From assembly GCA_015484555.1 (NCBI GenBank), contig WFMZ01000037.1, positions 1 to 48,319 on the forward strand: DNA of 48,319 nucleotides, read 5' to 3'. Source of the stretch: Hydrogenovibrio sp. (GTDB lineage Bacteria > Pseudomonadota > Gammaproteobacteria > Thiomicrospirales > Thiomicrospiraceae). The notes below the pieces were generated by a model. The model worked only from the letters and a program-made list of their open reading frames with translations. It made no database searches and was not told the DNA's origin. The position numbers and the translations under genes are program-made. Below, piece by piece: positions 1 through 48,319 of this stretch (position 1 is the stretch's first letter; each line of letters opens with the position of its first letter).

Positions 1-4
1 CCCC

Positions 5-22
5 CCACCCCTGGCGATTTTT
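5..22 (-). repeat. Dispersed repeat A, copy 1 (single)
   Basis: On the minus strand this reads AAAAATCGCCAGGGGTGG, the consensus of a short repeat that recurs about twelve times in the window. It lies at the left edge, beyond the 3' end of the FmdE-like gene. The flank (TTCAAACCC just upstream in repeat orientation) resembles that of the copies near 37.5, 43.8 and 44.4 kb, so the conserved unit is probably about 27 bases. Positions 23-98 hold no gene or signal that I recognise. Confidence 0.8.
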
Positions 23-98
23 GGGTTTGAAAACAGGGGAGCTTGGTCGGTTCTAAATTGAGCAGGCTAAGTGAGAGGCAAGGTATGGAGAAAGCCTA

Positions 99-695
99 TT
101 AGTTTTGTTTTAAAGTCAGTACCTGAGGAATATTTGCAAAAATATTTTTGACTCTTTCTTGCCATAGTGTTCCAAAAAGATTCTTCTCTTCTTGAGAAGC
201 ATTTTCAGCGATTATTTTTTGCAACAGAGGCATCAACTTTGGGTTGGCAGGTACGATTGATGGATCATACGTCACCTCGACACTTTTCCCATTTGAAAGC
301 GATGTAAATCTGGCTGATGATGTAATATTCGCATTAAATTGCATTAAAGAATGTCGTACAAATTGATTGCCCAATCCCTTAAAGCCACTTTTATCTGTTG
401 CTCCCGTTATTTGTGTGACAACATTAGAGATAACCCCTGCAACCCCTTCTTCAAGAGATTCTTTAAACTCAACTTTTATATCACCACGTAATGCTCTACC
501 ATTATATAAAGCCTTTAATGCTGAAAGTGTCATGATGTAAGCACCAGCCACAGTAGGGCAAGAGTGTCCTGCAGATTTGACTACTTCAGTATAAGAAATG
601 TCATATTCTCCCTTCTCAAAAGCGCCTAAAATTTCTGCTAAAGGATCTTTGAGCGCTACTTTTTCTATCGTTTCAAAAAAACTGGGTGTATTCAT
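99..695 (-). CDS. FmdE-like domain protein, function unknown
   Basis: This 198-residue cytoplasmic protein has an N-terminal segment around residues 40-65 reading SAGHSCPTVAGAY, which resembles the HGHxCPG signature of the FmdE family (named after a molybdenum formylmethanofuran dehydrogenase subunit). Small stand-alone proteins of this type occur in many bacteria and their role is not established. His and Cys of the motif could bind metal, but the zinc-finger tail of longer FmdE proteins is absent. The start ATG at 693-695 is preceded by AAGGAAACG at good distance. The gene is monocistronic and divergent from the DUF1456 gene. Family assignment rests on one motif plus overall look, so it is moderate. 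Confidence 0.6.
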   Translation of the reverse strand: MNTPSFFETIEKVALKDPLAEILGAFEKGEYDISYTEVVKSAGHSCPTVAGAYIMTLSALKALYNGRALRGDIKVEFKESLEEGVAGVISNVVTQITGATDKSGFKGLGNQFVRHSLMQFNANITSSARFTSLSNGKSVEVTYDPSIVPANPKLMPLLQKIIAENASQEEKNLFGTLWQERVKNIFANIPQVLTLKQN

Positions 696-883
696 ATTTT
701 TCGTTTCCTTATTTTGTATTATTTGGATTACTTTTACCCTTACATTAAGTGTATCACCTTGTGCTTGAAAACGTCAGCAACCGAAAGTGAACTGTTATTA
801 CCCGCAACAACCTGTGCAATTAAACAACATGCTTTCCAGAACTTGTTAAAATTGCCACATACAATCAATATTCAGGAAAAACC

Positions 884-1363
884 ATGACCAATAACGACCT
901 ATTAAGACGCTTACGCTACACATTTGATTTAAACGATGCCGAGATGATAGAAGTATTTTCACTTGCCGATGTCATTATCACCCGAGAGCAATTAAGTGCC
1001 TGGCTTAAAAAAGATGACGATGAAGCTTTTGTGGACTGTAGTGATGAAGAATGTGCGACATTTTTAAATGGCTTTATTAACCTTAAACGTGGCAAAAAAG
1101 AAGGCGCACAACCAGTTCCTGAAAAACGTTTAACGCACAACATTCGTTTTAAAAAGCTAAAAATTGCACTCGACTTAAAAGCAGACGATATCTTAGATAT
1201 TTTAAAGCGGGTGGACTTCAATTTAAGCAAGCACGAACTAAGTGCTTTTTTCCGCAAAAAAGGACACAAGCATTATCGCGCTTGCCAAGATCAAATTTTG
1301 CGTAACTTCCTAGCAGGATTACAAAAAAAGTATCGCCCAGACACTACCACTGAAAGCGAGTAG
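884..1363 (+). CDS. yehS: DUF1456 family protein (YehS-like)
   Basis: This 159-residue protein matches E. coli YehS (about 156 residues) in length and pattern. It contains two copies of a helical DUF1456 unit, one starting MTNNDLLRRLRYTFDLND and the second at about residue 84 with NIRFKKLKIALDLKADD. Each unit has the D-(D/E)-x-hydrophobic helix followed by a second helix ending near LSA(W/F)L/F. The function of the family is unknown; the repeated helical fold has no catalytic motif. The start is set by AGGAAAAACC just before ATG 884. It stands alone and is followed by the repeat B cluster, which may end its transcript. Confidence 0.85.
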   Translation: MTNNDLLRRLRYTFDLNDAEMIEVFSLADVIITREQLSAWLKKDDDEAFVDCSDEECATFLNGFINLKRGKKEGAQPVPEKRLTHNIRFKKLKIALDLKADDILDILKRVDFNLSKHELSAFFRKKGHKHYRACQDQILRNFLAGLQKKYRPDTTTESE

Positions 1364-1380
1364 CGCACGGCAACAGCATC

Positions 1381-1404
1381 TTTTAAAGGGGACGCTACCC
1401 TTTA
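1381..1404 (-). repeat. Repeat B, copy 1 (inverted relative to copies 2 and 3)
   Basis: The plus strand reads AAAGGGGACGCTACCCTTTA, the reverse complement of the unit AAAGGGTAGCGTCCCCTTT at 1471-1490 and 1501-1520. The unit is itself an imperfect palindrome (AAAGGG...CCCCTTT). Similar GC-box sequences are common as REP-like elements in gammaproteobacteria and often travel with RAYT (Y1) transposases; no such transposase is in this window. Confidence 0.85.
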
Positions 1405-1437
1405 ATTCTTTTAGAACGCGCTTTAATTTCGACAGAC

Positions 1438-1454
1438 TACCCCTGGTGATTTTA
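1438..1454 (-). repeat. Dispersed repeat A, copy 2 (variant)
   Basis: TACCCCTGGTGATTTT on the plus strand is the reverse of repeat A with C-to-T at one position and a TA end in place of GG. It sits between repeat B copies 1 and 2, so the two families are interleaved here. Confidence 0.7.
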
Positions 1455-1460
1455 AAGATT

Positions 1461-1520
1461 AAATAGCATTAAAGGGTAGCGTCCCCTTTTAAATAGCATT
1501 AAAGGGTAGCGTCCCCTTTT
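1461..1520 (+). repeat. Repeat B, copies 2 and 3 in perfect tandem (2 x 30 bp)
   Basis: Two identical 30-base units, 1461-1490 and 1491-1520, each begin AAATAGCATT and continue into AAAGGGTAGCGTCCCCTTTT. Together with the inverted copy at 1381-1404 they could fold into a long hairpin spanning about 1380-1520, downstream of yehS and directly upstream of the methyltransferase gene. Exact duplication suggests a recent event. Confidence 0.9.
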
Positions 1521-1550
1521 AAGCGTTTTTTGCAATGACCACGAGATAAT

Positions 1551-2228
1551 ATGAGCCAATTAAATAAACTCGCCACCGCGACTATTCCTAACAATGGTGG
1601 CGAGTTAGTTTTATTACAGCATGAAGATGAATTTACCATCAAGCTATCTGGCGCGCGCGGGGTATTGATGAACAGCCGAGTTTATAATTCCGAACAGGAA
1701 TTGGCAAAACTGGGCTGTGCGCATATTAAAAGTAAAGAGAATGCTGCTGTTTTAGTGGGCGGTTTGGGTATGGGTTATACCTTAGCAACCGCATTGGCGT
1801 GTGTCACAGAAAGTTCAAAAGTGACCGTGGCGGAGCTTATTCCCGAAGTGGTTGAATGGAACCGTGGTGCGCTAGGCGAATGTGCCGGTAAGCCGTTGGA
1901 AGATGCCCGCACTGAAGTAAGATTAGGCGACATTGCCGACTTAATCAAACAACAAAAAGCTGATTTTGATGCCATTTTATTGGATGTCGACAATGGCCCG
2001 GAAGGCATTACCAACAACGCCAACAACTGGCTATATACTCCCGCAGGCTTAAATGCTTTATATAACTGCCTTCGCCCGAAAGGGATGTTAGCCGTGTGGT
2101 CAGCAGGGCCTGATGCCTTGTTCATTAAACAACTCAAAAAATCCGGCTTTGCCGTGAACGATAAAATGGTTCGAGCCAGACCAGGCAAAGGTAGCCGTCA
2201 TGTTGTTTTTTTGGCGAAGAAGCCTTAG
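1551..2228 (+). CDS. Spermidine synthase-like SAM-binding methyltransferase fold protein
   Basis: This 225-residue soluble protein has the Rossmann fold of the spermidine/spermine synthase group. The glycine loop VLVGGLGMGYTLA is at residues 68-80, the acidic ribose-binding strand AELIPEVVEWNRG follows at about 94, and LLDVDNGPEG near 143 is the motif after strand 4. It lacks the N-terminal beta hairpin domain of true SpeE (about 280 residues), so polyamine synthesis is not assured; short bacterial members are uncharacterised. The Shine-Dalgarno sequence before ATG 1551 is weak (CACGAGATAAT). It stands alone, 30 bases after the tandem repeats. Confidence 0.75.
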   Translation: MSQLNKLATATIPNNGGELVLLQHEDEFTIKLSGARGVLMNSRVYNSEQELAKLGCAHIKSKENAAVLVGGLGMGYTLATALACVTESSKVTVAELIPEVVEWNRGALGECAGKPLEDARTEVRLGDIADLIKQQKADFDAILLDVDNGPEGITNNANNWLYTPAGLNALYNCLRPKGMLAVWSAGPDALFIKQLKKSGFAVNDKMVRARPGKGSRHVVFLAKKP

Positions 2229-2372
2229 TGTTTGTCTCAAGTTGTTTTGTTTTCAATTTCTGTGGTCTAATCATCTTTAAAGCTCGCAAGTCTTATCATG
2301 GTTTTTCGGCCTGACGATGACTTGTTTATTTTCTCAACCCCTTTCTATGAATTCAATCAAGGAACACCATTG

Positions 2373-3599
2373 ATGTCATTTTCCGCTTTACACTTGTCTG
2401 ATGAATTATTGAAAGCGATTGCCGAACAAGGTTATACCACGCCAACGGCGATACAGCTTGAAGCGATTCCTGCGGTGTTAAGTGGACGAGATGTGATGGC
2501 GGCGGCACAGACAGGCACGGGCAAAACCGCTAGTTTTACCTTGCCCATGGTGCAACTTTTGGCTGGTGGCGAAAGCCCTAGGGCGTTGCATATTCGTGCC
2601 TTGGTGCTGACGCCCACCCGTGAATTGGCGGCACAGGTAAGTGAGAGTATTCAAAATTATAGTCGCCATCTAAATATCCTTTCTGCCGCCGCCTTTGGGG
2701 GCGAGAGGATTGAGCCGCAAATAACGAAACTACAAGCTGGGTTAGATGTGTTGGTGGCAACGCCAGGTCGCTTGCTGGATCTTCACGCTCAAGGAGCCGT
2801 TCAATTTGAAGGGCTTGAACTCTTGGTGTTGGATGAAGCAGATCGTATGTTGGACTTGGGCTTTATTGATGAGATTCTTCGTGTCGAAAAGTTGTTGCCA
2901 AAGCAGCGCCAAACCTTAATGTTTTCGGCAACACTTTCTAATGAAGTTCAAACATTGGCAAAAGGGATGTTTAATAGCCCTTTGTTGATTGAAGTCGATG
3001 CCGAAAATAGCACTGCTTCCACGATTAAGCAGGTAATTCACCCTGTTAACCAAGAACGTAAAAGCGAGCTGTTGATTGACCTAATTAAAAGAAATAAATG
3101 GCATCAAGTATTGGTTTTTATCCGTACCAAGAAAGGAGCGGACAGCTTGGTTCGTGAGCTGAAAGCCGCGGGTATTCCTGCCGAATCTATTCATGCCAAT
3201 AGAACGCAACATGCTCGCACCCATGCCTTAGCCGATTTTAAAAGCGGACAGTTGGTGGTATTGGTCGCTACCGATATTGCAGCGAGAGGCTTGGACGTTA
3301 GCCAGCTACCCTGCGTGGTCAATTACGACCTACCTTATGTGGCAGAAGACTATGTGCATAGAATTGGTCGAACAGGTCGTGCAGGTAATTTGGGGTTAGC
3401 GGTTTCATTAGTGGATGAAGACGAATATAAACAGTTAAAGTCGATTGAAGCGTTGATTGGGATGAAGTTTGAACGCAAGATTCTACGAGGCTTTATGCCA
3501 ACAGAGAAGGCACCTAAAAGTGAATTTGATGATGCCGAATATGGTTGCTTTGAACCGGATGCTAAGCGAAAATCTAAGTCTAGAAAACGCAGAAGATAG
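2373..3599 (+). CDS. rhlE: ATP-dependent RNA helicase, DEAD-box, RhlE type
   Basis: This 408-residue DEAD-box helicase unwinds short RNA duplexes and acts in ribosome assembly or RNA turnover. Visible motifs are the Q motif (YTTPTAIQ, residues 21-28), Walker A AQTGTGKT at 45-52, PTRELA, TPGRLLD, DEAD at 154-157 followed by RMLDLGF (typical of RhlE), SAT in MFSATLS, ATDIAARGLD and HRIGRTGRAG. The tail is lysine and arginine rich (KRKSKSRKRRR) and likely binds RNA. An upstream in-frame ATG at 2298 would add 25 residues, but only ATG 2373 has an AAGGA at suitable distance and gives the family N terminus MSFSALHLSD. Confidence 0.92.
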   Translation: MSFSALHLSDELLKAIAEQGYTTPTAIQLEAIPAVLSGRDVMAAAQTGTGKTASFTLPMVQLLAGGESPRALHIRALVLTPTRELAAQVSESIQNYSRHLNILSAAAFGGERIEPQITKLQAGLDVLVATPGRLLDLHAQGAVQFEGLELLVLDEADRMLDLGFIDEILRVEKLLPKQRQTLMFSATLSNEVQTLAKGMFNSPLLIEVDAENSTASTIKQVIHPVNQERKSELLIDLIKRNKWHQVLVFIRTKKGADSLVRELKAAGIPAESIHANRTQHARTHALADFKSGQLVVLVATDIAARGLDVSQLPCVVNYDLPYVAEDYVHRIGRTGRAGNLGLAVSLVDEDEYKQLKSIEALIGMKFERKILRGFMPTEKAPKSEFDDAEYGCFEPDAKRKSKSRKRRR

Positions 3600-3674
3600 G
3601 TATAGAAGGTAACCGGGATTTCCTGACCGCTTACCCCTAAAAATAAAATAAAAATTTGACCATGTGGTAAATAA

Positions 3675-3703
3675 CTGCCAGGAAGTCATCAAGTGTTTAT
3701 AAT
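3675..3703 (+). promoter_or_regulatory. Possible promoter of the Fic gene
   Basis: TATAAT at 3698-3703 with a weak minus-35 (CTGCCA at 3675-3680, 17-base spacer) lies about 80 bases before the fic start, in a 180-base gap. No other function is visible in 3600-3766. Confidence 0.35.
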
Positions 3704-3766
3704 ATTAGTCAATAACATCTCACTTTCTGCTTACAAGAACAGTCGTTTGGGAGGAGTTTCTTGTTA

Positions 3767-3784
3767 ATGAGAGGATTAAAATGA
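3767..3784 (+). CDS. Possible five-codon leader ORF coupled to fic
   Basis: ATG at 3767 opens a five-codon frame (MRGLK) whose TGA overlaps the fic start as ATGA. It is preceded by a strong GGGAGGAG about 12 bases upstream. It could simply be a chance reading of the fic ribosome binding site AGAGGA, or it could couple fic translation to a leader. There is no proof that it is translated. Confidence 0.2.
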   Translation: MRGLK

Positions 3785-4878
3785 GTCAGGAAAAAAGTAC
3801 TCTAAAGGGATATCTCCCTCCGACTTTACCGTTAGCCAAAGCCTTAGAAACCAAGGCCGTATTAAAGAAGGCTATTTCCGCTAATATTGCCTTAGCAAGA
3901 CTCAATGGTGCAACAGCACTGATACCAAATCAAACTGTGTTGATTAACTCATTAGTTTTGCAAGAAGCAAAAGATTCTAGTGAAATAGAAAATATCATCA
4001 CAACACACGATGACCTTTACCGTTCCACCATTGATCAAACTAACATGACAAAGTCAGTAAAAGAAGTTCGTTATTATGGTGAAGCTCTTCGAAAGGGGTT
4101 TGAGCTTGTTACCCAAAATAAGCTCTTACTCATTAAAGATATTATTAATATTCAATCTATCTTAGAGAAAAATGATGCCGGCATTCGTAAACAAGGGGGC
4201 ACCAGTTTAAAAAATGATCAAACAGGTGAGATAATTTTTACACCCCCACAGCTGGAGTCTGATATTCGCAATGCCCTAACCAACCTAGAACAGTATATTA
4301 ATGATGCTGAATTAGATGATGTTGACCCACTTATTAAAATGGCCGTTATTCATCATCAATTTGAAACGATTCACCCGTTTTATGATGGCAATGGACGAAC
4401 AGGCAGAATTATTAATATTCTCTATTTAGTTCTTAATGAGTTACTTGATCTGCCGACCCTTTATTTAAGCCGCTACATCACCACTCATAAAGCTGACTAT
4501 TACCGTCTGTTACAAAGTGTTAGAACGGACAATGACTGGGAAGAGTGGATTCTATTTATGCTAGATGGCATTGAGAAGACAGCGAATCAAACGATTTCCT
4601 TGGTTCATCAAGTGGATGGATTAATTCGCCAAACGGCAATAGAAATCCAAGAATTTTCTAGTAAACTCTATTCAAAAGATTTATTAGAAGCGCTATTTAT
4701 ACACCCTTATACTAAAATTGAGTTTATTGAGCAGCGGTTAAATGTCTCCAGACAAACGGCTTCTAAGTATTTAAAGCAGCTTGAAGCACAGGGTATTTTG
4801 AAGAGTACTAAGTTTGGTAATAGTAAATATTTTATTAATTATCGGTTCTATGAGCTGCTTAGCACGCCACCGTTGTAA
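3781..4878 (+). CDS. Fic family AMPylase, class II, with C-terminal winged helix
   Basis: Fic enzymes move AMP (or another nucleotide moiety) from a nucleotide to a hydroxyl on target proteins. The catalytic motif HPFYDGNGRTGR is complete at residues 198-209, with catalytic His198. The inhibitory motif (S/T)xxxE(G/N) appears as SSEIEN at 66-71, which places it in class II, where the same chain carries the autoinhibitory helix and no separate antitoxin is needed. Residues 305-345 (FIEQRLNVSRQTASKYLKQL) form a winged helix-turn-helix, so it probably binds DNA, perhaps its own control region. Length 365 is normal. AGAGGA lies five bases before the ATG. It stands alone and targets are unknown. 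Confidence 0.92.
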   Translation: MSQEKSTLKGYLPPTLPLAKALETKAVLKKAISANIALARLNGATALIPNQTVLINSLVLQEAKDSSEIENIITTHDDLYRSTIDQTNMTKSVKEVRYYGEALRKGFELVTQNKLLLIKDIINIQSILEKNDAGIRKQGGTSLKNDQTGEIIFTPPQLESDIRNALTNLEQYINDAELDDVDPLIKMAVIHHQFETIHPFYDGNGRTGRIINILYLVLNELLDLPTLYLSRYITTHKADYYRLLQSVRTDNDWEEWILFMLDGIEKTANQTISLVHQVDGLIRQTAIEIQEFSSKLYSKDLLEALFIHPYTKIEFIEQRLNVSRQTASKYLKQLEAQGILKSTKFGNSKYFINYRFYELLSTPPL

Positions 4879-4901
4879 AGTGGTTTTAATAACGTTAAAC
4901 A

Positions 4902-4970
4902 ATGTTAAAAAAATAGAAAATATTTAACATAGGTCGAATGTAGTGTTAAAAAATATAATGAAACTTAACA
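4902..4970. promoter_or_regulatory. Pair of AT-rich inverted repeats (ATGTTAAA/TTTAACAT) after fic
   Basis: ATGTTAAA at 4902-4909 pairs with TTTAACAT at 4923-4930, and TGTTAA at 4944-4949 pairs with TTAACA at 4965-4970. These repeated TGTTAA half sites look like operator sites rather than a terminator, as they lack GC-rich stems. A plausible binder is the winged helix of the neighbouring Fic protein, but this is inference. Confidence 0.35.
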
Positions 4971-5025
4971 TATTAAATAGAAAATATCATTTTTAATATG
5001 ATCGTGAATTGACTGGTAGGGCTCC

Positions 5026-5102
5026 AACCCTAAAAATCACCCTAAAGGGTATAAACGCCAGGGGTGGTATCAGTTATAGACCCACCCCTGGTGATTTTTA
5101 AG
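5026..5102. repeat. Composite repeat A element (inverted pair, copies 3 and 4)
   Basis: A copy reading AAACGCCAGGGGTGG at 5053-5067 faces an inverted copy at 5082-5100, separated by 14 bases, giving a strong hairpin. The left side carries an extra block, AAAATCACCCTAAAGGG, at 5032-5049. The same block and inverted pair recur at 15231-15298, so this is a defined composite element of about 70 bases. It lies between the convergent fic gene and COG2509 gene, where it may act as a two-way terminator. Confidence 0.85.
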
Positions 5103-5159
5103 GTGCAACTCAAAGAAAACCTTTCTTTTATTACCTTCCTTTTAAATTAACCAAGAAGG

Positions 5160-6767
5160 TTATTGGTTGTCTTCGTTAATGGCCAATGCCATGGCTTCGG
5201 CGACTTTAATGCCATCGATAGCGGCAGACATAATGCCACCTGCATAACCTGCGCCTTCTCCCGCTGGGTATAAACCGATAGTGTTAATGCTTTGGTAGTC
5301 TCGGCCTCGCTTAATGCTGACTGGTGATGAGGTTCGGGTTTCGACTCCGGTTAACAGCGCATCTTTCATCGCAAAGCCTTTAATTTTCTTGTTAAAGGCG
5401 GGAATAGCTTCTCTTATCGCTTCTAAACAGTAGGCGGGTAGTATGTCGGTTAAGTCTGTTAACTTAACGCCAGGCTTATAAGAAGGCTCTACCTTGCCGA
5501 GTGTATCGGAAGGTTGGCTGTTTAAATAGTCACCCACTAGTTGAGCGGGCGCATCATAGTTTTCACCACCGAGTTTGTAGGCCGCGCTTTCTAGTTGGCG
5601 TTGTAATTCAATGCCTGCCAATGCGCCACCAGGGTAATCACTTGGGTCAATGCCGACCACAATCGCGCTGTTTGCATTGCGTTCGTTACGTGAATATTGG
5701 CTCATACCATTGGTGACGACACGATTCTCTTCAGAGGTGGCGGCAACAACGGTGCCACCAGGGCACATACAAAAGCTATAAACAGAACGGCCATTTTTGC
5801 AGTGATGCACTAACTTGTAGTCTGCCGCACCTAAGATTGGGTGACCGGCATGCTTGCCAAATAAAACCTTATCAATTTCCGACTGATTATGTTCTATGCG
5901 AAAGCCAATGGAGAAGGATTTAGCTTCTAGGTAAACACCTTTTTTATCTAACATTTCAAAGGTGTCTCGTGCGCTATGCCCCGTTGCTAATGCAATGTGT
6001 TTAGATTTTATTTGTTGACCATCTGATAAGGTTAGGCCGGTGATTTGACCGTCTTCAATGTGCAGGTCATCAACGCGTGAGTTAAAGCGAATTTCACCGC
6101 CAAGCTCAACAATTTTAGCGCGCATTTTTTCGACCATGCCCACCAATTTAAAGGTGCCAATATGGGGTTTGCTGACGTATAAAATTTCTTCTGGCGCACC
6201 GGCATCAACAAAGTCATTTAGCACTTTACGGCCATAGTGTTTTTTGTCTTTCACTTGCGTCCAAAGCTTACCGTCTGAAAAGGTACCCGCACCACCTTCA
6301 CCAAATTGCACGTTCGATTCGGTATTTAAAGTTTTAGATCGCCAAAAACCAAAGGTATCTTTAGTACGTTCGCGCACTTCTTTTCCACGGTCTAAAATAA
6401 TCGGCTTATAACCCATTTCAGCTAACACCAAGCCAATGAAAATGCCACAAGGCCCAAAGCCAATAACAACCGGGCGTTCGCTCAAATTTTCAGGTGCTTC
6501 TGCAACATACTTGTAAGTCATGTCTGGCGTGGCTTTGATGTTGGTGTTGCCAACATTATCTTCCAACACAGCGGCATCATCTAGCGTCGTCACATCAACG
6601 GTGTATAGCAAGTTTATTTGCAGTTTGCTACGAGCGTCAATGCCTCGTCTAAATACCGTGAAATCCACAAAGTTTTCTATTCTGATGAACAGCATATTTA
6701 GAATTTCTTTTTTCAGGTCTTCTTCTGTATGCTCAAGCGGTAGGTTGACGTTGGTAATGCGAATCAT
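5160..6767 (-). CDS. FAD-dependent oxidoreductase, COG2509 family
   Basis: This 535-residue flavoprotein has an N-terminal segment of about 95 residues, then the FAD-binding GFGPCGIFIG at 103-112 with the acidic end LDRGKE. Typical family blocks follow: NVQFGEGGAGTFSDGKL, CMCPGG, and the C-terminal YPAGEGAGYAGGI that closes the flavin site. COG2509 dehydrogenases are widespread but their substrates are not established; some relatives act in redox or thiol chemistry. AGGATACGCC precedes the ATG at 6765-6767. It is a single gene divergent from the ferredoxin fdxA, which could supply electrons, although the arrangement alone does not show that. Confidence 0.85.
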   Translation of the reverse strand: MIRITNVNLPLEHTEEDLKKEILNMLFIRIENFVDFTVFRRGIDARSKLQINLLYTVDVTTLDDAAVLEDNVGNTNIKATPDMTYKYVAEAPENLSERPVVIGFGPCGIFIGLVLAEMGYKPIILDRGKEVRERTKDTFGFWRSKTLNTESNVQFGEGGAGTFSDGKLWTQVKDKKHYGRKVLNDFVDAGAPEEILYVSKPHIGTFKLVGMVEKMRAKIVELGGEIRFNSRVDDLHIEDGQITGLTLSDGQQIKSKHIALATGHSARDTFEMLDKKGVYLEAKSFSIGFRIEHNQSEIDKVLFGKHAGHPILGAADYKLVHHCKNGRSVYSFCMCPGGTVVAATSEENRVVTNGMSQYSRNERNANSAIVVGIDPSDYPGGALAGIELQRQLESAAYKLGGENYDAPAQLVGDYLNSQPSDTLGKVEPSYKPGVKLTDLTDILPAYCLEAIREAIPAFNKKIKGFAMKDALLTGVETRTSSPVSIKRGRDYQSINTIGLYPAGEGAGYAGGIMSAAIDGIKVAEAMALAINEDNQ

Positions 6768-6900
6768 GGCGTATCCTGGGTTAGGGGCGGGTGTTGACTG
6801 TGCTTTGGGTTAACAGTAGACTACGACTGTTATAAACGAATCGAGCAAAGGTCTCGAATTGAATTTTAGCAGAAAACACCCATTACAGCGAAGAAAGAAA

Positions 6901-7227
6901 ATGGCATTTGTCGTCACTGAAAATTGTATTAAATGTAAGTACACCGATTGCGTGGCAGTTTGCCCTGTGGATGCGTTTCACGAAGGGCCTAATTTTTTAG
7001 CGATAAACCCTGAAATATGTATAGATTGCGATTTATGCACACCAGAATGTCCCGCCGATGCCATTTTTCAAGAAGACGACCTACCTGAAGGCATGCAACA
7101 TTATCGACAGCTAAATATCGATTTAGCCACCATCTGGCCAGTCATTACCGAAGTGATTCCCGCGCCCAAAGATGCCGACGAATGGGATGGGGTTGTTGAT
7201 AAAGAGCAGTATTTGTTGCTTGAATAG
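6901..7227 (+). CDS. fdxA: Seven-iron ferredoxin [3Fe-4S][4Fe-4S]
   Basis: This 108-residue protein matches the Azotobacter FdI/FdxA family over its whole length ([23 protein letters not shown] at the start). Numbering without Met, Cys8, Cys16 and Cys49 would hold the [3Fe-4S] cluster and Cys20, Cys39, Cys42 and Cys45 the [4Fe-4S] cluster; all are present. The free Cys24 of Azotobacter FdI, which sits beside the [4Fe-4S] cluster, is Ala here. An in-frame ATG at 6859 would add 14 basic residues foreign to the family, so ATG 6901 (after AAGAAAGAAA) is chosen. It is divergent from the COG2509 flavoprotein. Confidence 0.93.
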
Positions 7228-7238
7228 CTGCTTTTTTG

Positions 7239-7263
7239 ATTAAAGGGTCGCGTCCCCCTTAAT
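7239..7263 (+). repeat. Repeat B, copy 4 (diverged)
   Basis: ATTAAAGGGTCGCGTCCCCC is a diverged copy of the unit in the 1.4-1.5 kb cluster. It lies between the convergent fdxA and DUF1643 genes. Confidence 0.75.
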
Positions 7264-7274
7264 TTGGTAAATTG

Positions 7275-7742
7275 TTATGTACCCATTTTTATGGGTGTTA
7301 GTTCAGCTCTTAAATATAATGGGTGAGCAGGTTCACCCGATAGATTCATTTTAAGGTAATGTAAGTTAGGGATTATCTCTATAACTGCGCTAGATCGGTT
7401 TAGATGATTTCCATCATTGCCCCATGCAGCAACAACAATACCTGCATCTTGAGCGAGTTTAGTAAGCCAAATATCATTGTCGGTACCTATAGGGTATTTT
7501 TGTGACTTCATATCGCTTGGGTTTGATGTACGGTAAGCAAATAAATTTGCCATACAAACTCCACCATATCCCCAAGATTTTGCGAAATTTATGCACCGAG
7601 TAATTGTGGGATCATTTTTTATTTCATCAGCGGTTGATGGGTTTAAACCGATAATCATTGCATAAGGTTTAGACTCATCCCATGTTCGCCATAAAGCATA
7701 TCTATAATGTCGGCAATTTGATAATTCAGCATTAGATTTCAA
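7275..7742 (-). CDS. DUF1643 domain protein
   Basis: This 155-residue protein carries the DUF1643 pattern: YRYALWRTWDE at the N terminus, IIGLNPSTADEIKNDPTITRC at about residues 30-50, SWGYGGVCMANLFAYR, and VVAAWGN near residue 108. The family is small, often found in accessory regions and phage-like neighbourhoods, and its function is unknown. The start is TTG at 7742 (MKSNAEL), with AAGGA seven bases upstream; a TGA four codons upstream in the same frame rules out a longer form. The gene is bracketed by GC-box repeats at 7239 and about 7808, which suggests it came in as a cassette. Confidence 0.8.
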   Translation of the reverse strand: MKSNAELSNCRHYRYALWRTWDESKPYAMIIGLNPSTADEIKNDPTITRCINFAKSWGYGGVCMANLFAYRTSNPSDMKSQKYPIGTDNDIWLTKLAQDAGIVVAAWGNDGNHLNRSSAVIEIIPNLHYLKMNLSGEPAHPLYLRAELTPIKMGT

Positions 7743-7807
7743 TTTATATTCCTTTCATAAGTTGCATGATTTTTAATCTTATCTTGTTTGAAATTTAAGG
7801 AATCAGA

Positions 7808-7822
7808 ATTTAAGGGGTCAGA
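7808..7822 (+). repeat. Possible REP-like fragment upstream of DUF1643 gene
   Basis: ATTTAAGGGGTCAGACAAT resembles half of the AAAGGGGTCAGACCCC-type elements seen in many gammaproteobacteria. Only one arm is recognisable, so this is tentative. Confidence 0.35.
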
Positions 7823-7877
7823 CAATTAATTAAGTGAGAAAGCTCCATTCTTAACCATTTTTTGCCCAGGTGCAACA

Positions 7878-8219
7878 CTAATTTAGTATTAACTGTTGTG
7901 GCTTAACCCCTAGTGCCTGGGCTAGTTTATCAAGTGTTGCGCTAGTTGGTGTATGAGCCTCAGACTCTAGTCGAGCAATAGCACTTTGTTTTAGCCCAGC
8001 CATTTCTGCCAGCTTAGTTTGGCTTAGCCCTTTTGAAAGGCGCCATGCTTTTAATAAAGAGCAGTCGTTGTTAAACATTAGGTCTACCACAGCTTGTGGA
8101 ATATAGTCACCTTTGTCAGTCGCTTCTTTTCGATAATTTTCAACATAATCATCATAAGAAATGACCACAAAAGCGGGTTGTCCATTTTGGTAAATAACTT
8201 GTTCAGTATGTGCGTTCAT
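7878..8219 (-). CDS. Antitoxin with Phd-like N terminus and XRE-type HTH
   Basis: This 113-residue protein has an N-terminal segment (QVIYQNGQPAFVVISYDDY, residues 7-25) that resembles the dimerisation strand of Phd/YefM antitoxins. An XRE helix-turn-helix follows at about 55-110 (LSKGLSQTKLAEMAGLKQSAIARLE). It should neutralise a RelE/ParE-type toxin and repress the shared promoter by binding the palindrome at 8481-8506. Its ATG at 8217-8219 lies inside the last codons of the toxin frame, so the two are translationally coupled (toxin first, as in higBA). The toxin has a premature stop, so this antitoxin may now be an orphan. Confidence 0.85.
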   Translation of the reverse strand: MNAHTEQVIYQNGQPAFVVISYDDYVENYRKEATDKGDYIPQAVVDLMFNNDCSLLKAWRLSKGLSQTKLAEMAGLKQSAIARLESEAHTPTSATLDKLAQALGVKPQQLILN

Positions 8220-8460
8220 CTCGTTTTTTCACCTCTTCAATACTAATAATTTTTAACACGTCGCTGACATCAAATAATACTCTGTAATATCCTATTTTCA
8301 AGCGATAGTCGTAGTGATGGTTTACCAGACGTTTTACTTTTGTACTGGTCTTAAAGTTGGGTAATTCTTGTCTAACCGCGGCTCTAATCTCTGCCTGTGC
8401 TTTAGGGTTTTTAAGCTTTATTAATTGCTTAAGGGTTCTTTTATGCTAAACAATATCCAT
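8203..8460 (-). pseudogene. RelE/ParE-family toxin with amber codon at position 5
   Basis: Reading the minus strand from ATG 8460 gives MDIV, then TAG at 8446-8448, then an intact 80-codon frame to TGA at 8203-8205. The frame holds HKRTLKQLIKLKNPKAQAE, then YRLKIGYYRVLFDV and the family tail IISIEEVKKRDERTY. Family members usually have Trp at the stop position (TGG to TAG is one base), so this is probably an inactivated ribosome-dependent mRNA endonuclease. No good alternative start lies just downstream, so it is silent unless the amber is suppressed. The frame overlaps the antitoxin start by 17 bases. Confidence 0.85.
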
Positions 8461-8480
8461 ATCATGTTCTCATTCAATTT

Positions 8481-8516
8481 GTTATAAATGATAACAAGTT
8501 TATAACATTAAAGCAA
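8481..8516 (-). promoter_or_regulatory. Promoter and operator of the toxin-antitoxin operon
   Basis: GTTATAAA at 8481-8488 pairs with TTTATAAC at 8499-8506, a perfect 8+8 palindrome with a 10-base centre. On the minus strand it overlaps a good promoter: TTGCTT (8511-8516), a 17-base spacer, and TATCAT (8488-8493). An HTH antitoxin binding here would block transcription. Positions 8517-8599 carry no recognised feature. Confidence 0.7.
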
Positions 8517-8599
8517 GCCGTTCTTTGGCGTCGTTTAATTAAAGAGGCGAGTATCAACTGTTAAATAATAAAAGAAGGGGAGAGAGGATTGTTTTGAAT

Positions 8600-9757
8600 C
8601 TAGCAGTTTTTTAATGCCTGTAACAACTGTTCAACCTGTTGGCTAGTATGCGCTGCTGACAAGGTAATTCTTAACCGTGCCGTATTATTCGGCACAGTAG
8701 GCGGACGAATAGCGGTTGCCCAAATACCTTGTTGTTTTAAACCTTTCGACCAAGCTAGTGCGGTTTCACTTTCGCCTAATAAAATGGCTTGAATGGCGCT
8801 GTTGGATGGGTGTAAGGTTAAGCCTATTTCCTTTGCGCCTTGTTTGAACTGTTGAATGTTTTGTTGAAGTTGTTGGCGTTCAGACTCTGCTTTTTTAACA
8901 ACCTCTAAAGCGGCTCTGCAAACGTGAGCGTTAACGGGCGACATAGCCGTGGTGTAAATGTAGGGGCGGGCGAAGTTGATTAAGCTTTCTATGACGGTGC
9001 TTGACCCTGCTACAAATGCGCCAGAACACCCAAAGGCTTTGCCGAGTGTGCCCATTAAAATGGTGTCGGGTTGTAGGGTTAAGTCAAAGTGAGATAAAGC
9101 GCCTTTGCCTTGTTTTCCTAACACGCCTATGCCATGTGCATCATCGATATACAGCCAGGCGTGGTATTGGTTGGCTAGGGTTTGAATTTGGTCTAATGGC
9201 GCTAGGTCGCCGTCCATGCTGAAGATGGAATCGCTGGTGATAATGGCTTGTTGTTTTTGTGTTTGTGCTTTTTGTAGTCGTTGTTCAAGTGCTTGCATGT
9301 CTAGGTGAGGGTAGCGCTTGAAGTCGGCATCGCTGTGTAAGGCGCCATCAATTAAGGAGGCGTGATTGAGCTTGTCGCCAATAATAACATCGCCTTTTTG
9401 TGTCAAGGTTTGTAGCACGGCTAGGTTGGCCATGTAGCCGGTTGAAAAGAGCAAGACACGTTCTGCGCCTAGCCAGTCGGCTAATTCATCTTCTAACAAA
9501 TGGTGCTCTAAATGGTGACCGGTGACTAAGTGGGCGGCACCTGAACCATAGCTTGAATGTTCGGTATTAGCGGCGGCTTGTTTTAAAGCAGGGTGGTTGG
9601 CTAGACCAAGGTAGTCGTTAGATGAGAAGTTGATAACCTGGCAACCATTGATTTGCATGGCGGGCGTTTGTGGCGAGGTGACTAAAGGGCGGCTGCGCGT
9701 TAAGTAGTCTTGTTCTCGTTGGGCTAATAGAGGTTGAAAGCGAGATTCAATAGACAT
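8600..9757 (-). CDS. bioF: 8-amino-7-oxononanoate synthase
   Basis: BioF joins pimeloyl-ACP (or CoA) and L-alanine to make 8-amino-7-oxononanoate, the first step of the biotin ring pathway. It is a cytoplasmic PLP enzyme of the alpha-oxoamine synthase group. Visible are SSNDYLGLANHP at 45-56, GSGAAHLVTG at 71-80, the DDAHGIGVLG block at 205-214 and the Schiff-base Lys240 in TLGKAFGCSGAF. The 385-residue length is normal. The ATG at 9755-9757 has AGGAAGC upstream. It lies downstream of bioB in the same direction with a 111-base gap holding a repeat A copy, so the two may or may not share a transcript. bioA, bioC, bioD and bioH are not in the window. Confidence 0.95.
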   Translation of the reverse strand: MSIESRFQPLLAQREQDYLTRSRPLVTSPQTPAMQINGCQVINFSSNDYLGLANHPALKQAAANTEHSSYGSGAAHLVTGHHLEHHLLEDELADWLGAERVLLFSTGYMANLAVLQTLTQKGDVIIGDKLNHASLIDGALHSDADFKRYPHLDMQALEQRLQKAQTQKQQAIITSDSIFSMDGDLAPLDQIQTLANQYHAWLYIDDAHGIGVLGKQGKGALSHFDLTLQPDTILMGTLGKAFGCSGAFVAGSSTVIESLINFARPYIYTTAMSPVNAHVCRAALEVVKKAESERQQLQQNIQQFKQGAKEIGLTLHPSNSAIQAILLGESETALAWSKGLKQQGIWATAIRPPTVPNNTARLRITLSAAHTSQQVEQLLQALKNC

Positions 9758-9823
9758 AACGGCATGCTTCCTATTTTGATGTCTTGGCTTAGCGCAGAAC
9801 GATTATTAAACTGTTTGAAAGTC

Positions 9824-9841
9824 AAAAATCGCCAGGGGTGG
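9824..9841 (+). repeat. Dispersed repeat A, copy 5 (single)
   Basis: AAAAATCGCCAGGGGTGG between bioB and bioF matches the consensus exactly. It has no inverted partner. Confidence 0.85.
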
Positions 9842-9868
9842 TCTGCCTTTTCAGGGCTTGTAATGCGT

Positions 9869-10894
9869 TTAAGCCGTTAGTTCAGTGGTTTGTTCTGCTA
9901 ACTTTTTGCCTTCTGCCATGGCTTTTTTGTTTTGTTGCATTTTAATGCCTAGTTTTTCAAATAGCATTTCATCGTGGCCAGCTTCTGGATTTTCTGTGGT
10001 CAGTAACTTATCGCCGTAGAAGATGGAGTTAGCACCCCCCATAAAGCAAAGTGCTTGTGCTTCATCAGTAAGATCCATTCGGCCAGCAGACAAACGCACA
10101 AACGTTTGTGGCATGACAATACGGGCGGTGGCAATGACACGAATAAATTCAAATGAGTCGGTTTTACCTTTCATATGCGCTAAGGGCGTACCTTCAATAG
10201 GCACCAATAAGTTGATAGGTACTGAATTTGGATGCATGCGCATGTTGCCAAAGGTTCTTAATAATTCTGCACGGTCTTTGTGTTGCTCGCCCATGCCGAT
10301 AATACCGCCAGAACAAACGTTAATGCCCGACTGTTGAATTTTGTCGATGGTGTCTAAACGGTCTTGAAAGGTACGCGTGGTAATGACTTGTGGGTAATAG
10401 GCTTCGGATGTGTCTAGGTTGTGGTTGTAATAGTCTAGGCCGGCTTCTTTTAGTTGAGCGACTTGTTCATCGCTTAACATGCCTAAAGTTAGGCAGGTTT
10501 CAAGCCCTAGCTCTTTCACAACCCGCACCATTTCTAAGACACGAGGAAAGTCTTTTTTGTTTGGGTTACGCCAAGCCGCGCCCATGCAAAGACGAGTTGC
10601 GCCACGTTCTTTGGCAACTAAGGCTTGTTCAATCACCTTTTGCACTTCAATCATTTTTTCTTTTTCAAGACCCGAATAGTTACGAGCCGATTGAGAGCAG
10701 TAAGAACAATCTTCTGCACAACCACCACTTTTAATATTCACCAAGGTGCTGGTTTGAACCTCATTAGGGTTAAAGTGCATTCTATGAACAGTTTGCGCCT
10801 GAAAGATGAGGTCGTTAAAAGGTTGGTCCATAATGTCGCGAATTTCGTCGACAGTCCAATCATGTTTAATGTCGCCTAGTGTGTATGTTGCCAT
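9869..10894 (-). CDS. bioB: Biotin synthase
   Basis: BioB is a radical SAM enzyme that inserts sulfur into dethiobiotin to make biotin. The radical SAM motif CxxxCxxC is CAEDCSYC at residues 59-66 (Cys59, Cys63, Cys66), followed by SQSARN. Later blocks such as YYNHNLDTS near 155 and [11 protein letters not shown] near 265 match the family and hold ligands of the [2Fe-2S] cluster. The 341-residue length is typical, with a short lysine-rich tail. It is divergent from comF, an arrangement common in gammaproteobacteria, and upstream of bioF. Confidence 0.97.
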
Positions 10895-10935
10895 CTTTCA
10901 TTCCTAACGTTGGTGTGAGGGAGTATTATAACGAA

Positions 10936-11616
10936 ATGAGAAAAAAACTTGAACAAATACTCTTCCCTGCGACCTGTGTTTTAACAGGCGAGCCGGCAGA
11001 CGGTATTGATTTGGCTGACGATAAAATACATTCGCTCAATTTGGCAGAAGGGCTTTGCCCAACTTGCGCACACCGTTCGTTGAGTGGCAAGGTATGTGGC
11101 GTGTGTTTGAAAACCCCGCCGATAATTGAACGTAGCCAAGTTGGCTTTATGTTGGACGAGGGTTTGAAGGCTTTATTACACCCATTTAAGTATGGCGACA
11201 ACTTGTATTACAGCCGACTGTTGGCAGAGTTGTGGGCGCATAATTTAGACTTAGATGGGGTTGAAGCTTTGGTGCCCGTGCCTTTGCATGTGAACAGGTT
11301 GTCGGAACGAGGGTTTAATCAGTCGTTAGAATTGGCGAAACAGTTATCAAAGCTAACGGGTATTCCAGTATTGAATGTGGTGGAAAGAGTCATTGATACG
11401 CCTCATCAAGTTGGGTTAGATGGTAAGGAGCGGCGGTCTAACTTAAAAGGGGCTTTTCAGGTATCAGCTAACTTAACAGAGCTGTCTTGTGTGGCAATGA
11501 TTGATGATGTGATGACAACGGGCACAACCTTTCTCGAGATGGCAAAAGTATTGCAGAAAGCCAGCCCAGAGTTGAATATTCAAGCTTGGGCATTAGCAAA
11601 GTCAGAAGAAGGGTAG
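10936..11616 (+). CDS. comF: ComF family protein (phosphoribosyltransferase domain)
   Basis: ComF-type proteins combine an N-terminal zinc ribbon with a PRPP-binding phosphoribosyltransferase fold. In competent bacteria they are needed for DNA uptake or single-strand handling. The chain has Cys pairs in LCPTC and VCGVC, then LVPVPLHVNRLSERGFNQS and the PRPP loop VAMIDDVMTTGTTF. An earlier ATG at 10879 would overlap the bioB start and add 19 atypical residues. ATG 10936, after GAGGGAG, gives the usual beginning RKKLEQILFPATCVLTG, so a 226-residue product is preferred. It is convergent with the NERD gene. Confidence 0.85.
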   Translation: MRKKLEQILFPATCVLTGEPADGIDLADDKIHSLNLAEGLCPTCAHRSLSGKVCGVCLKTPPIIERSQVGFMLDEGLKALLHPFKYGDNLYYSRLLAELWAHNLDLDGVEALVPVPLHVNRLSERGFNQSLELAKQLSKLTGIPVLNVVERVIDTPHQVGLDGKERRSNLKGAFQVSANLTELSCVAMIDDVMTTGTTFLEMAKVLQKASPELNIQAWALAKSEEG

Positions 11617-11662
11617 TGGCACCATCAGCATTGTAAAAAGTAACTATTTACACGGTTTAAGG

Positions 11663-12676
11663 CTAGAATTCGGATAATAAATTTTTAGGCACAAGAAAGT
11701 AGTAGCCTCTGCTTTTCCTAAATCGAATGCCGACACTTTTACCAGTATCACTTAACATTAGATAGTCTCGCTCATCTCTAAACAGATAACACTTTTTGAT
11801 CAGAAGGTCTTCCATTTCTGTTGTGGTAATGCCTAATTCTACAGCTGCTTTAGATAAGGTTAGCATGTCATATTTAGGCGGCTCGACTAGTTTCTTAGGG
11901 CTTGGTGCGGGGGTGGTCGCCGGACTCTCTTGGCTCTGCTCTTTATTGCTAGTGATTTTAAATTTTGCGCGATAGTCAATGTTTGAAGGGCGGTGAAAGT
12001 CTTTTATTAATTTTTGCACTGCATCCTGTGGAGAGAGACTGTCTGTTTTGAGTATTCGTTTGGCTAGGTTGCCTATGCTAATAACCGTGCTTAAATGACT
12101 GGTACTGTCGATTAACTTATCATGCGTTTTTTCAATCATATCTGGATAACAAACGTTTTCAAAGCCGTTTTTAGGTTTGGTTATTTTTGCTTTGTGGTCA
12201 AATATAACGATATGGTCAATTCCTGCAGGGATAAAGTTAATTTTATCGCATGCTTTACGTAGTATTTTTTCATGGCGTTTAGATTGCTCAATGGGAGAGG
12301 GGAATGGTCGAAAATCTTTTCGTTTATAATCGTAAAAATGAAAAATACCTTCATTATCAATTTTGACATCGGTTGAGAAATTTTTGGTTTCGAATAAAAT
12401 GATAAACCCAAATTTATTAATCACAAGATGGTCAATCTGAGCAATGTCTCCATCCACTTCAAGCCTTAAGTCATGCGCTATAAAGCGGTCAGGGAAAACT
12501 TGATTGATATGGTAGGCCGCTTGCTTTTCACCGACAAGACCTTTCTTTAAACGGCTAATTTCAGATTGAATATTTTGGCGTTGATACTTACTAATACCAG
12601 ATTCTAAAAATGATTCTAGTTCTTGAATGGCGGAGTCTTTTGAATCAATTTGTTTGATAATCATGAGATGAAGCAT
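11663..12676 (-). CDS. NERD domain protein
   Basis: This 337-residue protein has a NERD (nuclease-related) domain at about residues 45-145: GEKQAAYHINQVF, then LEVDGDIAQIDHLVINKFGFIILFETKNF. The acidic D...E.K residues (IDHLVI, ETKNF) are the nuclease-like core. A proline-rich linker follows at about 255-275, and a C-terminal segment (KYDMLTLSKAAVELGITTTEMEDLL) looks like a small helix-turn-helix or tandem domain, perhaps for binding. NERD proteins are thought to process nucleic acid but substrates are mostly unknown. The start is uncertain: ATG 12676 or ATG 12664, neither with a strong ribosome site. Confidence 0.8.
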   Translation of the reverse strand: MLHLMIIKQIDSKDSAIQELESFLESGISKYQRQNIQSEISRLKKGLVGEKQAAYHINQVFPDRFIAHDLRLEVDGDIAQIDHLVINKFGFIILFETKNFSTDVKIDNEGIFHFYDYKRKDFRPFPSPIEQSKRHEKILRKACDKINFIPAGIDHIVIFDHKAKITKPKNGFENVCYPDMIEKTHDKLIDSTSHLSTVISIGNLAKRILKTDSLSPQDAVQKLIKDFHRPSNIDYRAKFKITSNKEQSQESPATTPAPSPKKLVEPPKYDMLTLSKAAVELGITTTEMEDLLIKKCYLFRDERDYLMLSDTGKSVGIRFRKSRGYYFLVPKNLLSEF

Positions 12677-12720
12677 TCCATTTTAATTACTCTTTGATTG
12701 TTAGGTGTCGTCTTTTAAGT

Positions 12721-13407
12721 TTAACGGCTTTTAATCGCCTTTAACCACTTCCATAAATTAAATAAGCTAGATAAGGATGCCGCAACATAGGTCATGGCGC
12801 AAGCTCGTAATATTTGCCTGGCTTGCTTGAGTTGTTTGGGGAGTAAATAGTCGCCTTCTTCAAGCAAGGGTAAGGCACGTTTAAAGCTGGCATCGGTTTC
12901 AACGGGTAGGGTGCTTAGGTGAATAATGACGGGTACGCCCATTGCCATAAACCCCACTGAAAAAGTGACTAATCCGATTAAAGGGGTGTGGAAAAGTGGG
13001 ATTAAAACAGGGGTCACCATGAGTGCAATACCGCTGAACTTTTGCATCCATTGTGAGCGTTCAATTAATAAGGTTCTTTGTTTTAAGGGTTCATAATTTT
13101 CTTTGTCTTGTAGAGCATGGCCTATTTCATGGGCGACAGTGGTAATGGCGGTGAGTGAGTTGGTGTGGTAGTTTTGGCTGGAAATTCGCACTACCTTGTC
13201 AATAGGATCGTAATGGTCGCCCGTTTCGGTTTCTTCTAAGGTAACCTGTAAATTAAGCTTATTAATCAAGTGTTCTGCAAATTGTTTGCCCGTGCCAGGA
13301 ATGCTTTTATCGGCTTGGCTATATTTGTTTAAAATGTGTTTTGTCCATATTCCTGGTAGAGAGCTTAGGATAAATAATAGGACTACGCCAATGATTAAAA
13401 TGCCCAT
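12721..13407 (-). CDS. Membrane-bound neutral zinc metallopeptidase (YugP type)
   Basis: This 228-residue protein belongs to the Zn_peptidase_2 family (B. subtilis YugP). It has an N-terminal membrane segment (residues 2-20), the zinc motif HEIGH at 93-97 in TTVAHEIGHALQ, two hydrophobic spans at about 124-162, and a candidate third ligand in PVETDAS (Glu170). The active site probably faces the membrane surface. Substrates are unknown. It starts 3 bases after the stop of the upstream DUF255 gene, so the two are in one operon. Confidence 0.85.
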   Translation of the reverse strand: MGILIIGVVLLFILSSLPGIWTKHILNKYSQADKSIPGTGKQFAEHLINKLNLQVTLEETETGDHYDPIDKVVRISSQNYHTNSLTAITTVAHEIGHALQDKENYEPLKQRTLLIERSQWMQKFSGIALMVTPVLIPLFHTPLIGLVTFSVGFMAMGVPVIIHLSTLPVETDASFKRALPLLEEGDYLLPKQLKQARQILRACAMTYVAASLSSLFNLWKWLKAIKSR

Positions 13408-13410
13408 TTG

Positions 13411-15204
13411 CTAGTATTCTTTTTTCCCACAAAGTTTTTTGTTAAGCGTATGGCTATAACTGGCATAGGCAAGGGGGCTTAGCTCAATAATAGCTTCAGC
13501 TTGGTTTAAGGTGTTGTTGATTTGACATTCTAAAATAGCAGTTGGGCTGGGAATGGCCTCATCAGGCATGGCCCAAACACCCTGTTGTCCAGGTAATAAG
13601 GGCGTGTTGGAATAAAGCCAACCTTCTGGGGTTAAGAACTTTTTCTTGCTAACTTTTAGGAGTTCTAAAATGGTTTGTTGTAACTGGCTAGAAGGTCGCA
13701 CTTTTTGCCAGTCTTTTAGACCTCGAATCACAAAAGCATAGTCTTGAATATTGGCAGATCCCATTTTGGTGTTGCGCGCAGAAATCGCTCTGGCAGGAAA
13801 GTTTGTTTGCAAACGTTTGATTAGGTTGTTGGCAAGCTGTTCTGCTTTTTCAGGCTTAACCTGCTTTAATGCCACGCCTTGTGCAAAGGCAGAAAGCAAT
13901 AATCCATTCCAGCCTAAAATGCTTTTGGTATCCGTGGGGATACTGGCCTCTGGCTTAATCTGGTTATGTGCCAGTTTATGTTGAATACTGTTCCAATATT
14001 GTGTTGTAGGGCTAGGAAGCCACCCCTGGTGATTTTTGCCTTTGACTGCTATTTCATAAGGGGAGGGTTGGTCTAAATGCCAATCTTGGCTAACTTGTTT
14101 GAATTCTTTAGGGGTAAGTAATTTCTTGAGTTCAGATTTTCTCCAAAGGTAATCTCCGCCTTCTATCAGATGTTTATCAACTGCAGATTGGCTACTTTGG
14201 TATAACCCTGTGTTAGGCTGGAAAAGTTGTTTTTCGACATATTGTAAGGTCTTTTTAGCGGTGGCTAAATAGTCTGGACGATTAAAACGTTTGCCTGCTT
14301 TTAAATAAATATCGGCCAGTTGTGCTTGGCTATAAAGCATTTTTTCAAAGTGAGGGATTTCCCATCCAGGATCAATGGTGTAGCGATAGAAGCCGCCGTA
14401 TACATGGTCAAATAAGTGTAAGCTTTGCATTTGGTCTAGGGTTAACTTTAACCAGTCGGTGGTGTCTTCATCTAGTGTTTTAAAGCCAAGTAGGGTGTTT
14501 AGAATAGGCGCATTGGGAAATTTATTAGAGCCTTTTAAGCCACCACTTAAGGTGTCCATTTGTGGTATTAGTTGTTGTAGAATCTGCTGGTTGAACATTG
14601 AACGCTTGAGCGTGAAGCTTTTGTTAATTGCAGGCGTGGCAAGTACAACGGCTTGTTGGGCGGCGGCTTTAATTTTTTCAGGTGATGTTTGCCAGAAGGT
14701 TTCTATCTTTTCTAGGGCAAGTAAAAAGTCAGGATAGGGTTTGAAGGTGAAGGCATAGAAAGGGTAGCCGTCTGGGGTTAAAAAGACGTGTTGCGGCCAA
14801 CCTGCACTACCGGCTGATTTTCGTGCAAATTCAATGAGAAATTTGTCTAAATCTGGTGTCAGTTCACGGTCTATTTTGACAGAGATAAAGTATTTATTTA
14901 GATAGGCAGCGGTTTTGGCATTTTGATAATTTTGCTTTTGCATCTCATGACACCAGTAGCAAGAAAAATAGCCACTGGAGATCATGATGATTTTATTTTC
15001 TTTTTTTGCCTTGGCTAAGGTTTTAGCACCCCAAACCTGCCAGTTAACAGGGTCATGTCCGTGCATAGCAAGGTAAGGCGAGTCATTTTCAAACAGGGCG
15101 TTGGTGTGCTGGCTTTGGCTAGTTGCGGCTTGTACATTACTAAGCAAGGCAAGTGTCAGTAGGTAGCTGGCAGTAAGGTGTTTTACAGATAAGATTGAAA
15201 ACAT
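13411..15204 (-). CDS. Exported DUF255/thioredoxin-like protein (YyaL/SSP411 group)
   Basis: This 597-residue protein has a Sec signal peptide (residues 1-26, ending VQA-A), a thioredoxin-fold DUF255 domain at about 30-190 and a C-terminal alpha/alpha toroid like that of glycosidases. The family block SPYLAMHGHDPVNW is at 42-55. The usual CHWC redox motif is CYWC here (Cys82, Cys85). Most bacterial relatives are cytoplasmic and of unknown role; export suggests a periplasmic thiol function. A copy of repeat A lies inside the gene and encodes KNHQGW at 390-395. It is co-transcribed with the zinc peptidase. Confidence 0.8.
   Translation of the reverse strand: MFSILSVKHLTASYLLTLALLSNVQAATSQSQHTNALFENDSPYLAMHGHDPVNWQVWGAKTLAKAKKENKIIMISSGYFSCYWCHEMQKQNYQNAKTAAYLNKYFISVKIDRELTPDLDKFLIEFARKSAGSAGWPQHVFLTPDGYPFYAFTFKPYPDFLLALEKIETFWQTSPEKIKAAAQQAVVLATPAINKSFTLKRSMFNQQILQQLIPQMDTLSGGLKGSNKFPNAPILNTLLGFKTLDEDTTDWLKLTLDQMQSLHLFDHVYGGFYRYTIDPGWEIPHFEKMLYSQAQLADIYLKAGKRFNRPDYLATAKKTLQYVEKQLFQPNTGLYQSSQSAVDKHLIEGGDYLWRKSELKKLLTPKEFKQVSQDWHLDQPSPYEIAVKGKNHQGWLPSPTTQYWNSIQHKLAHNQIKPEASIPTDTKSILGWNGLLLSAFAQGVALKQVKPEKAEQLANNLIKRLQTNFPARAISARNTKMGSANIQDYAFVIRGLKDWQKVRPSSQLQQTILELLKVSKKKFLTPEGWLYSNTPLLPGQQGVWAMPDEAIPSPTAILECQINNTLNQAEAIIELSPLAYASYSHTLNKKLCGKKEY
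14020..14037 (-). repeat. Dispersed repeat A, copy inside a coding region
   Basis: On the minus (coding) strand this reads AAAAATCACCAGGGGTGG, matching the consensus except for T in place of C, as in other variants. It is in frame within the DUF255 gene and encodes Lys-Asn-His-Gln-Gly-Trp. It is the only copy in the window inside a gene. Confidence 0.75.
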
Positions 15205-15230
15205 AGGTTCTACTCGGTTGGGAACTGAAT

Positions 15231-15298
15231 AAATCGCCAGGGGTAGGTGTTGTGGCTACCCACCCCTGGTGATTATTGCCCTTTAGGGTGATTTTAGG
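15231..15298. repeat. Composite repeat A element (inverted pair with extra block)
   Basis: AAATCGCCAGGGGTAGG at 15231-15247 faces CCACCCCTGGTGATTAT at 15260-15276, and the reverse strand continues into the block AAAATCACCCTAAAGGG (15279-15295). Order and content match the element at 5026-5102 in the opposite orientation. It lies between tatC and the DUF255 gene and may terminate the his-tat transcript. Confidence 0.85.
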
Positions 15299-15306
15299 CT
15301 TTCTAG

Positions 15307-16389
15307 TTATTTTGAATCAGAAGGCTTAGCTTGTTCATCTTCTTTTGTGTCACTAGAATCGTTTGTTTTTTCAACGTCTTTTGCTTTGTCTTCCGCTTGC
15401 TTATCATCTTGCTTTTTTTGGTATTCTCTGTCTAAAGAGCCAAAGTCAGAATCAATGTTATCAAACTCGGCATCCCAGTCTAGGTCATCATCAACTTGGT
15501 CTGCATAGCGGTTATCAAATTCAATTTCTTCTTCGGCAGAGTTTGCTGAAGGATCTAGTATCGAGTTTTCTTCGCTTGATTTTTTCGGGGCAGCCTTGTC
15601 CGTGTGATCTTGCTCGGCGGCTTCTGCTTCTTCACGTTGTTCAGGTGTTTTACGGCGTTTTTTAACGAAAGCACCAACGATAATCCCTGTTTCATACAGC
15701 AACCACATGGGTACCGCTAATAGGGTTTGTGAAATGATATCTGGCGGGGTGAGTAACATACCAATAACAAAGGCACCGACGACAACATAAGGGCGAATAT
15801 GAGATAATTTTTGCGGTGAAACCATGCCGGTTAAAATTAAGATAACCACGACGACAGGTACTTCAAATGCAAAACCGAAGGCGAAGAACATTTTAATAAT
15901 AAAGTCTAGGTAAAGCGCTATATCTGTTGCAATCGTCACGCCATCTGGCGCACTGGTGGTTAAAAAACCAAAGATAAGGGGAAAGACAACATAAAATGCG
16001 AACAGGCCACCGGCATAGAATAAGAACGAGCTGAAGAACATGATTGGAGCGATCAATTGTCTTTCATGCTTATACAAGGCGGGGGCGATGAACTTCCAAA
16101 TTTGATAGAGCAAGAAGGGCATAGCAATGTAAATGGCAAGCACAAAGCTTAACTTAAAAGGGGTTAAGAAAGGTGAAGCGACTCCTGTTGCAATCATGCT
16201 GGTGCCTTCTGGCAAGAAGCGAGAAAGCGGTTCGGATACGTAAACGTAAAGGTCGTTTGCAAAGGGGAACAGTATCAGAAATAGAACAATAATGGCAATA
16301 ATGCCTTTGGTGAGTAAGTTTCTAAGTTCAAGCAGGTGCTGAACTAGGGTCATTTCATCATTATTAGGTGGAATGGCTGTATTACTCAT
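15307..16389 (-). CDS. tatC: Sec-independent translocase subunit TatC with long acidic tail
   Basis: TatC is the six-span inner-membrane receptor that, with TatB, binds twin-arginine signal peptides of folded exported proteins. The N terminus (MTLVQHLLELRNLL) and the spans up to about residue 240 match the family. The family usually ends near 250-260 residues, but this chain runs to 360. The extra 110 residues are very acidic and lack hydrophobic segments (for example FDNRYADQVDDDLDWDAEFD), so a disordered cytoplasmic tail is expected. It follows tatB by 3 bases. The Tat system here probably exports cofactor proteins such as those carrying Fe-S clusters or copper. Confidence 0.95.
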   Translation of the reverse strand: MSNTAIPPNNDEMTLVQHLLELRNLLTKGIIAIIVLFLILFPFANDLYVYVSEPLSRFLPEGTSMIATGVASPFLTPFKLSFVLAIYIAMPFLLYQIWKFIAPALYKHERQLIAPIMFFSSFLFYAGGLFAFYVVFPLIFGFLTTSAPDGVTIATDIALYLDFIIKMFFAFGFAFEVPVVVVILILTGMVSPQKLSHIRPYVVVGAFVIGMLLTPPDIISQTLLAVPMWLLYETGIIVGAFVKKRRKTPEQREEAEAAEQDHTDKAAPKKSSEENSILDPSANSAEEEIEFDNRYADQVDDDLDWDAEFDNIDSDFGSLDREYQKKQDDKQAEDKAKDVEKTNDSSDTKEDEQAKPSDSK

Positions 16390-16392
16390 GGC

Positions 16393-16881
16393 TTACTTCT
16401 GGGCTACTTTGTCAGGTTCTGGTTCGGCAGAGATCGTTTCAATATTGTCAGTAAGCTCTGGCATGGTGTCGGAAACGGTATCAACTTCAGCCGATTGTTC
16501 TATCTTGGATATATCAGGCTGACGAGGGGCTTTATTGAACTGAGAGCCTTCGATGGGAGTGGCATCTTCATGCTCGCTAAAAGAGGGGCGGTTGATGTCT
16601 TTATCAACGCCCCACTCTTGATGTATGCTTTGCATATCCTCTTGGAGGTCGCTAGAAATTTCTTGAAGTGCTTTCTTTTCTTCTTCAATATTCAAAGAGT
16701 CTTTCATTTCGCGAATGGCATCTGAAATTTCAGAGTCTTCTTTCATAGAATGAATGAAACGCTTGGTCTTTCCAGTAAATTGGCCAATTTTTCTGGCAAC
16801 TTCAGGCATACGGGCAGGACCGATGACCATCAGGGCAATAATTAAAATAACGAGTATTTCTAAAAAACCAATATCAAACAT
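16393..16881 (-). CDS. tatB: Sec-independent translocase subunit TatB
   Basis: TatB forms the signal-peptide receptor with TatC. The single N-terminal span and hinge MFDIGFLEILVILIIALMVIGPARMPEVAR are typical, including the Glu at residue 8 and the Gly-Pro hinge at about 21-22. An amphipathic helix follows (residues 25-85) and then a variable acidic tail to residue 162. It is in the order tatA-tatB-tatC downstream of the his genes, 53 bases after tatA. Confidence 0.93.
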   Translation of the reverse strand: MFDIGFLEILVILIIALMVIGPARMPEVARKIGQFTGKTKRFIHSMKEDSEISDAIREMKDSLNIEEEKKALQEISSDLQEDMQSIHQEWGVDKDINRPSFSEHEDATPIEGSQFNKAPRQPDISKIEQSAEVDTVSDTMPELTDNIETISAEPEPDKVAQK

Positions 16882-16933
16882 GAATAAACCGTTGTTGTTG
16901 TCTCAATATAAAGAGGATCGGTGAGCTTAGTAC

Positions 16934-17179
16934 TTACTTAGTGTCTTCTTTTTTCTGGGCTACTTTTTCTTCTGCTTTTACATCAAAGACGTTGTCGTCT
17001 TCTTTGCTTTCTAACTTAGAATCAGTTGCCTTATCTTCAGATTCGCTTTCTTTAACAGAGTTTTTGAAATTTTTGATTGCGCCGCCTAAATCAGAACCGA
17101 CATTTTTCAGTCTTTTTGCACCAAATAGAACCAATACGATTGCTAAGATAATAAGTAGTTGCCAAATGCTAATGCCCAT
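16934..17179 (-). CDS. tatA: Sec-independent translocase subunit TatA
   Basis: TatA is recruited to the TatBC-substrate complex and makes the membrane passage. The 81-residue chain has a short N-terminal span ([20 protein letters not shown]) with the conserved Gln at residue 7, the FG hinge and [19 protein letters not shown] amphipathic helix, then a charged tail. GGAG lies at good distance from the ATG. The 133-base gap to hinT upstream leaves room for a separate promoter, though none is clear. Confidence 0.93.
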
Positions 17180-17312
17180 TTGTATTTCTCCAGTATATAA
17201 ATTATTTTTTGTTGGGTTGCTTTAAAAAGCCCAAAAATTGACCGCTAATAATAGCAGACCCTTTGTGCTTTTGTTAGAAAAGTTAGCTTCTGACGCTTTC
17301 TTTCACGTTTTC

Positions 17313-17645
17313 TTAACTTTTAGTGGGTTCACCCATTAGGTGAATGTGGATATGAAATATTTCTTGTCCACCACTTTCGCCTGTATGAATAACGGTTTTA
17401 AAGCCGTCTAGCCCTTGAGATTTTGCCAGCTGTGGTAATAACATAGTCATGTGCCCCATGAGTTCTTTGTCGCCTGGGGTAAGGTCGAATAAAGACGGAA
17501 TGGGTTTTTTGGGGATGATTAATAGGTGAATCGTTGCACGTGGGTTGATATCACGAATAACAATGCATTTTTCATCTTCATGTAGTATGTCTGCGGGTAT
17601 TTCACGTTCGATAATTTTAGTAAAAATTGAGGGTTTAATGTCCAT
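17313..17645 (-). CDS. hinT: HIT family nucleotide-binding protein (HinT)
   Basis: HinT proteins hydrolyse phosphoramidates such as AMP-lysine. The 110-residue chain has the histidine triad FHIHIHLMGE near its C terminus (HxHxH), together with the glycine-rich HTGESGGQEIFH before it. AAGGAAG precedes the start. It lies between hisE and tatA, a placement seen in many gammaproteobacteria; no functional link to histidine synthesis is proven. Confidence 0.93.
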   Translation of the reverse strand: MDIKPSIFTKIIEREIPADILHEDEKCIVIRDINPRATIHLLIIPKKPIPSLFDLTPGDKELMGHMTMLLPQLAKSQGLDGFKTVIHTGESGGQEIFHIHIHLMGEPTKS

Positions 17646-17691
17646 GATGCTTCCTTGGTCCTAGCCTTTTGTAGGCTGTCTAAATGTGAGT

Positions 17692-18027
17692 TTACTTACT
17701 TCGGTTGGCTTTTTCGGTGTGTCCAGATAAGCCAAATCTTCTTTCGAGTTCGGTGGTCACGTCTTGACTACTAAGCCCTTGTTGGGCAAGCAGAATTTGG
17801 GTGTGAAACCATAGGTCGGCAATTTCATAAACTAAATGATTTTTGTCTCCATTATGTTCAATATCTTTTGCGGCCATCACGACTTCAGTCGCTTCTTCAC
17901 TGACTTTTTTTAATATTTTTTCTAGGCCTTTTTCATACAGGCTGGCAACATAAGAGTTGTCACCATCTTCTGATTTTCGGCTTTCTAATACTTGATCAAT
18001 TTGGTTAAGTATGTCATTTTTTGACAT
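17692..18027 (-). CDS. hisE: Phosphoribosyl-ATP pyrophosphatase
   Basis: HisE removes pyrophosphate from phosphoribosyl-ATP, the second step of histidine synthesis. It is an all-helical MazG-like enzyme. Visible are [30 protein letters not shown], with the metal-binding EE..E pattern, and the EIADLWFH block. The 111-residue length is typical of a stand-alone HisE; the HisI cyclohydrolase that would make a fusion is not in the window. It follows hisF by 14 bases, with AAGGAA before the start. Confidence 0.95.
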
Positions 18028-18041
18028 GATAATTCCTTGGA

Positions 18042-18815
18042 TTACAGTCTAACTTCTATGCCATTGTCTGTCATGGCTTGCTTGGCTTCTTGTATGGTAT
18101 GTTGACCAAAATGAAAAATGCTGGCGGCTAAAACGGCCTCGGCATGGCCTTCTGTGACGCCTTTTACAAGGTGGTCAAGTTCGCCTACACCACCAGAAGC
18201 GATAACGGGGACATTAACGCTGTCGGCAATGGTGCGGGTGAGTTCTAAATCAAAACCGATTTTAGTACCATCTCTGTCCATACTGGTTAGTAGGATTTCT
18301 CCGGCGCCTAAACGCTCCATTTTGGTTGCCCATTCAACGGCATCAATGCCGGTTTCTTTACGACCGCCGTGCGTGAATATTTCCCACTTATTTTCCTCAC
18401 CTTTTAGGCTGACTTTTTTAGCATCAATTGCGACAACGATACATTGAGAGCCAAAGGTCTGACAGGCTTCTTGTACGAAGGCCGGATTGAAAATAGCGGC
18501 AGAGTTAATGGCAACCTTGTCGGCACCAGCATTCAACATGTTGCGAACATCGTCCACAGAGCGAATGCCGCCGCCGACAGTTAAGGGAATGAATACTTGG
18601 CTGGCCACTTCTTCTACCATGTGAATGGTGGTGTTGCGGTTGTCTGCGGTGGCGGTGATGTCTAAGAAGGTGATTTCATCGGCACCTTGTTCGTCATAAC
18701 GTTTGGCGACTTCGACTGGATTACCGGCATCTCGGATATCGACAAATTGTACGCCCTTAACAACACGGCCGTTATCAACGTCTAAACAAGGAATGATTCT
18801 TTTTGCTAAACCCAT
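18042..18815 (-). CDS. hisF: Imidazole glycerol phosphate synthase, cyclase subunit
   Basis: HisF is a (beta/alpha)8 barrel that uses ammonia from HisH to turn PRFAR into imidazole glycerol phosphate and AICAR. The start [21 protein letters not shown] holds catalytic Asp12 (CLDV) and Asp130 lies in VVAIDAK; phosphate-binding glycine blocks VGGGIR and ASGGVG are present. The 257-residue length is normal. It is in the his operon between hisA and hisE. Confidence 0.97.
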
Positions 18816-18833
18816 GAGTATAGTTGCCTTTGG

Positions 18834-19571
18834 TTACTTGGCTAGCTTGTCAGAAAGCTGTTGGCCTTCTTTAAAGTCTAGCGTACCTTCATAAATAGCA
18901 CGGCCTGTAATAGCGCCGGTTACGCCATTTGCTTCAATGGTGGCTAGCTGTTCAATGTCGGTTAAGTTGGTGATGCCACCAGAAGCGATGATGGGGATGT
19001 TAAGCGCTTTAGCCAGTTCTTGCGTGGCTTCAATATTGACGCCTTGCATCATGCCATCACGGCCAATATCGGTATAAATAATGGCTTCAACACCATCATT
19101 TTCAAACTGTTTAGCCAGTTCAATGACGTTGTGGTCGGTAACATCTGCCCAGCCATTAATGGCTACCATGCCCTCTTTGGCATCGAGTCCAACCATTATT
19201 TTGCCAGGGAAGGTTTTGCAGGCTTCTGCGACAAATGCTGGATTATGGACGGCTTGAGTGCCAATAATGCAGTAGTTAACGCCGGCATCAATGTAGGCTT
19301 GAATGGTTTCAAGGTCGCGAATACCGCCACCAATTTGAATGGGTAGGTTTGGAAAAGCTTCGCGTACTTGTAATACCGCTTTACGGTTAACGGGCTTGCC
19401 TTCAAAGGCGCCATTTAGATCAACCATGTGTAGGCGTCTTGCGCCTTGGTCTACCCAACGTTTAGCCATGGCAACAATGTCACCTGAAAAAACGGTTGCG
19501 CCTTCCATGACGCCTTGGCGAAGTCGAACACAGTCGCCATCTTTTAAATCGATTGCGGGGATGAGTAGCAT
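18834..19571 (-). CDS. hisA: ProFAR isomerase (HisA)
   Basis: HisA converts ProFAR to PRFAR by an Amadori rearrangement. It is a (beta/alpha)8 barrel of 245 residues. The start [20 protein letters not shown] has catalytic Asp8, the IQIGGGIRD phosphate loop and IIASGGI second loop are visible, and Asp in [10 protein letters not shown] matches the second acid. AGGAATAATATA precedes the ATG. It lies between hisH and hisF. Confidence 0.97.
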
Positions 19572-19598
19572 TATATTATTCCTGCTTTAAATGGATGG

Positions 19599-20234
19599 CT
19601 ATTGGCCATTCCAAGTAATAAAATTCTTGAGAAGTTGTAGGCCAGCATCTGCACTTTTTTCTGGGTGTGCTTGAATGGCAAATAAATTGTCATGTGCAAT
19701 GGCTGAGGCAAAGGTTTGGCCGTGCGTGGTGTTGCCGGCAATAAATTGATTGTCTTCAGGTTCTACAAAATAGCTGTGTACAAAATAGAATCGGCTGTCT
19801 TGCTCTATCTTATGCCACATTGGGTGGTCAACGGTTTGGTTTATTTGGTTCCAACCCATATGTGGCATTTTTAGCTCTGGGTGGCCACTTAAATCAAACT
19901 GTTTCACCTTGCCTTTTAAAAAGCTTAGGCATTCAATGCCGTCATTTTCTTCGCTGTGTTCCATTAACACTTGCAGGCCCATGCAGATGCCTAAAAAGGG
20001 CTTTTCTTCAGCCGCTTCATGTAGTGCGTGAATCATGCCTGTGTGGTTTAACGCAGACATGCAAGCTTTGGCAGCCCCTTGCCCAGGGAAAATAATGGCA
20101 TCTGCAGAGCGAATGTCTTCAGGCTTACTGCTTACAATAATTTTGGTTTGGCTGTCAGCAACGTGTTCGGCAGCTTTTGAGACGGAACGTAAGTTGCCCA
20201 TGCCATAGTCTACAACCGTAATGAGTTTAGTCAT
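19599..20234 (-). CDS. hisH: Imidazole glycerol phosphate synthase, glutaminase subunit
   Basis: HisH hydrolyses glutamine and passes ammonia to HisF. It is a class I glutamine amidotransferase of 211 residues. The oxyanion and nucleophile blocks IIFPGQGAAK and FLGICMGLQVL (nucleophile Cys) are present, with the His-x-Glu pair in QAHPEKS. The start YGMGNLRSVSKA is typical. Only 3 bases separate it from hisB, so the two are translationally linked. Confidence 0.97.
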   Translation of the reverse strand: MTKLITVVDYGMGNLRSVSKAAEHVADSQTKIIVSSKPEDIRSADAIIFPGQGAAKACMSALNHTGMIHALHEAAEEKPFLGICMGLQVLMEHSEENDGIECLSFLKGKVKQFDLSGHPELKMPHMGWNQINQTVDHPMWHKIEQDSRFYFVHSYFVEPEDNQFIAGNTTHGQTFASAIAHDNLFAIQAHPEKSADAGLQLLKNFITWNGQ

Positions 20235-20237
20235 TGT

Positions 20238-20825
20238 TTATAACGCGCCTTTTGTCGAAGGAAGTTGGCCTGCCATTCTTTCATCTGTGCTTAGTGCCAT
20301 TCTTAACGCTCTTCCGAAAGCTTTAAAAACTGTTTCGGCCTGGTGGTGCGAGTTATTGCCGCGCAAACAGTCTATATGTAATGTGGCTTGGGCGTGGTTA
20401 ACAAACCCTTGAAAGAATTCAAAGACCAATTCAGTTTCAAAGCTACCAATCGTTTCACGAGTAAAATCCACGTCAAATGTTAAACCTGGACGACCTGACA
20501 GGTCGATCACAACACGAGATAAAGCTTCGTCTAAAGGCACGTAAGCGTGGCCATAACGTGTAATGCCTTTTTTATCGCCGACAGCTTCTTTAATAGCCAT
20601 GCCTAAAGAAATACCAATGTCTTCCACTGTATGGTGGTCATCAATGTGGTTGTCGCCCTTGGCTTTAATGGTTAAGTCAATGAGGCCGTGACGGGCTATT
20701 TGCTCAAGCATGTGTTCTAGGAAGGGAACGCCTGTTTTGAAGCTGGCTTTACCAGTTCCGTCCAGGTCGATGTCAATCTTTATCTGGGTCTCAAGGGTGT
20801 TACGTTCAATAGATGCTTGACGCAT
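20238..20825 (-). CDS. hisB: Imidazoleglycerol-phosphate dehydratase
   Basis: HisB dehydrates imidazole glycerol phosphate to imidazole acetol phosphate using a di-manganese site. At 195 residues it is the monofunctional form, without the HisB-N phosphatase of E. coli. The histidine clusters [24 protein letters not shown] and NSHHQAE are intact. It is the first gene of hisBHAFE-hinT-tatABC and begins about 400 bases from the divergent ccoN. Confidence 0.97.
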
Positions 20826-21226
20826 GGCTTAATCTCATCTTTTTAAAGGTAAAGACGCATTATAAGGTTTTTTTAGAATTCATAAAGAATAGATTTTAGT
20901 TGACGCCTTTTGAGACCTGTTTTTAGGGTTCAAAAGAGCTATTAGAAAAAACTAATATGAGTCATAAATATTTTTTTGAAAATTAGGAGTGAAAGATTGA
21001 AGGTTCTTTGAGACAATGTGCGGGTTAATTTTAGGATGAGCCTAGATTTAGCGTTACGACAATAGGGTGAATCTTTAATCTTTACTTGATTTAGGTTAAG
21101 TTTTGCTTAATGCTTTCTTCATAGTTGATCATGTTTTATATAATGAAAGCATGATTTTCTAATGTATTAGAGATTTAACGCTTCTTTGAAGCTGATTTAA
21201 ATATATGAAAAGGGGGAGTCCAGACA
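20826..21226. promoter_or_regulatory. 401-base divergent control region between hisB and ccoN
   Basis: No gene is visible. On the plus strand TATAAT at 21139-21144 is a good minus-10 without a clear minus-35, and TTGATTTAGGTTAA at 21086-21099 resembles an FNR/ANR box (TTGATnnnnATCAA) with two mismatches in the right half. Its centre lies near minus 60 from the likely start, where class I FNR sites sit. The ccoN ribosome site is GGGGGAG. I see no terminator or attenuator for hisB. Confidence 0.4.
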
Positions 21227-22657
21227 ATGGATACTACAACAAGACCACAATATGATAATGGTGTGGTTCAATACTTAACAGTGGGTGCGGTTGTGTTTTT
21301 AGTATTAGGTACGCTTATGGGTACTTATGCTGCAGCAGAGCTTGCATGGCCAGTGTTAAACTTCGATATTCCAGAGATTACTTTTGCTAGATTACGTGTT
21401 GTTCATACCAATACGGTAGTTTATGCATTTGGTGGAATGACTTTAATGGCAACAGCTTACTACACAGTTCAGCGCACTAACGGCACTAGACTTTGGAGTA
21501 ATGGTTTGGCATGGGTAACATCAATCTTATTTACAGTTGGTCTGCTAGGTGTGGTGATTACACTGGCGCTAGGGATGACAACAAGTAAAGAATACCATGA
21601 ACAAATTTGGCCGCTTGCGATTGCCATTGCTGTTGTTTGGACTTTATATACGTTGAACTTTATTATGACCATTGCGTCACGTGATAAAGAAGCCTATCCA
21701 AGTGTATATGTTTCAAACTGGTTCTTTATGGGGATGATGATTGCGATCACTTACCTATATGTTGTAAACGGTTTGGCTATTCCGGTATCAATCTTCCAGT
21801 CATACTCATTGTTTTCAGGTGTTCAAGATGCCATGATTCAGTGGTGGTGGGGGCATAACGCGGTAGGTTTCTTTCTAACAGCTGGTTTTCTTGGGATTAT
21901 GTACTACTTCGTGCCTAAGCAAGCGCAACGTCCTATCTACTCATATCGTTTGTCAGTTATCCACTTCTGGGCATTAATGTTTGGTTATGTTTGGTTGGGT
22001 GCTCACCACTTGCAGTACACAGCATTACCTGACTGGACGGGTTCTTTGGGTGCGATTATTTCTTTAGCGATGATTATCCCGTCATGGGGTGGTGCGTTGA
22101 ACGGAATGCTAACGCTTTCAGGTGCTTGGGATAGATTACGTACAGATTATATTTTACGTTTCTTAATCATCTCTTTAGCTTTCTATGCGATGTCAACATT
22201 TGAAGGGCCTGTCATGGCAGCTAAAACTGTTAACGCGCTTTCTCATTATACTGACTGGACTATTGGTCACGTTCATGCGGGCGCATTGGGTTGGGTTGCA
22301 ATGGTTTCTATCGGTGCGATTTACCACATGATCATGAAGCTGTGGAAAACAGAAATGTACTCTATGAAGTTGATTAATACTCACTTCTGGTTGGCGACAA
22401 TCGGAACTGTGTTCTATATCGTTGCGATGTGGGTTTCAGGAATCATGCAGGGTCTTATGTGGCGAGCTTATGATGACTACGGTACTTTGGCTTATACCTT
22501 TACCGAGTCTGTTGCTGAAATGCATCCTTTTTATGCGATGCGTACAGTAGGTGGCTTCTTGTTCTTCACGGGTGCTTGTATTATGTTGTATAACGTAATT
22601 ATGACTCTCCGTATGGCAAATGCCAAGCAAAAAGCAGGGTCTTTAGCGCAAGCGTAA
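21227..22657 (+). CDS. ccoN: cbb3-type cytochrome c oxidase subunit I
   Basis: CcoN is the catalytic haem-copper subunit of the high-affinity cbb3 oxidase, which reduces oxygen at the inner membrane. The 476-residue chain has about 12 spans. Conserved parts include VHTNTVVYAFGGMTLMATAYY, WWWGHNAVGFFLTAGFLG with the Cu ligand His, LGAHHLQY (two adjacent His) and HYTDWTIGHVHAGALGW with haem-ligand histidines. Length and sequence are typical. It starts the ccoNOQP operon behind the region with the possible FNR site. Confidence 0.97.
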   Translation: MDTTTRPQYDNGVVQYLTVGAVVFLVLGTLMGTYAAAELAWPVLNFDIPEITFARLRVVHTNTVVYAFGGMTLMATAYYTVQRTNGTRLWSNGLAWVTSILFTVGLLGVVITLALGMTTSKEYHEQIWPLAIAIAVVWTLYTLNFIMTIASRDKEAYPSVYVSNWFFMGMMIAITYLYVVNGLAIPVSIFQSYSLFSGVQDAMIQWWWGHNAVGFFLTAGFLGIMYYFVPKQAQRPIYSYRLSVIHFWALMFGYVWLGAHHLQYTALPDWTGSLGAIISLAMIIPSWGGALNGMLTLSGAWDRLRTDYILRFLIISLAFYAMSTFEGPVMAAKTVNALSHYTDWTIGHVHAGALGWVAMVSIGAIYHMIMKLWKTEMYSMKLINTHFWLATIGTVFYIVAMWVSGIMQGLMWRAYDDYGTLAYTFTESVAEMHPFYAMRTVGGFLFFTGACIMLYNVIMTLRMANAKQKAGSLAQA

Positions 22658-22726
22658 GGATCATCGAGTTGTAGCTCGTAATAGTGAGCTACATAAAGAA
22701 AATTATGAGTTGAGGAGTTTAGACTC

Positions 22727-23554
22727 ATGTCAGAAAATCAAAAACCAAAAAATATCCAAGAAAAGTTGGAAAGAAGCATCTTCGGATTATTTCTTGCAAC
22801 TGCCTTGACAGTCTCACTGGCTGGTATTGTTGAAATCGTCCCGTTGTTTTATCTCCAGGGCGCGGTAGATTACACGCAAAAAACCGATAAATACGGTAAC
22901 GTTAAGAATGATAAGTTTCCAGAATTAGTGTGGGAAAGAACTTTCACTATGAAAGATGGAAAGCTTGTTTCAGATAAAGCGTTATATAAGCAAAATAAGC
23001 ATGGTCAGTGGGTAACTGCAGACTGGAAAGCGGGTGATGGAGTTCGTCCTTATACGCCTTTAGAGTTAGCAGGTCGTGACCTGTATATTCGTGAAGGTTG
23101 TATGATTTGTCACTCTCAAATGATTCGTCCTTTCCGTGATGAACGTGAACGTTATGGTCACTTCTCTTTGGCAACCGAATCTATGTATGATCACCCAATG
23201 TTATGGGGTTCTAAGCGTACGGGTCCAGATTTAGCGCGTCTAGGTGGAAAGTATTCTAATGATTGGCATATTCTTCACTTAATGCACCCTCAGCAAGTGG
23301 TTCCAGAGTCGGTTATGCCGTCTTATCCTTGGTTGGCTGAAACACCTGTTTCAGAAGACTTTTTTGGAACTAAGCGTGATATGTCTAAGCGCTTAAGCGT
23401 AATGCGTACATTAGGTGTGCCTTATACGGATGAAGAGATAGAGAATGCAAATAAAGCCATTGAAGGTAAAACTGAAATGGACGCGATGGTTGCTTATCTT
23501 CAAGTGCTCGGCACTATGGTCAAACTAGACGATAGTAAGAGTTATAGAGAATAA
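22727..23554 (+). CDS. ccoO: cbb3-type cytochrome c oxidase subunit II with N-terminal insert
   Basis: CcoO is a membrane-anchored monohaem cytochrome c that feeds electrons to CcoN. One span (about residues 18-42) precedes the periplasmic domain, with haem site CMICH at 125-129 inside [20 protein letters not shown] and an axial Met probably in SVMPSYPW. The chain has 275 residues, while many CcoO proteins have about 200. The extra residues lie at about 48-105, between the anchor and the TPLELAGRD block, and are rich in Lys and Asp. It follows ccoN by 69 bases. Confidence 0.95.
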
Positions 23555-23555
23555 T

Positions 23556-23732
23556 ATGAGTTCGTATTTTTCTACAAACTGGAGTGCAATGACAGGAGCG
23601 GACTGGGTTGGTCTTTCCATTACGGTGGTTGTATTCTTAGGAATGCTCATTACATTTTACTTGGCATTGCGTCCCAGTAAACGTGATGAGATGGAGAAGC
23701 AAAAATATAGAATTCTAGAAGACGAAGAATAG
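23556..23732 (+). CDS. ccoQ: cbb3-type oxidase small subunit CcoQ
   Basis: A 58-residue protein starts at ATG 23556, one base after the ccoO stop, and ends at TAG 23730-23732. It has one hydrophobic span (WVGLSITVVVFLGMLITFYLAL, split here only for description: about residues 17-38) followed by a charged tail RPSKRDEMEKQKYRILEDEE. Position between ccoO and ccoP and the shape are typical of CcoQ/FixQ, which stabilises the complex. Confidence 0.93.
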   Translation: MSSYFSTNWSAMTGADWVGLSITVVVFLGMLITFYLALRPSKRDEMEKQKYRILEDEE

Positions 23733-23778
23733 TCGTTTGAATTTAAGCAAAATAGAAATATTCTAAGGAGAATAAAAT

Positions 23779-24678
23779 ATGGCACATAAGAATCCATGGC
23801 CGGATGAAGGTAATACTGGCCACATTTGGGATGAAGATTTACGTGAATTAGATAATCCACCGCCATTGTGGTGGATGCTGTCATTTTATGCCGGTTTCGT
23901 ATCAATTATCTTTTACACGCTTTACTACCCAAGTATTCCTTTGGCGGATGGGCATACTAAAGGTCTATCAGGTTGGACTCAGGTTTCTGAGTATCATGAA
24001 AGCGTTAAAGAATTGAATAACTGGCGAGAAAGAAAGTTTGCTTGGCAGGAAGAGCAAATGTCGGCATTGTCTGTAGAAGAGATTCTAAAAGACGATGAGC
24101 TAAGAACTTATGCCGTAAAGACTTCTAAAATGTTGTTTGGTGATTACTGTGCAGCGTGTCACGGTGCTTCTGGTCAGGGTAACCCTAATTTTCCTGTTTT
24201 AGTAGATGATGATTGGTTATGGGGTGGTAAAGTTTCTCAAATCGTCACCTCTATCACAACGGGTCGTATTGGTTATATGCCTGCACGTGGTTTAATGGGT
24301 AACTTGACAGACTCAGAGATTTCTGAGGTAGCAGGTTATGTGCTTGCACTTTCTAAGGGCAAAGGCGAAGAGCCTGCTGTTGCAGCGGGTAAAGCGGTGT
24401 TTGCTAAGGGGATGTGTATTGCTTGTCACGGACCTAAAGGCAAGCCTTTCGCTCCAGCAGGTGCGGCTAACCTAACAGATAAAATTTGGCGTTTTAGTGC
24501 TGATAAAGATGATATTATTCGGACAATTACCTATGGTGTGAATGTTAAGAAGAATGGTGTTTTAATCGCTCATACTCGCAGTGGGGTTATGCCTTCATTT
24601 AAGGAGCGTTTGCCTAATGCTGAAGTTAACATTAAACGTTTAGCGGTTTATGTCCATGAATTGGGTGGCGGACTGTAA
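23779..24678 (+). CDS. ccoP: cbb3-type cytochrome c oxidase subunit III (dihaem)
   Basis: CcoP is the dihaem c-type entry point for electrons from soluble cytochromes. The N terminus has DEGNTGHIWDEDLRELDNPPPLWW, then one membrane span at about 31-50. Two class I cytochrome c domains follow, with haem sites CAACH at 124-128 and CIACH at 213-217. AAGGAG lies before ATG 23779. The 299-residue length is usual. The cytochrome domains have the axial Met positions in YMPARGL and VMPSF. Confidence 0.96.
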   Translation: MAHKNPWPDEGNTGHIWDEDLRELDNPPPLWWMLSFYAGFVSIIFYTLYYPSIPLADGHTKGLSGWTQVSEYHESVKELNNWRERKFAWQEEQMSALSVEEILKDDELRTYAVKTSKMLFGDYCAACHGASGQGNPNFPVLVDDDWLWGGKVSQIVTSITTGRIGYMPARGLMGNLTDSEISEVAGYVLALSKGKGEEPAVAAGKAVFAKGMCIACHGPKGKPFAPAGAANLTDKIWRFSADKDDIIRTITYGVNVKKNGVLIAHTRSGVMPSFKERLPNAEVNIKRLAVYVHELGGGL

Positions 24679-24713
24679 GCTATCTATAATATTTTTTTGA
24701 AAAGGAAATAATT

Positions 24714-24848
24714 ATGAACGAACTAAATAATAATTGGGTTCTTTGGGGAACTCTAATAGCGCTTGGCTTGACGGCTCTATCTTTTGTAGCATTTGTCTAC
24801 AAGGCTGCTAGAGCAATGGAAGGCTTAGAAGCTGACGAAGATAAATAA
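24714..24848 (+). CDS. 44-residue single-span protein after ccoP
   Basis: ATG 24714, seven bases after AAGGA, opens a 44-codon frame ending TAA 24846-24848. The product has an N-terminal polar stretch (MNELNNNW), one span at about residues 9-31 (VLWGTLIALGLTALSFVAFV), and an acidic end (LEADEDK). It lies 35 bases after ccoP and just before the operon terminator, so it is co-expressed with the oxidase. It might be a small accessory subunit in the manner of Pseudomonas stutzeri CcoM, but I see no clear sequence match. The good ribosome site and position support it as real. Confidence 0.7.
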   Translation: MNELNNNWVLWGTLIALGLTALSFVAFVYKAARAMEGLEADEDK

Positions 24849-24869
24849 GTTTCAAATTTATCATTAAAG

Positions 24870-24894
24870 AAAAGACCTTCGGGTCTTTTTTTTT
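24870..24894 (+). terminator. Rho-independent terminator of ccoNOQP
   Basis: AAAAGACC at 24870-24877, loop TTCG, and GGTCTTTT at 24882-24889 form a perfect stem followed by a T run to 24894. It separates the structural oxidase genes from ccoGHIS, which therefore need their own promoter in 24895-25015. Confidence 0.93.
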
Positions 24895-25015
24895 GTCTAA
24901 TCAAGATTGAAAGTATAAAAAATAAGCTATTTATGGTCGATAATAGAAAAGATTAGCTTTCAATTGTCTATTAAAGTTTTAGAATACAAGGATATTGATA
25001 TATTGAGGGGTCAGC

Positions 25016-26479
25016 ATGAGTAGTAAAGAAGATTTATATAAGGATAATCATCAAACAGGTTCACTGTTAGATGATATGGATATGTCAAATAAAAACCTGC
25101 AAAGTATTGGGGTAGAACTCCTGCCCCTTCATACAGAGGGTACGGTTCATGCAAAGCGTATAGGCGGTGTTTTTAGGCAAGCGAAGAACCTGGTAATGAT
25201 TGCTTGGTTGGCCTTCTTTTTGTCTCCCTATCTTACGTGGAATGGTGAACAGGCGATTTTATTTGATATTGCCAACGGTAAGTTTCATATGTTTTGGATT
25301 ACCATTTTGCCACAAGATATTTGGGTGTTGGCTATGCTCTTATTGTTTGCCGCCCTTGCCTTGGCCGCCGTCACTGCGATTGCGGGTAGAGCTTGGTGTG
25401 GTTATGCCTGTTTTCAAACCGTCTGGCAAGATGCCTTTACCTGGTTAGAGGAGAAATTTGAAGGTCAACCAAATAAGCGAGCTAAGCTAGATGCTGCGCC
25501 CTGGTCTTTTAACAAGATAAAAATTAAGTTGCCAAAGTGGTTGTCTTGGGCGTTTATTGCCTTTATGACGGGCTTTTCTTTCGTGGCTTATTTTGTGCCA
25601 GTTCACGATCTTTGGGCTAGGTTATTTGCTTTTCAGTGGAGCTTGACTGAAACCAGTATAGTGCTAAGTTTGGCGGGTGCGACGTTCTTCTTCGCCGGTA
25701 TTTTGCGAGAACAAACTTGTATGGGGTTTTGCCCGTATTCTCGTATTCAGGGTGCAATGATAGATACTGAAACCGTTGTGCCAACCTATGACATTGATAG
25801 GGGTGAGCCAAGAGGCCGCCTGAAGCGTGCTAAGCCGGGTGTGGAAGTGCCTGTTTTAGGGGATTGTATTGACTGTAATTTGTGTGTCGCGGTTTGTCCG
25901 ACAGGGGTGGATATTCGTAAAGGCCAGCAGTTTGGTTGTATTACTTGTGGCCTTTGTATTGATGCTTGTGATTCGGTAATGGTGAAGCTTAAAAAGCCCA
26001 AAGGTCTAATTCGTTATGCCTCTTTAGCCGAGTTTGCTGGCAAGCCTTTTGTGGCCTTTGTGAAGCGTCCTCGTGTCATTGTTTATACCTCTATTATGTC
26101 CTTGGCCGCTGCTGTGATTGTGTGGGGGCTGTTGTCCATGTCACCTATCGATGTGAAAGTTTTGCATGAAAGAGCGCCGCTCTTTGTTTTGATGTCTGAT
26201 GGCACGATTCAAAATAAATATTATATTAAAGTTGTGAATAAAACCGAAAATGAAATAAAGGCTAAGATTTCTGTAGAAGGAATCTCAGACCTAACATTTG
26301 TTGTGGATAAAGTTTTGTTTGTTCCTGCGGGAGATGTGGGAAGCGCTCAGTTATTGGTTAGAGTACCTGAAAAAGACTTGAAAAAGACCGATATTCCTCT
26401 TGTTATTAAGGTGACAGATGAGGCGCAAGGTATTACATCTGAATATGACAGTAATTTCATTTCACCCAAGAAACGTTAA
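25016..26479 (+). CDS. ccoG: Cytochrome c oxidase accessory protein CcoG (RdxA/FixG)
   Basis: CcoG is a polytopic membrane protein with two [4Fe-4S] clusters that reduces Cu(II) to Cu(I) for cbb3 assembly. The ferredoxin motifs are at Cys284/287/290/294 (CIDCNLCVAVCP) and Cys308/311/314/318 (CITCGLCIDAC). A CGYAC cysteine pair near residue 125 and EQTCMGFCPYSR near 240 are also present. Several spans and a C-terminal periplasmic immunoglobulin-like domain (about 380-480) complete the 487 residues. GAGGGG precedes the ATG. It heads the ccoGHIS group. Confidence 0.95.
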   Translation: MSSKEDLYKDNHQTGSLLDDMDMSNKNLQSIGVELLPLHTEGTVHAKRIGGVFRQAKNLVMIAWLAFFLSPYLTWNGEQAILFDIANGKFHMFWITILPQDIWVLAMLLLFAALALAAVTAIAGRAWCGYACFQTVWQDAFTWLEEKFEGQPNKRAKLDAAPWSFNKIKIKLPKWLSWAFIAFMTGFSFVAYFVPVHDLWARLFAFQWSLTETSIVLSLAGATFFFAGILREQTCMGFCPYSRIQGAMIDTETVVPTYDIDRGEPRGRLKRAKPGVEVPVLGDCIDCNLCVAVCPTGVDIRKGQQFGCITCGLCIDACDSVMVKLKKPKGLIRYASLAEFAGKPFVAFVKRPRVIVYTSIMSLAAAVIVWGLLSMSPIDVKVLHERAPLFVLMSDGTIQNKYYIKVVNKTENEIKAKISVEGISDLTFVVDKVLFVPAGDVGSAQLLVRVPEKDLKKTDIPLVIKVTDEAQGITSEYDSNFISPKKR

Positions 26480-26572
26480 AAATATAAAAAATCGGTTTAA
26501 GATTTTTCAGTATAATCATTGTCCAAAACGCTATTTTATGGCGTTACGGCTTGTTTTATTTAGGGGTAAATT

Positions 26573-27118
26573 GTGTCTAAAGAAGGTTCTAGAGTGGTTG
26601 ATGAAGGGAAGAAAGATACTCGTGATTGGAGTAGTGCATGGAAAAATCCTTTTGTATTAGGTTGGATGCTGTTACTGGTCGTGGTGTTGTCGGTTAACTT
26701 TTTTATGGTGAGTATGGCTATTGTGACCGCACCAGGGTTAACGATTCCAGATTACTATGACAAAGGTAAAAATATGGGTGCGATTATTGCCCAGCGTGAA
26801 CACATGAAAGAACTAGGTTGGCAGCTTGAATTAGATGTTGATGGCCTGGTTCAAAATAGTCCTAAAAAGCTAACATTGCAGATCAAGGATAAAGCCGGTA
26901 ATTTGTTCGCTACGGATACGGCGGTATTGTACTACTACCGTTCATCAGACAATAAGTATGATGGTGAAGTTGCTTTTACGCCAACGGATAAAGTCGGTGT
27001 CTATACTGCGGAAATTAGCTTGCCTTTAAAGGGTAAGTACGATGTGGTGATGGAAGTTGTTAAGGGTAAAGAAACGTTTAATGTCGGTAAAATGATTATG
27101 GTTAAAGAGCAGAAATAA
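26573..27118 (+). CDS. ccoH: cbb3 oxidase assembly protein CcoH (FixH)
   Basis: CcoH is an assembly factor that associates with the oxidase during maturation. The 181-residue protein has a cytoplasmic N terminus ([20 protein letters not shown]), one span at about 27-52 and a periplasmic domain with the family block [19 protein letters not shown] in variant form ([17 protein letters not shown]). The start is GTG at 26573, after AGGGG. It is 93 bases behind ccoG and 3 bases before ccoI. Confidence 0.88.
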
Positions 27119-27121
27119 GCC

Positions 27122-29629
27122 ATGGATCAAAATTGTTGTTTTCATTGTGGTCAAGCCATTCCTAATGGTGATCAGGTGGTGCAACCTATTCAAGGAGAGG
27201 ATAAAGTCTTTTGTTGTCATGGTTGTGCTGGAGTCTGTGATGTTATTTATGAAGCTGGCATGGAAAGCTTTTATAAAAGAGCATTAAATGGTGAACAGCT
27301 TAGTCCGCCTCCTCCACCCAGTCAAGATACGAACTTTTTAGATTACGATGAAGTGCAGTCTCAATTTGTGCAAGACCTTTCTAAGGTTAGGGATATTACC
27401 TTAATATCTGAAACCATTCATTGTGCTGCCTGTATTTGGCTTATAGAGCGGTCGCTTGCACAAATAGAGGGTGTCCAGTTCGCCAAGGTTAACTTTACCA
27501 ATAAACAAATTAAAATCCGTTGGGATAATGATCAAATAAAATTATCCGACCTGGTTAAGGGGTTAAATCGTATTGGGTATGATGCGACTCCTTATGATGC
27601 ATCTGCTAGCGAAGCGGCTTACAGAAAAGCTAATAAAGATTTACTGTATCGTTTAGGTTATGCTGGATTTGCCATGATGAATGTCATGTGGATTTCTGTT
27701 GCACTTTATGCTGGTGCTGATGAGGATATGGACTTTAGGGGCTATTTTCACTGGGTAGAGTTTGTGATTGCTTCTACGGTCATATTCTATTCTGCACGCC
27801 CTTTCTTTGCGGGTGCTTTTCGTTCATTAAAAGCTCGTGCTGTCGGTATGGATGTATCAATCTCTCTTGGTATATTAACAACCTATTTATATTCTTTTTG
27901 GGTAACGATTGACCCTAATCATCCTGGTAATGTCTATTTTGATACGATGATTGACTTCACTTTCTTGCTGTTAATCGGTCGCTATCTAGAAGCTATTTAT
28001 AAAAATAAGGCCATGGACTCTACTAAGAGGCTAATGGATTTACAGCCTAAAGTTGCGCGCTTAGAGGTAGGTGAGTCTGTTGATATTGTACCTGTTCGTA
28101 AACTGGTAGCGGGTGATGTGGTTATAGTGAAGCCGGGTGATAAAATTCCCGTAGATGGGGTGGTGGTATTTGGTCAGTCTAGTGTTGATGAGTCGATGCT
28201 GAGCGGAGAGTCAAATGAAGTCTTAAAACGTGAGGAATCAAAGGTCTTTGCGGGTACTCATAACTTAGATGGCATGATTAAAATTAGTGTGGTCGCTACT
28301 TTACAAAACACCTCTTTGGGTAAAATTGTCCACATGGTGGAAGATGCACAAGGTGCTAAAGCCCCTATTCAATGTACAGCAGAAAAGATTATGCCTTGGT
28401 TTGTCAGTGTTGTTCTCGTCTTGGCTGTTGTCACCTTTACTTATTGGGTGTTTGCAGAAAGCTTAGAGACGGCCATGATTGCTGCCACTTCGGTTTTAAT
28501 CATTACCTGTCCTTGTGCTTTTGGTTTAGCTACTCCGATGGCAACGGCGGTGGCATCGGGTGTTTCGGCGACTCATGGTCTTTTAATTAAAAATGGTGCA
28601 GTACTTGAGGTTTTAAACGAGGTAGATCACTTTGTCTTTGACAAAACAGGCACCTTAACCAAAGGAAAAATGGCTTTAACTCACTTTGAATTAGTTAATT
28701 CTGTTGCAGAAGTTGACGTTTTAAATGCAATAGCAGATATTGAAAAGCTGTCAGAACACAGTTTGGCAAAAGCGTTAAGTGAAGGTTTGAAGCAGCAGGT
28801 ATCAGTGAAAAAAAGAGTGGAGGTATCTAGCTTTAAAACTTTTTCTGGCAAAGGTGTTTCGGCGACAACGACTCAAGAAGGTGTCGTTTCAGAATACCAG
28901 ATTGGCACCTTAGCTTGGCTGCAGCAGTCGAATATTCAAGCCCCTACAAACTTCATTGCCCTAGCAAATGAGCGTGCAGTATTAGCACAAACGGCTGTTT
29001 GGGTGGCTAGGTCTAATAAAGTGGTGGGTATCTTCTTTTTGGAAGATGAAATTAGAGAAGATGCCAAGGCGTTAATACATCGTCTGCAAGTTCGAGGCAA
29101 GAAGGTTATTTTACTGACGGGTGATCGCCAGTTAGTTGCGGAAGCGGTGGTTAAAAGGTTAACCAAGGAGACGGAATCTATTCAAGTCATTGCAGAAGTA
29201 TTACCTGAAGATAAGCATGATGTGATTAAAGCGCTTCAGTTGTCAGGTGCGAATGTTGCTATGATTGGCGATGGTATTAATGATGCTCCGGCTCTGGCTC
29301 GTGCTAACGTATCTTTTGCTTTAGGTTCAGGCACAGATGTTTCCATGGATAGTTCTGATGTGATTATTTTGAACAATGAATTGCTGTCAGTAGATACAGC
29401 GATTGACTTGTCTGCGAGAACGCTAAGAACTATTCATCAAAATATTGCCAGCAGTATTATTTATAATGTGACGTTGGTACCTTTGGCAATGGCGGCTTTG
29501 TTGACGCCGATGATTGCCGCGATTACCATGCCCTTAAGTAGCTTAATTGTAATTGGTAATGCGGCACGTATTCGAAATTTCTATTCTAAAAAAGCAATAG
29601 CTAAAAGAGCTGAACGCTTTAATCAATAA
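27122..29629 (+). CDS. ccoI: Copper-exporting P1B-type ATPase CcoI (FixI)
   Basis: CcoI moves Cu(I) across the inner membrane for cbb3 assembly rather than for detoxification. The 835-residue chain starts with a cysteine-rich segment (CCFHCGQ and CCHGCAGVC), then a heavy-metal-associated domain with CAAC at 101-104. The metal-binding CPC is at 463-465 (TCPCAFGLATP), the phosphorylated Asp507 in DKTGTLT, and GDGINDAPAL near 720 is the hinge. It is larger than simple CopA because of the N-terminal cysteine segment, which is characteristic of FixI. It is 3 bases behind ccoH. Confidence 0.95.
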   Translation: MDQNCCFHCGQAIPNGDQVVQPIQGEDKVFCCHGCAGVCDVIYEAGMESFYKRALNGEQLSPPPPPSQDTNFLDYDEVQSQFVQDLSKVRDITLISETIHCAACIWLIERSLAQIEGVQFAKVNFTNKQIKIRWDNDQIKLSDLVKGLNRIGYDATPYDASASEAAYRKANKDLLYRLGYAGFAMMNVMWISVALYAGADEDMDFRGYFHWVEFVIASTVIFYSARPFFAGAFRSLKARAVGMDVSISLGILTTYLYSFWVTIDPNHPGNVYFDTMIDFTFLLLIGRYLEAIYKNKAMDSTKRLMDLQPKVARLEVGESVDIVPVRKLVAGDVVIVKPGDKIPVDGVVVFGQSSVDESMLSGESNEVLKREESKVFAGTHNLDGMIKISVVATLQNTSLGKIVHMVEDAQGAKAPIQCTAEKIMPWFVSVVLVLAVVTFTYWVFAESLETAMIAATSVLIITCPCAFGLATPMATAVASGVSATHGLLIKNGAVLEVLNEVDHFVFDKTGTLTKGKMALTHFELVNSVAEVDVLNAIADIEKLSEHSLAKALSEGLKQQVSVKKRVEVSSFKTFSGKGVSATTTQEGVVSEYQIGTLAWLQQSNIQAPTNFIALANERAVLAQTAVWVARSNKVVGIFFLEDEIREDAKALIHRLQVRGKKVILLTGDRQLVAEAVVKRLTKETESIQVIAEVLPEDKHDVIKALQLSGANVAMIGDGINDAPALARANVSFALGSGTDVSMDSSDVIILNNELLSVDTAIDLSARTLRTIHQNIASSIIYNVTLVPLAMAALLTPMIAAITMPLSSLIVIGNAARIRNFYSKKAIAKRAERFNQ

Positions 29630-29640
29630 GGACAAAAACA

Positions 29641-29844
29641 ATGGATGTAATTTATGGTTTAATTCCTATGATGTTAATTATCGGCTTTTTAGGCGTCGTT
29701 GTTTTCATCTGGATGGCGAAATCAGGTCAGTTTGATGATTTTGATGGCGCCGCGAATAGTATTTTTATGGACGATGAGTTTGAAGAGGATAAACGTCCAT
29801 TAGTTTCAAAAGAGGAAGTTGATAAAGTCGACGTACAGAAATAA
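29641..29844 (+). CDS. ccoS: cbb3 oxidase assembly protein CcoS
   Basis: CcoS is a small membrane protein needed for cofactor insertion into the cbb3 oxidase. The 67-residue chain has one span at about 5-27 (GLIPMMLIIGFLGVVVFIW), then the family block AKSGQFDDFDGAANSIFMDD and an acidic tail. It lies 11 bases after ccoI and closes the group. Confidence 0.93.
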   Translation: MDVIYGLIPMMLIIGFLGVVVFIWMAKSGQFDDFDGAANSIFMDDEFEEDKRPLVSKEEVDKVDVQK

Positions 29845-30168
29845 TACGAGCTGGTCTTTATCCCAACCTGTAAAATCGCCAGGGGTGGTCTTGTCTTAAG
29901 CGGTGAATTTAGCATTGCTATCCAAACCTATTTTGTAGTTTAGCCCTTTCTTTTCGGGCAGTTAGTCCCTAGTTTTACTTATATCTTATAAAAACTTCAT
30001 ATTGCAAAACCTCTCGTTTTAGGGTAATATTCTGCCTCGCTTTTTTCTATAGCGAGGTTTCGCCGTGCGAACCTTGAAAGTAGATTAAAGACTTAATTTG
30101 TTTATTTTATTAGTGCCGTGCCGGTGAAATTAAAGGTGCGGGCTAAGGTTTGTTTGGGGTCTGTCCGT
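29845..30168. promoter_or_regulatory. 324-base region upstream of the glutamate synthase operon
   Basis: It holds a repeat A copy at 29872-29888 and a small stem CCTCGC/GCGAGG at 30035-30040 and 30052-30057 in what is probably the leader of the next mRNA. TTATATCTTATAAAA near 29970-29990 is AT-rich and could hold a promoter, but no clear minus-35/minus-10 pair stands out. The open frame continues upstream to GTG 30118 without good family similarity. Confidence 0.4.
29872..29888 (+). repeat. Dispersed repeat A, copy in ccoS-gltB gap
   Basis: AAAATCGCCAGGGGTGG matches the consensus exactly. It follows the end of ccoS by 27 bases and has no inverted partner. Confidence 0.85.
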
Positions 30169-33100
30169 ATGTCACATTGCTTTTATGATAAAACTTTAGA
30201 ACACTCAAGTTGTGGTGTTGGGTTTATTACTTGTAAGTCTGGTAAGCAAAGTCAGAAGACGATGCAGCTTGCGCATCGTGCTTTATGTGAGATTCCTCAC
30301 CGAGGAGGCATGAGTGCGGAAGGTATCGGTGATGGCGCCGGTGTGAATATTGATCTGTCTGTAAACTTTTTTCGCCATCTTACGGGCCTCACTAATTTAA
30401 ATGCTGGTGAATACGGTGTCGCAAACTTTTTTTTCCCAGAAGGTGAGCAAGCTGAAACAGCCTGTAAAGCTTTAATTGACCAACAGCTAGCGGCGCAAAA
30501 TATGACTGTCCAGCAATGGCGTGATGTCGCGGTAGATGAGTCTGTGCTAAACGAAGCCAGCCGTGCTGTGCAACCAATGATTCGTCAGGTGATATTCTTA
30601 CGCCCAGCAGATATAGCTAGCTGGGATGCTTTTGAGAGTAAAGTCGCTGATGCTTTAACTGCCATTGAAGAGCATGCGTTCAATGAAGATGCTTACATCG
30701 GTTTATATCCGCTTTCAATGAGCACTAAAACACAGGTTTATAAATCGCGTTTAAACTCTTGGGAAGTGATTCCCTACTTTAAAGATTTATCGAATCCTGA
30801 ACACCAAATTAGTACCTTGTTTTTTCATACTCGTTTCTCAACCAATACAGCGCCAAACCCTATGTTTGCGCAACCATTCCGTCGCATGGCGCATAATGGT
30901 GAGTTGAATACAGACCAAAAGAACCGCTTAAGTGAAGATGCTATTGCGCGTCAACACGGTCAGAAAATTACCTTCCCACCAGGCCAGTCCGATTCGGCGC
31001 GTTTAGATCAAACGCTTGAACGCCGTATTCGTGAAGATAAGCTAGAAATTGATAAAGCTTTGTTAGCGATGATGCCGCCTGCTTGGGAAAACGATCCACA
31101 TTATTCGAAACAAGTCCATGACATGCTGGAATATTTTAGCCTGTACGAAGAAAAGAATGATGGGCCAGCGGCTATTATTTTCTACGATGGAAATAAGGTG
31201 GGTGCACGTTTGGATCGTTTAGGGCTGCGCCCATTACGAACTGAAGAAACTGAAGAATATTTAACCGTTGCCAGTGAATCGGGTCAATTCGATTTTCCAC
31301 CAGAAGAAGTGATTCACCGAGGTCGTATCGAAGCGGGTGGCATGATCATGTTTAACCATGCTACCCAAGAGTTATTGCACACAGATGCCATTCTTGAAAG
31401 CATGGCAACGGAGCAAAATTATAGTGAGTTGTTAGATCAAGCTCGTTTAACACTTGCTGACTTACCTGCTGCAAAGCTAGAAGACTTTCCTTTGAATAAT
31501 ACATTTAAAGTCCCCGCTCAGCACGTGGGTTATAGCATGAGTCAGGAAAGCTTTAAGTTCTTCCTTGATCCAATGTTACAGAAAGGCGCAGAGCAAATTT
31601 TTGCGATGGGTTATGGTCGTGCACCCAACGCTTTATCTGATGATGAAGGTGGTATGTCTCGTTTCTTCAGTCAGCGTTTTGCACAGGTAACCAACCCGCC
31701 GTTAGATTCTATTCGCGAAGCCGACGGCATGACACTGCGAGTATCTTTAGGGTCAAAACCTCACTTCTGTGATACAGACTTTAAACAAATTTCATTAGAA
31801 TCACCTGTGTTACAGCCTCAGCAGTTGCTACAAATTGAACAGGCAGGTGAAGCCGGTACATTAAGTGTGGCAAAAATTAGTACCCTCTACACGCCAGATA
31901 CTAATAATGTGGCACAAAACCAAGCTAATATTAATGCCGCCGTTGCGAAGGTTTGTGATGAAGCTGAGGCTTTAGCACGCGCTAAGACAGGTATTATCAT
32001 TTTAAGTGATCAAGGTTTAGCAAAAAACCAAGCAGCCTTGCCAGCAGTCTTAACTATTTCGGCAGCAAACCAGCGTCTAATTAAAGCTGGCTTGCGTTTT
32101 AACTCAACCTTTATCTACTTAACGGGCCAAGCTGTTAGTACACACGATGTTGCGGTTCTACTTGGTTTTGGTGCCTCAGCGGTATGTCCATTGACCGTCT
32201 TTAACCGCGCCTTAGAGTTTAATAATTCTTATGAAAAGGTAGCGGCTGCTTTAAAGAACTTCCAAAAAGCGGTTGAAAAAGCACTGATGAAAACCATGGG
32301 TAAATTTGGTCTTTGTACGGTCGAAAGTTATATTGGTGGTGAGTTTTTTGAAGCCAACTTTATTGACACGTTAGATGAAAATTTAAAAGATGTCTTTCCA
32401 AATATTTACTCACCTATTGGTGGTGTAGGGTTTGCAGAAATTGCTAAGAGCTCAACGCTTTGGCACCAAACTATGTTGGAAATTGATGCTGAAAAAGATA
32501 TTCCTTTATTAGGTCTGTTTAAAGAACGTTCAGATGGTTCTGGTCATAGTTTCGGTAATGTCGCTGTTCGTGGTTTCGGTGAAATGACGTCAGAAAATAT
32601 CACTTTTGAAGATGATAGTGCAAGCGAACAATCTGCTATTTTGCCAGAAGATGATAGCTATAAAGACACCAGTTATGATAAGCGTACAACTGAAGAGATG
32701 GACGGTCATGCCATTACGCCAGCTTACAGAAGCTTCTCTAAAATGTTGCATGAAGAGCGTCTAGAGCGCCCATCAACCATGAGAGATGTAATGGGGCTAC
32801 CAGTAAATATTTTAGACTGCAACAGTCAGTCAGACTTTGCTGAAGCTTTGGCTTCGTTCCTGTTTGAAAGTAATGGTAGCTTTGCCATTCAAGGATTAAC
32901 GTCCGCCCAGTTTACTAATGGCAAGCTAAGTGTTTCCCTAGAAGGTGGAAGTTCTGCTCGTGAGCAAGCCTTTGTGGCTGCTGCAGAAGCTTGGTTAGAT
33001 AATGATCCAACTAAGCTTGAAAGCTTTGCAAATAATATTAAATCAACGCCTGCTCCTGTTGCGTTAGCATCGGTTCAGCCTGCTCATGAAATTACCCAAG

Positions 33101-35559
33101 CCTTTGCTTCGGGTGCAATGAGTCATGGCGCCTTAGTTGCGCAGGCGCATGAAGCGGTTGCTCATGGAACCAACATGGTTGGCGCCATGAGTAACTCGGG
33201 AGAGGGTGGCGAAAACTCTAAGCGTTATAACACCATTAAAGCCAGCCGTATCAAGCAATTTGCTTCAGGGCGTTTTGGTATCTGGGCAGGTTACTTAGCC
33301 GATCCCAACCTAGAAGAAATTGAAATTAAATTAGCGCAAGGTGCAAAACCAGGGGAAGGTGGACAGCTTCCCTCTGCCAAGGTAACCGTTGAAATTGCTG
33401 CTGCACGTGGTGGTACACCGGGTGTTGAGCTGGTTTCTCCTCCGCCACATCATGATACCTATTCAATTGAAGATTTAGGGCAGTTAATTCACGATGCAAA
33501 AGCAGCTCGTGTTCGTGTTATCGTTAAGCTGGTTTCTTCTAAAGGAATTGGTACGATTGCGGTGGGTGTTGCGAAAGCCGGTGCAGACATTATTAACGTT
33601 GCTGGTAACACTGGTGGAACAGGTGCTGCCCAGGTAACCAGTCTTAAGCATACAGGTCGTGCTGCAGAAATTGGTATTGCAGAAGTTCATCAGGCATTAG
33701 CTGAAAATGGTTTGCGAGACAAAGTATTGTTGCGTTGTTCAAACGCGCACCAGACTGGTTTAGATGTTGTTAAGTCAGCGATGATGGGGGGAGATTCTTT
33801 CGAATTTGGAACCACTGCCTTAATGATGTTGAAATGTGTGATGGCTAAAAACTGCCACATTAAATGCCCTGCCGGTCTAACCACTAACCCAGAAGTTTAT
33901 GAAGGTGATCCTCGTGCCTTGGCGCAGTATTACATCAATATGGCACATGAAATTCGTGAAATATTAGCTTCTATCGGCTTTAGCTCACTAAAAGACATTC
34001 GTGGCCGTGGCGATTTATTGCACCTAATGGATCATAAAGCCATTTCGGGTAATTTATACGTAGCCTCAATGTTACGTCATGTACCTGAAGTGATCGTGAG
34101 CAAGAAGGTTTATTTAGAAGCAAACTTTGAAATTGATGATTTCATGTTATCAGAATTTAAAAATCAGTTTGCACAAGCAGATGAAGCTCATCATATTAAT
34201 ATTAATGTAGGCGAGCTAACCAACCGTAATAAAACAACGGGTGGTCAGTTCTCGGTAGATGTTGAACGCTTCTTAAACTACGAATTAACCCAGGAACAGG
34301 CGCAAGCTCACCCTGCGGTAAAAGAATTGAACAAAGGTCGTCGTACCCTTGAAAAAGGAACCGTGACGGTTAACAGTACACACGCAGCTGGGCAAAGTTT
34401 TGGTGCCTTTAACAATACGGGTATTACCTTAGTTCATTCAGGAACCTGTAATGACGGTGTTGGTAAAGCCCAGTCTGGTGGTGTTATTGTTGTGCAAAGC
34501 CCCGGTGGCGGTTGTACAACTGAGCTAGGGAATGTATTAGTCGGTAACTTTGCGCTGTTTGGCGCAACCGGTGGAAAGCTTTATATCGCAGGTCAGGCGG
34601 GCGACCGTTTCGGCGTGCGCAACTCGGGTGCCGTGGCCGTGGTAGAAGGTGTGGGTGATTTCTGTGCCGAATACATGACCAATGGTGGTATCGTTAACCT
34701 AGGTGTATTTGGTAAAGGCTTCGGTAATGGTATGAGTGGTGGAACGGCTTATCAGTATGATCCAACACATAGTATCAAAGCCAATCACTCTGCCGATTCA
34801 GTGGTGGTATTAGATTTAGCGGATGATAATGAATTTATGCTCGGTCAGCGCCAATCTGTTTTTGTGCACTTAACCAATCATGTTGAAAGAACAGGCTCTG
34901 TTAAAGCGGCTAACATTCTGGCAAACTGGGAAAATGAAATTAAAAACTTCCACGTTATTATGCCCAAAGCACTGTACGACTTCCATACTGCGGAACGCAT
35001 TATTACCTTGTGTGACCGCAAGAAAATGATTGAAGAATTAAGCTTGAACTACAGCGAACAAGGGATGAAAGAAATTAGGCTGGCCTATAAAAAGGGGCAA
35101 GCTTTATTTAATGGTCGTGTCCCTGGTTTTGAAAGCATATCTGATGCAGACAAGGCGTTGAGTGCGAATTTAATCAACAAGGCTGCTATTCTGGATATTG
35201 CTTTACAGCAAGCTAGAAAAATAGACGTTGCAAAATCCGAAGAGATTGCTAAAAAATTAATCGTAACCTTAGATTCAAAGTTAATGGATCACATTGCAAA
35301 AGATGCGCGTGGTGTTTTATCTGACTATAATGATGAAACCTTATCAGTCTTCTTGGCAGCTAAGCGTTTAGCGGATTATAAAACCTCGCTTATTTTAAGA
35401 GAAGTTTGTGATACACAAGCCTTTGGTACTACCGTTTGGATTATTCACCGAGATAGAGTGAACCAGGCCGCTTTAAGTCAACATGAAAGTATTGCAAGTA
35501 AAATGGCTAAGTTTAATACAGGTGCCATGGCTGAATATATGGTTTCAGAAAATATATAG
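30169..35559 (+). CDS. gltB: Divergent, extra-long glutamate synthase large subunit
   Basis: The family makes two glutamates from glutamine and 2-oxoglutarate. Residue 15 is the N-terminal nucleophile Cys after processing (SSCGVGFI). The class II amidotransferase blocks FHTRFSTNT, AHNGELNT and QSDSARLDQTLE are present, then IKQFASGRFGI, AQGAKPGEGGQLP and SPPPHHD of the FMN domain and a GxGxG helix. Three things are unusual. The iron-sulfur cysteines are Cys1223/1229/1233 (C-x5-C-x3-C in place of C-x5-C-x4-C). SGHDGGTG is AGNTGGTG at 1145-1152 and PVGVATQ is PAGLTTN. At 1796 residues it exceeds the usual 1480-1550: an insert lies at about 877-965 and an extension at about 1606-1796. ATG 30169 is preferred over GTG 30118. 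A diflavin reductase follows 23 bases on; there is no gltD. Confidence 0.85.
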   Translation: MSHCFYDKTLEHSSCGVGFITCKSGKQSQKTMQLAHRALCEIPHRGGMSAEGIGDGAGVNIDLSVNFFRHLTGLTNLNAGEYGVANFFFPEGEQAETACKALIDQQLAAQNMTVQQWRDVAVDESVLNEASRAVQPMIRQVIFLRPADIASWDAFESKVADALTAIEEHAFNEDAYIGLYPLSMSTKTQVYKSRLNSWEVIPYFKDLSNPEHQISTLFFHTRFSTNTAPNPMFAQPFRRMAHNGELNTDQKNRLSEDAIARQHGQKITFPPGQSDSARLDQTLERRIREDKLEIDKALLAMMPPAWENDPHYSKQVHDMLEYFSLYEEKNDGPAAIIFYDGNKVGARLDRLGLRPLRTEETEEYLTVASESGQFDFPPEEVIHRGRIEAGGMIMFNHATQELLHTDAILESMATEQNYSELLDQARLTLADLPAAKLEDFPLNNTFKVPAQHVGYSMSQESFKFFLDPMLQKGAEQIFAMGYGRAPNALSDDEGGMSRFFSQRFAQVTNPPLDSIREADGMTLRVSLGSKPHFCDTDFKQISLESPVLQPQQLLQIEQAGEAGTLSVAKISTLYTPDTNNVAQNQANINAAVAKVCDEAEALARAKTGIIILSDQGLAKNQAALPAVLTISAANQRLIKAGLRFNSTFIYLTGQAVSTHDVAVLLGFGASAVCPLTVFNRALEFNNSYEKVAAALKNFQKAVEKALMKTMGKFGLCTVESYIGGEFFEANFIDTLDENLKDVFPNIYSPIGGVGFAEIAKSSTLWHQTMLEIDAEKDIPLLGLFKERSDGSGHSFGNVAVRGFGEMTSENITFEDDSASEQSAILPEDDSYKDTSYDKRTTEEMDGHAITPAYRSFSKMLHEERLERPSTMRDVMGLPVNILDCNSQSDFAEALASFLFESNGSFAIQGLTSAQFTNGKLSVSLEGGSSAREQAFVAAAEAWLDNDPTKLESFANNIKSTPAPVALASVQPAHEITQAFASGAMSHGALVAQAHEAVAHGTNMVGAMSNSGEGGENSKRYNTIKASRIKQFASGRFGIWAGYLADPNLEEIEIKLAQGAKPGEGGQLPSAKVTVEIAAARGGTPGVELVSPPPHHDTYSIEDLGQLIHDAKAARVRVIVKLVSSKGIGTIAVGVAKAGADIINVAGNTGGTGAAQVTSLKHTGRAAEIGIAEVHQALAENGLRDKVLLRCSNAHQTGLDVVKSAMMGGDSFEFGTTALMMLKCVMAKNCHIKCPAGLTTNPEVYEGDPRALAQYYINMAHEIREILASIGFSSLKDIRGRGDLLHLMDHKAISGNLYVASMLRHVPEVIVSKKVYLEANFEIDDFMLSEFKNQFAQADEAHHININVGELTNRNKTTGGQFSVDVERFLNYELTQEQAQAHPAVKELNKGRRTLEKGTVTVNSTHAAGQSFGAFNNTGITLVHSGTCNDGVGKAQSGGVIVVQSPGGGCTTELGNVLVGNFALFGATGGKLYIAGQAGDRFGVRNSGAVAVVEGVGDFCAEYMTNGGIVNLGVFGKGFGNGMSGGTAYQYDPTHSIKANHSADSVVVLDLADDNEFMLGQRQSVFVHLTNHVERTGSVKAANILANWENEIKNFHVIMPKALYDFHTAERIITLCDRKKMIEELSLNYSEQGMKEIRLAYKKGQALFNGRVPGFESISDADKALSANLINKAAILDIALQQARKIDVAKSEEIAKKLIVTLDSKLMDHIAKDARGVLSDYNDETLSVFLAAKRLADYKTSLILREVCDTQAFGTTVWIIHRDRVNQAALSQHESIASKMAKFNTGAMAEYMVSENI

Positions 35560-35582
35560 TTGCGCAGACAGGAAATAGACAA

Positions 35583-37358
35583 ATGACACAGTTAAATGAC
35601 GGACTTAAAAAATCACTGCTTCCTGCGAATGCACCTTTTTCAGCAGAACAGAAAACTTGGTTAGGTGGCTTCTTTTCGGGGTTGCGTTCACATCTAGCCA
35701 TTACGCAAAGCCTAGTTCCAGCTCAAGTAGCAGGTAAGCCCATTACCATTATTTATGGTACCCAAACAGGTAACGCAGAAAACTGTGCCTATGACGTAGC
35801 AGATGCGGCGACCGCTTTGGGCTTGGCGCCTGTTGTGATGGATATGGATGACGTAGAGCTTGAAGAGTTGGCACAAGCCGAACGCATTTTGGTTTGTACC
35901 AGTACTTATGGTGAAGGCGAAATGCCTGATAATGCCGCGGCACTTTGGGAAGCTATTAGTTCTGATCACGCGCCTAGTTTTGAAAACAGCTTCTTCTCGG
36001 TATTAGCCTTGGGTGATACGGGATACGATGACTTCTGCCTAAGTGGTAAGCAGTGGGATGAACGCTTAGCCGAGTTAGGTGCAACGCGTATTGCAGACCG
36101 TGTTGATTGTGATGTTGACTATGAAGAGCCAGCAGCAGAATGGACAGCCGCCGCTTTAGAAATTATTAAAGACAAAGGGTCAGAAGCAGCCGCTTCTTCC
36201 GTACCCACCGCGGCAGCACCTAAGAAAGCAAAGTCAAAATTTGGTCGCAAAAACCCCATGCTAGCCCCTTTAATTGCTAAGCGTCGCCTAACCAGAGAGC
36301 AGTCTAGTAAAGAGATTATGCATTTTGAATTCTCTATTGCTGACACGGGTGAAAGCTACGAAGCGGGTGATGCGTTAAATATTATTCCACGTAACCAGCC
36401 AGCTTTAGTGGCTGAGTTGATGGCGATTTTTAACATTGCCGATGATCAGCAAGCTGACTATGAAGGTGAGCAGGTAGTTTTAAAATCCTTGTTTACTGAT
36501 ATTGTTGAAATTCGCACGCCTTCAAAAGATTTTATTCAGCTAATAGCCCCGTTATCGGGCGACAACACTTTTGCTGAAATGGTCGTGAATAAAGATAATA
36601 CAGGCCTAAACAACTTCCTTTATGGCAAGGATGTAGTTGACCTGTTGAATGCCTATAATTCGGTGGCTAATATTTCTTTAGAAGATTTGTTGAAAACACT
36701 AAAAGCCATTGCACCAAGAGCCTATTCTATTGCTTCAAGTGTAAATGCGCACAAAGATGAAGTGCATTTAACCATCGGCAGCGTTCGTTACAATCAAGAA
36801 GGGCGTGATCATAATGGTGTTTGCTCTACTTTCTTGGCAGATATTGCTAACGAAGGGGAAGGAATACAGTGTTATTTTGCGCCTAACAAAGCCTTTTCAG
36901 TGCCTGAAGATGACAGTACCGATATTATCATGGTTGGCCCAGGAACCGGTATCGCACCTTTTCGTGGTTTCATTGAAGAGCGTGAAGCTCGCAATGCATC
37001 AGGTCAAAATTGGTTGTTCTTTGGCGACCGAAATAAAGAAAATGATTTTATCTACCGTGAACAGTTAGAATCCTTAGAAGCTAAAGGATTGTTACGTTTA
37101 GACCTAGCCTTCTCTCGAGATCAAGAAGCCAAAATTTATGTGCAAACACGTATGAAAGAAAAAGGTGCCGAGTTCTTTGAATGGCTAGAGAAGGGTGCTT
37201 ACTTTTATATTTGTGGTGATGCCTTCCGTATGGCAAAAGATGTCGATGCGACCATTCATGAAATAGTGATGGAGCATGGCAACATGGACAAAGCAGCTGC
37301 AGAGGATTACGTAAATGCTTTGAGAAAAGCCAAACGTTATGTCAGAGACGTTTATTAA
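35583..37358 (+). CDS. CysJ-family diflavin reductase, operon partner of GltB
   Basis: This 591-residue protein passes electrons from NADPH through FAD to FMN. An N-terminal segment of about 50 residues precedes the flavodoxin domain (about 53-195, IIYGTQTGNAENCAYD), a basic linker, and the ferredoxin reductase half. RAYSIASS at 379-386 is the FAD motif, VGPGTGIAPFRGF at 451-463 binds NADPH, and the end YVRDVY matches CysJ of sulfite reductase. No cysI is in the window. Position 23 bases after gltB, before a strong terminator, implies a shared transcript. It may feed the glutamate synthase in place of GltD, or sulfite reductase coded elsewhere; the sequence alone does not decide. Confidence 0.9.
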   Translation: MTQLNDGLKKSLLPANAPFSAEQKTWLGGFFSGLRSHLAITQSLVPAQVAGKPITIIYGTQTGNAENCAYDVADAATALGLAPVVMDMDDVELEELAQAERILVCTSTYGEGEMPDNAAALWEAISSDHAPSFENSFFSVLALGDTGYDDFCLSGKQWDERLAELGATRIADRVDCDVDYEEPAAEWTAAALEIIKDKGSEAAASSVPTAAAPKKAKSKFGRKNPMLAPLIAKRRLTREQSSKEIMHFEFSIADTGESYEAGDALNIIPRNQPALVAELMAIFNIADDQQADYEGEQVVLKSLFTDIVEIRTPSKDFIQLIAPLSGDNTFAEMVVNKDNTGLNNFLYGKDVVDLLNAYNSVANISLEDLLKTLKAIAPRAYSIASSVNAHKDEVHLTIGSVRYNQEGRDHNGVCSTFLADIANEGEGIQCYFAPNKAFSVPEDDSTDIIMVGPGTGIAPFRGFIEEREARNASGQNWLFFGDRNKENDFIYREQLESLEAKGLLRLDLAFSRDQEAKIYVQTRMKEKGAEFFEWLEKGAYFYICGDAFRMAKDVDATIHEIVMEHGNMDKAAAEDYVNALRKAKRYVRDVY

Positions 37359-37380
37359 GCTGAACAGCTCTTTCTAAAAT

Positions 37381-37408
37381 AAAAAACCAGACTTTGCTCT
37401 GGTTTTTT
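37381..37408 (+). terminator. Terminator of the gltB-diflavin reductase operon
   Basis: AAAAAACCAGA at 37381-37391 and TCTGGTTTTTT at 37398-37408 form a perfect stem with loop CTTTGC and a T tract. It closes the two-gene operon 22 bases after the reductase stop. Confidence 0.93.
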
Positions 37409-37497
37409 TATAAGTTAAATTTAAGAGAGATATGAATAAGGGGGTTAAACAAACCGAATAAGCCTGTTTAAGGCATTTTTGGTTGGGCTCAAGCCTT

Positions 37498-37514
37498 AAA
37501 ATCGCCAGGGGTGG
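37498..37514 (+). repeat. Dispersed repeat A, copy with CCTT flank
   Basis: AAAATCGCCAGGGGTGG preceded by CCTT, as in the copies at 43805 and 44405. It lies between the operon terminator and the IS3 orfA remnant. Confidence 0.85.
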
Positions 37515-37589
37515 GGTGGTAATCCCTCTTAAAAATAATTGAAGTCAACAGTGGAATTTTCTTTTATGCTTAACAGCAGGAAACTATTC

Positions 37590-37745
37590 ATGAAAAAATC
37601 ACATTTTAACGACAGCCAAATACTCGCTATTTTAAAACAAGCCGAAAACGGTGTACCTATACCCGAACTATGCCGTGAGTACGGTATGAGTAATTCAAGT
37701 TTTTATAAATGGCGCTTCAAATACGGCGGAATGGATGCATTCTAG
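37590..37745 (+). pseudogene. Truncated IS3-family transposase OrfA
   Basis: The frame from ATG 37590 gives about 51 residues, MKKSHFNDSQILAILKQAE and onward to CREYGMSNSSFYKWRFKYGGMDAF, then TAG at 37743. This is the helix-turn-helix N-terminal part of IS3-type OrfA. Full OrfA runs on for another 40-50 residues after GGMDA, forming a leucine zipper, and OrfB with the DDE catalytic core is missing. So this is a remnant, not an active element. No clear terminal inverted repeats were found. Confidence 0.88.
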
Positions 37746-38176
37746 TTGACCGAGTGACTGCTAGAGAAGCAGGAGTTGGCTTAAAGAAACTTGACCTGTT
37801 AATTTAAAGCGTTTGATGGTGGTGGCAGGAACGGTACTTTTAACGACTAAAGCATCACAAGAAAGTTTGGTTTTTTTGCGTAAACTACGCAAATGCTATG
37901 CTAGTGCGGTTTGAACATCTATTTCTGTGAGTCATGAGAGCATGGGGGCTTTAAAATAGATAATATTTTAGACATTTTTACCCATTCAGGCCTCGTGCAA
38001 AGCTCTCTTAATTTATTAGAGTGTTACGTGTTTATTATATTTGCCTATGCGGATATAATGATGTTATACTTTGAAAATAAATTCTTTGAGTTTAATATAC
38101 TAAGGTTTAATTAGGGTTTAGCATTGAAAGATTCTAAGCCTGAATCGATCAAACTTTTTGATAAAGAGGTGGTGGT
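37746..38176. promoter_or_regulatory. 431-base region before the RND operon
   Basis: It holds a perfect 19-base palindrome TTTGCGTAAACTACGCAAA at 37875-37893 (8-base arms, 3-base centre) that looks like a repressor operator. A possible promoter for the exporter is TTGCCT at 38041-38046 with TATACT at 38065-38070 (18-base spacer); TATAAT at 38054-38059 is an alternative minus-10. No regulator gene for the exporter is visible nearby. Confidence 0.45.
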
Positions 38177-39469
38177 ATGCGATTTAAATTACGATTTTCT
38201 GTACTGGCTTTGGCACTTGGAGTGTTTGCAGGGCAATCGGCTTGGGCGGGTACACCGCTGACAATGCATGATTTGTTTGAGGCTTTAAAAGCTCAGCCAC
38301 AAACTCAGCTAGACCAATTGGCACAAGCTCAAGCAAAAACGGAATATCAAACGTCTGTTGATGCTTTGTATCCTAAATTGACGGTCTTTGGAGATGCAAA
38401 TCATAATTCGCAACTTAAAAACTTTATGCCCGTTGCCCCTTCCGCTCTAACACCTGGAAGTGATTTTCCATTTGCCTATAATTTAATGTCTTATGGGGTT
38501 GAGGCGGGGATGCCTCTTTATGTTTCTAGCCTGTATGCTTTAAAAGCAAAAGCACAAAAATTGTCCGAAGCAGCTGACATTCAAGCGCGTTTAAATTTAT
38601 TGCAAAATGAAGCTTTGTTGGTGGGGTATAACGCCGACTTAAAATATTCATTGTCTCTAACTGAAGCCTTAAAAGCTCAAAGAGCATCTTTATCAGAAGG
38701 CCGAAAAACGGTTAAGATTAAAGTCGATTCTGGGCGTTCGCCGCGGATAGAGTTGACCAATATCGATCAACATATTAATAGTTTGGATCAAAAATTATTG
38801 GGTTTAAAAATTCAGCGAGCTAAATTGCGTGCAAGTATCTATTCTTTAACCCATATTCAATTAACGCAACCGATTCCCATGACGGCAGCTAACCAAACCA
38901 TTAATCAACAAGACTTTTTGGCTTTAAAAGTGGTGGATAAGAAAAAGCAAGCGGCCGAAAAGGCACTTGATGCAGCTAAAGGTGCGTATTATCCAAAGGT
39001 TTCGGCCTATGCAAGATGGTCGGATACCTATGGAGATGCTTATAACACGCATCAAAATATCTCTCGTGATTTTGGCACCATTGGTTTAAAAGTAACGGTG
39101 CCATTATTTGATGCAAGTTTAAGTACCACTAAACAAAAAACGCAACAAGCGATTGATGAAGCCACCTTAAATCATCAAAAAATTAAACAAGAATTAACGG
39201 CTAAAGCGGCCTCTTTAAACGAAACTTTAAAACAATTAGTTGAACAAAAAAAATTGGCCATTCAAAGTGTTAAAAATCAACAGATTTTGCTTAAAACGGC
39301 CAAAGTGTCTTATCAAACAGGGCGTATGACGCAGGAAGAATATTTGCGTTACGAGGATAAGCTCTCCCTCGCCAAAGCGGGATTGTATCAAACCGAAGCC
39401 AACTGGTGGCACGCTAAAGCAACGTTGGCTTTTTTGTACGGAAATAATATTGAGGAGTTAGTGAAATGA
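38177..39469 (+). CDS. TolC family outer membrane efflux protein
   Basis: TolC-type proteins make the outer-membrane channel of tripartite exporters. The 430-residue chain has a signal peptide (residues 1-24, FAGQSAWA-G), then two repeats of the outer-membrane efflux domain rich in Ala, Leu and Gln coiled-coil helices. AYPKLTVFGD-like blocks appear in each half (YPKLTVFGDANHN and YYPKVSAYARWSD), and the C-terminal helix with QEEYLRYEDKLSLAKAGLYQ is typical. AGAGGTGGTGGT precedes the ATG. Its last 4 bases overlap the adaptor gene, which shows a tightly coupled operon. Confidence 0.92.
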   Translation: MRFKLRFSVLALALGVFAGQSAWAGTPLTMHDLFEALKAQPQTQLDQLAQAQAKTEYQTSVDALYPKLTVFGDANHNSQLKNFMPVAPSALTPGSDFPFAYNLMSYGVEAGMPLYVSSLYALKAKAQKLSEAADIQARLNLLQNEALLVGYNADLKYSLSLTEALKAQRASLSEGRKTVKIKVDSGRSPRIELTNIDQHINSLDQKLLGLKIQRAKLRASIYSLTHIQLTQPIPMTAANQTINQQDFLALKVVDKKKQAAEKALDAAKGAYYPKVSAYARWSDTYGDAYNTHQNISRDFGTIGLKVTVPLFDASLSTTKQKTQQAIDEATLNHQKIKQELTAKAASLNETLKQLVEQKKLAIQSVKNQQILLKTAKVSYQTGRMTQEEYLRYEDKLSLAKAGLYQTEANWWHAKATLAFLYGNNIEELVK

Positions 39470-40542
39470 AAAAGATAATCGGCATTGTGATTGCAGCCAT
39501 ATTGGTTGTGACGGCAGTTTTACTTGTTAAAGATAAAAAAGAGGCCTTGGCTAAAGAAACGGTGGCTGTGCAATATCCGCTGGTTGTTAATACAGAAGTG
39601 CTAAAAAAGACTTCAAAGCAATTAACACACCCTTATTTAGCCTTGGTAAAAAGTAATCAAGATGTCACGCTTTCTACTAACGTGGGAGGACGAGTAGATT
39701 ATATTATTCCGGTAGGCTCGCAGGTTAAAGTGGGGCAAAAGCTGGTGACCATTGATAGCTCGAGCCTGAAAGCTAAAATAGAAGCTAGTCGTCTTAAAAT
39801 TCAAAGCTCTAGCTCCAAAAAGGTGGCTTTAATAGCTAAGCTTAACAACTTAAAGCAAACGCATAATAGAACTTTAAAATTATTGGCGGTGGAAGGGGCT
39901 TCTGTTGAGCAATCTGAAGCAGAAATAGATGGTATGGAGACTTTACGTGCAGATATTGATGGCGTGTCTGCTCAAATAAGAAGTGCTCAGGCCGAGCTTG
40001 AAGCGCTTCATCAAGAATTAACTTATGCCAATATCGTGTCTCCCGTTGATGGCGTGGTATCTAATATCGATATTAACAAAGGGGGCATTGCTGCGCCAGG
40101 TAAACCACTTATTAGCTTAAGCACTTTAGGCGGCAAATATTTGTTAGTTCGAACTGCTGAAAATCAGCAGGTGGGTCAAGCAGAGTACCAGGGACAATCC
40201 TGCCAGCTAACCCCACTAAATAAAACGCAAAGAGGCTTACAAGAATTTACATGTCATGTAAGCGTTAAAGCACCCGCAGGTAGTTTGGTGGATATTAATT
40301 TGATTTCTCAGCAAGGCCTTGGGCTTTATGTACCATTAAATGCCGTATTACAAATTAATGGGCAAACTGCTATGTTAATTGTTAAAGACAATAAAGCCGT
40401 TAAGCGTCCAGTCAAAATTTTAGCCTCAGGTGTTGAGGGGTTTGCTATTAAAGGATTATCTGTCGGAGAGCGATATGTGGTCGCTAAACCAGATATTTTA
40501 TTAAAGTTGACCACAGGTCAAGCGATTAAGCTGGCAAAATAA
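39466..40542 (+). CDS. RND efflux periplasmic adaptor (membrane fusion protein)
   Basis: The 358-residue protein is anchored by an N-terminal span (residues 3-23) and bridges the RND pump and the TolC channel. The lipoyl-like halves are visible at about 70-100 (GGRVDYIIPVGSQVKVGQKLVTID) and 185-210 (ANIVSPVDGVVSNIDINKGGIA), with a coiled-coil hairpin between them (about 100-180). A beta-barrel and a membrane-proximal part follow. It is 10 bases upstream of the RND gene. The substrate cannot be read from the sequence. Confidence 0.92.
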   Translation: MKKIIGIVIAAILVVTAVLLVKDKKEALAKETVAVQYPLVVNTEVLKKTSKQLTHPYLALVKSNQDVTLSTNVGGRVDYIIPVGSQVKVGQKLVTIDSSSLKAKIEASRLKIQSSSSKKVALIAKLNNLKQTHNRTLKLLAVEGASVEQSEAEIDGMETLRADIDGVSAQIRSAQAELEALHQELTYANIVSPVDGVVSNIDINKGGIAAPGKPLISLSTLGGKYLLVRTAENQQVGQAEYQGQSCQLTPLNKTQRGLQEFTCHVSVKAPAGSLVDINLISQQGLGLYVPLNAVLQINGQTAMLIVKDNKAVKRPVKILASGVEGFAIKGLSVGERYVVAKPDILLKLTTGQAIKLAK

Positions 40543-40552
40543 AAGGACTTAC

Positions 40553-43500
40553 ATGATGTTTACATTTTTTTATAAAAGACCTTATTTGCTCGCAGCTGTT
40601 ATTTTAGGCTTTTCAATTATGGGAATTTTAGGGCTTAAGAATCTACCTCAAAATCTCTTTCCTAATTCAGCTCATCCCACGATTATTGTATTAACGCAGG
40701 TGCCTGGTGCAACGGCTAAAGTCGTGGCGAACACGACCTCAAAGCCCATTGAGCAAGAAGTTGCACGCTTATCACAAGTATTAGATATTAGCTCGACCAA
40801 TGTGGCTAACTTTTCGATTGTGAAAGTAGAGTTTAAATATACGAAAGGCCTGTCCGCGGCTGCGGTGGATGTGAGTAATGCTCTCGCGATTGTGAAAAGT
40901 AAATTGCCCGCCAATGCTCAGCCTGCAGTTTATACCACGGGTGCGTTCACTTTACCTGTTGATGTAATTAGCATGACGCCTAAAAATAACCAACTATCAC
41001 TGGCTGATTTACGTAAAGTGGCAGACTCCTTTATAAAGCCAGCCTTGTTAAGCAATCCTGTCATTGGTAATGTAGAGGTCTTTGGTGGGCATCAAAGTGC
41101 CATAAATATCGAATTTGATCCTCTAAAAGCGCGTAAATATGATATTAGTCTAGGCACTGTGGCCAAACGAATTGAACAAATGGATAGAAATATTCCTTTA
41201 GGGTTTATTAAGGGTAAAAATGGTTTCTTCACGCTGACTTATTATGGTGAAGAAAACCAAATGAGCCAATTGCGTCAGCTCCCTATTACCCCCGACGTTA
41301 CCTTAGGCCAGTTGGCGACGGTACATTGGGGACAGCAAAAAGATTTTAGCGCTTACATGGGTAATGGCAAGCCAGCCATTGCGTTGTCGATACAGCGTGC
41401 CCCTAATGGTAGTGTCTTATCGGTGAGTAATGCGGCAAGAAAAGCCATGAAAGGGCTAGAAAATCAGTATCCTAATATTCAATTTTCTATTTCAGATACT
41501 CAAAGAGATTTAATTAAAACAGCCAATTCCAATATGTTAGATACGCTTAGAGATTCGATTATCTTAACGCTATTAGTGATGTTTTTCTTTTTGGGTAACT
41601 TTAGAGCCTTATTAACCGCAGGCGTCTCGATTCCATTAGTCTTTTTAGGGACTATTGCCATCATTTATGTAACAGGTGGAGAGATGAATATCATTATTTA
41701 TACTGCGATTATTTTATCACTAGGCTTGCTGGCGGATGATGCCGTGGTGGTACTCGAAAATATTGAAAGGCATATTGTAGAAGAAAAGCAGACCACAAAA
41801 GAGGCGGTTATAAAAGGCACTAAAGAAGTTATGATGCCAGTATTTGCCGGCTCATTAGCGACTTCAGTAATTGTGTTTCCGTTGATGTTTACGGGTGGGT
41901 TTCCACAGCAAATTTTTAGACCTCTAGTAGAAACCTTGTTGATTGCTATTTGGGTATCCTATTTTGTAGCCATGACTTTTATCCCAGTTTTTTCAGCCTA
42001 TTTATATCGTAATGGTGCAGGAAAAACAGGCATCGAAAAACAGGTTTCAAAGCTTTTTCCTGCCACACTTGGACGTTTACAGGGGTTTTATACAGGGGTT
42101 TTAAAGTTCTCAAATGGCGGTGGAAAACGCTGGCCTATTGTACGACGCATGATATTGACTTCAGGTGTGTTAATAATTTTAATATTAACCCTAAAAAATG
42201 TAATGCCGCTGATTGGTCGAGATACCATGCCACCGATGGACACAGGGATTATTAAAGTGCAGTTACAATTTAGTGCCAATGATACGGTTGAAAATGCACA
42301 GGCTAAATTAACACCATTTTTAAATTGGCTTGATAAACAGCCCCAAATTTTAAGAAGTTCCATAGCATTTGGTTCAGAAGCGGGCGTGCTTTCTTTAGGC
42401 AGTGGTAATTTACCTAATGAAGCCACTATGACCATCGATTGTGTGAATCGATTTGAACGCAAAAAGACCATTTGGCAACTGGAAACAGAAATTCGAGATC
42501 AACTACATGATTTGGTCGGTGTTAAAAAAGCAGATGTATTTAGTTTTGGTGCGACAGCCGTAAGCTCGGTAAAAGCACCCGTCGATGTTAGAATTTCATC
42601 GCCCAGTATTGAGGGGCTTCCCGAAATGGCTCATAAGGTTAAAACAGCCCTTGAAGATGTCAATGGCTTTACCAGTATTAATCAAAGCTGGAATAAAGAC
42701 TTTGTTGAAATTAGAGTGGATATTAATCAGAAAAAAGCCCTTTATTATGGATTAACTCCAGCAGAGATTGCGGCACAAATTCCAATTAAAGGGCAAGTGA
42801 TTGCACTAACCGGTAATTTAGAATCAATGAACTCTCAAAATGTTCGCCTGTATCTAAAAGGTAAATTTGAACACAATATTCAAGGTATTGAGTCGATTCC
42901 GATACAAACTAAAAAAGGTGAAGTGCCTTTAAATGCACTGGCCAAGCTCACACCACAATTTACCGAAGCAAAAATTGAACGAGATCAATTGCTTTATAGT
43001 GTTGATGTGAATGCTTATCGAAATAAGCGTCCTTTAAGTATGCTTACCGATGATACGGTGAAAACAGTAGATCAGATAGATACCCAAGGCTATAGGGTTT
43101 CACAACAAGGGGGGATTAAAACCCTCGATGACAGTTTTACGCGTATGATCAAATCCCTAGGTATCGGTCTTTTCTTACTCTTTTTGGTATTGTTGGTGGT
43201 TTATCGTTCGGTGATTTTAGCCGCGATTATGATTGTCATGTTGCCCTTGACCATGATTGGTGCCGCTTGGGGAATGCTGGTTTTTGATAAGCCAAGTTGT
43301 ATGCCTAGTTTGGTGGGGATTATTCTTCTATTTGGGATTGTGGTTAAAAATTCAATTTTATTGGTCGATTTCTATCAAGAGAGTCGTCAAAAGTTACTGC
43401 CATTTGAATCGGCTCTGGAAAGTATTCGTATTAGACTACGCCCTGTTTTAATGACCTCCTTTGCGACTATTGCAGGTATGACCCCTATTGCCCTAGAACT

Positions 43501-43663
43501 GGCAGTTGGGCTTGAAAGACTATCTCCACTGGCCGATGTAGCGATAGGCGGCTTGTTAGTTTCGGCCTCCTTGATTACATTGATTTATATACCCATGTAC
43601 GCCTATACGTTTGACCAACATAAAGGCGAGTTGCTACCCAAAAAAGATAATCTTAATGCATAA
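40553..43663 (+). CDS. RND family efflux pump, HAE-type
   Basis: This 1036-residue inner-membrane pump uses the proton gradient to export substrates through the adaptor and TolC. It has 12 spans with two large periplasmic loops. The proton relay in TM4 is the adjacent Asp pair in LGLLADDAVVVLENIERH, and TM10 carries the matching Lys in FGIVVKNSILLVDF. The Asp pair fits hydrophobe/amphiphile (HAE-1) pumps, not the heavy-metal HME group. The order outer channel, adaptor, pump is less common than adaptor, pump, channel. A GyrI-like gene follows after a repeat-bearing gap. Confidence 0.94.
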   Translation: MMFTFFYKRPYLLAAVILGFSIMGILGLKNLPQNLFPNSAHPTIIVLTQVPGATAKVVANTTSKPIEQEVARLSQVLDISSTNVANFSIVKVEFKYTKGLSAAAVDVSNALAIVKSKLPANAQPAVYTTGAFTLPVDVISMTPKNNQLSLADLRKVADSFIKPALLSNPVIGNVEVFGGHQSAINIEFDPLKARKYDISLGTVAKRIEQMDRNIPLGFIKGKNGFFTLTYYGEENQMSQLRQLPITPDVTLGQLATVHWGQQKDFSAYMGNGKPAIALSIQRAPNGSVLSVSNAARKAMKGLENQYPNIQFSISDTQRDLIKTANSNMLDTLRDSIILTLLVMFFFLGNFRALLTAGVSIPLVFLGTIAIIYVTGGEMNIIIYTAIILSLGLLADDAVVVLENIERHIVEEKQTTKEAVIKGTKEVMMPVFAGSLATSVIVFPLMFTGGFPQQIFRPLVETLLIAIWVSYFVAMTFIPVFSAYLYRNGAGKTGIEKQVSKLFPATLGRLQGFYTGVLKFSNGGGKRWPIVRRMILTSGVLIILILTLKNVMPLIGRDTMPPMDTGIIKVQLQFSANDTVENAQAKLTPFLNWLDKQPQILRSSIAFGSEAGVLSLGSGNLPNEATMTIDCVNRFERKKTIWQLETEIRDQLHDLVGVKKADVFSFGATAVSSVKAPVDVRISSPSIEGLPEMAHKVKTALEDVNGFTSINQSWNKDFVEIRVDINQKKALYYGLTPAEIAAQIPIKGQVIALTGNLESMNSQNVRLYLKGKFEHNIQGIESIPIQTKKGEVPLNALAKLTPQFTEAKIERDQLLYSVDVNAYRNKRPLSMLTDDTVKTVDQIDTQGYRVSQQGGIKTLDDSFTRMIKSLGIGLFLLFLVLLVVYRSVILAAIMIVMLPLTMIGAAWGMLVFDKPSCMPSLVGIILLFGIVVKNSILLVDFYQESRQKLLPFESALESIRIRLRPVLMTSFATIAGMTPIALELAVGLERLSPLADVAIGGLLVSASLITLIYIPMYAYTFDQHKGELLPKKDNLNA

Positions 43664-43671
43664 ACAGTGAT

Positions 43672-43740
43672 AGAACGTTTAAACCGTTCTAATCCCATTA
43701 AAACCCTAAAAATAATCAGGTATGGCTATATTTTAGGGTT
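43672..43740 (+). terminator. Stem-loop pair after the RND gene
   Basis: AGAACG/CGTTCT at 43672-43677 and 43685-43690 form a small stem, and AACCCTAAAA at 43702-43711 pairs with TTTTAGGGTT at 43731-43740. Neither has a long T tract, so this is a weak or composite terminator. Confidence 0.45.
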
Positions 43741-43804
43741 CTTGAATTCGCATAACAAACTGATTAAGTACTTCTAAGGCGTTTTTCGGATGAGTTTAAA
43801 CCTT

Positions 43805-43822
43805 AAAATCGTCAGGGGAGGG
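43805..43822 (+). repeat. Dispersed repeat A, diverged copy
   Basis: AAAATCGTCAGGGGAGG preceded by AAACCTT, with two mismatches to the core. It lies between the RND gene and the GyrI-like gene. Confidence 0.75.
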
Positions 43823-43850
43823 GTGCTAATTTTGAAAAAAGGAACTCAAA

Positions 43851-44318
43851 ATGGAATATGAAGTCGAAAAGGCAGTCTTACCTGAGAAAGTAGTTTATGG
43901 CGTGGCAGCTATAACAACCAATGCCAATGAAATGACCCCCGATACTGGAAAAATACCTGCTTTGTGGCAGCAGTTTAAGCACCAAGTTAAGGTTGATTTT
44001 AAACAGGGAGAACGCCTTTATGGTGTTTATTCTCAGTATGAATCTGACATACATGGCGAGTTTACCGTGCTGGCTGGAAGCGATAAACCTATGGAAGGTT
44101 TAAGTAAAGTGGTTGTGCCTGAGGACCTGTATTTATGCTTTAAAGCAGTAGCCAGTGAACCAACAGATTCTGAACGTGTATCGACTGTGATTGGTTTGTG
44201 GGGGCAAGTGTGGCAATATTTTAGCCAGGATAATATGGCTGATCAACGAGCTTACCAAGTTGACTTTGAACACTATGCTTCACCAACAGAAGTATGTGTT
44301 TATATTTCTATTGTGTAG
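43851..44318 (+). CDS. GyrI-like / effector-binding domain protein
   Basis: This 155-residue stand-alone GyrI-like domain (SHS2 fold, as in the effector half of AraC-type regulators and SbmC) is likely to bind a small hydrophobic or cationic ligand. Typical are the start YEVEKAVLPEKVVYGVAA, IPALWQQFK at about 36-44, YGVYSQYESD at about 58-67, FTVLAGSD at 72-79 and the end in FEHY...EVCVYISI, with the acidic residues around 140-150. No DNA-binding part is present. It follows the RND exporter by 187 bases, so a role in drug sensing or sequestration is possible. Confidence 0.85.
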   Translation: MEYEVEKAVLPEKVVYGVAAITTNANEMTPDTGKIPALWQQFKHQVKVDFKQGERLYGVYSQYESDIHGEFTVLAGSDKPMEGLSKVVVPEDLYLCFKAVASEPTDSERVSTVIGLWGQVWQYFSQDNMADQRAYQVDFEHYASPTEVCVYISIV

Positions 44319-44404
44319 AAGCAGGGAACATGTAGATAACTAGGTTATTTTCGGTGGTTCTTCATGAATAGATTTTTTGTTAAGGTTTACTTAATTCAAA
44401 CCTT

Positions 44405-44422
44405 AAAATCGCCAGGGGTGGG
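44405..44422 (+). repeat. Dispersed repeat A, copy after GyrI-like gene
   Basis: AAAATCGCCAGGGGTGGG preceded by AAACCTT, very close to the copies at 37498 and 43805. It lies in the convergent gap between the GyrI-like gene and gpmI, 24 bases before the terminator stem. Confidence 0.85.
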
Positions 44423-44445
44423 TAAGCTTAAATTTAAGGTATTAA

Positions 44446-44467
44446 AAAAGGGGCGAAAGCCCCTTTT
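44446..44467 (-). terminator. Terminator of gpmI
   Basis: AAAAGGGGC at 44446-44454, loop GAAA, GCCCCTTTT at 44459-44467. On the minus strand the stem is followed by a T run, so it ends gpmI; the plus side also has four T residues and may work for the GyrI-like gene. Confidence 0.9.
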
Positions 44468-44494
44468 GTGTTCGTATCTTGTTAGTGTCGAAGT

Positions 44495-46063
44495 TTAAGC
44501 TTTAAACTCGCAGAGTGATTTTCCGGTCATCTCTTTAGGTTTGTCAACATCCATCATGTCGAAGAGAGTTGGAATAACATCACACAAAGCACCATCATCC
44601 TTTAACGCACAGCTTCTTTCACCAAAGTAAACTAAAGGTACTGGGAAGGTAGTATGTGAGGTTAAAGGGGCATTTTTAGCTTCATTAAACAGTAGTTCCA
44701 TATTGCCATGGTCAGCAGTGATAATAGCTTCTCCTCCTACAGTTTTTAAAGCCGCTAAAATCCTTTCAAGCGCAATATCAACGGCTTCAGCTGCCTTGAT
44801 ACAGGCAGGGATATTGCCGGTATGCCCAACCATATCGGGGTTAGCAATGTTGCAAATAAACGTATCATATTTACCCGAATGAATGGCTTCAACAAACTTA
44901 TCGGTTAATTCTGGCAAGCTCATTTCAGGTTGCATGTCGTAGGTTCTAACATTGGGTGAGGGCACTAAAATACGGTGTTCATTTTCATTTGGCTCATCAA
45001 TGCCTCCGTTAAAGAAGAAAGTGACGTGCGCATACTTTTCAGTTTCGGCAATGCGTAACTGCGTTAAACCGTTGCTGGCAATCACTTCGCCATAGGTGTT
45101 TTTTAAGTTAGTTGGGCGGTAGGCAATAATGGCACCTAGCTTTTCAAAACTTTTTTTGTATTCTGTAAGGGTGACAAAGGCGGATAACATTGGTACGCGA
45201 CAACGGTGGAAGTCGGCAAAGTCTTCAGCGATGTAAGACTTGGTGATTTCTCTAGCACGATCAGATCGGAAGTTCATAAAAATCATGGAATCGCCATCTT
45301 CTATGGCAGAACGTTTGCCATCACTGTCTAAAATAGCGCTTGCTTGTAAAAACTCATCGGTTTCGCCACGTGCATAAGCGGCATCAATAGATTCGGCTGC
45401 TGTTGCATATTCAAATTCAGCTACACCACAAGTAATTAGGTTATAAGCCGCTTCAACACGATCCCAGCGACTGTCTCTATCTAATGCAAAGTAACGACCA
45501 ATCACCGAGGCAATACGCCCGCCACCGAGTTCAGCCATATAAGCTTCTAAATCATTAATAAACTCAAGAGCAGATTTAGGTGAAACGTCACGACCATCGA
45601 CAATGGCATGAAACAGCACTTCTGCTCCGCGGTCATGAGCCATTTTAATCGCCGCTTTCATGTGGGCAATATGAGAGTGCACACCACCATCAGATAGTAA
45701 TCCTAAAATATGAACCTTATGTTTACGGGCAGTGGCATCGTCCATGGCTTTTAGTAACGCATTGTTTTGAAAGAAGCGACCATCATCAATGTCTTTTTGG
45801 ATACGAGTTAATTCTTGGTAGACCACTCGGCCAGCACCTAAGTTCATGTGACCCACTTCAGAGTTACCCATTTGACCAGAAGGCAAGCCTACAAACATAC
45901 CTGATGTATTAATTAAGGTATTAGGGTAGTTCTTTAATAGAGCATCCCAAACCGGTAGATTGGCCTGTGCAATGGCATTGTATTTGGTATCGGGCGAATA
46001 TCCCCAACCATCTAAAATAATTAAGCCGGTTGGTCGTCTTTGAATTTTTTTTGTTTCGCTCAT
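44495..46063 (-). CDS. gpmI: Phosphoglycerate mutase, cofactor-independent
   Basis: GpmI interconverts 3- and 2-phosphoglycerate without 2,3-bisphosphoglycerate, using two Mn ions and a phosphoserine. The 522-residue chain begins with a metal-binding LIILDGWGY block (Asp18) and the phosphoserine Ser68 in SGQMGNSEVGHMNLG. HADRGAEVLFHAIVDGRD-like residues near 140 and ITADHGNMELLFNE near 455 hold substrate and metal ligands; TSHTTFPVPLV follows. Length is typical. It is divergent from the rhodanese gene, with a 154-base gap. Confidence 0.96.
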   Translation of the reverse strand: MSETKKIQRRPTGLIILDGWGYSPDTKYNAIAQANLPVWDALLKNYPNTLINTSGMFVGLPSGQMGNSEVGHMNLGAGRVVYQELTRIQKDIDDGRFFQNNALLKAMDDATARKHKVHILGLLSDGGVHSHIAHMKAAIKMAHDRGAEVLFHAIVDGRDVSPKSALEFINDLEAYMAELGGGRIASVIGRYFALDRDSRWDRVEAAYNLITCGVAEFEYATAAESIDAAYARGETDEFLQASAILDSDGKRSAIEDGDSMIFMNFRSDRAREITKSYIAEDFADFHRCRVPMLSAFVTLTEYKKSFEKLGAIIAYRPTNLKNTYGEVIASNGLTQLRIAETEKYAHVTFFFNGGIDEPNENEHRILVPSPNVRTYDMQPEMSLPELTDKFVEAIHSGKYDTFICNIANPDMVGHTGNIPACIKAAEAVDIALERILAALKTVGGEAIITADHGNMELLFNEAKNAPLTSHTTFPVPLVYFGERSCALKDDGALCDVIPTLFDMMDVDKPKEMTGKSLCEFKA

Positions 46064-46217
46064 GTGGTGTCCTAAATATGGAATATTGCTAGTTTTTTGT
46101 TAGAAAAATAGAAGATTTACTAAATTCCTTTTATTGTAACGAGTTTCGCTGTTAAAATCATCCGCTTTGAAGTTTAGCATTCCCGGGCAAGATTGTTTTG
46201 GGTAGAAGGATTAGTAA

Positions 46218-46673
46218 ATGTTTTTAGAGTTTGTTGAGTCGCAGGTCATTTTATTTGTTGCATTAGGTGTGGTGGTAGCCATGTTAATTTCGACTTATCT
46301 GGGAGATAAAATATCGGGATATAAGTCGGTTTCTGCAGATGAAGCTGTTCGTTTGTATAACAGCGGAGCCAAAGTGTTTGATGTACGCTCCAGTGCAGAA
46401 TACAAGGGTGGTTATATTGGTGAGGCGGTGAATGTTGCTTCAACAGAGTTTGCTGACAAATTAAATTGTTTGCAGTTAGAGATGGACGATGAGATTTTAG
46501 TTTATTGTCAGTCAGGCCCACGATCCGCTTCAGTCGCTAAAAAGTTGGTAAAGGCGGGTTATACGCAAGTGTATAACCTGACCGGTGGTATCATGGCTTG
46601 GCAAAGTGCAGGGTTACCCGTGAACAAGCCAGTGTCAAAAAAAAAGCAAAAAAAAGAAAACAAGGTAAAGTAA
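46218..46673 (+). CDS. Membrane-anchored rhodanese-like protein
   Basis: This 151-residue protein has an N-terminal span (residues 5-28) and a rhodanese domain with the active-site loop CQSGPRS and Cys97. The loop of six residues after Cys is a sulfurtransferase type, and DVRSSAEYKGGYIGEAVNV at about 55-73 is the second hallmark. The basic tail is lysine rich (KKKQKKENKVK). It is the first gene of a group with grxC, secB and gpsA, as in many gammaproteobacteria (YibN). Its sulfur acceptor is unknown. Confidence 0.93.
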   Translation: MFLEFVESQVILFVALGVVVAMLISTYLGDKISGYKSVSADEAVRLYNSGAKVFDVRSSAEYKGGYIGEAVNVASTEFADKLNCLQLEMDDEILVYCQSGPRSASVAKKLVKAGYTQVYNLTGGIMAWQSAGLPVNKPVSKKKQKKENKVK

Positions 46674-46675
46674 AG

Positions 46676-46933
46676 ATGGCTGAAATTATTGTATACAGCA
46701 CGGCCTATTGCCCTTATTGCAATATGGCGAAAAAGTTATTAGAAGGTAAGGGGTTGGCTTACCAGGAAATTAATGTGGACGACAAGGCATTATGGCAAGA
46801 TATGGAAGCTAAGTCGGGTCGTAATACGGTACCTCAAATCTTTATCGGCAATACGCATATAGGTGGGTTTGATGATCTATCAGCGGCGGATAAGTCGGAT
46901 AAGTTAGACCAAATTATTGCCAGCGAAAGTTAA
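46676..46933 (+). CDS. grxC: Glutaredoxin 3
   Basis: GrxC reduces disulfides and glutathione mixed disulfides. The 85-residue chain has the dithiol active site CPYC at 12-15 (YSTAYCPYCNMAKKLL) and the TVPQIFIG cis-proline block, then GGFDDL. The start ATG 46676 lies two bases after the rhodanese stop. An earlier in-frame start would read through the lysine-rich rhodanese tail and is rejected. The ribosome site lies within the end of the rhodanese gene. Confidence 0.95.
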   Translation: MAEIIVYSTAYCPYCNMAKKLLEGKGLAYQEINVDDKALWQDMEAKSGRNTVPQIFIGNTHIGGFDDLSAADKSDKLDQIIASES

Positions 46934-46979
46934 TTTGTTGGCTCGTTAAGAATAAATTATTAATATAGTAGGAATGATC

Positions 46980-47429
46980 ATGTCAGAAGCACAAACAGAA
47001 AAAAACTTCGGAATCCAAAAGGTTTATACCAAAAATATTTCTTTTGAATCTCCTAATGCACCCGCTATCTTTTTAGAAGAGTTTCAGCCTGTATTGAACG
47101 TTGACTTAAGTGTAGAGTCTAAGCATTTAGACGACGACTTGTATCACGTTGAGATTAGAGTCACTGTGACCACTACAGTAGAAGATACAACGGCTTTCTT
47201 ATGTGAAGTAGAGCAGGCAGGCATTTTTAATATTGTTGGTTTTGAAGAAGAAGAGAAGCAATATATTTTGGCAGCGCAGTGCCCAAATGTTTTATTTCCT
47301 TATGCACGCGAAGTCATGTCTGACTTAATTGCTAAAGGGGGTTTCCCCCAATTATTACTAGAGCCAGTCAATTTTGATGCGATGTACGCAGAGCACGTTC
47401 AAGAAAACACTGACAGCAAGCCTTCTTAA
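46980..47429 (+). CDS. secB: Protein-export chaperone SecB
   Basis: SecB is a tetrameric chaperone that keeps precursors unfolded and delivers them to SecA. The 149-residue protein has the family core FGIQKVYTKNISFESPNAPAIF and the acidic region VEQAGIFNIVGFEEEE, then LFPYAREVMSDLIAKGGFPQLLLEPVNFDAMY. Two ATGs are near: 46974 is directly next to AGGA and too close, while 46980 has a six-base gap and is the likely start. It is between grxC and gpsA. Confidence 0.95.
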   Translation: MSEAQTEKNFGIQKVYTKNISFESPNAPAIFLEEFQPVLNVDLSVESKHLDDDLYHVEIRVTVTTTVEDTTAFLCEVEQAGIFNIVGFEEEEKQYILAAQCPNVLFPYAREVMSDLIAKGGFPQLLLEPVNFDAMYAEHVQENTDSKPS

Positions 47430-47432
47430 TTA

Positions 47433-48319
47433 ATGATGGCTAGCTCTGCAGAAAAAATTGTTGTCCTAGGCGCGGGTGCTTGGGGGACTGCTTTGGCAGT
47501 TCAACTTGCTCGTGCGGGTCAAGAAGTTATTTTGTGGGCGCACAGCGCAACTCATTCAGAGCAACTGACGTTGCAACGAAAAAACCAACGCTACTTATCA
47601 GGCTGTACTTTTCCAGACAACCTTTCTATTTCAACGAATCTACCTCAAGAAATTCAGCAAGCCGATGGTATTTTGGTGGTTGTGCCAAGTAATGCATTTA
47701 GGGCAACCCTGCAAACCTTAGCCGACATGGATATTGAAGGGTTTAAACACCTTGCCTGGGCAACCAAAGGCTTTGAACCTGTTACCAATATGCTCTTGCA
47801 TCAAGTGGTGGCAGAAGTCTTGCCAAACCATTTTGGTGCAGCCGTATTGTCAGGCCCTACTTTTGCCGATGAAGTGGCGAAAGGTTTGCCAACAGCAATG
47901 GTGAGTGCTTCTGAAGATGGTGATGAAGCAATTTATTGGGCAAATGTTTTTCACCATGATGTCTTTCGAGTTTATACTCAAACCGATGTGGCGGGTGTCG
48001 AAGTGGGTGGGGCTTATAAGAATATTATAGCGATTGCTTCAGGCGTAAGCGATGGCTTGGGGTTGGGTGCTAATGCACGCACCGCCATTATTTCACGAGG
48101 CATGGCCGAAATGACTCGCTTTGCCGCTTTGTTTAATGCAACACCAGATACAATGAATGGTTTGGCGGGCATGGGTGACTTGGTCTTAACCTGCACAGAT
48201 AATCTTTCCAGAAACCGACGCTTCGGTTTAAGCTTGGCTAGCAGTCATAAAACAATTGAAGAAGTGCAGTTGGAAATTGGCCAGGTTGTGGAAGGCGTGA
48301 AAGCGGTGAAGGTCGTGCA
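47433..48319 (+). CDS. gpsA: NAD(P)H-dependent glycerol-3-phosphate dehydrogenase (partial at right edge)
   Basis: GpsA reduces dihydroxyacetone phosphate to glycerol 3-phosphate for phospholipid synthesis. The frame begins MMASSAEKIVVLGAGAWGTALAVQLA, with the GAGAWG dinucleotide loop. Later blocks include ILVVVPSNAFR, AWATKGFEP, LSGPTFADEV and the catalytic region VEVGGAYKNIIAIASG with Lys, then RGMAEM and GMGDLVLTC. About 295 codons are present and roughly 35-45 residues are missing at the C terminus because the window ends. The first ATG (47433) or the adjacent one (47436) may be used; no strong ribosome site is seen. It is 4 bases after secB. Confidence 0.94.
   Translation, partial: MMASSAEKIVVLGAGAWGTALAVQLARAGQEVILWAHSATHSEQLTLQRKNQRYLSGCTFPDNLSISTNLPQEIQQADGILVVVPSNAFRATLQTLADMDIEGFKHLAWATKGFEPVTNMLLHQVVAEVLPNHFGAAVLSGPTFADEVAKGLPTAMVSASEDGDEAIYWANVFHHDVFRVYTQTDVAGVEVGGAYKNIIAIASGVSDGLGLGANARTAIISRGMAEMTRFAALFNATPDTMNGLAGMGDLVLTCTDNLSRNRRFGLSLASSHKTIEEVQLEIGQVVEGVKAVKVV

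Follow-up and report, generated by a model that had tools for sequence, protein, structure and literature searches.

A long glutamate synthase subunit and a linked CysJ-type diflavin reductase probably form a glutamate synthase that does without GltD

Glutamate synthase occupies a central place in the assimilation of ammonia and serves as a model for Fe-S flavoenzymes. A 2021 review describes three entry routes for its electrons: GltD, ferredoxin, and a protein in which both bacterial subunits are fused (PMC8097209). The FGltS of methanogens is a putative F420H2-dependent glutamate synthase (PMC3448663). Here we describe a gene pair in which a long glutamate synthase large subunit, GltB, stands next to a CysJ-type NADPH diflavin reductase. 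Our search of the literature for such a glutamate synthase found no description, and the combination, although widespread, is apparently undescribed. Judging from sequence, we consider it about 85% probable that the products of the two genes make up a single NADPH-dependent glutamate synthase, with the diflavin reductase replacing GltD.

The pair lies in the 48,319-nucleotide stretch of Hydrogenovibrio sp. DNA analyzed here (the window), with the following features:

30169..35559, + strand: long form of the glutamate synthase large subunit (1796 aa), with four GltB Pfam domains (GATase_2, Glu_syn_central, Glu_synthase, and GXGXG); an alternative GTG start lies at 30118
30211..30213, + strand: Cys codon of the class II glutaminase nucleophile, at the predicted mature N terminus SSCGVGFI (from alignment to GltB of E. 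coli; 82 of 83 long GltBs have the motif)
32434..33096, + strand: region between the central and FMN/synthase domains, holding an extra segment of ~130 aa beyond E. coli GltB, partly alpha+beta (alignments, structure model)
33835..33867, + strand: shortened 3Fe-4S ligand motif C-x5-C-x3-C (CVMAKNCHIKC)
34918..35556, + strand: end of the beta-helix region plus a C-terminal extension of ~190 aa, predicted to be all-helical (structure model, alignment)
35583..37358, + strand: CysJ-like NADPH diflavin reductase, 591 aa (Pfam domains, TIGR01931 match, tree group)
37381..37408, + strand: terminator-like stem-loop with a T-run (-11.4 kcal/mol, z -3.8)

The gltB open reading frame (ORF) as a whole spans 30118-35559 on the + strand from a GTG start, and the in-frame ATG at 30169 is the start used in the original prediction. 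The reductase ORF, which carries the Pfam domains Flavodoxin_1, FAD_binding_1, and NAD_binding_1, follows on the same strand after 23 bp. None of 200 shuffles was as stable as the stem-loop, which was absent from the list of a consensus terminator scan. The original prediction had described gltB and a CysJ-family reductase 23 bases apart, ending in a terminator, with no gltD nearby. This observation of the locus is confirmed: the ORFs, the spacing, and a stem-loop with a T-run were found, and no GltD match appeared anywhere in the genome from which the window comes.

This genome (G000) is a draft in 73 contigs, 94% complete, in which E. coli GltD as a query gave a best E value of 0.1 and the GltD-type domain (PF14691, Fer4_20) had no match. 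There was also no match for glutamate dehydrogenase (PF00208), and the only match to the CysI family (20 bits) fell inside a NirB-like ORF, with nothing beyond NirB level. Two short GltB-like proteins are encoded as well, with PF01645 present and the glutaminase absent. All 21 relatives from the same family carry PF14691 and a canonical GltB, and none carries the long GltB (two of the 21 canonical GltB frames are truncated, and an additional weak match of 27 bits occurs in one genome); within the family, a long GltB without PF14691 occurs in the window's genome only. In this lineage, the pair seems to have taken over from gltBD.

In alignment, the long GltB exceeds E. coli GltB by about 300 aa. 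All eight catalytic motifs of the glutaminase and the synthase are kept, each in 82 to 83 of the 83 long GltBs counted (the window, 71 of the 80 scan loci, and 11 others; in the nine scan loci omitted, the longest gltB ORF is below 1700 aa, broken or cut). The spacing of the 3Fe-4S motif is C-x5-C-x3-C in 83 of 83 long GltBs versus C-x5-C-x4-C, one residue more, in the five distinct solved chains matched. PRK11750, the NCBIfam model for the large subunit, was narrowly missed (1036.7 bits, cut-off 1047). The structure model had a mean pLDDT of 73.8 over the region with the central extra segment and of 93.5 over the beta-helix end and the C-terminal extension, which is lacking in E. coli GltB; the Pfam and PDB searches gave no credible relative for either region. 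For the structure models, 48 loci were aligned with the window in one alignment (A2) and 47 in the other (A3, with L102 omitted for its short segment).

Comparison with described systems places the pair close to, but apart from, each of them. GltBD of Azospirillum and E. coli has the domain order, the catalytic motifs, and the 3Fe-4S cysteines in common with the long GltB, and NADPH is the expected donor; the pair differs in its diflavin reductase partner, in an Fe-S loop that is one residue shorter, in the central segment, and in the helical C-terminal extension. Because GltD is absent from the pair, so is the 4Fe-4S relay, in contrast to GltBD. Like the ferredoxin-dependent synthase of plants and cyanobacteria, the long GltB is a GltB-type enzyme without GltD, with the 3Fe-4S cluster as the expected point of electron entry, whereas the pair has a dedicated NADPH reductase gene next door and lacks an insertion of the solved enzyme: where that chain has about 24 residues (1llw 914-939), the window GltB has one (query 1023-1025). 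We take this insertion to be the ferredoxin loop. FGltS likewise combines a synthase subunit with a changed electron-input subunit, kin to that of a sulfite reductase, but uses an F420H2 dehydrogenase related to Fsr-N where the pair uses a CysJ-type diflavin protein (PMC3448663). CysJ/SiRFP of assimilatory sulfite reductase, finally, has the same FMN, FAD, and NADPH domains as the reductase, whose match to TIGR01931 is nearly full length; however, the reductase stays below the cut-off of that model (595.2 versus 668.15 bits), falls into a separate tree group, and has gltB rather than cysI as its gene partner.

The association of the two genes extends well beyond the window. Among 88 long-GltB loci, mainly alpha- and gammaproteobacterial and found via GltB itself, a CysJ-like gene lies directly downstream on the same strand in 86 (78 of 80 in the genome scan, all 4 in the class search, window included, and all 4 that the phylum search newly added). 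In the other two, the contig ends inside gltB, so that linkage holds at all 86 testable loci. On this point, the genomic check suggested with the original prediction came out in its favor. Nine plasmid records that match the long GltB in its C-terminal part are also the top nine reductase-matching records (scan loci, G genomes, and plasmid records may share species). Over 60 pairs, protein distances of long GltB and reductase correlated with an r of 0.94 (shuffled maximum, 0.16), as expected for any two co-inherited genes, and 3 of 39 strongly supported splits in the GltB tree and 2 of 25 in the reductase tree were in conflict. The pair seems to travel between lineages as one unit.

To what extent carriers of the pair also hold GltD was assessed in 48 genomes (44 of the 80 scan loci plus four G genomes, picked mainly against repeated species). 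The long GltB is the only protein with a GltB central domain in 16 of them, and 15 of these 16, two being 100% complete, are the carriers in which the GltD-type domain is missing. A match to PF00208 is absent in 4 of the 16, to which the glutamate dehydrogenase check was limited. Pseudovibrio stylochi and P. hongkongensis (G416 and G420) are carriers that lack both a further GltB-type protein and the GltD domain, though PF00208-family matches occur in both; Shinella and Ketogulonicigenium vulgare carry the pair as well. In some bacteria, going by genome content, the pair's synthase seems to be the only glutamate synthase found. The remaining 32 carriers have a second GltB, all of them together with a GltD-type domain, and in some Vibrio the pair directly adjoins gltBD; because of this coexistence, the pair may there be reserved for a particular condition or act on a different substrate. 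The original idea of a partner swap needs correction on this point: the pair is not a replacement in every carrier.

The coexistence with a second GltB and a GltD-type domain, together with the two extra segments of the long GltB, would also fit a related oxidoreductive amidotransferase that acts on another 2-oxo acid and is not a glutamate synthase. We consider this unlikely, given the near-complete retention of the glutaminase and synthase motifs and the 16 genomes with no other GltB-central-domain protein, including the four without a PF00208 match. A diflavin reductase is in principle able to reduce soluble acceptors, and the long GltB might instead be fed by ferredoxin or flavodoxin as in plants and cyanobacteria, with the CysJ-like protein only recharging the soluble carrier or serving another pathway. 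Fd-GltS likewise functions without GltD, as described in the 2021 review (PMC8097209), but both the unbroken linkage of the reductase at the testable loci and the single residue of the window GltB where the solved ferredoxin-dependent enzyme has about 24 make this explanation quite improbable.

That the reductase is a plain CysJ for sulfite (or nitrite) reductase, located beside gltB by chance, we regard as highly improbable. Its closest solved relatives are indeed sulfite reductase flavoprotein chains, and distant matches to nitrite/sulfite reductase occur in many of the alphaproteobacterial carriers. However, CysI was found above the cut-off in only 19 of the 48 carriers; in 29 nothing reached it, and six carriers had no match at all (the CysI-family search of the complete genome G169 gave none), and another CysJ adjoins CysI at all 16 CysI loci read of these 19 (G391, G394, and G398 were left out). 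In the reductase tree, moreover, 56 GltB-linked rows (48 of the 80 scan loci, seven others, and the window) are set apart by one branch (SH-aLRT 97) and 20 CysI-linked rows by another (99); 10 scan loci were omitted as broken or partial, and the remainder were thinned with an 88% identity limit in the C-terminal region. Among 89 reductases (the window, 77 of 78 scan loci, and 11 others), the motifs GPGTG.APF and K.YVQ are present in all and SRDQ in 88, while looser patterns matched in 84 (flavodoxin loop), 88 (first FMN motif), 86 (RxYS.SS), and 79 (GVCS-like), two of the patterns being failed by E. coli CysJ itself.

Linkage, the absence of the GltD domain, and the separate reductase group together support the original proposal that a diflavin reductase stands in place of GltD. 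In such an enzyme, electrons would pass from NADPH to FAD and on to the FMN of the flavodoxin domain within the diflavin reductase. This domain would dock near the remodelled cluster loop and hand single electrons to the 3Fe-4S cluster, from which they would reach the synthase FMN and reduce 2-iminoglutarate, formed in turn from 2-oxoglutarate and channelled ammonia. The central insert and the helical C-terminal domain would likely be docking or assembly surfaces. It is likely that the pair represents a class of its own among glutamate synthases, widespread in Proteobacteria, whose amidotransferase would be driven directly by a diflavin protein that resembles P450 reductase and has a mobile FMN domain, with no passage through the two 4Fe-4S clusters that GltD carries. 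For docking, the Fe-S loop and both added segments would have been remodelled, and the operon would be a travelling cassette that displaced gltBD in several lineages.

If this is true, annotations such as “sulfite reductase subunit alpha” and “glutamate synthase-related protein” would need correcting. The arrangement would also parallel the F420 case, in which glutamate synthase and sulfite reductase have an input module in common (PMC3448663). It would become directly testable which centers electrons must pass to reach the synthase FMN, and several hundred sequenced species would have a different wiring that can dispense with the low-potential 4Fe-4S clusters.

The window carries a glutamate synthase large subunit gene and, 23 bp downstream on the same strand, a CysJ-family gene:

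30169 (ATG; or 30118, GTG) to 35559, + strand, gltB ORF
35583-37358, + strand, CysJ-family ORF

In a Pfam search the gltB product showed all four GltB domains and its neighbor those typical of a diflavin reductase (flavodoxin, FAD and NADP), so that coordinates and domains together bear out the adjacency described in the original prediction. That description also included a single strong terminator: a stem-loop carrying a T-run does close the unit at its 3' end, but it is absent from the output of a consensus terminator scan of the window. Directly past it lies a short ORF fragment (37590-37745), which we take to resemble the start of an IS3-type transposase. Elsewhere, a CcoG gene lies near that of a heavy-metal P-type ATPase (25016-29629), an arrangement known from cytochrome cbb3 oxidase assembly clusters. 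The window also contains 12 copies of the 17-base AAAATCGCCAGGGGTGG at up to two mismatches, with 0.02 expected:

5-21, 9825-9841, 29872-29888, 37498-37514 and 44405-44421, exact copies; seven further copies have one or two mismatches

This is a scattered, mainly intergenic repeat that twice forms a close inverted pair, and it was found in 7 of 171 loci, every one from the window's genome.

The linkage of the two genes extends across many genomes. A class-level search with the C-terminal extension as query matched four genomes out of 369, one of them the window's, and each of the four has the reductase directly downstream; a phylum search matched 6 of 398, four of them new and all four with the pair. 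A species scan with one genome each confirmed at least 542 relatives; among the best 80, which we used, the reductase lies directly downstream on the same strand in 78, and in the other two (L062 and L101) the contig stops inside gltB. Loci L052, L053, L057 and L086 have a broken or piecewise-read gltB, which makes the apparent intergenic gap larger in three of them. Altogether the reductase stands beside the long GltB at 86 of 88 loci (80 being the best 80 of at least 542), the outcome of the neighbor comparison proposed in the original prediction. By title, 78 of these best 80 are Pseudomonadota (41 Gammaproteobacteria, 36 Alphaproteobacteria and one unranked), and the others are one Verrucomicrobia and one Aquimarina MAG. 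The pair or the long gltB in these two MAGs (L089 and L062) may reflect binning errors, which is likely for L089 because its nearest loci are Rhodobacterales-type. On plasmids, a 282-aa segment from the C-terminal part of the Shinella protein matched nine records, and these are exactly the reductase's best nine; the four examined were from Shinella, Sinorhizobium, Ketogulonicigenium and Tsukamurella.

Whether the reductase takes the place of GltD depends on the genome. PF14691, the GltD Fe-S domain, had no match in 15 of 48 pair-bearing genomes checked, as a replacement predicts, whereas 32 carry a second GltB-type match and every one of these also has PF14691. The 15 form a subset of the 16 in which the only PF04898 (GltB central domain) match is the long form; the sixteenth, G414, has one PF14691 match in a 466-aa frame, a candidate GltD. 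Two PF14691-free genomes, G268 and G169, are given as 100% complete in two contigs and one contig, respectively. Within the Thiomicrospiraceae, all 21 relatives (10 congeneric) have PF14691 together with a GltB whose frame is of the usual length, two frames being cut short; the window's genome alone carries the long GltB in its stead. The pair has therefore replaced gltBD in this lineage; in which order gain and loss took place is our inference. The Vibrio loci L053, L069, L074, L075, L079 and L080 carry an ordinary gltB-gltD immediately 5' of the pair, placing two glutamate synthases with different reductases side by side. Because the pair coexists with gltBD in other carriers, and because a GltD-like ORF (31% to E. 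coli GltD) precedes it at L170 (genome G485), it likely has a second, conditional role where gltBD is also present.

A CysJ-type protein could alternatively serve CysI, and the original prediction had singled out a CysI lacking any other CysJ, together with poor conservation of the pair, as telling against it. CysI scored over its cut-off in 19 of 48 carriers, six carriers had no CysI-family match, and the only such signal in the window's genome was a 20-bit match in a NirB-like protein. A separate CysJ adjoins CysI at all 16 loci read of the 19; three of these (L141, L145 and L149) are truncated at the end of the sequence read. In a tree of 77 reductases, built by a quick method without bootstrap, 56 GltB-linked sequences fall on one side of a single branch (SH-aLRT 97), 20 CysI-linked ones are split off by another (SH-aLRT 99), and one nitrate-reductase-fused relative lies between. 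Motif counts for the GltB-linked reductases are as follows: GPGTG.APF and K.YVQ in 89 of 89, SRDQ and the first FMN motif in 88, RxYS in 86, the second flavodoxin loop in 84 and a GVCS-like motif in 79.

Gammaproteobacterial sequences, among them the SAR92 group and L041 (genome G314), sit amid alphaproteobacterial reductases, and GltB distances likewise place such rows near alphaproteobacterial ones, L041 being closest to L109. This neighborhood in both proteins suggests that the two genes were transferred together between lineages. One of the splits on which the two trees conflict includes L041, so they differ in detail. Pairwise distances correlate at 0.94 over 60 pairs, a value that linked inheritance alone would also yield.

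GltB is an established binder of 3Fe-4S and FMN. The window's GltB, at 1796 aa, exceeds the 1486 aa of E. coli GltB. When it is aligned with seven relatives and E. coli GltB, the additional residues fall into two parts, ~130 aa in a central segment N-terminal to the synthase domain and ~190 aa that extend the C-terminus. The extension was modeled as helices throughout (mean pLDDT 93.5) and the central segment more weakly (73.8); searches of Pfam, PDB sequences and PDB folds gave no credible relative for either. All 83 long GltBs match the eight patterns for glutaminase and synthase motifs, apart from the N-terminal Cys motif (82 of 83; the exception is L117). The 3Fe-4S ligands are spaced C-x5-C-x3-C in 83 of 83, a spacing that the scan patterns CVMAKNC and GGDSFEFG leave free, and the motif is one residue longer in 8 of 8 canonical neighbor GltBs and in all five distinct solved chains matched (7mfm, three Azospirillum chains and ferredoxin-dependent 1llw). 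The FMN domain of the reductase would stand in for ferredoxin or the GltD clusters, and the loop from the second to the third cluster cysteine, shortened by one residue, would together with the two added segments be an adaptation to a flavodoxin-type donor.

The window's genome has no match to PF00208 glutamate dehydrogenase, and a molybdopterin oxidoreductase gene adjoins its NirB-like gene, which fits nitrate assimilation; the cell would therefore need a working glutamate synthase. Two short proteins with a PF01645 domain but no glutaminase domain may act as helpers. On contig C54 of this genome, L042 (104-1705) encodes a 533-aa fusion of a CDGSH iron-binding and an FMN/glutamate synthase domain, without glutaminase.

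The original observation of gltB with its reductase is right, and its interpretation as an NADPH glutamate synthase with a CysJ-type reductase in GltD's place is, with the corrections made here, well supported by comparative genomics. Among the PMC papers listed, no title or abstract opening describes the pair; most subscription journals lie outside this source, and an earlier description is possible. The pair would represent a new form of glutamate synthase, one that is widespread and testable.
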